Source: Oscillospiraceae bacterium (GTDB lineage: Bacteria; Bacillota; Clostridia; Oscillospirales; Oscillospiraceae). Taken from it: a stretch of 35,101 bases of DNA. Position 1 is the first letter of the stretch; each line of letters begins with the position of its first letter. Location: positions 1 to 35,101 of the forward strand of contig JAFSAP010000031.1 in NCBI GenBank assembly GCA_017440925.1. Direction: 5' to 3'. The notes under the pieces are model-generated. The model made no database searches. It saw nothing but the letters and a program-made list of their open reading frames with translations, and was not told the DNA's origin. The translations under genes and the position numbers were made by a program. Of this stretch, positions 1 through 35,101 are shown one piece after another.

Positions 1-2
1 CC

Positions 3-698
3 TCTGCCCAGCACATTCTGGGCACTGATCAGATGGGTCGTGACATTTGGAGCCGTATCCTCTACGGCGGCCGGATTTCCATCATCGTCGGTCTGGGCTC
101 CGCCCTGGGCGCTGCTCTGGTGGGTGTTGTTCTGGGCCTGTATGTGGGCTACAAGGGCGGACTGCTTGACAATCTGCTGATCAAGATCTCTGATATTTTC
201 CAGTCTATCCCCCAGATGGTACTGATCATCATCATCGTGGCACTGGTTGGCCAGAGTATGGAAAATTTGATCATCATCTTTATCCTCACCGGCTGGCCCG
301 GCATGTACCGTATGACCCGTTCCAAGGTTCTATCTCTCAAGCAGCAGGAATTTGTCCAGGCTCTGCGGGCTTTCGGTATCTCCGATGTAAAGATCGCCTT
401 CAAGCACCTGCTGCCCAACTGCCTGGGTCCCGTGGTGGTTAACATCACCCTGTCCACTGCTATGTTCATTCTGCAGGAAGCATCCCTGTCCGTGCTGGGT
501 TACGGTGTTCCCATGGAAATCGCTACCTGGGGCAACATCATCAACGTCATCACCAACGGCGGCACCATTCGTTTTGACTGGCTTCAGTACTGGTGGATGT
601 GGCTGCCCTGCGCAATTATGCTGATCCTGTTCGTTCTGTCCATCAACTTTATCGGTGACGGTCTGCGCGACGCATCCGATCCCACTCAGATTGGTTAA
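3..698 (+). CDS. Opp/Dpp-family ABC transporter permease (OppC/DppC-like), 5' truncated
   Basis: Inner-membrane permease of a peptide/nickel/sugar-type (Opp/Dpp) ABC importer. The reading frame is open from the window edge, and the GTDQMGRDIWSR motif typical of the OppC/DppC N-terminal region is read from the first bases, so the true start lies upstream. The visible part (about 231 residues) has several hydrophobic segments, the EAA loop region (LKQQEFVQALRAFGIS) that docks on the ATPases, and the usual C-terminal GDGLRDASDP ending. Two ATPase genes follow after 12 bases, so it belongs to one operon. The second permease and the binding protein are presumably upstream of the window. The substrate cannot be told from this subunit. 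Confidence 0.93.
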   Translation, partial: SAQHILGTDQMGRDIWSRILYGGRISIIVGLGSALGAALVGVVLGLYVGYKGGLLDNLLIKISDIFQSIPQMVLIIIIVALVGQSMENLIIIFILTGWPGMYRMTRSKVLSLKQQEFVQALRAFGISDVKIAFKHLLPNCLGPVVVNITLSTAMFILQEASLSVLGYGVPMEIATWGNIINVITNGGTIRFDWLQYWWMWLPCAIMLILFVLSINFIGDGLRDASDPTQIG

Positions 699-710
699 GA
701 GGTGAGAGAC

Positions 711-1736
711 ATGGCTGAAAAGAATAATGATGTTGTCTTAAGTGTAAAAGACCTGCATGTCTATTTCTACACCAACCAGAGATGCAACAAGGTCATCCGT
801 GGTGTCAGCTTTGACATCAAGCGCGGCAGAACCCTGTGCGTGGTCGGTGAATCCGGCTGCGGCAAGTCCGTTACTGCCAACTCCATCCTCCGTCTGCTGC
901 CCGAACTGAGCCGCATCGAGGAAGGTTCCATTACTTACTACAAGGAAGATGGCTCCGAGATCCGTCTGGATCAGCTGGAAAAGAACGGCAAGCAGATGCG
1001 TAAGCTCCGCGGCGAAGATATCGCCATCATCTTCCAGGATCCCATGACCGCTCTGAACCCGGTCTATACCGTTGGTCATCAGATCGAGGAGATGCTGAAA
1101 GAACACAAGAAGGGCATGTCCAAGGAAGAGTATAAGGCAGCTGCCATTGAGGATCTGGCGGACATGGGCATTCCTGCTCCCGATATCCGCTACGGCGAGT
1201 ATCCCCACCAGTTCTCCGGCGGTATGCGCCAGCGTTCCATGATCGCTATGGGCATGTCCTGCGAGCCCAAGATCCTGCTGGCTGACGAACCCACCACCGC
1301 ACTGGACGTTACCATTTCTGCCCAGATCTTCGATCTGATGAACAATCTGAAGAAGGAACATAACACCGCCATCATGATGATCACCCACAACATGGGTGTC
1401 GTGGCGGAAATGGCCGACGAAGTGGCTGTTATGTACATGGGCAATATTGTGGAGTACGGCCCCGTGGAGAAGATCTTCACCAACCCCTCCCATCCCTATA
1501 CCAAGGCACTGCTGCGCTCCATTCCCGTTCTGGGCAAGGGCAAGAATCAGCAGCTGGAACCCATCCGTGGTTCCACGCCCGATCCTTTCCACCGTCCCAA
1601 GGGCTGCCAGTTCTGCCCCCGCTGCGACTTCGCCTGCGAGCGCTGCCAGAACGAGATGCCTCCCGAAGAGTGGGTCACCGAGGGCCATTACGTTCGCTGC
1701 TTCAATTATAAGGAGGTAACGGCAAGTGGAAAATAA
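711..1736 (+). CDS. Opp/Dpp-family ABC transporter ATPase (OppD/DppD-like)
   Basis: First of two ATPases powering the importer. Visible motifs are Walker A GESGCGKS, the Q-loop FQDPMTALNP, signature SGGMRQR, Walker B ILLADEPTTALD and the H-loop MITHN. The C-terminal Cys-rich segment (GCQFCPRCDFACERC) is the oligopeptide-transporter C-terminal domain that in DppD-type proteins can bind an Fe-S cluster. A GTG at 702 is in frame, but the GAGGTG ribosome binding site at 699-704 is placed correctly only for the ATG at 711, so that start is used (341 aa). The 3' end overlaps the next ATPase gene by 11 bases, which indicates translational coupling. Confidence 0.93.
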   Translation: MAEKNNDVVLSVKDLHVYFYTNQRCNKVIRGVSFDIKRGRTLCVVGESGCGKSVTANSILRLLPELSRIEEGSITYYKEDGSEIRLDQLEKNGKQMRKLRGEDIAIIFQDPMTALNPVYTVGHQIEEMLKEHKKGMSKEEYKAAAIEDLADMGIPAPDIRYGEYPHQFSGGMRQRSMIAMGMSCEPKILLADEPTTALDVTISAQIFDLMNNLKKEHNTAIMMITHNMGVVAEMADEVAVMYMGNIVEYGPVEKIFTNPSHPYTKALLRSIPVLGKGKNQQLEPIRGSTPDPFHRPKGCQFCPRCDFACERCQNEMPPEEWVTEGHYVRCFNYKEVTASGK

Positions 1737-2769
1737 GGAAAAAGAAGTACTGTTAAAGGTACGCAATGCCAAAACATATTTCCCCATCAAAAAGGGCCTC
1801 ATGAAGCGCACTGTGGGCTATGTCAAGGCCGTTGACGATATCAGCCTGGATGTTTACAAGGGTGAGACCCTGGGCCTGGTTGGTGAGTCCGGCTGCGGCA
1901 AGACCACCCTGGGCAAGTCCATCCTGCAGCTGGTGCCCATCACCGACGGCAGCATGGAGTACAAGTTTGAAGACGGCTACAAGAACCTGCGGGAACTGTC
2001 CCGCAAGGAGATCGACAATGCCCGCCAGAAGATCCAGATCGTGTTCCAGGATCCCTACTCTTCTCTGAATCCTGCTTTCACCATCTTCGGTTCTCTGGAA
2101 GATCCGCTGATCAAGTTCGGCATGAAGAACAAGGATGACCGCATCAAGAAGATCGGTGATCTGCTGGAATCCGTCAACCTGCCCCGGGACTACATGACCC
2201 GGTACCCCAACGAGTTCTCCGGCGGCCAGCGCCAGCGTATCGGCATCGCCCGCGCCCTGTCTGTCAATCCTGAACTGATCATCTGTGATGAAGCCGTTTC
2301 CGCTCTGGACGTTTCCATCCAGGCCCAGGTTCTGAAACTTCTGAACCAGCTGAAGGAAGAGTACAAGCTGACTTACATCTTCATCACCCATGACCTGTCC
2401 GTCGTGGAATACCTGGCAGACCGTATTGCTGTTATGTACCTGGGCCGTGTTGTGGAGCTGACCACTTCTGAGGAACTGTTCGCCAACACCCTGCATCCTT
2501 ACACCAAGGCTCTGCTGTCCGCCATCCCTGTTGCAGATGTGAACCAGACCAAGAAGCGCATTCCCCTCCAGGGCGACGTGCCTTCTCCCGCCAATCCCCC
2601 CAGCGGCTGTACGTTCCATCCCCGCTGCCCCGAGGTCTGCGAGAAGTGCAAGACGGAACGGCCCATGCTGGAGGAGTACATCATTGATGGTGTCAGCCAC
2701 TTTGTTTCCTGCCATAAGGTGAAGGAAGAACTGGCTGCCAAGGGCATCCTTCCCGTGGTGAAGGAATAA
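1726..2769 (+). CDS. Opp/Dpp-family ABC transporter ATPase (OppF/DppF-like)
   Basis: Second ATPase of the importer, 347 aa. Motifs: Walker A GESGCGKT, Q-loop FQDPYSSLNP, signature SGGQRQR, Walker B IICDEAVSALD and H-loop FITHD. A C-terminal oligopeptide-transporter domain has Cys residues (GCTFHPRCPEVCEKCK). Translation starts at GTG 1726 with a strong AGGAGG site about 9 bases upstream. This start codon lies inside the end of the preceding ATPase gene. OppF-type subunits form a heterodimer with the OppD-type partner. A NanA/DapA-family aldolase follows 15 bases after the stop, which hints at the imported substrate. Confidence 0.93.
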   Translation: MENKEKEVLLKVRNAKTYFPIKKGLMKRTVGYVKAVDDISLDVYKGETLGLVGESGCGKTTLGKSILQLVPITDGSMEYKFEDGYKNLRELSRKEIDNARQKIQIVFQDPYSSLNPAFTIFGSLEDPLIKFGMKNKDDRIKKIGDLLESVNLPRDYMTRYPNEFSGGQRQRIGIARALSVNPELIICDEAVSALDVSIQAQVLKLLNQLKEEYKLTYIFITHDLSVVEYLADRIAVMYLGRVVELTTSEELFANTLHPYTKALLSAIPVADVNQTKKRIPLQGDVPSPANPPSGCTFHPRCPEVCEKCKTERPMLEEYIIDGVSHFVSCHKVKEELAAKGILPVVKE

Positions 2770-2784
2770 GCAGGAGGAAAAGTC

Positions 2785-3714
2785 ATGAGCAGAGATATTC
2801 TGGATTTCAAGGGCGTGATCCCTGCGGTTCTGTCCGTATTTGATAAGGACGAAAACCTGGATGAGCAGGGAACCCGGGAATTTATCCGCCATCTGCTGAG
2901 CTATGATATCGGTGGCCTGTATGTCACTGGCTCCACCGGTGAAACCTGGCTGATGACCGCAGAAGAGCGGATGCGTCAGCTGGAGATCACCATGGAAGAG
3001 GTTGGCAACAAGGTGCCTGTGGTGGTCCATGTGGGCGCTATGTCCACCCGGGAGGCCATTCGGCTTGCCAAGCATGCCGAAAGCCTGGGTGCTGCCGGTG
3101 TCTCCAGTGTGCCCCCCTTCTACTTCAAGTACAATCCCGATCAGATCTACCACTACTACAAAGATGTGGCCGAGGCTACCAGCCTTCCCATGATCGTTTA
3201 CAACATTCCCCTGGCTGGTATGATGACGGTGGATCAGATCATCCGCCTGTCTGAAATTGAGAATGTCAAGGGTGTGAAGTACACCGGTACTGCCCTGTAT
3301 GAAGTCATGCAGATCAAGGAGGGCTGCAAGCCCGGATTCCTGGTCTATGGCGGCTGTGATGAATTGGGCAGCTCCAACATCTCCCTGGGTGTGGATGGTG
3401 TCATTGGTTCCTTCTACAATGTGATCCCCGACCTGTATGGCCGGATCTGGAATGCGGTAAAGGCGTCGGATATTCCTGCGGCTACTGCCCTTCAGCGCAG
3501 CGCTGTTCATGTGATCTTTGCGGGTATCCGCAGCGGCAGCATGATGGCCTGCATGAAGGTCTGGCTGAGAGCTGCAGGCATCCCTGCCGGCTGGTCCCGC
3601 CGTCCTTTCTCCAACTTTACGGAGGAAGAGGAGCAGAAGCTGGTGGCCGAACTGGTGGCCATTGACGAAGCCGACGGCATCGGTCTGGATATCGTCAAAC
3701 GGATCAAAAGATAA
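2785..3714 (+). CDS. N-acetylneuraminate lyase / dihydrodipicolinate synthase family aldolase
   Basis: Class I (Schiff-base) aldolase of the DapA/NanA superfamily, 309 aa, close to the usual 290-310. The TIM-barrel landmarks are clear: GSTGE at about residues 49-53 (alpha-keto acid carboxylate binding), Tyr139 in VYNIP and the Schiff-base Lys165 in GVKYTG, matching the known Tyr137/Lys165 spacing of E. coli NanA. YNIPLAG and the region around GSTGETW lean toward the N-acetylneuraminate lyase branch rather than DapA, but other keto-acid aldolases of the family are possible. It has its own SD (AGGAGG) and is the last gene of the transporter operon, before a terminator. Its likely job is cleavage of the imported acid, perhaps sialic acid, to pyruvate plus an aldehyde. 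That role is inferred. Confidence 0.85.
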   Translation: MSRDILDFKGVIPAVLSVFDKDENLDEQGTREFIRHLLSYDIGGLYVTGSTGETWLMTAEERMRQLEITMEEVGNKVPVVVHVGAMSTREAIRLAKHAESLGAAGVSSVPPFYFKYNPDQIYHYYKDVAEATSLPMIVYNIPLAGMMTVDQIIRLSEIENVKGVKYTGTALYEVMQIKEGCKPGFLVYGGCDELGSSNISLGVDGVIGSFYNVIPDLYGRIWNAVKASDIPAATALQRSAVHVIFAGIRSGSMMACMKVWLRAAGIPAGWSRRPFSNFTEEEEQKLVAELVAIDEADGIGLDIVKRIKR

Positions 3715-3721
3715 TTTTATG

Positions 3722-3752
3722 AAAAAAGCAGCCGGTTCCCGGCTGCTTTTTT
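3722..3752 (+). terminator. Intrinsic terminator of the Opp/Dpp-aldolase operon
   Basis: GCAGCCGG/CCGGCTGC stem (3728-3735 with 3739-3746), loop TTC, flanked by A6 and T6. It lies 7 bases after the aldolase stop. Confidence 0.92.
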
Positions 3753-3759
3753 GTGCACG

Positions 3760-3793
3760 AAAAGGGCTCATTTCTGAAGAAATGAGCCCTTTT
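3760..3793 (-). terminator. Hairpin terminator between convergent genes
   Basis: A perfect 15-bp stem (3760-3774 with 3779-3793, loop TGAA) with A/T tails on both sides, so it can act on either strand. It lies 20 bases past the stop of the minus-strand P-type ATPase and is most likely its terminator. Confidence 0.82.
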
Positions 3794-3812
3794 GAATATA
3801 TTGAAAGGAGAA

Positions 3813-6485
3813 TTATTTTGCAGCCTTACGCTGGAAGAACTTAACAGTTTCTACAACAGGGATAACCAGAACAGCCAGACCCATTGCGATGGCGTACTCG
3901 GTGACGCCGATGGGCATGAACCCGAAGGCGTTGGCCAGGAAGGGAACTTCCAGCAGCAGGGTGGTCAGGATCAGAGAGCCGATCATGGCAGCCCACAGAA
4001 CCTTGTTCTGGGTTTTCAGAGAGAAGACAGACTTTCTCTGGGAACGCAGGTTGAAGGAGTGGAAGATCTCACACATGGACATGGTGAGGAAGGCCATGGT
4101 CATGCCGTGCTCGGAAAGACCGACTGCCCGGAGGGCGGCAAAGGAGCCGACTTCGGGATCCAGAATGGAGCCGATGATATAGGAGACGATGGTCAGCAGA
4201 GTGACAAGAACGCCCTGATATGCGATGTCGAAGAACAGACCGCCGGCAAAGATGCCTTCCTTGGAATCACGGGGAGGACGGTTCATGGTGTCGGGCTCAG
4301 CTTCTTCCATACCCAGAGCCAGGGCGGGGAAGCAGTCAGTGACCAGGTTGATGAACAGCAGGTGGACAGGGTTCAGCAGAATGAAGCCCATCAAGGTTGC
4401 AGAGAAGACACCCAGAACCTCGGACATGTTGGAGGCCAGCAGGAACTGAATGGCCTTACGGATGTTGTCGTAAATGCGGCGGCCTTCACCGACAGCGGCA
4501 ACGATGGTTGCGAAGTTGTCGTCAGCCAGAACCATGTCGGCAACGTTCTTGGTAACATCGGTACCGGTGATGCCCATACCGACACCGATATCGGCAGCCT
4601 TGATAGAGGGGGCATCGTTAACGCCGTCGCCGGTCATGGCAGCGATGGCATCGTTTGCCTTCCATGCGGTGACGATGCGGGTCTTGTGCTCGGGCTGTAC
4701 GCGGGCGTATACACCGTACTTCTTGACAGCTTCGCAGATCTCACTGTCGGGGATATCGTTCAGCTCGGCACCGGTGATGGCCTCGGAAGCGTCCTTGATG
4801 ATGCCCAGTTCCTTGGCAATGGCAACGGCGGTGTCCTTGTGGTCACCGGTGATCATGACGGCACGGATACCGGCAGCGCGGCAGTCTTCGATAGCAGCCT
4901 TGACTTCGGGACGGACGGGATCAATCATACCGGTCAGACCCAGGAATACCAGATCCTGCTCCAGAAATTCGGGTTCGTTGCTCTCTGGCTTAGCTGCCCA
5001 GTCGCGCTTTGCAGCAGCCAGAACACGCAGAGCCTTGTCGGCCATGGCTTTGTTGGCAGCCATGATCTCGGCACGCTTCTCCCCGGTCATGGGCTTGGAC
5101 TCGCCGTTCTCATAATAGTATGCGCAGCGGGCCAGAACCACGTCGGGGCCGCCCTTGGTGTACTGCACAAAGGAACCACCCAGGTCGTGAACGGTGGACA
5201 TCATCTTACGGCCGGAATCGAAGGGCGCTTCGTCCACACGGGGAGTGGCAGCTTCCAGATCCTGCTTCTTGAGCCCTGCGGAGTAAGCGAAGTTCACCAG
5301 AGCGCACTCGGTGGGTTCACCTTCGGCCTGGTTTTCTGCATTCAGATTGGCATCGGAGCACAGGGCCATGGCAGTGGCAACCAGATTGGTTTCACCCACA
5401 TGGTCAACAACGGTCATCTTGTTCTGCGTCAGGGTACCGGTCTTATCGGAGCAGATGACCTGGGTACAGCCAAGAGTTTCAACGGCAGTCAGACGGCGGA
5501 TAACGGCGTTGCGCTGGCTCATTTTGGTAACGCCAATGGACAGAACAACGGTAACGACAGTTGCCAGACCCTCGGGGATTGCGGCAACCGCCAGGGAAAC
5601 GGCGACCATGAAGGTCTCCAGAATAACACTCAGAGTGTGGCCTGCCTGCCCCAGCTCGCCCCGGGCCATGAACAGGTTGAATGCAAAGATGAAGATACAG
5701 ATGCCCAGCACCATCTTGGACAGCAATTTGCCCAGTTCGTCCAGCTTGCGCTGCAGGGGAGTCTCTTCTTCCTCGGTGGCAGCCAGAGCACCGGCGATCT
5801 TACCCATTTCGGTATCCATACCGGTGGTGGTGATGACAGCCTTGCCGCGGCCGTAGACCACGGTGGAGCCCATGTAGCACATGTTCTTGCGGTCGCCCAG
5901 AGGAATGTCCTCCTGGCCTTCCACCAGACCCAGAGTTTCCAGGATCTTGTTGACAGGGACGGATTCACCGGTCAGAGCGGCTTCCTCGATCTTCATGGAG
6001 GCGTTCTCGATGATACGGCCGTCAGCGGGGACTGCGTCACCGGCTTCCAGCAGGATCACGTCGCCGGGAACCAGCTCGTCGGAATGCAGGGTGGTCAGCT
6101 TGCCATCACGCATAACCTTACAGGTGGCAGCGGTCATGGTCTGTAGGGCTTCAATGGCAGCTTCGGCCTTGCTCTCCTGAATGACGCCCAGAATGGCATT
6201 CAGCAGAACAACCAGCAGGATGATGATGACTTCTGCCCACTCATTTTCACCGGCCAGCATGCCGGTCAGGGCGCTGACAGCAGCGGCGATCATCAGGATG
6301 ATCAGCATGGGATCCTTCAGCTGCTCAATAAAGCGCTGGATCAGAGTGGGCTTCTCGGCTTCCTTCAGCTTGTTGGGACCGTACTTCGCCAGGCGCTCCT
6401 GTGCCTGGGCGGTGGTTAAGCCCTCGGCACCTACGCCTAGATCCAGAAGTACTTCTTCCGCGGTTTGGGTATAGGTTTTCTTCAT
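3813..6485 (-). CDS. P2-type cation-transporting ATPase (Ca2+/Mn2+ type)
   Basis: ATP-driven cation pump of the cytoplasmic membrane, 890 aa. It has an N-terminal cation-ATPase domain, the actuator TGES at 172-175, PEGL in M4 (about 304-307), the phosphorylation motif DKTGT with Asp347, the hinge GDGVNDAPSIKAADIG, and a C-terminal membrane domain of several helices. The PEGL and VETLGC...CSDKTGTLT sequences match the SERCA/PacL (P2A) class. An open frame extends to 6542, but the start at 6485 has a GAAGGAG ribosome binding site, and the upstream bases form a riboswitch terminator, so the shorter form is used. Sequence alone would suggest Ca2+. The yybP-ykoY leader argues for Mn2+ export, as for the Lactococcus YoaB-type pump. 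Confidence 0.93.
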   Translation of the reverse strand: MKKTYTQTAEEVLLDLGVGAEGLTTAQAQERLAKYGPNKLKEAEKPTLIQRFIEQLKDPMLIILMIAAAVSALTGMLAGENEWAEVIIILLVVLLNAILGVIQESKAEAAIEALQTMTAATCKVMRDGKLTTLHSDELVPGDVILLEAGDAVPADGRIIENASMKIEEAALTGESVPVNKILETLGLVEGQEDIPLGDRKNMCYMGSTVVYGRGKAVITTTGMDTEMGKIAGALAATEEEETPLQRKLDELGKLLSKMVLGICIFIFAFNLFMARGELGQAGHTLSVILETFMVAVSLAVAAIPEGLATVVTVVLSIGVTKMSQRNAVIRRLTAVETLGCTQVICSDKTGTLTQNKMTVVDHVGETNLVATAMALCSDANLNAENQAEGEPTECALVNFAYSAGLKKQDLEAATPRVDEAPFDSGRKMMSTVHDLGGSFVQYTKGGPDVVLARCAYYYENGESKPMTGEKRAEIMAANKAMADKALRVLAAAKRDWAAKPESNEPEFLEQDLVFLGLTGMIDPVRPEVKAAIEDCRAAGIRAVMITGDHKDTAVAIAKELGIIKDASEAITGAELNDIPDSEICEAVKKYGVYARVQPEHKTRIVTAWKANDAIAAMTGDGVNDAPSIKAADIGVGMGITGTDVTKNVADMVLADDNFATIVAAVGEGRRIYDNIRKAIQFLLASNMSEVLGVFSATLMGFILLNPVHLLFINLVTDCFPALALGMEEAEPDTMNRPPRDSKEGIFAGGLFFDIAYQGVLVTLLTIVSYIIGSILDPEVGSFAALRAVGLSEHGMTMAFLTMSMCEIFHSFNLRSQRKSVFSLKTQNKVLWAAMIGSLILTTLLLEVPFLANAFGFMPIGVTEYAIAMGLAVLVIPVVETVKFFQRKAAK

Positions 6486-6502
6486 CGGTGATTCTCCTTC
6501 AT

Positions 6503-6552
6503 AAAAAAATAAAGACCCATGCATGGCTGAATGGCAGGCCATGCATGAGTCT
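6503..6552 (-). terminator. Riboswitch expression-platform terminator before the P-type ATPase
   Basis: On the minus strand a long stem (plus positions 6537-6552 with 6513-6527, one internal mismatch) is followed by a U-rich tract, then directly by the ATPase ribosome binding site. The 5' arm includes all of the 3' strand of riboswitch helix P1 (6543-6549), so aptamer and terminator are mutually exclusive. Confidence 0.83.
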
Positions 6553-6639
6553 CTTTCTGACTAACTTTCCGGGCACTAAGGCCGAAATGACGAAAAGCTG
6601 CGCACAAAAACGGTTCTGTGCGGAAATACTCCCTCACGC
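6543..6639 (-). promoter_or_regulatory. yybP-ykoY family (Mn2+) riboswitch aptamer
   Basis: Read on the minus strand, the 5' leader of the P-type ATPase has the conserved GGGAGUA segment next to P1, a P2 hairpin (CGCACA/UGUGCG), the conserved CGUCAUUUCGG segment and an AGAAAGAGAC segment returning to P1. P1 is GCGUGAG (6639-6633) with CUCAUGC (6549-6543), seven pairs with one G-U. These conserved loops are the signature of the yybP-ykoY class, which senses Mn2+. The 3' strand of P1 is also part of the 5' arm of the terminator hairpin that follows, so aptamer closure should block termination, giving an ON switch. The family call rests on recognised motifs, not on a covariance-model score. Confidence 0.82.
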
Positions 6640-6646
6640 AATCGTT

Positions 6647-6675
6647 ACTCTACCATGTATTCCAATCGGATACAA
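6647..6675 (-). promoter_or_regulatory. Promoter of the riboswitch-ATPase transcript
   Basis: Minus-strand TTGTAT (6675-6670), 17-bp spacer, TAGAGT (6652-6647). Transcription would begin a few bases before the riboswitch P1 helix, which fits the leader arrangement. Confidence 0.6.
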
Positions 6676-6715
6676 GGGAAAACGGGGAAGCTTATCCATA
6701 TCTTTACCCAGAGGA

Positions 6716-8344
6716 TCAGATATGGATCTTGCTGTAGGACTGGGCAATGTTCAGAATGTGGTCACCGATCCGCTCGAAGTCTGTCAGAAGCTCTGCATAC
6801 AGCACAGAACCTTCTTCGGAACAGTTTCCCTGACGCATCCGCGCAATGTGGTTGCTGCGGAACCGCTTGGTCAGATCATCGATATACTGCTCATAAGCCG
6901 CCAGCTGGGACAGCCACTGTGTAATGTTGCTTTCCCGGTTGAGTACCTTTTCCATGGCTTCGGCGGTAACGGATGCCATCTGCGCCAGTTCGTCCAATGC
7001 AGCAGAAGAAAAGGTGATGTTTTTACGGAGGATACGCTTTGTATAGCCGCCGATGTTCATGGCATGGTCGCCGATCCGTTCCACATTTCCGCTGATGAGG
7101 AAGTATTCTTCCATAGGGGCAACACCGGCATCGGAGCGGTTGTAGATTAGAATTTTGGAGATGTACTGGGAGATCTCCTTGTTGAACAGGTCAATGGTAT
7201 CTTCTGTGGCGGCTGCACGCTCCAGCAGATCCATATCCGTATGGATAACGGCCTGGAAGCAGCGCTGCACATTTTCCTTTGCCAGCAGGATCATCCGCTG
7301 CACTTCATGCTCCAGAGCATCCAGGTGGATGGCAGAGTAACCCAGCATGGTGTGGCCGTGAACAATGGCAGAAAGCTGGGTAACGGTATCCTCTGCGGGT
7401 TCTGCTTCCGGAAGTTCCGGAAGAATCCTGGTTGCCATCCAGGCCAGTCCATTGCCAAGGGGCAGCAGCAGGCAGGTGGTGGCGATGTTGAAAAGCAGAT
7501 GCATATTGGCGATCTGTCCGGCAGGATCGGCAGCAGTGGAGGCCACCAGGTCTGCAACCGGGAACAGAAGGCACAGCACCGTAAATACAGCGGTACCGAT
7601 CAGATTAAACAGAAGATGGATAATGGTGGTGCGCTTGGCTGCCCGGCTGGTGCCGATGGAGGCCAGAACGGCAGTGATGCAGGTGCCGATATTCTGACCG
7701 AACAGCACAAAAACAGCATTGGGGAATGCAATCAGTCCGTTCCGGGCCAGGGTCTGCAGAATGCCGACGGAGGCGGAGGAGGACTGGATCACTGCGGTAA
7801 ATACGGCACCGGCCAGAATGCCGAGCAACGGATTGGAGAACCGGGTCATCAGCTGGATGAAGGCCTGGGAATTCTGCAGGGGCTTCATGGCGGCACTCAT
7901 CATATCCATACCGATGAACAGAATGCCAAGACCGGCGGCGATCTTACCCAGGTGCTGGATTTTGGGGTTTTTCAGAAAAACCAGAGCGGCGACGCCCAGA
8001 AAGGCAATGACAGGTGCCAGCAGGCCGATGTCCAGCGCGATCAGCAGTCCGGTAACAGTGGTGCCAATGTTGGCACCCATGATGATCCAGACAGCCTGGG
8101 ACAGGGTCATCATGCCGGAATTGACGAATCCCACCACCATGACTGTGGTGGCGGAGGAGGACTGGATTACAGCGGTGATTCCGGCACCTACCGCAACACC
8201 GAGGAAACGGTTGGCAGTCAGCTTCTGCAGGATCTGCTTCATCTGGTTGCCGGCGGCTTCCTCCAGACCGTTGGACATCATCTGCATTCCGTACAGGAAC
8301 AAGGCGAGTCCGCCCAGCATACTAAAAAAATCAGTTAATCTCAT
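6716..8344 (-). CDS. Na+/phosphate cotransporter (NptA/YjbB type) with C-terminal PhoU domain
   Basis: Sodium-coupled phosphate transporter family, 542 aa. The N-terminal half has the duplicated Na/Pi cotransporter membrane domain: GGLALFLYGMQMMSNGLEEAAG at the start, and two QSSSA-containing repeats (AVIQSSSATTVMVVGFVNSG and AVIQSSSASVGILQ) that are the substrate-site hallmark. The C-terminal half (from about residue 350) is hydrophilic and helical with two PhoU-like repeats (ERIGDHAMNIGGY and ERIGDHILNIAQSY). An open frame extends to 8386, but the ATG at 8344 aligns with the usual family start. Its AAGGAG site lies about 15 bases upstream, unusually far. PhoU fusion suggests phosphate-responsive gating or export. 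The promoter region has Pho-box-like repeats. Confidence 0.92.
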   Translation of the reverse strand: MRLTDFFSMLGGLALFLYGMQMMSNGLEEAAGNQMKQILQKLTANRFLGVAVGAGITAVIQSSSATTVMVVGFVNSGMMTLSQAVWIIMGANIGTTVTGLLIALDIGLLAPVIAFLGVAALVFLKNPKIQHLGKIAAGLGILFIGMDMMSAAMKPLQNSQAFIQLMTRFSNPLLGILAGAVFTAVIQSSSASVGILQTLARNGLIAFPNAVFVLFGQNIGTCITAVLASIGTSRAAKRTTIIHLLFNLIGTAVFTVLCLLFPVADLVASTAADPAGQIANMHLLFNIATTCLLLPLGNGLAWMATRILPELPEAEPAEDTVTQLSAIVHGHTMLGYSAIHLDALEHEVQRMILLAKENVQRCFQAVIHTDMDLLERAAATEDTIDLFNKEISQYISKILIYNRSDAGVAPMEEYFLISGNVERIGDHAMNIGGYTKRILRKNITFSSAALDELAQMASVTAEAMEKVLNRESNITQWLSQLAAYEQYIDDLTKRFRSNHIARMRQGNCSEEGSVLYAELLTDFERIGDHILNIAQSYSKIHI

Positions 8345-8385
8345 ATCGCAAAAATGATACTCCTTATATTTTGTGAAACGAATCA

Positions 8386-8413
8386 ATTATAAGGCGAAAA
8401 AAGTCTGATTCAA
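8386..8413 (-). promoter_or_regulatory. Promoter of the Na/Pi cotransporter gene
   Basis: Minus-strand TTGAAT (8413-8408), 16-bp spacer, perfect TATAAT (8391-8386). It lies 42 bases before the chosen start codon. Confidence 0.72.
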
Positions 8414-8430
8414 GATGACCGGGAAGAGGT

Positions 8431-8477
8431 TTAACCGCATCTTAATCCGATTTCGATGTCTTTAACTGTATATTAAC
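8431..8477 (-). promoter_or_regulatory. Putative Pho box (paired 11-bp-spaced TTAA repeats)
   Basis: On the minus strand GTTAA occurs at 8477-8473 and 8466-8462, exactly 11 bp apart. ATTAA at 8446-8442 and GTTAA at 8435-8431 are again 11 bp apart. PhoP/PhoB sites are direct repeats with an 11-bp period, TTAACA-like in Firmicutes. The block lies just upstream of the -35 of a phosphate transporter gene. Regulation by PhoP is inferred. Confidence 0.5.
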
Positions 8478-8487
8478 CCAAATGCAG

Positions 8488-8526
8488 AGAAAAAACCTGC
8501 GAACAGGCATGTTCGCAGGTTTTGTT
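8488..8526 (-). terminator. Terminator of the pyruvate formate-lyase operon
   Basis: A 13-bp stem (8492-8504 with 8511-8523, AAAACCTGCGAAC/GTTCGCAGGTTTT) is followed by a T-run on the minus strand. It starts 3 bases past the stop of pflA and can also act on the plus strand. Confidence 0.9.
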
Positions 8527-8528
8527 TA

Positions 8529-9284
8529 TTATGCTTTTGCACGTTTCCGGATCTTCCAGTAAGCCGTCAGGATGATCTGTTTGGCGGTCATAGCCTGCTT
8601 TTTGGTGGCAGGCTCCACGCCTTCCAGGGGATAGGGGATATCCAGCTCCTTATATTTGCTGACACCCATGATATGGTAGGGCAGCACATCCAGGGCTTTC
8701 ACATTGGAAAGGGTCCCCAGGAATTCTCCCAGCCGGGTCAGAAGTTGGGGATCATCAGTGATACCCGGCACCACCACGTGGCGGATCCAGACGGGAATGT
8801 TTTTCTCGTCCAGATACCGGGCAAAGGCCAGAATGCCGGCATTGTCGTGGCCGGTCAGAACTTTGTGTCCGGCAGGATCAATGTGCTTGATGTCCAGCAT
8901 CACCAGATCTGTTACAGCCATCAGATCGTCCAGCTTCCGGTTGTATTCGGAAACTCCGGGCCGGTAGGTGACACCGGAGGTATCCAGGCAGGTGTGGATG
9001 CCGTTCTGCTTTGCCAGCTGAAACAGCTCCAGCAGGAAATCGATCTGCATCAGCGCCTCGCCACCGGTGACAGTGATGCCGCCGCTGGTGTAGAAGGCTT
9101 TGTTCCGTTCATACTCCCGGATCAGAGACTGGGCACTGCGGACAGAGCCGGAATTCATCTTCCAGGTATCCGGATTGTGGCAGTATTGGCACCGCATGGG
9201 ACAGCCCTGGAGAAAGATCACGAACCGGACGCCGGGGCCATCCACAGTGCCAAAGCTTTCTGTGGAATGGATATAGCCGTTCAT
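8529..9284 (-). CDS. pflA: Pyruvate formate-lyase activating enzyme (radical SAM)
   Basis: Radical-SAM activase that abstracts a hydrogen from the glycyl-radical glycine of pyruvate formate-lyase, 251 aa, the normal length. The [4Fe-4S]/SAM motif is CPMRCQYC (Cys28, Cys32, Cys35), followed by HNPDTW and the GGEALMQ SAM-binding segment. The N-terminal STESFGTVDGPGVRFVIFLQGC is the classic PflA signature. It starts 6 bases after the stop of the 80-aa glycyl-radical gene and is the last gene of the operon. Here the glycine it activates appears to sit on that small separate protein rather than on the 713-aa core. Confidence 0.95.
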   Translation of the reverse strand: MNGYIHSTESFGTVDGPGVRFVIFLQGCPMRCQYCHNPDTWKMNSGSVRSAQSLIREYERNKAFYTSGGITVTGGEALMQIDFLLELFQLAKQNGIHTCLDTSGVTYRPGVSEYNRKLDDLMAVTDLVMLDIKHIDPAGHKVLTGHDNAGILAFARYLDEKNIPVWIRHVVVPGITDDPQLLTRLGEFLGTLSNVKALDVLPYHIMGVSKYKELDIPYPLEGVEPATKKQAMTAKQIILTAYWKIRKRAKA

Positions 9285-9290
9285 AGCGCC

Positions 9291-9533
9291 TTAGATCTTC
9301 TCGTGGAAGGTACGGGAGATGACTTCGTCCTGCTGCTCCTTGGTCAGCTTGACAAAGTTGACAGCGTAGCCGCTGACGCGGATGGTCAGCTGGGGATATT
9401 TTTCAGGATGTGCCTGGGCATCCAGCAGGGTTTCCTTGCTGAACACATTGACATTCAGATGATGGCCGCGCTTTTCTACATAGCCATCCAGCAGGGAAAC
9501 CAGATTGTCGATCTGCTTTTCGGTAGCTTTCAT
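9291..9533 (-). CDS. Stand-alone glycyl-radical domain subunit (C-terminal part of pyruvate formate-lyase)
   Basis: 80-aa protein equivalent to the C-terminal glycyl-radical domain of PFL. It has HHLNVNV (24-30), then [15 protein letters not shown] with the radical glycine at Gly55, and ends [14 protein letters not shown]. Gly55 is 25 residues from the C-terminus, the same distance as Gly734 in the 759-aa E. coli enzyme. It has its own AAGGAGG ribosome binding site and an ATG at 9533, 137 bases after the stop of the core gene. YfiD/GrcA is a comparable small protein, but it repairs an intact PFL. Here the adjacent core lacks this domain, so the small protein is probably an obligate subunit. 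That requirement is inferred. Confidence 0.9.
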
Positions 9534-9572
9534 AGTAAGTTTCCTCCTTATGGGAATTCAGGGTATCTCTTG

Positions 9573-9662
9573 CCTCTCCCTTTGGGACTTAGTGGCCGTT
9601 GCAGCGAAGCAGCTTACGGACACTTAGTGCAAAGCGGAGGTGCCCCGCAGGGGCGGAGAGGG
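9573..9662. repeat. Structured intergenic repeat-like element between PFL core and radical-domain genes
   Basis: Bounded by inverted CCTCTCC (9573-9579) and GGAGAGG (9655-9661). Inside are a direct ACTTAGTG repeat and a GCCCC/GGGGC hairpin. The CCTCTCCCTTTGGG...GGAGAGGG architecture resembles palindromic elements scattered through gut Clostridia genomes. Copy number cannot be seen from one window. Confidence 0.45.
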
Positions 9663-9670
9663 TATTTGCT

Positions 9671-11812
9671 TTATTCGCCGTCCAGACCTTCGAACAGGGT
9701 GGGAACGGCAGCGCAGGAGTTGCACTCCAGCTCATCGGGCTCCAGACCCAGATCGCTCAGTTCCATGCCCAGATCACCGAAGTCGCCCATGAACAGGTCA
9801 TCGTCCTTGCCCAGAGCGCCGGGAATGATGGAGAAGGTGTTGGAGATGCCGTCCTGTGCATCCTTGAAGCTGAGCTTTGCCACGGAAGCCAGAGAAGCAA
9901 TGGCACCATGGGTATCACGGCGGTGCATGGGGTTGGCACCGGGGGCGAAGGCCTCGCCCTTCTTGCGGCCGTCGGGGGTGGAACCGGTGGCCTTACCGTA
10001 GACCACATTGGATGTGATGGTCAGAATGGAGGTGGTGGGGATGGAGTCGCGGTAGGTGTGGTTCCTGCGGATATGCTCCATGAACTTATGCAGGATCATA
10101 TTAGCCAGAGCGTCCACACGGTCATCGTCGTTGCCGTACTTGGGGAAGTCGCCTTCCACTTCGTAGTCTACAGCCAGACCGTTTTCGTCACGGATGACCT
10201 TAACCTTGGCATACTTGATGGCGGACAGGGAGTCGGCCACAACGGACAGGCCGGCAATACCGGTGGCGAACCAGCGGGTGACCTTCTTGTCGTGGAGAGC
10301 CATCTGGATCTTTTCGTAGCAGTACTTGTCATGCATATAGTGGATGACGTTCAGGGTGTTGACGTAGACCTTGCACAGCCATTCCATCATAGCGTCGAAA
10401 CGCTCCATGACTTCGTCGTAGTCCAGATATTCGGAGGTGATGGGACGGTACTTGGGGCCAACCTGCTTCTTGGAGACTTCGTCCACACCGCCGTTGATGG
10501 CGTACAGCAGGCACTTGGCCAGGTTTGCACGGGCACCGAAGAACTGCATTTCCTTACCCAGACGCATGGAGGAGACACAGCAGGCAATGGCGTAGTCATC
10601 GCCGTGGGTGTAGCGCATCAGATCGTCATTTTCGTACTGCAGGGAGGAAGTCTCGATGGAGACCTTGGCGCAGTAACGCTTGAAGTTCTGGGGCAGGCGG
10701 GTGGACCACAGAACGGTGAGGTTAGGCTCGGGGCTGGGTCCCAGGTTATACAGAGTGTGCAGGTAACGGTAGGTCATCTTGGTGACGAAGTGCTTGCCGC
10801 AGGTGCCCACACCGGCCAGGGACTCGGTGACCCACTGGGGATCGCCGGAGAACAGGGCGTTGTATTCGGGGGTACGGGCGAACTTGATGAGGCGCAGCTT
10901 CATGATGAAGTGGTCAACCATTTCCTGGATCTGCTCTTCGGTAAAGACACCGTTGCGCAGGTCACGCTCTGCGTAGATATCCAGGAAGGTGGAAGTACGG
11001 CCCAGGGACATGGCGGCGCCGTTCTGCTCCTTGACGGCAGCCAGGTAGCCGAAGTACAGCCACTGGATGGCTTCCTGCACATTCTTGGCAGGCTGGGAAA
11101 TATCAAAGCCATAGGAAGCAGCCATCTTCTTCAGATCCTTCAGCGCACGGATCTGCTCGGACAGTTCCTCGCGGTCCCGGATGACATCAGCATACATGGC
11201 GGAGTCGGTACGGTTCTTCTGCTCTTCCTTGTCAGCGATCAGGAAGTCAACACCGTACAGGGAAACACGGCGGTAGTCACCGATGATGCGGCCGCGGCCG
11301 TAGGCATCGGGAAGACCGGTGATAATGTGGCTGGAACGGCAGGCCCGCATTTCAGGGGTGTATGCATCGAAGACACCGGCATTGTGGGTCTTGCGGTGAA
11401 CGGTGAAGAATTCCTTGACCTCGGGATCCATGGTGTAGCCGTTATCGGCGCAGGCCTTTTCTGCCATGCGGACACCGCCGTAGGGCATCATAGCCCGCTT
11501 GAAGGGCTTGTCCGTCTGGAAACCGACGATCTTTTCCTTGTCTTTGTTCAGATAGCCTGGGCCATGAGAGGTGATGGTGGAAATCACATGGGTGTCCATG
11601 TCCAGAACGCCGCCGGCTTCCCGCTCCTGACGGGTCAGATCCATGACCTGATCCCACAGATCCAGGGTATTCTGGGTGGGGCCAGCCAGGAAGGATTCGT
11701 CGCCATCGTACATGGTGAAATTGTGCCGGATAAAGCTTCTCAGATCAATCTCGCGAACCCAGCTGCCTTCACGGAAGCCGAGCCAGCCTTCATAGGGATA
11801 CTGGTTTTCCAT
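9671..11812 (-). CDS. pflB: Pyruvate formate-lyase catalytic core lacking the glycyl-radical domain
   Basis: Converts pyruvate plus CoA to acetyl-CoA plus formate; 713 aa. It carries the catalytic cysteine pair Cys411-Cys412 in [35 protein letters not shown], and the late core up to [18 protein letters not shown]. At that point normal PFL continues into the glycyl-radical domain. This protein instead ends in an acidic tail of about 40 residues ([17 protein letters not shown]..., FEGLDGE). The missing domain is the next gene (9291-9533). AAGGAG lies 9 bases before the ATG at 11812, and a good promoter is upstream. All core residues appear intact, so this is not a decayed copy. The tail could help dock the small subunit, which is inferred. 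Confidence 0.92.
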
Positions 11813-11865
11813 AAACGATCACTCCTTGAAATAATTGGTTAGCATTGGGTAACTTTCTGGACTCC

Positions 11866-11893
11866 AGTATAGCATGTCTGCCGGGAAAGTCAA
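11866..11893 (-). promoter_or_regulatory. Promoter of the pyruvate formate-lyase operon
   Basis: Minus-strand TTGACT (11893-11888), 16-bp spacer, TATACT (11871-11866), with TG-C before the -10. It lies about 50 bases before the pflB start. Confidence 0.75.
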
Positions 11894-12118
11894 TGGCAGA
11901 TCTTTCCAATACATACCGGGGCGGGAAGAACCCACTGCCATACAGAATGGATGATAATACTATACCATAGGATTGCTGGAAAAAGAAGAGAAAAGATTAA
12001 AATTTATTTTTTAGGATGATATATGTATTTATAGGAAAAAGGAAAAGAGAGTTCCTTCCGAAAGAGCGGCGGATTTCGGGATATCCGGTAAAATCCGGTT
12101 CAGAAAGGGAGGGTATAA
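11894..12118. other. Intergenic region between the pfl promoter and the permease operon terminator
   Basis: This AT-rich stretch holds no credible gene. It includes a TATAGT-like -10 on the minus strand near 11960 without a good -35, and a direct repeat of ATCCGGT spaced by 3 bases near 12080-12100. I see no known RNA motif in it. Confidence 0.5.
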
Positions 12119-12154
12119 CCAAAATCACCGAAGCGTCCGCTTCGGTGATTTTGA
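12119..12154 (-). terminator. Terminator of the ArsR-permease operon
   Basis: A perfect 14-bp stem (12121-12134 with 12139-12152, loop GTCC) with AAAA/TTTT ends. It lies directly after the permease stop codon on the minus strand. Confidence 0.85.
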
Positions 12155-13156
12155 TTACAGCAGAAAAACAGACAGGAAATTAAAGATATACCCCACGATA
12201 ACGATGCCCGCGGTGCAGATGCCGGCAAACAGGGCCAGAAGCCTGGGCTTGATGGCTTTGCCCAGCATTACCATGGAGGGCAGGGAAAGGGTGGTGACGG
12301 CCATCATAAAGCTCAGCACCACGCCCAGCTGGGCGCCTTTTGCCAGCAGGGATTCGGCAATGGGAATGGTTCCGAAAATATCAGCGTACATGGGAACGCC
12401 GGCAACGGTAGCCAGGATCACACCGAAGGGATTGCCGCTGCCCAGAAACCCCACAATAAAATCCTCCGGGATCCAGTTGTGGATCAGGGCGCCGATACCC
12501 ACGCCAAGCAAAATATAGGGGAACACCTTCCGGAAGGTACGGATCACCTGGTCTTTGGCATACACCAGCCGGTCAGCCTGGGAAAGGGCAGGGGAGGCGA
12601 TGTCCACAGCTCCGGCTTCCAGGATGAAGGATTCCACATAGCGTTCCATCTTTAACCGCTGGATCAATGTGCCGCCCAGCACCGCGATGACCAGTCCCAG
12701 CAGGACATAAACAGCAGCGATCTTTGCGCCGAAAATGCTGGCCAGCAGCACCAGACTGCCCAGATCGACCATTGGGGAAGAGATCAGAAAGGAAAAGGTG
12801 ACACCCAGCGGCAGTCCTGCCCCGGTAAAGCCCATGAAAAGAGGGATGGAGGAGCAGGAGCAGAAGGGCGTTACCGTTCCCAGCAGAGCGGCAACGGTAT
12901 TGGCCCGAATGCCATGAAAACGGCCCAGGATCCGCTTGCTACGCTCCGGAGGAAAATAACTCTGGATATAGGAGATCAGGAAGATCAGCGTGCACAGCAG
13001 AATGGTGATTTTGACAACATCATAAAGGAAAAAATGCAGGCTTCCGCCCAGCCGGGTGGAAATGTCCAGCCCCAGGGCAGACAGGCTGCTGCCCACAAGG
13101 TCATGAAGCCACTTCATGCCAAGGAGCTGCTTCTGTAAAAAGTTCCAAAGGGTCAT
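12155..13156 (-). CDS. ArsP/DUF318-family permease (putative metal or metalloid exporter)
   Basis: Integral membrane protein of the permease family that includes ArsP (organoarsenical efflux) and related metal exporters, 333 aa with about eight to ten hydrophobic segments. The family's hallmark Cys motif TPFCSCSSIPLF is present (Cys99, Cys101) in a membrane segment, with a matching second-half motif GVPMYADIFGTIPIAE. It is the last gene of a three-gene operon with a CPDC mini-thioredoxin (10 bases upstream) and an ArsR-COG0523 fusion. An ArsR operator at the front of the operon supports a role in metal or metalloid efflux. Arsenic is a reasonable guess but the substrate is not shown by the sequence. 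Confidence 0.85.
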   Translation of the reverse strand: MTLWNFLQKQLLGMKWLHDLVGSSLSALGLDISTRLGGSLHFFLYDVVKITILLCTLIFLISYIQSYFPPERSKRILGRFHGIRANTVAALLGTVTPFCSCSSIPLFMGFTGAGLPLGVTFSFLISSPMVDLGSLVLLASIFGAKIAAVYVLLGLVIAVLGGTLIQRLKMERYVESFILEAGAVDIASPALSQADRLVYAKDQVIRTFRKVFPYILLGVGIGALIHNWIPEDFIVGFLGSGNPFGVILATVAGVPMYADIFGTIPIAESLLAKGAQLGVVLSFMMAVTTLSLPSMVMLGKAIKPRLLALFAGICTAGIVIVGYIFNFLSVFLL

Positions 13157-13166
13157 AGGCGATCCC

Positions 13167-13406
13167 TCAACTGTGTTTTTTCAGCAGCTTTACGATCTCT
13201 TTCTGGCTGGCCACTTTGCCAGAAACCACCAGCTTCCCATCAATCATCAGACTGGGAGCAGACATGACGCCCAGCTTTACGATCTCAATGAGGTCGCCGA
13301 TCTTCTCCACCTCTGCCGCAATGCCCAGCTCTGCCAGGGCGGCCTGGGTGTTGTCATACAGGCGGCTGCAGTCCGGGCAGCCGGAGCCGATGATTTTGAT
13401 GTTCAT
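13167..13406 (-). CDS. Small thioredoxin-like redox-active disulfide protein (CPDC)
   Basis: 79-aa single-domain thioredoxin fold (Thioredoxin_3 / redox-active disulfide protein 2 family). It begins MNIKIIGSGC with the redox motif Cys10-Pro-Asp-Cys13 and contains the cis-proline segment SAPSLMIDGKLVVSG. It has no signal peptide, so it is cytoplasmic. The family is repeatedly found beside ArsP/DUF318 permeases and ArsR regulators, as here. It may reduce or carry a thiol-bound metal or metalloid for the permease; this role is inferred. SD AGGAGG lies 6 bases before its ATG, and it sits 11 bases after the stop of the fusion gene. Confidence 0.88.
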   Translation of the reverse strand: MNIKIIGSGCPDCSRLYDNTQAALAELGIAAEVEKIGDLIEIVKLGVMSAPSLMIDGKLVVSGKVASQKEIVKLLKKHS

Positions 13407-13417
13407 AGGTCTCCTCC

Positions 13418-14695
13418 TTAATTTTTCAGCTTCATGGGCAGCCCCACATGGGTCTGCCAGGCGGTCATGATCTCCTTGATGACGGCAGGGCCGATCTTGG
13501 AGATGAATACCAGCTGGGATTTTTCGGCAGGTTCGCAGGGCTTGAAATCGATGGTGCTGCCCACCACATCCACCTGCATCCAGCCCTGGCCTGCAATGCG
13601 GAAGAACCCCTTGGAACGGTAGATGCTGGGGATAAGGGGCTGGAAGAAGGCCACCAGCTTATCCTGCGCAACCTCCCCATCAAAGTCCATGAACAGGGTC
13701 TTGGGCTTGTTTTCCTTTAAGTTGAGGGATTCCTCACCCTCTGCCCACTGGTACAGCAGCAGATCTTTCTGCAGGAAATCCATGGGAAGCGCACCCATTT
13801 TGCTCTCTTCCAGCAGACAGATGGGATTGATGGCGCGGATCTTCTCCGTAATGGCTTGCATCTGTTCAGGATCCACCAGGTCGCTCTTGGTGATGGCGGC
13901 CAGATGGCAGTGCTTCAGCTGGCGGTTGACAGTTTCTTCGTCCTCCACCTGCTGCAGGAAGTGCAGGGCATCCACCATGCACAGTACGCCCCGAAAGTCA
14001 AATTCCTTACCGGAGGCAATCTTGGCAGCATTCAGAATTTCTTCCACATTGGAGGGATCGCCCAGACCGGAGCTTTCCACAAACAGGTATTCAAAATCCT
14101 GCTGGGCCATTTCGCTGAGGGCAGCCACAAAGCTCAGTTTCAGACAAGAGCAGAAGATGCTGCCCCGGGTGATCTCGATCATCTGGATATCGTCATTGCG
14201 CAGAATGTCGCCGTCGATGCTCAGTTTGCCGAATTCGTTCTGGATGATGCCAACCCGGTGGCCTTTCAGATGTTCCAGAATTTTCAGCAGCAGGGTGGTC
14301 TTGCCGGAACCCAGAAATCCGGTGAGGACATAGAGCTTGGTGTTCATGGAAATGCACTCCTTTTTGGTTTCAATTTCTGTTTTGGGTGTGCAGGCAGGGC
14401 AGGCAGTTGCAGCTTCCTGCACGGTGGTGATCTCTTTCAGCAGGGCCAGGGCTGCCTGACTGCCCTGGGGATCGATGCTGTAGTGGGTCCATTTGCCCAC
14501 TTCACGGCCCCGGACGATGCCGGATTCGCAGAGGATCTTCATATGGTAAGAAAGGGTGGACTGGGCCATGCCGGTGCCCTCGATCAGTTTGCAGGCACAC
14601 TGCTCGCCCTGCTGCAGCAGTTCCAGTATTTTCTGCCGCCGCTCGTCGCAGAAAGCTTTGAATACCTTGGCCCGCTGCTCATAAATATCAGCCAT
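13418..14695 (-). CDS. ArsR-family regulator fused to COG0523 (CobW/P47K-type) metallochaperone GTPase
   Basis: 425-aa two-part protein. Residues 1-90 are an ArsR/SmtB winged helix, with Cys33-Ala-Cys35 in the position of the ArsR metal-binding CxC and MAQSTLSYHMKIL as recognition helix. A linker with CPAC (99-102) follows. From Met117 it is a complete COG0523 GTPase: GFLGSGKTTLL Walker A, NEFG switch, FCSC (Cys182, Cys184) in place of the usual CxCC, ESSGLGDP, TKSD, and a C-terminal CobW domain. No stop codon separates the parts. An AAGGAG lies 9 bases before Met117 (ATG at 14347), so a free GTPase may also be made. It probably couples metal sensing, repression and metal delivery; this is inferred. 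Confidence 0.88.
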   Translation of the reverse strand: MADIYEQRAKVFKAFCDERRQKILELLQQGEQCACKLIEGTGMAQSTLSYHMKILCESGIVRGREVGKWTHYSIDPQGSQAALALLKEITTVQEAATACPACTPKTEIETKKECISMNTKLYVLTGFLGSGKTTLLLKILEHLKGHRVGIIQNEFGKLSIDGDILRNDDIQMIEITRGSIFCSCLKLSFVAALSEMAQQDFEYLFVESSGLGDPSNVEEILNAAKIASGKEFDFRGVLCMVDALHFLQQVEDEETVNRQLKHCHLAAITKSDLVDPEQMQAITEKIRAINPICLLEESKMGALPMDFLQKDLLLYQWAEGEESLNLKENKPKTLFMDFDGEVAQDKLVAFFQPLIPSIYRSKGFFRIAGQGWMQVDVVGSTIDFKPCEPAEKSQLVFISKIGPAVIKEIMTAWQTHVGLPMKLKN

Positions 14696-14705
14696 GCCAT
14701 CACCT

Positions 14706-14727
14706 CAAATCAAGTTTTCTTGATTTG
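14706..14727. promoter_or_regulatory. ArsR-type operator
   Basis: Perfect 9-bp inverted repeat (14706-14714 with 14719-14727, spacer TTTT) containing ATCAA-N6-TTGAT, the known ArsR-family operator pattern. It lies directly between the -10 and the start codon of the ArsR fusion gene, so autorepression is likely. Confidence 0.85.
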
Positions 14728-14756
14728 AATATAACAATCAAATCGAAAAAAGTCAA
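14728..14756 (-). promoter_or_regulatory. Promoter of the ArsR-COG0523 operon
   Basis: Minus-strand TTGACT (14756-14751), 17-bp spacer, TATATT (14733-14728). The ArsR operator abuts the -10, an ideal place to block transcription. Confidence 0.82.
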
Positions 14757-14802
14757 TATGAAAAAGAAAGTTTCTCTGAAAACGAAAACCGGGATTCCTG
14801 GC

Positions 14803-14831
14803 TTCCAGTTTCGGATGAAACCTGTTATAAT
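14803..14831 (+). promoter_or_regulatory. Promoter of the RCC1-repeat gene (extended -10)
   Basis: Perfect TATAAT at 14826-14831 preceded by TG at 14823 (extended -10), with a weak -35 (TTCCAG) at 17-bp spacing. It lies 46 bases before the start codon. Confidence 0.62.
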
Positions 14832-14877
14832 CAGTAATATAACAGCCCGGTAAGGGCGAACCAAGGGAGGACATCAT

Positions 14878-15816
14878 ATGCGCCGCAGAATATTGGCAAT
14901 GGTATTGTCTGCTGTTGTTTTGCTGACATCGTTTGGTGTGGTGCCGCAGGTGCATGCAGCAGATTACAAGGCAAGCAATCTTTCCCTGCTGGAGAAACTC
15001 CAGAGGCTTACAAGGAAGCTGGATTCCCAGCAAAACAGACTGGCGTCTGGTGAGTATCATAATGTCTATGTAAAAGATGATGGAACGGTCATTGCAGCGG
15101 GAAGTACAAAGGATGGCCGGTGCAAGGTCGGCAAATGGGAGGATATCATCGCTGTCAGTGCCTGCAACCACACCGTTGGCTTAAAGTCAGACGGCACTGT
15201 GGTGGCCACAGGCCAGAACGGCAGCAACCAGTGCAATGTTTCCAAGTGGAAAGATATTGTCGGTATCGCTGTCGGTCAGAAGCATACCCTGGGTCTGAAA
15301 TCCGATGGTACCGTTGTAGCAGTGGGCAATAATAAAAACAGCCAGTTGGATGTGAAAAAGTGGAAGAATATCATCGCCGTGGCTGCCGGCGGCAAGACCT
15401 CCTATGGTCTGAAATCAGACGGAACAGTGGTCGTTGCCGGTTCCAATTCCAACAAGCAGAAAAATGCCACCAAATGGAAGGATATCACCCAGATCGCGGC
15501 AGGACACCTGCACGCTGTGGGTCTGAAAGAGGATGGAACGGTTGTGGCGGTGGGCAGCAACGGCTATGGCCAGTGCAATGTGAGCAAATGGAAGGATATC
15601 GTCGCTGTCAGCGCCGGCTATTATTTCACCCTTGGACTGAAATCCGACGGTACCGTTGTTTCCACAGGTGACAACCGCATGAAACAGTGCAACACCAAGA
15701 AGTGGAAGGACATTGTTGCCATTGCCGGCGGTACATACCATGCCATCGGTGTGGATTCCAACGGAAAGTTCTATTTCTCCGGAAACAAGGGCTACGGCCA
15801 GCGGGAAATGGAGTAA
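14878..15816 (+). CDS. Secreted RCC1-repeat (beta-propeller) protein
   Basis: 312-aa exported protein. Residues 1-28 are a signal peptide (MRRR, hydrophobic core, VHA-AD cleavage site). After a short Lys-rich segment there are about seven tandem repeats of roughly 38 residues on the pattern HxxGLKSDGTVVAxGxNxxxQCNVxKWKDIVAVxAG. This is the RCC1/alpha-tubulin-suppressor repeat that forms a seven-bladed propeller. The last blade is short and ends at GYGQREME. No LPXTG or membrane anchor is seen, so it is probably released. Such proteins are frequent in gut Firmicutes and usually of unknown function; ligand or protein binding is a guess. It is a single-gene unit with its own promoter. Confidence 0.85.
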   Translation: MRRRILAMVLSAVVLLTSFGVVPQVHAADYKASNLSLLEKLQRLTRKLDSQQNRLASGEYHNVYVKDDGTVIAAGSTKDGRCKVGKWEDIIAVSACNHTVGLKSDGTVVATGQNGSNQCNVSKWKDIVGIAVGQKHTLGLKSDGTVVAVGNNKNSQLDVKKWKNIIAVAAGGKTSYGLKSDGTVVVAGSNSNKQKNATKWKDITQIAAGHLHAVGLKEDGTVVAVGSNGYGQCNVSKWKDIVAVSAGYYFTLGLKSDGTVVSTGDNRMKQCNTKKWKDIVAIAGGTYHAIGVDSNGKFYFSGNKGYGQREME

Positions 15817-15841
15817 GGGAAATATTCAGCATCTGCTAAAA

Positions 15842-15873
15842 AGGGTCTGTTGCGAAATGCCGCAACAGACCCT
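15842..15873 (-). terminator. Hairpin terminator, mainly for the minus-strand gene
   Basis: Perfect 13-bp stem (15842-15854 with 15861-15873). A T-run follows the stem only on the minus strand, so it most likely terminates the 15958-16497 gene. It also lies 26 bases past the RCC1-repeat gene. Confidence 0.72.
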
Positions 15874-15903
15874 AAAATTATGGCTTTGTCTATCTCCTGC
15901 TGA

Positions 15904-15953
15904 TGTAGGGGCGGCCATTGGCCGCCCGCGGGTAACGAATAGTCGCACCTACA
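15904..15953. repeat. Palindromic intergenic repeat (REP-like, TGTAGG...CCTACA)
   Basis: A 50-base element with near-perfect terminal inverted repeats (TGTAGGGGCG / CGCACCTACA, 9 of 10) enclosing a strong GGGCGGCCA/TGGCCGCCC hairpin. Elements of this shape are recurrent between genes in gut Clostridia. Only one copy is visible here, so the repeat call rests on recognition of the pattern. Confidence 0.55.
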
Positions 15954-15957
15954 GGTT

Positions 15958-16497
15958 CTAACGAACGATTTTTGAATTTTGTAAAAGGTCCTGTATCCGT
16001 TCGGGGAGATAACAGGCGCGCATCACCCGGTAGGCGGGGTGATAGGCACTGCGGTAGGTTTCGCTGTGGGACACTGCCGGATATCCGGCCTGCCGGTATT
16101 CGTCCAGATAACATGCCAGTTCCCGGACGGAAAAGGGCATCTGACCCAATGCCGTCAGTTCTTCAAGAAGCTGCAGCTTCTGCTGAAGCCCTGCCATACT
16201 GCCGCAGGCAGCAGCGGCGGAGCGGATAAAATCCTGTCCCAGCTGCTGCGGGGCGTAGCCATGGGCATCCAGCGCAGACAGCTGAACGCGCACCATGCCG
16301 CTGCCAATTTCCTCCAGCAGAGGCGTATTGCTCTGGGCTGTGGCATCGTATTCCTGCTGCAGAAATGCCAGGCAGGTTTTTTCATCCCGGATCAGATGGC
16401 CTCCGCCGAATTCGCTCTGATAGAGCAGCTTCACCGCATCCCGGGGCTGTATCAGCGGATACTTCCGGGCGTGGGCCAATAGAATGTCTTTTGGCAT
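15958..16497 (-). CDS. Uncharacterised conserved-looking protein
   Basis: 179-aa soluble protein that I do not recognise with confidence. It is rich in Leu, Ala and Gln, predicted mostly helical, and has no signal peptide or membrane segment. Its notable N-terminal stretch is VKLLYQSEFGGGHLIRD, and a Tyr/His-rich C-terminal segment is SETYRSAYHPAYRVM. Invariant-looking His, Glu and Arg residues could be catalytic but no motif is assignable. An in-frame GTG at 16509 overlaps the AAAGGAG ribosome binding site, so the ATG at 16497 is chosen. It is divergent from a uridine-kinase-like gene, whose -35 overlaps its start region, suggesting the two may be linked in function. Confidence 0.75.
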   Translation of the reverse strand: MPKDILLAHARKYPLIQPRDAVKLLYQSEFGGGHLIRDEKTCLAFLQQEYDATAQSNTPLLEEIGSGMVRVQLSALDAHGYAPQQLGQDFIRSAAAACGSMAGLQQKLQLLEELTALGQMPFSVRELACYLDEYRQAGYPAVSHSETYRSAYHPAYRVMRACYLPERIQDLLQNSKIVR

Positions 16498-16503
16498 ACC
16501 GTA

Positions 16504-16532
16504 TTGCACTCCTTTGGGGTTTGTGCTATGAT
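16504..16532 (+). promoter_or_regulatory. Promoter of the uridine-kinase-like gene
   Basis: TTGCAC (16504-16509), 17-bp spacer, TATGAT (16527-16532) with TG at -15 (extended -10). The -35 overlaps the ribosome binding site of the divergent minus-strand gene. Confidence 0.72.
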
Positions 16533-16575
16533 TTTACCAGAAATACGAATTCACTGCAAGAGGGAAGGAACGACT

Positions 16576-17148
16576 ATGGAAAAAACGGTTCAGCGCATTC
16601 GGGAATGGGTGGATGGGATGTGCCAGGCGCAGATCATCATTGCCATCGACGGCAGCTGTACATCGGGAAAGACCACGCTGGCAGGAAAACTGGAGCGTCT
16701 TTATGACTGCAATGTGTTCCACATGGATGACTTTTTTCTTCGTCCGGAACAGCGGACACCGGAACGGCTGGCAGAACCTGGCGGCAATGTGGATTATGAA
16801 CGGTTCCGGCAGGAGGTACTGCTGCCGCTGAAAGCGGGGGAACCCTTTTCCTACCGGCCCTATGACTGCAGCACCGGTGCCTTGAAAGCGCCTGTGGCGG
16901 TCATGCCGAAAAAGGTGAATATTGTTGAAGGAACCTACAGCCATCACTCCTGCTTTGGAGATGTGTATGACCTGAAAGTGGTACTGCAGGTATCGGAGGA
17001 ACGCCGCAAAGAGCGGATCCTGGCACGTCCTGCCTTTCTGCACCGGCGGTTCTTTGAAGAGTGGATCCCCATGGAGCAGCACTACTTTGAAGCATTTTCC
17101 ATCGAAGCGGGTTGCCACATCCTTGCGCGGCCAAAGGATGATGCATAA
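16576..17148 (+). CDS. Uridine kinase-like P-loop (nucleoside kinase family) protein
   Basis: 190-aa P-loop kinase related to uridine kinase/phosphoribulokinase. Walker A is GSCTSGKT (residues 26-33). HMDDFF follows the second strand, as in uridine kinases where this Asp is catalytic. A typical GGNVDYERF segment, a conserved NIVEGTYSHH and an arginine-rich lid (SEERRKERILAR) are visible. The open frame begins at 16504, but the ATG at 16576 with GGGAAGG just upstream matches the family start. It is shorter than canonical Udk (about 210 aa), and the substrate may be a nucleoside or another small alcohol. It has a divergent neighbour and its own promoter. Confidence 0.82.
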   Translation: MEKTVQRIREWVDGMCQAQIIIAIDGSCTSGKTTLAGKLERLYDCNVFHMDDFFLRPEQRTPERLAEPGGNVDYERFRQEVLLPLKAGEPFSYRPYDCSTGALKAPVAVMPKKVNIVEGTYSHHSCFGDVYDLKVVLQVSEERRKERILARPAFLHRRFFEEWIPMEQHYFEAFSIEAGCHILARPKDDA

Positions 17149-17244
17149 AAATTGCAAATAAAGAATATTTATTTATAATAAAAACAAATAAATAATATTC
17201 AATATATCAGAAAAAACTATAAATAATTCGAAATATTTCGATTT
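17149..17244. other. AT-rich intergenic segment with inverted repeats
   Basis: A very AT-rich stretch after the kinase gene. It contains an imperfect palindrome (17163-17200, arms GAATATTTATTT-like) and a perfect 14-bp palindrome TCGAAATATTTCGA at 17228-17241. No gene or known RNA is apparent. The palindromes could be protein-binding sites but no promoter sits beside them. Confidence 0.4.
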
Positions 17245-17278
17245 CCGGGTGTTTTTCACAAAAAACACCCGGCTTTTT
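17245..17278 (+). terminator. Intrinsic terminator upstream of the ABC importer operon
   Basis: CCGGGTGTTTTT/AAAAACACCCGG stem (17245-17256 with 17261-17272), followed by CTTTTT. It ends the kinase transcript and insulates the next promoter. Confidence 0.85.
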
Positions 17279-17293
17279 GTGTGGCTTTTGCGG

Positions 17294-17322
17294 TTGTCCG
17301 GGGAACAGAAATATGCTATAAT
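17294..17322 (+). promoter_or_regulatory. Promoter of the solute-binding protein operon
   Basis: TTGTCC (17294-17299), 17-bp spacer, perfect TATAAT (17317-17322) with an upstream TG (extended -10). About 105 bases of leader precede the start codon; I see no recognised riboswitch in it. Confidence 0.75.
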
Positions 17323-17427
17323 TTATCGGACAGCAGATGGGTTTCTGCTGCATATGAAAGAACACCCGATGGCTTTCCCCGGCATATGCCGGTTTAAGCA
17401 TACAAACCTTTTTTAGGAGGAAAACAA

Positions 17428-18513
17428 ATGAAGAAGATCATTGCTCTGCTGCTGGCTCTGGTTATGACCCTGGGTCTGGTAGCCTGCGGCGCTTCCGAAG
17501 CTCCCGCAGCCACCGAGGCTCCCAAGGCTGAGGCTCCCGCAGCTCCCGAAGCACCTGCTGCTCCCGAGGCTCCCGCTGAGAAGAAGCCCGAGGACTACAC
17601 CGGCAATCTGGTTATCTACTCTCCCCACGATCCCCAGCCCCTGGAAGCTGGCGTTGGCATGTTCATGGAAAAGTACCCCAACATCAATGTTGAGTTCCTG
17701 AGCATTCCCACCGGTGAAGCTATCCAGCGTATTGCTGCTGAGGCTGAGAATCCCCAGTGTGACGTCCTGTGGGGCGGCGGCGCTGATACCCTGGCCGGCC
17801 AGGTTGACCTGTTCCAGCCCTTCGTTTCCGAGCATGACGATGTTATCGGCGATGCTTACAAGGATGCTGCTGACATGTGGATCGGCGAATCTCCCCTGCC
17901 CATGTGCTTCATCTACAACAAGACTCTGATCGACGAGGCTTCCGTTCCCACCACCTGGGAAGGCCTGACCGATCCCGCTCTGAAGGGCAAGATTGCTTAC
18001 GCATCTCCCGCCAAGTCCGGCTCTGCTTATACCCAGCTGTGCACCATGCTGTTCAGCCAGCCCACTCTGGACGAAGGCTGGGCACTGGTCGACAAGTTCA
18101 TCGACAACCTGGATGGCAAGCTGCAGGATGGTTCCTCTGCCTGCCACAAGCTGGTTGCTTCCGGCGAATATGTCCTGGGCGTGACCCTGGAGAAGTCTGC
18201 TGTTCTGTACGCAGACAACCCTGACATCGGCTTTGTCTACCCCGAGAAGAACTCTGCTGTTCCCGACGGCATCTCCCTGGTCAAGAACTGCCCCAACCAG
18301 GAAAATGCTGAGCTGTTCATCAACTACATGCTGAGCATGGACGTTCAGAAGGATCAGAACGTTTCCTGGAAGCGCCGTCCTGTCCGCTCCGACCTGACCC
18401 CCGAGGGTCTGTGCGAGCTGTCCACCCTGGATCTGGGCGACTACGACTTCGCTTACGCTGCTACCGAGAAGGCCAACATCGTTGAAAAGTGGAACGATCT
18501 GACCGTCGGCTAA
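17428..18513 (+). CDS. ABC transporter solute-binding lipoprotein (Fe3+/sugar-phosphate/AfuA-type)
   Basis: 361-aa extracellular binding protein. It has a signal peptide with lipobox LVAC (lipidated Cys20), then an Ala/Pro/Glu-rich linker (about 21-52), then a two-lobed binding domain starting NLVIYSPHDPQ. GEAIQRIAAEAENPQCDVLWGG and the late VYPEKNSAVPDGISLVKNCPN are typical of the FbpA/AfuA/PotD-related (SBP_bac family 1/6) proteins. Family members bind Fe3+, 2-aminoethylphosphonate or hexose phosphates. The neighbouring phosphatase and phosphohexomutase favour a sugar phosphate, but that is inference. A strong SD (AGGAGG) and biased codon use suggest high expression. A terminator follows, consistent with excess production over the membrane subunits. 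Confidence 0.9.
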   Translation: MKKIIALLLALVMTLGLVACGASEAPAATEAPKAEAPAAPEAPAAPEAPAEKKPEDYTGNLVIYSPHDPQPLEAGVGMFMEKYPNINVEFLSIPTGEAIQRIAAEAENPQCDVLWGGGADTLAGQVDLFQPFVSEHDDVIGDAYKDAADMWIGESPLPMCFIYNKTLIDEASVPTTWEGLTDPALKGKIAYASPAKSGSAYTQLCTMLFSQPTLDEGWALVDKFIDNLDGKLQDGSSACHKLVASGEYVLGVTLEKSAVLYADNPDIGFVYPEKNSAVPDGISLVKNCPNQENAELFINYMLSMDVQKDQNVSWKRRPVRSDLTPEGLCELSTLDLGDYDFAYAATEKANIVEKWNDLTVG

Positions 18514-18529
18514 TACCTTTTAAACCCGA

Positions 18530-18561
18530 GAGGGAGTCCCTGTTGGGACTCCCTCTTCTTA
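18530..18561 (+). terminator. Terminator/attenuator after the binding-protein gene
   Basis: Perfect 11-bp stem GAGGGAGTCCC/GGGACTCCCTC (18530-18540 with 18545-18555), then TTCTT. A second smaller hairpin (CCGCC/GGCGG, 18575-18588) follows. Partial readthrough would let the binding protein outnumber the ATPase and permease. Confidence 0.75.
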
Positions 18562-18632
18562 AAATTGAGGAAAACCGCCTTCTGGCGGCTTTCCTGAGCT
18601 TTAAGAGATTATACATAAGGAGAGGATTACTT

Positions 18633-19694
18633 ATGAGCAATGAAGTCATTATCAAGGATGCGGTGAAGCGCTACGGCGATTTTACGGCGCTGAACGGCGT
18701 TTCCCTGAATATCAAAGAGGGCGAATTCTTCACCCTGCTGGGCCCCTCCGGCTGCGGTAAGACCACCCTGCTGCGTATGATTGCAGGCTTCAACTCCATT
18801 GAGGCCGGTGACTTCTATTTTGGTGAAAAGCGGATCAATGATGTGGCTGCCCACAAGCGCGACATCGGCATGGTGTTCCAGAACTACGCCATCTTCCCCC
18901 ATCTGACTGTGAAGGAGAATGTTGCCTACGGTCTGAAGGCCCGTAAGACCCCGAAGAAGGAAATGGACGAGCGTGTGGCGGAGGCGCTGAAGCTGGTGCA
19001 GATCGAGCATCTTGCTGACCGCAAGCCCAATGAGCTGTCCGGCGGCCAGCAGCAGCGTGTGGCCCTGGCCCGTGCCTTCGTCATTGAGCCCAGCGTGCTG
19101 TTGATGGACGAACCTCTGTCCAACCTGGATGCCAAGCTTAGAGTTCAGATGCGTACCGTCATCAAGAAACTGCAGCGCCGCCTGGGCATCACCACCATCT
19201 ATGTCACCCATGACCAGGAGGAAGCCCTGGCTATCTCCGACCGGATCGCCGTTATGAAGGATGGCAACATCATGCAGATCGGCACCCCCAACGAGATCTA
19301 TGCCAAGCCCCAGAATCCCTTCGTGGCCGGCTTCATCGGCGTCAGCAACTTCCTGGACTGCGATGTGGACGGCAGCAAGGTCACCATCCAGGGAGAGCTG
19401 TCTCTGGAGATCCCTGTGCAGAAGGAATTTACCGGAAAGGGCAAGCTTTCCGCCCGCCCCGAGCAGCTGTTCTTCAGCGAGACCGGCATGCCCGGACATG
19501 TCCTGTTCTCCACCTTCCTGGGCGACTTCATCGAGTATGAAGTGGAACTGGACAACGGCCAGAGCCTCATCGTCAATGAGTACACCAAGGATACCGCTTC
19601 TGTTCACGAGGATGGCAAGCGGGTGCATCTGAGCTTTGATCCCAACCGCGTCAGCCTGTATGTGGCAGAAACCGGGGAGGTGCTTTCCAAGTGA
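18633..19694 (+). CDS. ABC transporter ATPase (FbpC/PotA/AfuC-type)
   Basis: 353-aa ATPase of the importer. Walker A GPSGCGKTT, Q-loop FQNYAIFPHLTVKENVAYGL, signature LSGGQQQRVALARA, Walker B VLLMDEPLSNLD and H-loop YVTHDQEEAL are all present. A C-terminal TOBE-type domain of about 110 residues follows, as in FbpC/PotA/MalK-like subunits. The open frame runs from 18489, overlapping the binding-protein gene, but the real start is the ATG at 18633 with an AAGGAGAGG site. The stop overlaps the permease GTG start by 4 bases (GTGA). Confidence 0.93.
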   Translation: MSNEVIIKDAVKRYGDFTALNGVSLNIKEGEFFTLLGPSGCGKTTLLRMIAGFNSIEAGDFYFGEKRINDVAAHKRDIGMVFQNYAIFPHLTVKENVAYGLKARKTPKKEMDERVAEALKLVQIEHLADRKPNELSGGQQQRVALARAFVIEPSVLLMDEPLSNLDAKLRVQMRTVIKKLQRRLGITTIYVTHDQEEALAISDRIAVMKDGNIMQIGTPNEIYAKPQNPFVAGFIGVSNFLDCDVDGSKVTIQGELSLEIPVQKEFTGKGKLSARPEQLFFSETGMPGHVLFSTFLGDFIEYEVELDNGQSLIVNEYTKDTASVHEDGKRVHLSFDPNRVSLYVAETGEVLSK

Positions 19695-21352
19695 AGCAGA
19701 GACTCGGTCAAAAGTGGAGGCCGGACTTCTGGTTCTTTGTAAAGTTCGCAGTTATTGCCTCCATGTGCCTGTTCATTGTCTATCCCTTCTATACCATCAT
19801 TACCAAGAGTATTTTCTCCGATAAGGTGGAGGGTGTGACCCTTTATAACTTCATCCGGTTCTTCACCAAGGAGTATTATTACCAGCCGCTGATCCGCTCC
19901 ATTGTGGTCTGCTCCACCACTGTGCTGACCTCTCTGCTGATCGGTGTTCCCATTGCCTATGTGCTGACCCGGTACAATGTGCCCGGAAAGACCCTGGTGC
20001 ATATCCTCATCATCATGAGCCTCATGAGCCCGCCCTTCATCGGTGCCTATTCCTGGATCATTTTGGCTGGCCGCCAAGGCATCGTTACCAAGATGTTCAC
20101 GGCTCTGGGCCTGCCGGCTCCCACCATTTATGGCAAGGGCGGTATCATCTTCGTCTTTACTCTGCATCTGTTCCCCTATATTTACCTCTATACCTCTGGC
20201 GCTATGAATTCCATTGATGCGTCTCTGGAAGAGGCTGCCGAGAACCTGGGCATGAACAAGCTGAAGCGGATCTGGACCGTCACCCTGCCCGTTGTCCTGC
20301 CTTCCATTCTGGCCGGCTGCGTCATGGTGTTCATGACCTGCTTAGCTGACTTCGGTACCCCCATGCTGATGGGCGAAGGCTATGTGGTTCTGCCGGTTCT
20401 GGTGTATAACGAGTATATGTCCGAAAGTGCCACCAATCCCTACATGGCATCGGCCCTGTCTGTCATCATCGTGTCCTGTTCGCTGCTGGTGCTGATGTTC
20501 CAGAAGCTGGTCATTGACAAGCGCAATTACATGATGAGCAGCCTCCGGCCTCCCCAGGAGACCCAGCTCCGGGGCTGGAAGCGGTTTGCTGTATCCCTGC
20601 CCATCTATATTGTTGTGTTCCTGGCTTTCCTGCCTCAGATCGTTGTGGTATGCCAGTCCTTTATTGAGCGCAGCTTCTCCGGTATGGTGAAGGGTATCAA
20701 CTTCAAGAACTATGAGTTTATCTCTGCCAAGCTGGCCACCAACATCAAGAATACCTATCTGTTCTCTCTGATCGCCATTGTGTTCATCATCTTTGTGGGC
20801 ATTCTGGTTTCCTATGTGCTGGTGCGCAAGAAGGGTAAGGTCGCTACCCTGATCGATACCCTGATCATGTTCCCCTATGTTATCCCCGGCTCCGTTCTGG
20901 GTATCGGTCTGATCATTGCCTTCAACCGCAAGCCTATGATTCTGGTGGGCACCTCTGCCATCATGATCATCTCTTATGTTATCCGGAAACTGCCCTATAC
21001 CGTCCGGTCGGGAACCGCCTTCCTGTACCAGATGGACCCCTTCGTGGAGGAAGCCTCCATCAACCTGGGTGTCAGCCCTCTGAAGACCTTCTTTACGGTG
21101 ACAGCCAGAATGATGCTGCCCGGCGTTATGTCCGGTGCAGTCTTAAGCTGGATCACCTGTATCAACGAGCTGTCCAGTTCCATCATGCTGTACTCCGGCA
21201 AGACCTCCACCATTGCCATTGCGATCTACCAGGAAGTTACCCACATGAATGACGGCCCTGCCAGCGCACTGGCCACCATTCTGACAGTAACCACCATCAT
21301 TTCTCTGCTGGTGGTGTTCCGGGCAACAAAGGGCAAGGTGAAGATCGTATGA
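19691..21352 (+). CDS. ABC transporter permease, two fused membrane domains (FbpB/AfuB-type)
   Basis: 553-aa integral membrane protein with about 12 membrane segments in two homologous halves. Each half carries an ATPase-docking EAA motif (about SLEEAAENLGMNKLKRIW and FVEEASINLGVSPLKTFF). Such fused double permeases are typical of Fe3+/thiamine/2-aminoethylphosphonate/hexose-phosphate importers, where one chain replaces the permease dimer. Start is GTG 19691, overlapping the ATPase stop; GGGGAGG lies upstream. Its TGA overlaps the ATG of the HAD phosphatase by 4 bases, so the phosphatase is translationally coupled to the transporter. Confidence 0.92.
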   Translation: MKQRLGQKWRPDFWFFVKFAVIASMCLFIVYPFYTIITKSIFSDKVEGVTLYNFIRFFTKEYYYQPLIRSIVVCSTTVLTSLLIGVPIAYVLTRYNVPGKTLVHILIIMSLMSPPFIGAYSWIILAGRQGIVTKMFTALGLPAPTIYGKGGIIFVFTLHLFPYIYLYTSGAMNSIDASLEEAAENLGMNKLKRIWTVTLPVVLPSILAGCVMVFMTCLADFGTPMLMGEGYVVLPVLVYNEYMSESATNPYMASALSVIIVSCSLLVLMFQKLVIDKRNYMMSSLRPPQETQLRGWKRFAVSLPIYIVVFLAFLPQIVVVCQSFIERSFSGMVKGINFKNYEFISAKLATNIKNTYLFSLIAIVFIIFVGILVSYVLVRKKGKVATLIDTLIMFPYVIPGSVLGIGLIIAFNRKPMILVGTSAIMIISYVIRKLPYTVRSGTAFLYQMDPFVEEASINLGVSPLKTFFTVTARMMLPGVMSGAVLSWITCINELSSSIMLYSGKTSTIAIAIYQEVTHMNDGPASALATILTVTTIISLLVVFRATKGKVKIV

Positions 21353-21966
21353 TCCGGAATATTCTCTTCGACATGGGCAATGTTCTGATCTATTTTGACC
21401 GGAACCTGTTCATGGACCGACTGGGCGTGGCCCCGGAAGATAAGAAGCTGCTGATGCGGGAAGTGTTCCTGTCTCTGGAGTGGGTCCGCATGGACCGGGG
21501 GTCCATGGTGGAAGCCGATGCTGTGGCAAGCTGCTGTGCCCGCTTGCCGGAGCGGCTCCACGATACGGCGGAAAAGCTGATCGCCATGTGGGACCGTCCC
21601 ATCCTGCCCATTCACGGTATGTTTGACCTGATCGAAGAACTGAAAGCAAAGGGTTACGGCATTTATCTTCTGTCCAACGCCAGCCTCCGCCAGCATGAAT
21701 ACTGGCCCCGGATCGAAGCCAGTCAGTTTTTTGACGGCACACTGATTTCTGCGGATGAAGGTGTGGTGAAGCCCCAGCCGGAGATCTACCGGCTGATCCT
21801 GGAACGGTTCGACCTCAAGGCAGAGGAGTGCTTCTTCATTGATGACGTGCCGGCCAATATCGAGGGCGCCTTCTATTGCGGCATCCCCGGTGCAGTATTC
21901 CACAATGATGTGGCGTTGCTGCGGCGGCAGCTCCGGGAAGCCGGCGTGGATGTTGCAGAAAAATAG
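21349..21966 (+). CDS. HAD-family phosphatase, YihX (glucose-1-phosphate phosphatase)-like
   Basis: 205-aa haloacid-dehalogenase hydrolase. Motif I is FDMGNVL with the nucleophile Asp8. As in E. coli YihX (FDLGNV), the usual second Asp of DxD is replaced by Gly. Motif II is LLSNAS, motif III VVKPQPEIY, motif IV FIDDVPANIEGA. These also match YihX, which dephosphorylates alpha-D-glucose-1-phosphate. Four-base ATGA overlap with the permease gene indicates a joint function, probably processing an imported phosphorylated sugar. The substrate is not proven; HAD enzymes are promiscuous. Confidence 0.85.
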   Translation: MIRNILFDMGNVLIYFDRNLFMDRLGVAPEDKKLLMREVFLSLEWVRMDRGSMVEADAVASCCARLPERLHDTAEKLIAMWDRPILPIHGMFDLIEELKAKGYGIYLLSNASLRQHEYWPRIEASQFFDGTLISADEGVVKPQPEIYRLILERFDLKAEECFFIDDVPANIEGAFYCGIPGAVFHNDVALLRRQLREAGVDVAEK

Positions 21967-21975
21967 GATTTTTCC

Positions 21976-22004
21976 TTGCAAATACGGCGAAAGCAAAGTA
22001 CAAT
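21976..22004 (+). promoter_or_regulatory. Promoter upstream of the phosphohexomutase gene
   Basis: TTGCAA (21976-21981), 17-bp spacer, TACAAT (21999-22004). The predicted start point is only about 10 bases before a strong terminator hairpin. Confidence 0.6.
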
Positions 22005-22018
22005 AATTTTATAAACCG

Positions 22019-22064
22019 GAAAGCGCCTCTGACAACCGAAATGGCTTCGTCAGAGGCGCTTTTT
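22019..22064 (+). terminator. Hairpin terminator/attenuator ahead of the phosphohexomutase gene
   Basis: Perfect 13-bp stem AAGCGCCTCTGAC/GTCAGAGGCGCTT (22021-22033 with 22049-22061) and a T5 tail. It ends the importer operon but also lies inside the leader of the downstream gene. Confidence 0.82.
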
Positions 22065-22088
22065 GAAAAAGAGAGAGGGTGTGCGCAT

Positions 22089-23501
22089 ATGATCCGATTT
22101 GGAACCGGCGGCTGGCGGGCCGTCATTGCCGATGGCTTCACCCGGGAGAATATCCGCCTGGTGGCGGCGGGATTGTGCCGTCTGATGGAACAGGAAGGTC
22201 TGGCTGGGAAGGAGATCGTTGTGGGCTATGACCGGCGGTTTCTCTCCAAGGAATCCGCCCACTGGGCAGCGGAAGTGCTGGCGGGCTTCGGTTTCCGGGT
22301 GTTTATGGTGTCCCGTTCCTCTCCTACGCCGCTGATCATGCACACGGTAAAGCAGCGGGGTACGCCCTACGGCATGGCCATCACCGCCAGCCATAACCCG
22401 GCGATCTACAACGGCATCAAGGTCTTTACCGAAGGCGGCCGGGATGCGGAAGCCTCCGTCACGAAAAAGATTGAGGAACAGATCTCCCGGATCACGCCTG
22501 CGGATGTAAAAAGCATGGACTATGACCAGGCAGTGGCTCTGGGCATCGTCCGAGAGGAATATCCCTTCAATGATTATATTGACAGCATCCTGCAGATGGT
22601 GGATGTGGAAAGAATCAAAAATGCGGGCCTGCGGGTAGCCATCGACCCTATGTACGGTGTCAGCCAGAGCAGCCTGCGCACCATCCTGCTGACCTGCCGC
22701 TGTGATGTGGATGTGCTCCACGAGCAGCATGACACCCTCTTCGGCGGACGGATGCCGGCCCCCAGTGCCGATGCGCTGAAGCTGTTGTCGAATTATGTGG
22801 TGGAGAACCGCTGCAGCCTGGGCATCGCTACGGATGGCGATGCAGACCGGTTGGGTGTTATCGATGAATTTGGCAATTACCTCCATGCCAATACTCTGCT
22901 GGTGCTGATGTATTACTATTTCCTCAAGTACCGCAACTGGCAGGGCCCCTGCGTCCGGAACAATTCCACCACCCATCTGCTGGATCGGGTGGCCCTGGAC
23001 TTTGGCCAGGAATGCCATGAGGTGCCTGTGGGCTTTAAATATATTTCTGCGAAAATGGCCGAGACCGATGCCATCATCGGCGGCGAATCCTCCGGCGGTA
23101 TGGCAGTCAAGGGTCATATCCAGGGCAAGGACGGCATTTATGCAGCGGCGCTGATCGTGGAGATGCTGGCCGTCACCGGGAAATCCGTGGCGCAGCTTTA
23201 CGAAGAGATCCTTCAGCGCTATGGGCAGCTCCACTATGAGGAAATCGCGGTCTCCATGACCGACAGCAAAAAGAAGCTGCTGCAGGAAAAGATTTTTGTG
23301 GAAAAACAGCTTCCGGACTTCCGGGAACCGGTGGAGAAGGTGGACAGAAGCGATGGCTGTAAGGTCTATTTTGCCGATGGCAGCTGGGTCATCTGCCGCT
23401 TCTCCGGCACAGAACCGGTGCTGCGGATGGCCGCCGAGGGCAATACCCCTGCCCAGGCAAAGGATTATATCCGCCGCTGGCAGGAAGACCTGGGATTATA
23501 A
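22089..23501 (+). CDS. Phosphoglucomutase/phosphomannomutase family protein
   Basis: 471-aa alpha-D-phosphohexomutase that interconverts sugar 1- and 6-phosphates. Domain order is normal: RFGTGGWRAVI near the N-terminus, the catalytic phosphoserine loop TASHNPAIYNGIK, the Mg2+-binding DGDADRLGVID, the sugar-binding GGESSGGM, and the C-terminal phosphate-binding CRFSGTEPVLRM. The open frame starts at 22041, within the upstream hairpin, but the ATG at 22089 with GAGAGGG upstream begins at the conserved N-terminus. It follows the YihX-like phosphatase and importer, separated by a terminator hairpin. The exact sugar (glucose, mannose or glucosamine) is not resolved. Confidence 0.93.
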   Translation: MIRFGTGGWRAVIADGFTRENIRLVAAGLCRLMEQEGLAGKEIVVGYDRRFLSKESAHWAAEVLAGFGFRVFMVSRSSPTPLIMHTVKQRGTPYGMAITASHNPAIYNGIKVFTEGGRDAEASVTKKIEEQISRITPADVKSMDYDQAVALGIVREEYPFNDYIDSILQMVDVERIKNAGLRVAIDPMYGVSQSSLRTILLTCRCDVDVLHEQHDTLFGGRMPAPSADALKLLSNYVVENRCSLGIATDGDADRLGVIDEFGNYLHANTLLVLMYYYFLKYRNWQGPCVRNNSTTHLLDRVALDFGQECHEVPVGFKYISAKMAETDAIIGGESSGGMAVKGHIQGKDGIYAAALIVEMLAVTGKSVAQLYEEILQRYGQLHYEEIAVSMTDSKKKLLQEKIFVEKQLPDFREPVEKVDRSDGCKVYFADGSWVICRFSGTEPVLRMAAEGNTPAQAKDYIRRWQEDLGL

Positions 23502-23505
23502 TATG

Positions 23506-23533
23506 AAAACCGCACCCGAGAGGGTGCGGTTTT
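23506..23533. terminator. Bidirectional terminator between convergent genes
   Basis: Perfect 12-bp stem AAAACCGCACCC/GGGTGCGGTTTT (23506-23517 with 23522-23533), loop GAGA. It lies 4 bases past the phosphohexomutase stop and also serves the minus-strand cysteine desulfurase. Confidence 0.85.
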
Positions 23534-23552
23534 CCATTGAAAAAAACGATTC

Positions 23553-23581
23553 TTGACAGGGGACAAATCCTGTGGTATTTT
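23553..23581 (+). promoter_or_regulatory. Consensus-like promoter pointing antisense into the cysteine desulfurase gene
   Basis: Perfect TTGACA (23553-23558), 17-bp spacer, TATTTT (23576-23581) preceded by TGG (extended -10). No plus-strand gene follows; transcription would run antisense to the 3' end of the desulfurase gene. Confidence 0.42.
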
Positions 23582-23603
23582 GGTCTTTAAGTGATAAAAA
23601 CGA

Positions 23604-24752
23604 TTATAATTCACACACAGACCGGATGGCGGCCAATGCATCATCCACATCTTCCTCGGTGGAGGCGAATCCCAGAGAGAACCGGACGGTGCCCCTGGGG
23701 AAGGTGTCCAGGGTCTTGTGGGCAGAGGGGGCGCAGTGGAGGCCGCAGCGGGTGAGAATGCCGAACTCGGTTTCCAGCTGGTAGGCCACTTCCGCGTTGT
23801 CCTGGCCGATAAAATCCAGGGAGATGACACCCACCCGGTTTTCAAGTCCCTGGGGGCCGCAGACGGCAGCGCCGGGGATATCCTTAAGGCCATCCAGGAA
23901 CCGCTTGCACAGGGCCATTTCGTGGGCATGGAGTTTTTCCAACCCCTGCTCCTGCAAAAACCGCAGGGAAGCCTCCAGTCCGTAAATACCGGGCAGGTTG
24001 GGGGTGCCGGATTCAAACCGGTCGGGCAGATAGTCCGGCAGGTATTCCGAATCGGAGGCGCTTCCGGTACCGCCGGCGATGAGGGGATCCAGCAACTTGG
24101 AGAAGCTGTCCTTCAGGAGCAGCACACCGATGCCGGAGGGGCCCAGCAGTCCCTTATGGCCGGGAGCTACCAGGGCGGAAAGTCCCCAGGCTTCAAAATC
24201 AATATCAATATGTCCTGCAGTCTGGGCAACGTCCAGAACAAAGGGAATGTTATGGGCGGCACAGATTTTGCTCACAGCGGGAGCATCCTGCACAGCACCG
24301 CAGACATTGCTGCCGTGGGCCATAATGAGCAGCTTTGTGTTGGGCCGGATAAGTCCTTCCACATCCGCGGGATCGATCAGACCCTCCCGGTTTCCGGGGA
24401 TCCGGTCAAATTCCACACCGGGAAGCTGCAGCAGGGGCCGCATGACGGCATTGTGCTCCATGGAACTGACGATGCAGTGGTCGCCGGGCTTCAGCAGCCC
24501 CTTGATGACCATGTTAAGACCTGCAGTGGCGCCGGGGGTCAGGATCACGTGGGTGGCAGGCTCCGGGAAATGGAAAAACCGGGCCAGGCTTTCCCGCAGC
24601 AGCAGCGTGGTAAGGCCCGCATCCTGAGCAGCACCGTAAACACTGCGGTTGATGGTGGCGCCTACCGTATCCATATATGTTTTCATCGCGCAGCTAACAC
24701 CCTCCGGCTTGGGGAAGGAAGTGGCTGCATTATCCAGATAAATCGTGCGCAT
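23604..24752 (-). CDS. Cysteine desulfurase family protein, probably selenium-related
   Basis: 382-aa PLP enzyme of the class-V aminotransferase (NifS/SufS) group. It mobilises sulfur or selenium from cysteine or selenocysteine. The PLP lysine is Lys200 in APGHKGLLGPSG, the PLP-contact ELVSSMEHNAV-like segment is near 95-105, and the catalytic loop is TRCGLHCAP with Cys340 (an extra Cys336 precedes it). The compact form that starts TIYLDNAATSFPKP matches the subfamily (EF2568-like) often found next to selenium genes. AAGGAGG lies before the ATG at 24752. It is divergent from a LysR regulator and next to yedE, selA and selB, so it may supply selenium to selenophosphate synthesis; this role is inferred. 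Confidence 0.9.
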   Translation of the reverse strand: MRTIYLDNAATSFPKPEGVSCAMKTYMDTVGATINRSVYGAAQDAGLTTLLLRESLARFFHFPEPATHVILTPGATAGLNMVIKGLLKPGDHCIVSSMEHNAVMRPLLQLPGVEFDRIPGNREGLIDPADVEGLIRPNTKLLIMAHGSNVCGAVQDAPAVSKICAAHNIPFVLDVAQTAGHIDIDFEAWGLSALVAPGHKGLLGPSGIGVLLLKDSFSKLLDPLIAGGTGSASDSEYLPDYLPDRFESGTPNLPGIYGLEASLRFLQEQGLEKLHAHEMALCKRFLDGLKDIPGAAVCGPQGLENRVGVISLDFIGQDNAEVAYQLETEFGILTRCGLHCAPSAHKTLDTFPRGTVRFSLGFASTEEDVDDALAAIRSVCEL

Positions 24753-24773
24753 GAATATCCCTCCTTATGGGAA

Positions 24774-24802
24774 AGTATAGCACACTTGCGCCGGTTTGTC
24801 AC
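24774..24802 (-). promoter_or_regulatory. Promoter of the cysteine desulfurase gene
   Basis: Minus-strand GTGACA (24802-24797), 17-bp spacer, TATACT (24779-24774) with an extended -10 TG. It lies in the 72-base divergent gap with the LysR gene, so the regulator could control both. Confidence 0.65.
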
Positions 24803-24824
24803 CAGAAAAGGAGTAATAAATCAA

Positions 24825-25733
24825 ATGCTGGAGATCAACCTGAAACAGCTGGAAGCCTTTGTTACAACGGCGGAATATGCCAGCTTTACCAAAGCGGCAG
24901 AAGCGTTATATCTGACCCAATCCACGGTCAGCGCCCATATCAATGCCCTGGAGGAGATATTGCAGATGCGGCTCATTCAGCGTGGTGCCCGGCGGCGGGT
25001 ACAGCTGACCCCGGAGGGCAAGCAGGCCTATGACATGGCCAAGGAGATCATCAACCGGTGCCGGGCCATGGAAAGCCTAAGCAGTGCCATTGAAAAGTGC
25101 CAGCTGACGGTGGGCGCCTCTTCGGTGCCGGCCCAATATCTGCTGCCGGAACTGATGTCGGGCTTTCTGGAAAAAAATCCCGAAAGCCGTTATATGCTCC
25201 AGAAGGGGGATTCCGACCGGATTCACCAGCTGCTGAAGATGGGGGAAGTCCGCATCGGCTTTGTGGGTGCGGCACTGGACCGGGAAAAGCACCACTACCA
25301 TGTGGTTACTGGCGACCGCCTGGTTCTGATCACCGCCAATACGGAGGCCTACCGGAAGCTGAAGCGTTCCGGTGTTACCGGACGTCAGCTGCTGACTGAG
25401 CCTATGATCCTCCGGGAGGAAAGCTCCGGCACCCGCCGGGCCATGGAAAGCTACCTGTCCCGCTGCGGCATTTCTTCCCGCTCTCTGAATCTGGTGGCCC
25501 AGATCGACAATACGGAAGCCATCAAATCCAGTGTCAGCCATGGCATCGGCGTATCGGTGGTTTCGGAGCTGACAGTGCGGGAGGAAGTGGAGTCCGGCAA
25601 GCTTCTGTCCTTCGACCTGGATTCCGGCGGCGTGTTCCGCAACATCTATCTGGTGTGGCGGAAAGATATCACGCTGAGCAGTGTGGAGAAAAAATTCGTG
25701 GAGTATGTGCTGTCGAAAAGCGAAGAAAAATGA
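24825..25733 (+). CDS. LysR-family transcriptional regulator, selenium-metabolism associated
   Basis: 302-aa LysR regulator. The N-terminal helix-turn-helix (about residues 1-62, NLKQLEAFVTTAEYASFTKAAEALYLTQSTVSAHINALEE) is typical. The C-terminal substrate-binding domain includes VGASSVPAQYLLPELMSGF, ILREESSGTRRAMESYL and GIGVSVVSEL. A much longer frame is open upstream through the antisense of the desulfurase gene, but the ATG at 24825, with AAAAGGAG upstream, gives the normal length. LysR proteins of this type sit beside yedE/selA genes in Sec-using bacteria. A selenium or sulfur ligand is likely but not shown. It is divergent from the desulfurase and upstream of yedE. Confidence 0.9.
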   Translation: MLEINLKQLEAFVTTAEYASFTKAAEALYLTQSTVSAHINALEEILQMRLIQRGARRRVQLTPEGKQAYDMAKEIINRCRAMESLSSAIEKCQLTVGASSVPAQYLLPELMSGFLEKNPESRYMLQKGDSDRIHQLLKMGEVRIGFVGAALDREKHHYHVVTGDRLVLITANTEAYRKLKRSGVTGRQLLTEPMILREESSGTRRAMESYLSRCGISSRSLNLVAQIDNTEAIKSSVSHGIGVSVVSELTVREEVESGKLLSFDLDSGGVFRNIYLVWRKDITLSSVEKKFVEYVLSKSEEK

Positions 25734-25777
25734 TCGTTTCAATCGATAATAAATAAGAAAACCATTGGAAACAAGAA

Positions 25778-25807
25778 TTGGTCTTTTCTGGGAAAAGCTT
25801 CTATAAT
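25778..25807 (+). promoter_or_regulatory. Promoter of the yedE operon with overlapping palindrome
   Basis: TTGGTC (25778-25783), 18-bp spacer, perfect TATAAT (25802-25807). A palindrome TAATGAAG-N4-CTTCATTA (25804-25823) overlaps the -10 and start point. A TTGG/CCA-type inverted repeat lies just upstream (25760-25790). Either could be an operator, perhaps for the adjacent LysR protein. Confidence 0.62.
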
Positions 25808-25855
25808 GAAGGCAGCTTCATTAGAAAGCAAAAATTGTAGAAAAGAGGGTTTTCT

Positions 25856-26929
25856 ATGAAAAAGATTAATTGGCCCATCGTTCTGGCTGGCGGCCTGGTA
25901 GGTCTGGCTGCTGTCGTCCTGACTGCTCTGGGCAACCCCGCAAACATGGGCTTCTGCATCGCCTGCTTCCTGCGTGATATCGCCGGTGCTACCAAGATGC
26001 ACAGCGCCGCTGTCGTTCAGTACTTCCGTCCCGAAATCGTGGGTCTGGTTCTGGGCGCATTCATCATGTCCGTTGCCTCCAAGGAGTACCGCGCAAAGGC
26101 CGGTTCCTCCCCCGCTACCCGTTTTGTCCTGGGCGTTTTCGTCATGATCGGCGCTCTGGCATTCCTGGGCTGCCCCCTGCGCATGATGCTGCGTCTGGCT
26201 GGCGGTGACCTGAACGCTCTGATCGCTCTGTTCGGCTTCGCTGCCGGTATCGGTGTCGGCGTTGTCTGCCTGAACAAGGGCTTCTCCCTGAAGCGTGCTT
26301 ATGATGTGGGCAAGGCTGAAGGCAGCATGCTGCTGGTAGCTCTGGTTGGCCTGTTCATCCTGTCCCTGGCTGTTCCCTCTCTGTTCGCATTCTCCGAGAA
26401 AGGCCCCGGCTCCATGCGCGCTCCCGCTCTGGTTGCTCTGCTGATCGCTGTTGTTGTGGGCGCTGCTGCCTACAAGACCCGTCTGTGCATGGCTGGCGGT
26501 ATCCGTGACGGCATTATGTTCAAGGACTTCCGTCTGCTGTTCGGCTTTGTTGCAGTCTTTGTTATCGCTCTGATCGGCAACATCGTTATGGGCAACTTCA
26601 AGCTGGGCTTCGCTGGCCAGCCTGTTGCTCACTCCGACCATGTCTGGAGCTTCCTGGGCATGGCTCTGGTCGGCTGGGGTTCCGTGCTGCTGGGTGGCTG
26701 CCCCCTGCGTCAGCTGATCCTGGCCGGCGCTGGCAATGGCGACTCCGCTGTTGCTGTCCTGGGCATGATCGTTGGTGCTGCATTCTCCCACAACTTTGGT
26801 CTGGCTGGCGCAGCTGCTTCCGCTGATGCTGCCGGCGGCGTTGGCATCAAGGGCCGCATCGCCATCATCGTTGGCTTCGTTGTGTTCGCTGCTATCAGCG
26901 CTCTGAACATTCAGAAGCAGGAAAACTAA
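25856..26929 (+). CDS. yedE: YedE-family putative selenium transporter
   Basis: 357-aa membrane protein with about nine to ten hydrophobic segments, of the YeeE/YedE (TsuA-like) family. It has the family's duplicated signature: GCPLRMMLRLAGGD in the first half and GCPLRQLILAGAGNGD in the second, plus the N-terminal GNPANMGFCIACFLRD and the central KTRLCMAGG. These cysteines are thought to pass sulfur or selenium across the membrane. The genes that follow (TusA/YedF-like, DUF3343, SelA, SelB) identify it as the selenium-associated type. Strongly biased codons suggest high expression. The substrate form of selenium is not known from the sequence. Confidence 0.9.
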   Translation: MKKINWPIVLAGGLVGLAAVVLTALGNPANMGFCIACFLRDIAGATKMHSAAVVQYFRPEIVGLVLGAFIMSVASKEYRAKAGSSPATRFVLGVFVMIGALAFLGCPLRMMLRLAGGDLNALIALFGFAAGIGVGVVCLNKGFSLKRAYDVGKAEGSMLLVALVGLFILSLAVPSLFAFSEKGPGSMRAPALVALLIAVVVGAAAYKTRLCMAGGIRDGIMFKDFRLLFGFVAVFVIALIGNIVMGNFKLGFAGQPVAHSDHVWSFLGMALVGWGSVLLGGCPLRQLILAGAGNGDSAVAVLGMIVGAAFSHNFGLAGAAASADAAGGVGIKGRIAIIVGFVVFAAISALNIQKQEN

Positions 26930-26941
26930 GGAGGTAACACA

Positions 26942-27145
26942 ATGGTTGACGTAAGAGGACTGCTGTGCCCCATGCCCCTGGTGACCGTCCGCAAGGAGAT
27001 CGAAAAGAACGCTCCCGCTTCCCTGGAAGTTCTGTTTGACGACAAGGGTGCTCTGGATAACGTTACCCGCTTTGTTACCGGCCTGGGCTACAAGACTGAA
27101 GTTGTCAAGGATGGCCCTGACTACAAGCTGGTGCTGAGCAAATGA
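26942..27145 (+). CDS. TusA/YedF-family sulfur (selenium) carrier protein
   Basis: 67-aa single-domain protein of the TusA/SirA family. The conserved CPMPL motif with Cys9 sits at the end of the first strand (DVRGLLCPMPL), and the beta-alpha-beta-alpha-beta pattern is complete. Full YedF proteins have an extra DsrE-like C-terminal domain, absent here. It lies 12 bases after yedE with an AGGAGG site and overlaps the DUF3343 gene by 4 bases (ATGA). Its likely task is to accept Se or S from YedE or the desulfurase on Cys9 and hand it on; this is inferred from context. Confidence 0.88.
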   Translation: MVDVRGLLCPMPLVTVRKEIEKNAPASLEVLFDDKGALDNVTRFVTGLGYKTEVVKDGPDYKLVLSK

Positions 27146-27384
27146 AAGAATACATCGCTACATTCCATACCCATCTTGCAGCGCTGATGACCTGCCGCAA
27201 TTTAAACGGCAGGGGGGCGAAGGCTGGCATGATGCCCGTTCCCAGGAAGCTCAGCTCTTCCTGTGGTACCTGCGTTCGTTATCAGGCAGACGGACCTCTG
27301 CTTGAGGCAATGGATGCGGATGTAGAGGGTGTATATGAAGTCATCGGCAAGGACGCCTATGTCCAGCTGATGGACAATCAGTAA
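27142..27384 (+). CDS. DUF3343-family putative Se/S carrier
   Basis: 80-aa protein of the DUF3343 group, small proteins found with yedE/yedF and selenium genes. The core motif is PVPRKLSSSCGTCVRY; the second Cys (CGTC, a CxxC arrangement) is an addition to the more usual SSSCG. An N-terminal FHTHLAALMTCRNL contributes another Cys. It is translationally coupled to the TusA-like gene (ATG inside the upstream stop) and followed by a strong terminator, so yedE, the TusA-like gene and this gene form one transcript. Function is unknown; a role in delivering selenium to SelD is plausible. Confidence 0.82.
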   Translation: MKEYIATFHTHLAALMTCRNLNGRGAKAGMMPVPRKLSSSCGTCVRYQADGPLLEAMDADVEGVYEVIGKDAYVQLMDNQ

Positions 27385-27391
27385 CCGGATC

Positions 27392-27427
27392 CTGCCCGGA
27401 GGAAACTTCCTCCGGGCAGTTTTTTTG
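27392..27427 (+). terminator. Terminator of the yedE operon
   Basis: CTGCCCGGAGGAA/TTCCTCCGGGCAG stem (27392-27404 with 27407-27419) followed by T7, 7 bases past the DUF3343 stop. Confidence 0.93.
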
Positions 27428-27436
27428 CAAAATCGG

Positions 27437-27465
27437 TTTACAAGTCGGAAAAAATAGATTATGAT
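27437..27465 (+). promoter_or_regulatory. Promoter of selA-selB
   Basis: TTTACA (27437-27442), 17-bp spacer, TATGAT (27460-27465). It lies 45 bases before the selA start. Confidence 0.78.
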
Positions 27466-27509
27466 ACACTGGTAAGATAATGGAAAGAAAACAGGAGGAC
27501 TTTGGAATC

Positions 27510-28886
27510 ATGAATCAGAAGCTTTTGCGTCAGATCCCCAAGGTAGATGAACTGATGAAGCAGCCCCGGCTTCAGGAACTGTGCGGCAGTGTGCCTGCCC
27601 AGAAAGTGACGGAGGCAGTGCGCCAGATCCTGGATGAGCTGCGTGCATCCATTTTAAATGGCAGCATTGAGGAACTTCCTGATATGGCCGGACTGTGTGC
27701 CCAGGCGGTGGCAGTTGCCAATAAGAAAGCGGAGTATTCCCTGCGGAAGGTCATCAATGCCACCGGCATCATTCTGCATACCAATCTGGGCAGAGCCTGC
27801 ATTTCTGACCGGGCAGCAGCGGCTGCCTGTGAGGTCGCCAAGTCCTATTCCACGCTGGAATATAATCTGGAAGCTGGACGCCGCGGCACCCGCTACAGCC
27901 ATGTGGAGGAGCTGCTGTGCCGCCTTACCGGTGCGGAAAGCGCCCTGGTGGTGAACAACAATGCGGCTGCTGTGCTGCTGATCCTGTCCGATATGGCCCA
28001 GGGCGGTCAGGTCATCACCTCCCGCGGAGAACTGGTGGAGATCGGCGGCTCCTTCCGGGTGCCCGATATCATGGAAGCCTGCGGCGCAGAGCTGAAGGAA
28101 GTAGGCACCACCAACAAGACCCATCTGCGGGACTACGACCGGGCCATCACCGAAAAGACCCGGGCACTGATGAAGGTGCACACCAGCAATTACCGCATTG
28201 TGGGTTTCTCTGAAACGCCCAGCTTGCCGGAACTGGTGCAGCTGGGTCACGAACGGGGCCTGCCGGTCATTGAAGACCTGGGCAGCGGCAGCCTGGTGGA
28301 TCTGCAGCAATTTGGTATCTACGATGAGCCCTCCGTGCAGGATTCTGTCCGGGCCGGTGTGGATGTGGTGAGCTTCTCCGGTGATAAGCTGCTGGGCGGC
28401 CCCCAGGCGGGTATTATCGTGGGCAGAAAGAAAATCGTGGACAGCCTGAAGAAGCATCCTCTGACCCGCGCCATGCGTGTTGATAAGATGACCCTGGCTG
28501 CTCTGGAGGCAACGCTGCGCAGCTATGATGCCGGTCTGACTGCTGAGATCCCCACACTGGCCATGCTGGCGGCTACCCCTGACCAACTGAAGGCTAAGGC
28601 AGAGATCCTGCGGGGCCTGATGGTGGATGCCGGAATTGCGGCAGAGGTGGTTCCCACCGAGGGACAGGTAGGCGGCGGCAGCGTCCCCACCCAGATGCTG
28701 AAGTCTTTCGCAGTTGCTGTGCAGCCCAAAGCTGTGAATCTGGATCAGCTGGAAACCAATCTGCGGCTGGGCAGCCCTGCCATCGTGGGCCGCATCAACC
28801 ATGACCGGTTCCTGCTGGATGTCCGTACTCTGCGGGAAAGTGATTTTGCCGATATTGTAAAGGCAGTGGGGGAGGCTGAAAAATGA
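27510..28886 (+). CDS. selA: L-seryl-tRNA(Sec) selenium transferase
   Basis: PLP enzyme that converts Ser-tRNA(Sec) to Sec-tRNA(Sec) using selenophosphate; 458 aa, normal length. The family landmarks are INATGIILHTNLGRA (83-96), YNLEAGRRGTRYSHVEELL, VNNNAAAVLL, EVGTTNKTHLRDY and the PLP lysine Lys293 in SFSGDKLLGGPQAG. An in-frame ATG at 27480 exists, but AGGAGG at 27493-27498 sits before the ATG at 27510, and the protein then begins as expected. selB overlaps its stop by 4 bases. SelA forms a decamer in bacteria. selD, which makes its selenophosphate donor, is not in this window. Confidence 0.97.
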   Translation: MNQKLLRQIPKVDELMKQPRLQELCGSVPAQKVTEAVRQILDELRASILNGSIEELPDMAGLCAQAVAVANKKAEYSLRKVINATGIILHTNLGRACISDRAAAAACEVAKSYSTLEYNLEAGRRGTRYSHVEELLCRLTGAESALVVNNNAAAVLLILSDMAQGGQVITSRGELVEIGGSFRVPDIMEACGAELKEVGTTNKTHLRDYDRAITEKTRALMKVHTSNYRIVGFSETPSLPELVQLGHERGLPVIEDLGSGSLVDLQQFGIYDEPSVQDSVRAGVDVVSFSGDKLLGGPQAGIIVGRKKIVDSLKKHPLTRAMRVDKMTLAALEATLRSYDAGLTAEIPTLAMLAATPDQLKAKAEILRGLMVDAGIAAEVVPTEGQVGGGSVPTQMLKSFAVAVQPKAVNLDQLETNLRLGSPAIVGRINHDRFLLDVRTLRESDFADIVKAVGEAEK

Positions 28887-30796
28887 ATCATGTAATCATT
28901 GGTACAGCCGGACATGTTGACCACGGCAAGACTTTACTGATCAAGGCGCTGACGGGTATCGATACTGACCGGCTCCAGGAAGAGAAGAAGCGGGGCATCA
29001 CCATCGAGTTGGGCTTTGCCCACCTGGACTGGCCCGATGGCACGCAGGCTGGTATCGTGGACGTGCCCGGCCATGAGAAATTCATCAAGAATATGCTGGC
29101 AGGTGCCGGCGGCATTGACCTGGCCATGCTGATCGTGGCAGCTGATGACGGCTTCATGCCCCAGACCCTGGAGCATTTGGATATTTTGACACTGCTTGGT
29201 ATCAAGGACGGCTGCGTGGTCATCACCAAGAGCGATGTGGTGGATCCCGAGTGGCTGGAAATGATGAAAGAAGAGATCGTTGGCCGGGTGGAGGGCACCT
29301 TCCTGGAAGGAAAGCCTGTTCACTGCGTGTCTGCATATACCGGGCAGGGCATTCCCGAACTGCGGCAGGAGCTTCACGATATGGTGCAGCGGGCCGCAAT
29401 GAAGAATCTCCGGGTGCCTTTCCGCCTGCCGGTTGACCGCGTGTTCAGCGTAGATGGCTTCGGCACTGTTGTCACCGGAACCCTGATCGAAGGCTCCATG
29501 CACGAGGGTGACAATGCAGAGCTGATCCCCGGCGGTGCAGCCACCCGCATCCGGAATCTGCAGGTTCATGGCAAGGATGTGGATACCGCCTATGCAGGCC
29601 AGCGTGTGGCCGTCAATCTGGCGGGTCTGAAGAAAACCGATATCCAGCGCGGTGACGCTGTGGCAAAGCCCGGCTCTGTCCGCACTTCCCGGATGCTGGA
29701 CGTGCGGCTGCAGAACCTGCGGGGCTCCAAGCGTGTGATCCAGAACGATTCCCAGGTGCATCTGTACCATACCTCTCAGGTGCAGCTGGCCAAAGTGGTG
29801 CTGCTGGACCGGGATACGCTGAATCCCGGCGAAAGCTGCTATGCCCAGCTCCGCCTGACGGATCCCATTGCCACCAAGTCCGGTGACCGGTTTGTCATCC
29901 GGTTCTATTCTCCGCTGGAGACCATCGGCGGCGGCGTGATCCTGGACGATGCTCCGGCCCGCCATAAGCGGTTCCAGAGCGCTGTTCTGGAGGCGCTGAA
30001 GATCAAGGAGACCGGCTCCGGCGGTGACCGGGTGATCCAGGTGCTGACAGAGTTTGGTACGGAACTGCCTACCGCTGCAAAGCTGGCAGCCAAGCTGCGG
30101 ATGGAAGAGACGGAAGTTGCCGATGCTGTCCGGGAGCTGTGCGCCCGGGGCAGGGCAGTGGAACCCCTGGAGGGACGTTATGCTTCATCTGCGGTTATGG
30201 ATAAGACCTGGGATACCTGCCGGGAGATCCTGGCCGGTTACCACAAGCAGAATCCCCTCCATGCAGGCATGAAAGAAGCAGAAGTCCGCCAGAAGTGCTT
30301 CAAGAACCTGGATCAGACCACGGCAGATGCCCTGCTGGGTGCTCTGCGGCAGGAGGGTAAGCTGCGCCGTGTTTCCGAACGGTATGCCCTGGGTGATTTT
30401 GAGATCAAGTTCACCAAGCGGCAGAACAACATCAAGCAGAAACTGCTGCAGACTTATCAGAAAGCCGATCTGGAAAGCCCTGCCACCGATGATGTGCTGG
30501 CCGGGTTCCCTCAGAATGAAAAAACCGATGCAAAGCAGGTTCTGGAATCCCTGGTCACCGGTGGCGACCTGGTAATGCTGACACCGCAGATCTGCTGGTA
30601 CAAGGATACCTATGCAAGAGTCTGCGATGTGGTAAAGACCCATTTTGAGAGCCATGAAACCATTACACTGGGCGAGCTGCGGGATCTGATCAATTCCTCC
30701 CGGAAATATACCCTGGCGGTTCTGGAATATTATGACAAAAACCGCATCACCAAAAAGGACGGCGATCTGCGCTATCTGGTGGGCTTTCGGGATTGA
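28883..30796 (+). CDS. selB: Selenocysteine-specific elongation factor
   Basis: 637-aa GTPase that brings Sec-tRNA(Sec) to in-frame UGA codons. The N-terminal G domain has [11 protein letters not shown] (G1), [10 protein letters not shown] (G2), [12 protein letters not shown] (G3) and TKSD (G4), followed by EF-Tu-like barrels. A C-terminal part (from about residue 370) is made of winged-helix repeats that bind the SECIS RNA hairpin. It starts inside the selA stop (ATGA), so the two proteins are made together. The tRNA-Sec gene follows 69 bases after its stop. A GrdB gene with an in-frame UGA lies 2.5 kb downstream. Confidence 0.97.
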
Positions 30797-30826
30797 TCGA
30801 TTTTCTCGATAAAATGTAAAATATGC

Positions 30827-30855
30827 TTGCATTTTAAAAATGCTTATGGTATGAT
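30827..30855 (+). promoter_or_regulatory. Promoter of the tRNA-Sec gene
   Basis: TTGCAT (30827-30832), 17-bp spacer, TATGAT (30850-30855), ten bases before the first tRNA base. The tRNA therefore need not depend on selA-selB transcription. Confidence 0.8.
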
Positions 30856-30865
30856 GATTGCCCAT

Positions 30866-30962
30866 GGGAGTAGATGGGTGCTGGTGTGCCCCCCGGTCTT
30901 CAAAACCGGTGAGGGGGGCTAGGAACCTCCCGGGTGGGTTCGATTCCCACATATTCCCGCCA
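30866..30962 (+). tRNA. selC: tRNA-Sec (anticodon UCA)
   Basis: 97-base tRNA including encoded CCA. The acceptor begins GGGAGTA and pairs with TATTCCC; an eighth position would be G-A. The D arm has the 6-bp stem and UGGU loop typical of tRNA-Sec (30876-30891). The anticodon loop CTTCAAA holds TCA (30900-30902). A long variable arm follows (GAGGGGGGCTAGGAACCTCCC), then the T arm GTGGG-TTCGATT-CCCAC, discriminator G and CCA. The long extra arm and UCA anticodon are diagnostic. It stands between selB and the glycine reductase operon. Confidence 0.96.
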
Positions 30963-30964
30963 AA

Positions 30965-31000
30965 ATACCCCCCGGAAAACGCATTTCTGGGGGGTATTTC
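30965..31000 (+). terminator. Terminator after tRNA-Sec
   Basis: ATACCCCCC/GGGGGGTAT stem (30965-30973 with 30989-30997), continued by an inner GGAAA/TTTCT stem, then TTTCC. It begins 3 bases after the tRNA CCA end. Confidence 0.85.
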
Positions 31001-31238
31001 CTTTGGATTTGGCGTTTTAAATCCTGGGTTTATCAAATTGTTTTGTATAAAATGTAGAAATTTATTTATCAGATTTCTGCATAAATCTTGGACTCATGGG
31101 AAAAAATTTAGTAAAAAGTATCAATAAACGCAGGGAATTGACAGTAAATGGTACTTTTTGAAAGGTTTATGTTCTAAAAAAACGCCGAAAAACCGGAGGA
31201 AATACTATTCACTTAATCGATGATAAAATGTTTGCACT
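31001..31238. other. AT-rich intergenic region before the glycine riboswitch
   Basis: No gene is credible here. A GGAGG at about 31195 is followed only by a 43-codon frame that runs through the promoter and into the riboswitch. A TTGACA at about 31139 lacks a matching -10. The segment probably holds regulatory DNA for the strong grd promoter, but I can name no site. Confidence 0.45.
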
Positions 31239-31266
31239 TGATTTTTCTCCGCAAATGAAGTTTAAT
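31239..31266 (+). promoter_or_regulatory. Putative promoter of the glycine reductase operon
   Basis: TTGATT (31239-31244), 16-bp spacer, TTTAAT (31261-31266). Alternative alignment: 18-bp spacer to TAATAT (31263-31268). It is the best match upstream of the riboswitch; moderate confidence only. Confidence 0.5.
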
Positions 31267-31317
31267 ATTCACGAGGGTTCCGAAGCCCTAAACCTTCAAC
31301 TGCATATGATGTGGATG

Positions 31318-31490
31318 ACGGACACAGGAGATCTGCGTAAGGCAGAGCCGAAGGAATAAGCACCGCAGCTTGCCGCCGCGTTGCGAAGATTTCAGGCAAA
31401 CGGACTGTGACCTGACACAACTCTGGAAAGCGAAAGCACCGAAGGAGCAACCCGTATAGCGGGGAATCTCTCAGGTTAAGATAACAGGGC
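31318..31490 (+). promoter_or_regulatory. Tandem glycine riboswitch (two gcvT-type aptamers)
   Basis: Two consecutive glycine aptamers. The first (about 31318-31410) has GGAGA, GCCGAAGGAATAAGC and TTTCAGGCAAACGGACTG. The second (about 31421-31489) has CTCTGGAAAG, CACCGAAGGAGCAAC and TCTCTCAGGTTAAGATAACAGGG. These are the conserved core blocks of the class (ACCGAAGGGGCAA and CTCTCAGGCAAA...GGACAGGG). P1 of the second aptamer is CTCTG (31421-31425) with CAGGG (31485-31489). That CAGGG is also the base of the following terminator, so glycine binding should favour readthrough (ON). It leads a glycine reductase operon, so the substrate induces its own degradation. Confidence 0.92.
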
Positions 31491-31540
31491 GAGGCAATAT
31501 GAAAAACTGTTCATACTGTCCGACCCTGCTTTTTTATTTT
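31485..31540 (+). terminator. Glycine riboswitch terminator
   Basis: CAGGG (31485-31489) pairs with CCCTG (31524-31528). An internal loop and an upper GGCA-TATG/CATA-TGTCC stem follow, then CTTTTTTATTTT. The lower stem shares CAGGG with aptamer 2 helix P1. Confidence 0.85.
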
Positions 31541-31565
31541 CTCCGGACGGCGGGAGGCCCACGAA

Positions 31566-31979
31566 ATGAAATCACCCCACAGAATTCGGATCATCACCAA
31601 CAACCCCCTGGTCAAGACGGTCTTAAGTGATTACTACACCATCGAGTATTACGAAGACCTGAGCCTCCGGGAGATCCTGGTGAAGGTCAGAGATCTGGTC
31701 TACAGCGGCTACGAACTGTTTACCCATCCTATGGCTGGCAGCGTCAAGCCCAACGAGACCATGTTTAAGTCCATTGTGGTCGGCACGGATATGAAAGGCG
31801 TCGAGATCGCGCACTGCAACCTCATGATGAACGCACTTATCACCTGCGATAAGTTCAAGCCCCTGGGTGTGCAGTATTCCGATTACCACATTAAGGACTT
31901 CCAGTTGATTGACTATACCCTGCTTTGCGGCGCGCTGGATTTCGACGCAATCGCAGGTCTTAGTAAAGCAAATTTCTAA
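31566..31979 (+). CDS. grdX: GrdX family protein
   Basis: 137-aa protein, first gene of the glycine reductase operon. It matches the GrdX family, which regularly leads grd operons and whose biochemical role is not known. Visible features are an N-terminal IRIITNNPLVKTVLSDYYTIEYY, a central HPMAGSVKPNETMFKSIVVG and a C-terminal DYTLLCGALDFDAI. It looks soluble, without signal peptide or membrane segment. A GGGAGG site lies before the ATG, and the gene begins 26 bases after the riboswitch terminator T-run, so its expression depends on readthrough. Confidence 0.88.
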   Translation: MKSPHRIRIITNNPLVKTVLSDYYTIEYYEDLSLREILVKVRDLVYSGYELFTHPMAGSVKPNETMFKSIVVGTDMKGVEIAHCNLMMNALITCDKFKPLGVQYSDYHIKDFQLIDYTLLCGALDFDAIAGLSKANF

Positions 31980-32018
31980 AAGCATCAAAACAAGTAAAAA
32001 AAAGGAGGAGGATTCGCT

Positions 32019-33311
32019 TTGAAATTAGAACTCGGTTTCATTAAGATCAATGATGTTCAGTTTTCAAACGAATGTGCCGTTAAGGACGGCATTCTGTACG
32101 TCAACCCCGAAGATGTAAAGGCTTTCATCTACGACAACGATGATGTTAAGACCTACATCAAGTCCATCACCCTCGACATTGCCAAGCCCGGCGAAAGCGT
32201 CCGTATCACCCCTGTTAAGGACGTCATCGAGCCTCGTTGCAAGGTCGCTGGCCCCGGCGGTATGTTCCCCGGCGTCATCTCCAAGGTCGACACTGTCGGT
32301 TCCGGCCGTACCCATGTTCTGAAGGGTGCTGCAATCGTTACCGCTGGTAAGATCGTCGGCTTCCAGGAAGGCATCATTGATATGTCTGGCGAAGGCGCTA
32401 AGTACACCCCCTTCTCCAAGACTCTGAACCTGGTTATGGTCGCTGAGCCTGTTGAGGGCACCAAGCAGCACGACTACGAGCGCGCTGTTCGTTTCGCTGG
32501 CCTGCGCTGCGCTACCTTCGTTGGCGCACTGGGCAAGGATGTCGAGCCCGATGAAGTCAAGACCTTCGAGACCTACGGCATCATGGAAGGCGCTAAGCTG
32601 TTCCCCGATCTGCCCCGCGTTGGCTATGTCCACATGCTGCAGACCCAGGGCCTGCTGCACGACACCTATGTTTACGGCGTCGATGCAAAGCGCATTGTTT
32701 CCACTCTGCTGTACCCCACCGAGACCATGGACGGTGCTATCCTGTCCGGTAACTGTGTTTCCGCTTGCGACAAGAACACCACCTACCATCACCTGAACAA
32801 CCCTGTTGTTGCTGAACTGTTCGAGCAGCACGGCAAGACTCTGAACTACGTCTGCAACATCATCACCAACGAGAACGTCTACCTGGCTGACAAGCAGCGC
32901 GGTTCCGACTGGTCCGCTAAGCTGGCTAAGCTGCTGGATCTGGATGCTGTTATCGTTTCCGAGGAAGGCTTCGGTAACCCCGACGCTGACCTGATCATGA
33001 ACTGCGTCAAGCAGGAGAAGCAGGGCATCAAGACCGTTCTGATCACCGACGAGTACGCTGGCTGCGACGGTAAGTCCCAGTCCCTGGCTGACTCCGATCC
33101 TCTGGCTGACGCCGTTGTCACCGCTGGTAACGCTAACATGGAAGTCGTTCTGCCTCCCATGGACAAGGTTATCGGTATGCTGGATTACGTTGACTACTGC
33201 TCCGGCGGTCACGCTGGCTCCCTGCGTCCCGATGGCTCCATCGAGGCTGAGCTGCAGATCATCACCGGCGCTACCAACGAAATGGGCTTCAACTGCATGA
33301 GCGCCCGCTAA
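32019..33311 (+). CDS. grdE: Glycine reductase component B, alpha/beta subunit proprotein (GrdE)
   Basis: 430-aa precursor of the substrate-binding component of glycine reductase. It is cleaved autocatalytically at an Asn-Cys bond to give two subunits, the second with an N-terminal pyruvoyl group that forms a Schiff base with glycine. The cleavage site is visible as GNCVSACDKNTTY with Asn245-Cys246. GFIKINDVQF, AGPGGMFPGV and EGFGNPDADLIMNCVKQ are family segments. Translation begins at TTG 32019, with a strong AAAGGAGGAGG site upstream. Codon use is extremely biased, implying very high expression. The glycine riboswitch upstream supports glycine rather than sarcosine or betaine as substrate. 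Confidence 0.92.
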   Translation: MKLELGFIKINDVQFSNECAVKDGILYVNPEDVKAFIYDNDDVKTYIKSITLDIAKPGESVRITPVKDVIEPRCKVAGPGGMFPGVISKVDTVGSGRTHVLKGAAIVTAGKIVGFQEGIIDMSGEGAKYTPFSKTLNLVMVAEPVEGTKQHDYERAVRFAGLRCATFVGALGKDVEPDEVKTFETYGIMEGAKLFPDLPRVGYVHMLQTQGLLHDTYVYGVDAKRIVSTLLYPTETMDGAILSGNCVSACDKNTTYHHLNNPVVAELFEQHGKTLNYVCNIITNENVYLADKQRGSDWSAKLAKLLDLDAVIVSEEGFGNPDADLIMNCVKQEKQGIKTVLITDEYAGCDGKSQSLADSDPLADAVVTAGNANMEVVLPPMDKVIGMLDYVDYCSGGHAGSLRPDGSIEAELQIITGATNEMGFNCMSAR

Positions 33312-33337
33312 TTTCGTGAAAGGAGAAGATTGACAAA

Positions 33338-34642
33338 ATGGCTTTTCGTGTAGTACACTATATTAACCAGTTCTTCGCCAACGTCGGCGGCGAAGAGATG
33401 GCTCACATCCCCGCCGAACTGCGTGAAGGCAAGGTCGGCCCCGGCATGGCCTTCGAAACCGCATGGAAGGGCGAGGCTGTTATCGTTAACACCATCGTCT
33501 GTGGTGACTCCTACTTCGCTGAGCATGAGAAGGAAGCTAAGGAGCAGGTCGTTGCTTGGGTTAAGGAAATCAACCCCGACATGTTCATCGCTGGTCCCGC
33601 TTTCAACGCTGGCCGTTACGGCTACGCCTGCGCTAACATCGCTCTGGAAGTCAAGCAGCAGCTGGGCATTCCTGTTCTGACCGGTATGTACGAAGAGAAC
33701 CCCGGTGCTGACTACAAGGACAAGATCCTGATCACCCCCACCGCTAACTCCGCTGCCGGCATGCGTAAGGCTGCTCCCACCATGGCTGCTCTGGCCCTGA
33801 AGCTGATGAAGGGCGAGAAGCTGGGCGCTTCCTGCGAGGACGGCTACATGCCCAACGGCATCCGTGTTAACTTCTTCGAGAAGGAGCGCGGTGCAAAGCG
33901 TGCTGTTAAGATGCTGCTGAACAAGATCAACGGCAAGCCCTTCGTTACCGAGTTCCCCATGCCCAACTTCGACCGCGTCGAGCCCGGCAAGGCTATCCCC
34001 GACATGAGCAAGGTCGTTCTGGGCCTGGCTACCTCCGGTGGTATCGTCTCCAAGGGCAACCCCGACCGTATCGAGGCTTCCAACGCTTCTCACTACGGTG
34101 AGTACGACATCGAAGGCTGGGACGCTCTGACCTCCGAGGGCTGGGAAACCGCTCACGGCGGCTACGACCCCGTCTACGCAAACGAGGATCCCAACCGCGT
34201 TATGCCCATCGACGTCCTGCGTCAGATGGAGCGCGAGGGCAAGATCGGCAAGCTGCATCGTTACTTCTACTCCACTGTTGGTAACGGTACCGCTGTTGCT
34301 TCTTCCCGTAAGTTCGCCGAAGAGTATGCACAGAAGATGCTGCAGGCTGGCGTTCAGGCTTGCATCATGACCTCTACATGAGGTACCTGCACTCGTTGCG
34401 GCGCAACGATGGTTAAGGAAATCGAGAGAGTCGGTATTCCTGTTGTTCACATGTGCACCATCACCCCCATCTCCCTGACTGTTGGTGCTAACAGAATTAT
34501 CCCCACTATCGCTATCCCCCACCCCCTGGGTAACCCCACTCTGACTGCTGAGGACGAGTACGCTCTGCGTTACAAGCTGGTCGATGCAGCTATCAAGGCA
34601 TTCTCTGTCGAAGTCGACAAGCAGACTGTCTTCGAGTTCTAA
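33338..34642 (+). CDS. grdB: Glycine reductase component B, gamma subunit, selenoprotein (GrdB)
   Basis: 434-aa selenoprotein read through an in-frame TGA at 34379-34381 (Sec348). The context MTST-Sec-GTCTRCGATMVKEIER gives the UxxCxxC motif of GrdB, and the frame continues unbroken to TAA at 34642. GrdB takes the glycine Schiff base on GrdE and transfers a carboxymethyl group to the selenoprotein GrdA. A conventional caller would end the gene at 34381 and report a separate 77-aa ORF. A SECIS-like hairpin follows the UGA, and selA, selB and tRNA-Sec are 2.4-7 kb upstream. The start is ATG 33338 with AAAGGAG upstream. It forms an operon with grdX and grdE. Codon bias suggests very high expression. 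Confidence 0.95.
34379..34415 (+). promoter_or_regulatory. UGA-Sec codon with bacterial SECIS hairpin
   Basis: After the UGA, 12 bases lead to a perfect CGTTGC/GCAACG stem (34394-34399 with 34403-34408) with a short GGC loop. An outer ACC/GGT pairing (34385-34387 with 34411-34413) extends it. The position matches bacterial SECIS elements that SelB binds. Confidence 0.75.
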
Positions 34643-34677
34643 TTCGTTCTCGAGTCTTGAATTGTTCTAAACGGAAC

Positions 34678-34701
34678 CCCTGCAGCCTTCGGGCTGCAGG
34701 G
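34678..34701 (+). other. GC-rich hairpin between grdB and trxB
   Basis: Perfect 10-bp stem CCCTGCAGCC/GGCTGCAGGG (34678-34687 with 34692-34701) with a UUCG tetraloop. No T-run follows, so it is probably not a terminator. It may be an RNA-stability or processing element separating highly expressed grdB from trxB. Confidence 0.6.
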
Positions 34702-34730
34702 TCATCCGAAAAAAATAAGGAGTGATTCCA

Positions 34731-35101
34731 ATGAACAATATTTATGACGTTATTATCCTGGGTGCCGGCCCCGCCGGTCTGGCTGCTGGCCTGTACGCTG
34801 GCCGTAGCTGTCTGAAGACCCTGATCGTCGAAAAGGGTCAGGATGGCGGACAGATCGCCATCACCGATGAAATTGAAAATTATCCTGGCTGCAATGTCGA
34901 AGAGGAGTCCGGTCCTTCCCTGATGGCCCGTTTCACTGCTCAGGCTGCAAAGTTTGGCTGCGACCGGGTTTCTGATACCATTAAGGAAGTCCAGCTGGAA
35001 GGCAAGGTCAAGAAGCTGATCGGCGTTAAGGGCGAGTACGAAGGCAAGGTCGTCATCCTGGCTACCGGTGCATTCCCCCGTCCCATCGGCTGCAAGAACG
35101 A
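34731..35101 (+). CDS. trxB: Thioredoxin reductase, 3' truncated by the window
   Basis: The first 123 residues of a thioredoxin reductase, open to the window edge. The FAD-binding Rossmann motif is GAGPAGLAAGLYAGRS (about 11-26). EKGQDGGQIAITDEIENYPG follows as in TrxB, and the second FAD motif VVILATGAFPRP is near the end. The CxxC redox centre lies beyond the window. SD AAGGAG lies before the ATG at 34731. In glycine reductase operons TrxB and thioredoxin deliver the electrons that regenerate the selenol of GrdA, so the position after grdB fits. grdA, grdC and grdD are not seen and may follow downstream. Confidence 0.93.
   Translation, partial: MNNIYDVIILGAGPAGLAAGLYAGRSCLKTLIVEKGQDGGQIAITDEIENYPGCNVEEESGPSLMARFTAQAAKFGCDRVSDTIKEVQLEGKVKKLIGVKGEYEGKVVILATGAFPRPIGCKN

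Follow-up and report, generated by a model that had tools for sequence, protein, structure and literature searches.

The window, a stretch of 35,101 nt from a contig of an Oscillospiraceae bacterium, contains a pyruvate formate-lyase (PFL) catalytic core gene, a gene for a small glycyl-radical protein and an activase gene, transcribed in this order (Table 1). The core matches PFL model TIGR01255 with 1102 bits (cut-off 994.2) over positions 2–665 of 744, and positions 661–744 are covered by the small protein; the Pfam Gly_radical domain is cut internally, with positions 1–50 on the core and 49–106 on the small protein. Homology of the core to E. coli PFL stops at residue 681, where the small protein takes over, and Gly55 of the small protein lies 25 residues from its C-terminal end. 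A radical domain in the same chain, one criterion for a PFL, is not present in the window core, which continues after the residues LGK into an acidic tail. The pflA gene starts 6 bases past the small-gene stop, and the core and small-gene starts are preceded by the ribosome-binding sites AAGGAG and AAGGAGG respectively. The anatomy given in the preliminary description is therefore confirmed: a core with its cysteine pair that ends before the radical domain, the missing domain as the next gene, pflA 6 bases further on, strong ribosome-binding sites, and an acidic core tail, then put at about 40 residues.

Table 1. Features of the split PFL locus (window coordinates).
Feature	Coordinates	Strand	Remarks
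PFL catalytic core, lacking the glycyl-radical domain	9671..11812	-	713 aa; NCBIfam: formate C-acetyltransferase
GrcA3-type glycyl-radical subunit	9291..9533	-	80 aa; NF038360, 164.6 bits (cut-off 158)
pflA, PFL-activating radical SAM enzyme	8529..9284	-	251 aa; TIGR02493, 302.1 bits (cut-off 231.75)
Catalytic Cys411-Cys412 pair of the core	10577..10582	-	aligned with E. coli Cys418-Cys419
Radical glycine Gly55 of the small subunit	9369..9371	-	equals E. coli Gly734 by alignment
Acidic C-terminal core tail, 44 residues, net charge -14	9674..9805	-	homologous tails aligned
Tail Cys/PTLFEGLD motif ([15 protein letters not shown])	9680..9724	-	in-cis form of the third module
Small-subunit residues 3–31, resembled by a separate third protein	9441..9527	-	helix and strand in a relative's model
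Core/small intergenic region, 137 nt, strong predicted hairpins	9534..9670	-	fragments repeated elsewhere in the genome
Promoter-like site (TTGACT-16-TATACT) upstream of the core	11866..11893	-	consensus match only
Terminator-like hairpin, 14 pairs, just past the pflA end	8492..8523	.	consensus match only

Promoter-like consensus matches in the region number four versus 2.8 expected in shuffles, and terminator-like matches six versus 3.2 expected; the consensus scan places no terminator-like site among the three genes on their strand, and Rfam gives one sub-threshold match in the window region. In the close relative G028 the core and small genes are 29 nt apart, as against 137 nt in the window. 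No third open reading frame was found in the window's gap, and partial copies of it are present on three other contigs of the window's genome. Its hairpins, the fragments elsewhere and the short gap of G028 hint at a recent insertion, perhaps by a small palindromic mobile element. Towards the right side of the window, a tRNA-Sec gene (30866–30962) lies in a selenium island (25856–34381), the genes of which we take to be selA, selB, a YedE-type transporter and glycine/betaine-reductase subunits.

Distribution and phylogeny of split PFL genes

The gene-order search of related genomes called for in the preliminary description was carried out by scanning GTDB genome contigs with the small protein, using the best 80 of at least 581 confirmed relatives. 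At 78 of these 80 loci a truncated PFL core is encoded on the same strand upstream of a separate radical gene, and at none of the 78 are the core and radical domain in one open reading frame; the two loci without a core are L138 and L095, whose contig begins close by. The 73 complete cores measure 679–716 aa. Loci from the Erysipelotrichaceae are also among the best 80, and isolates with the split include Ruminococcus bicirculans 80/3, Hungatella hathewayi, [Clostridium] citroniae, Blautia sp. An81, Lachnotalea glycerini and Beduini massiliensis. Sequencing or assembly error and chance are ruled out by the recurrence of the layout in isolates, in many metagenome-assembled genomes and at 78 of the best 80 loci.

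The split PFL, which occurs among gut and rumen bacteria, is widespread but patchy. Within the window's genus a separate radical-domain reading frame is present in three of 37 genomes (the window's own, G000, plus 36 others), and the two further genomes, G008 and G028, have the same layout. At the level of the class, the GrcA3 cut-off is passed in at least 21 of 391 genomes (own included), and G248 and G258 have separate short reading frames just under it, giving a separate radical gene in at least 23 of 391; a PFL match at E≤1e-150 is found in 211 of the 391. In a phylum sample of 398 genomes the threshold of E≤1e-43 is passed by two, and these (G000 and G146) belong to the window's class. 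Two loci that had been taken for natural fusions with an insert (G047 and G055) are both split, with the small reading frame following a stop in the same frame.

Phylogenetic trees of 95 and 91 PFL cores place the split cores in a single starred group with two fused rows, G387 and G383, nested inside it; a long-branch fused row, G020, neighbours the group in one of the two trees. Forcing a split clade without G387 and G383 is not rejected (AU p 0.11). A single fission is likely, followed by re-fusion or alongside a second fission, and G387 and G383 may be either re-fusions or unsplit survivors. The fused PFLs of these two genomes (L145 and L146 respectively), placed inside the split group, have no acidic tail.

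The acidic cysteine module

An acidic tail is present at all 79 split core ends (the window and the 78 loci), ranging from 15 to 47 residues with net charges of -3 to -14; in the genome G248 the core has only two residues beyond LGK. Many of these tails contain a conserved acidic cysteine/[12 protein letters not shown] module, a third component of the system that is new here; the window and 43 of the 78 loci have it on the core tail, and 34 of the 78 encode it as a small protein in its own right. Which form occurs follows the distance between the core and radical genes (leaving aside the window, with its 137 nt gap and two cysteines): 43 of 44 short-gap loci have tails with two or more cysteines, and the tails of all 34 loci with a gap of at least 188 nt have none. 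Each of the 34 long gaps contains a further small reading frame (e.g. L139:4189–4413, L120:4262–4486, L136:4232–4471, and 31 others), 33 of which were identified by scan and one, in L110, by eye in three-frame translation. Their starts are mostly within about 25 nt of the core stop and often overlap it, those of L085 and L105 being exceptional given the chosen starts. The long gaps contain few terminator or promoter candidates in a home-made scan, and Rfam finds nothing at gathering score in the eight long-gap loci searched.

The 29 aligned third proteins are 65–84 aa long with net charges of -10 to -19; that of L093, outside the alignment, has 110 aa. A total of 33 of the 34 third reading frames and 36 of the 44 short-gap tails contain the motif C-x(2-8)-C-x(1-3)-P-[TN], against about 0.2 expected from shuffles in each set; none of the 34 long-gap tails has it. 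Profile comparison aligns 27 tails with the third proteins over 23 columns (E 7e-9, probability 96%), and the N-terminal half of the third protein with the radical subunit over 31 columns (E 9e-7, probability 91%). The third protein is thus composed of an N-terminal half like the helix and strand of the radical subunit, without the radical glycine, and a C-terminal half with the cysteine motif. None of six third proteins tested has a Pfam or NCBIfam family match at cut-off, and three of them match GrcA3 at E<1, that of L120 at positions 2–31 (E 5e-5) and the others at 0.0012 and 0.05, with no such match in the remaining three. The L120 protein also matches Gly_radical in Pfam (E 0.035), and its AF2 model has a mean pLDDT of 57 with one helix at residues 3–18. 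No plausible PDB match was found for the third protein, the best (E 0.007) being a designed protein.

Searching the 391 class genomes with the third-protein profile gives matches in 28 genomes at E≤0.001. The strong matches (E<1e-12) are in nine genomes and all at split PFL loci, eight between the core and small genes and one (G208) downstream; the weaker ones fall in radical domains, either separate or fused, and the window's genome has no match. Among the 27 split loci of the genome set, which partly overlaps the 78 loci, cysteines are on the tail in 13 and a third gene is present in nine; four loci have neither (G211, G416, G311 and G248) and that of G261 was unread. The single short-gap exception among the 78 loci, L128, looks like the G211 locus. 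The association of a long gap with a cysteine-free tail holds in all 47 tree rows bearing both traits; since these provide only three independent pairs on starred branches (p 0.25), it may reflect shared ancestry.

A [4Fe-4S] cluster takes four cysteines. The 29 aligned third proteins have two (9 proteins), three (18) or four (2) cysteines, and core tails have 0–3. Two or three being too few for a one-chain [4Fe-4S] site, the cysteines may instead form a disulfide switch, contribute to a metal site that is shared, or serve in docking. By analogy with residues 696–733 of oxygen-cleaved E. coli PFL, which serve in YfiD binding (PMC8683613), the acidic cysteine module, whether on the tail or on a separate protein, may help to dock the radical subunit or to hold its place, a more weakly grounded suggestion than that of a two-part enzyme.

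A probable PFL in two parts

The anatomy of the locus, its conservation, selection on both parts, the general lack of a full-length PFL and the single well-supported group of split cores with its two nested unsplit rows together make it very probable that the genes encode a working PFL in two obligate parts, with the radical domain supplied in trans. The core would provide the barrel and the two catalytic cysteines, without the last strand and the radical loop, and GrcA3 would bring a helix, a strand, the radical glycine and the C-terminal helix. PflA would place the radical on GrcA3, the three proteins would assemble, and the assembled parts would produce formate and acetyl-CoA; the third protein, or the tail in the window, may hold the seat of the radical subunit and aid its loading. 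A model of the read-through product of a relative is predicted to have the E. coli PFL fold, with a mean pLDDT of 69 and an artificial covalent link, so that it is no test of binding.

Experiments with the E. coli enzyme indicate how such parts could work together. A core cut at residue 695 (tPFL, residues 1–695) has wild-type activity with YfiD once activated, and a trans-acting radical domain with a core of this shape is thus chemically workable; tPFL has no detectable binding of YfiD by ITC, and its activation is 32-fold below that of cleaved PFL (PMC8683613). A core and radical protein may therefore be activated inefficiently unless some further element takes part. In the oxygen-cleaved enzyme, YfiD binding and efficient activation both require residues 696–733, a stretch containing a second copy of the strand that YfiD contributes (PMC8683613). 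The third protein resembles a separate version of this helix and strand, without the radical loop. We tentatively entertain, at somewhat below even confidence, a machine of three modules in which this blank occupies or guards the seat of the radical subunit and aids the loading of a fresh one, the cysteines are a possible redox or metal switch, and phages bring their own radical subunit.

The preliminary description had named another full-length pflB doing the work, with this locus silent, as an alternative. A PFL-model search of 75 genomes with the split finds no full-length PFL over cut-off in 72 (25 of 27, eight of eight and 39 of 40 in three sets), or 71 of 74 distinct genomes, as G139 and G468 appear to be one; the alternative therefore finds no support in these and could apply to three genomes, G416, G311 and G458, which have a full-length PFL beside the split. 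The core is present only as contig fragments in G211, G423 and G258, and lower-scoring other glycyl-radical enzymes occur in many split genomes. The window's own genome has no second PFL-like (PF02901) match and is 68% complete; a second PFL could still lie elsewhere in it. The cysteine pair is invariant across 43 aligned split cores and the radical glycine across 25 aligned small proteins. For eight pairs of relatives (not all independent) dN/dS is 0.01–0.04 for the core and 0–0.04 for its small partner, and the comparison of the window with G028 gives about 0.06 for each; these values are rough, dS often being above 1. The six of the eight pairs computable for the third protein give 0.06–0.21. 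The core and small protein are under purifying selection, which is strong for the cores. Together with the E. coli biochemistry (PMC8683613), these data support well the two-subunit enzyme put forward in the preliminary description, whose interpretation as a whole, with its exchangeable small part, is partly supported.

The same data bear on the idea of a PFL core in decay whose small neighbour serves only to repair an intact PFL elsewhere, like GrcA/YfiD. This has a precedent in those proteins (PMC8683613), is reflected in the NCBIfam family name (autonomous glycyl radical cofactor), and would suit the three genomes with both forms, two of which (G416 and G311) also have no cysteine module; however, the third (G458, locus L064) has the module, and the absence of an intact enzyme to repair in most split genomes, the invariant catalytic residues and the strong selection on the cores make it very unlikely. 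A full-length PFL made by stop-codon readthrough or frameshifting between the two reading frames would be compatible with 13 of the 78 loci, in which the two share a frame and no additional stop intervenes. Over all 78 loci, however, gap lengths modulo 3 are distributed 30/30/18, the core stops vary (TAA 56, TGA 20, TAG 2), gaps reach 446 nt with 34 holding another gene, and 66 small genes are preceded by a ribosome-binding site that fits AGGAGG at 5 or 6 positions; readthrough is rejected on these grounds as extremely improbable. The substrate range of PFL-type enzymes is not fixed by sequence alone, which leaves room for a split glycyl-radical enzyme acting mainly on another 2-keto acid (2-ketobutyrate, TdcE-like) or some other substrate. 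The score of the core over the PFL equivalog cut-off, the pflA gene alongside it and the lack of any other PFL over cut-off in most genomes having the split render this very unlikely, and a two-part PFL is the reading preferred here.

The split PFL shares with E. coli PflB/PFL-AE the homology of the core, the cysteine pair, the position of the radical glycine 25 residues from the C-terminus and the activase, but the E. coli enzyme has its radical domain in the same chain and no acidic cysteine module. YfiD/GrcA and T4 Y06I are separate small radical-glycine proteins that restore PFL in trans by repairing an intact enzyme cut by oxygen, and YfiD has a disordered N-terminus of 60 residues (PMC8683613). 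Unlike YfiD, GrcA3 has only 80 aa and begins with a predicted helix, and in 72 of the 75 split genomes there is no intact PFL to repair; the small protein scores 90.8 bits against GrcA (TIGR04365), under its cut-off of 170. By score it is a member of NF038360 (rad_fix_GrcA3), a model that names the small protein only. Small accessory subunits beside a glycyl-radical catalytic subunit are also known from 4-hydroxyphenylacetate decarboxylase. Those of benzylsuccinate synthase bind [4Fe-4S] clusters and have HiPIP-like folds (PMC12590467). The third module differs from these in having mostly 2–3 cysteines (the four expected of accessory Fe-S subunits being found in only two of 29 third proteins) and an N-terminal half like the radical subunit.

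Two PDB chains named Formate acetyltransferase, 38la (687 aa) and 38lb (739 aa), are core chains without a radical-domain match. Chain 38la ends where the body of the window core ends, and may possibly be a designed truncation of a fused PFL, and 38lb runs into a tail beginning with two cysteines. Neither is among the PDB matches of the small protein or among the 50 matches listed in either structure search (library to 8 April 2026), and the 2026 PDB sequence copy yielded no match to a GrcA3 chain. The presence of these chains in the 2026 PDB suggests that split PFL cores are probably already under study by specialists. The split PFL is thus not wholly unknown, the small protein having an NCBIfam name and the PDB chains looking like such cores. 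A search of the open literature, with subscription papers and most preprints outside its scope, found no paper on a naturally split PFL. To our knowledge there is none. The GrcA3 name, the PDB core chains, the wide spread of the split and the recognition of the tail as a conserved cysteine module all go beyond the preliminary description.

In the gut and rumen, PFL holds a central place in anaerobic fermentation and in the supply of formate. A separate oxygen-fragile radical domain would mean that the trans complementation known from E. coli repair can be the normal design, with the fragile part perhaps loaded or swapped on its own. For annotation, it would mean that a seemingly truncated core and a small protein labelled a spare part belong together as the halves of a single enzyme. 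Through the third module it can be tested how a radical domain takes its seat, leaves it for activation and returns to it.

Orphan and viral copies of the radical subunit

The Lachnotalea glycerini isolate has an orphan second radical subunit (L206:1689–1928), with neither a core nor an activase gene in the 4 kb of sequence covered; its neighbour is presumably a GntR-type regulator. Separate small GrcA3-like reading frames with 70–79% identity are also present in 13 IMG/VR contigs (L210–L222) of up to 333 kb, encoding 11 distinct proteins (L212 and L222 are the same, as are L216 and L217). These viral contigs, three of which (L212, L215 and L222) have a split core, are new here. In the other ten no PFL core is present in the flanks (up to 3 kb; L221 ends at the contig end). 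The orphan copy and the viral copies without a nearby core make exchange of the small part plausible, judging from gene content, and the viral copies favour, without proving, supply of the radical subunit in trans, in parallel with Y06I of T4.

The cores of L212 and L222 have identical DNA, with the small gene before the core, and contain three in-frame TGA codons aligned with Trp, which suggests that the virus probably reads TGA as Trp. Viral neighbours include an anaerobic ribonucleotide reductase (L212 and L218) and members of an RNA ligase/tail-fibre attachment family (L216 and L220). An annotated phage collection contains 1538 records that match the small protein at E≤1e-5; in 95 the match spans at least 80% of the protein, and the best are unannotated human faecal records.
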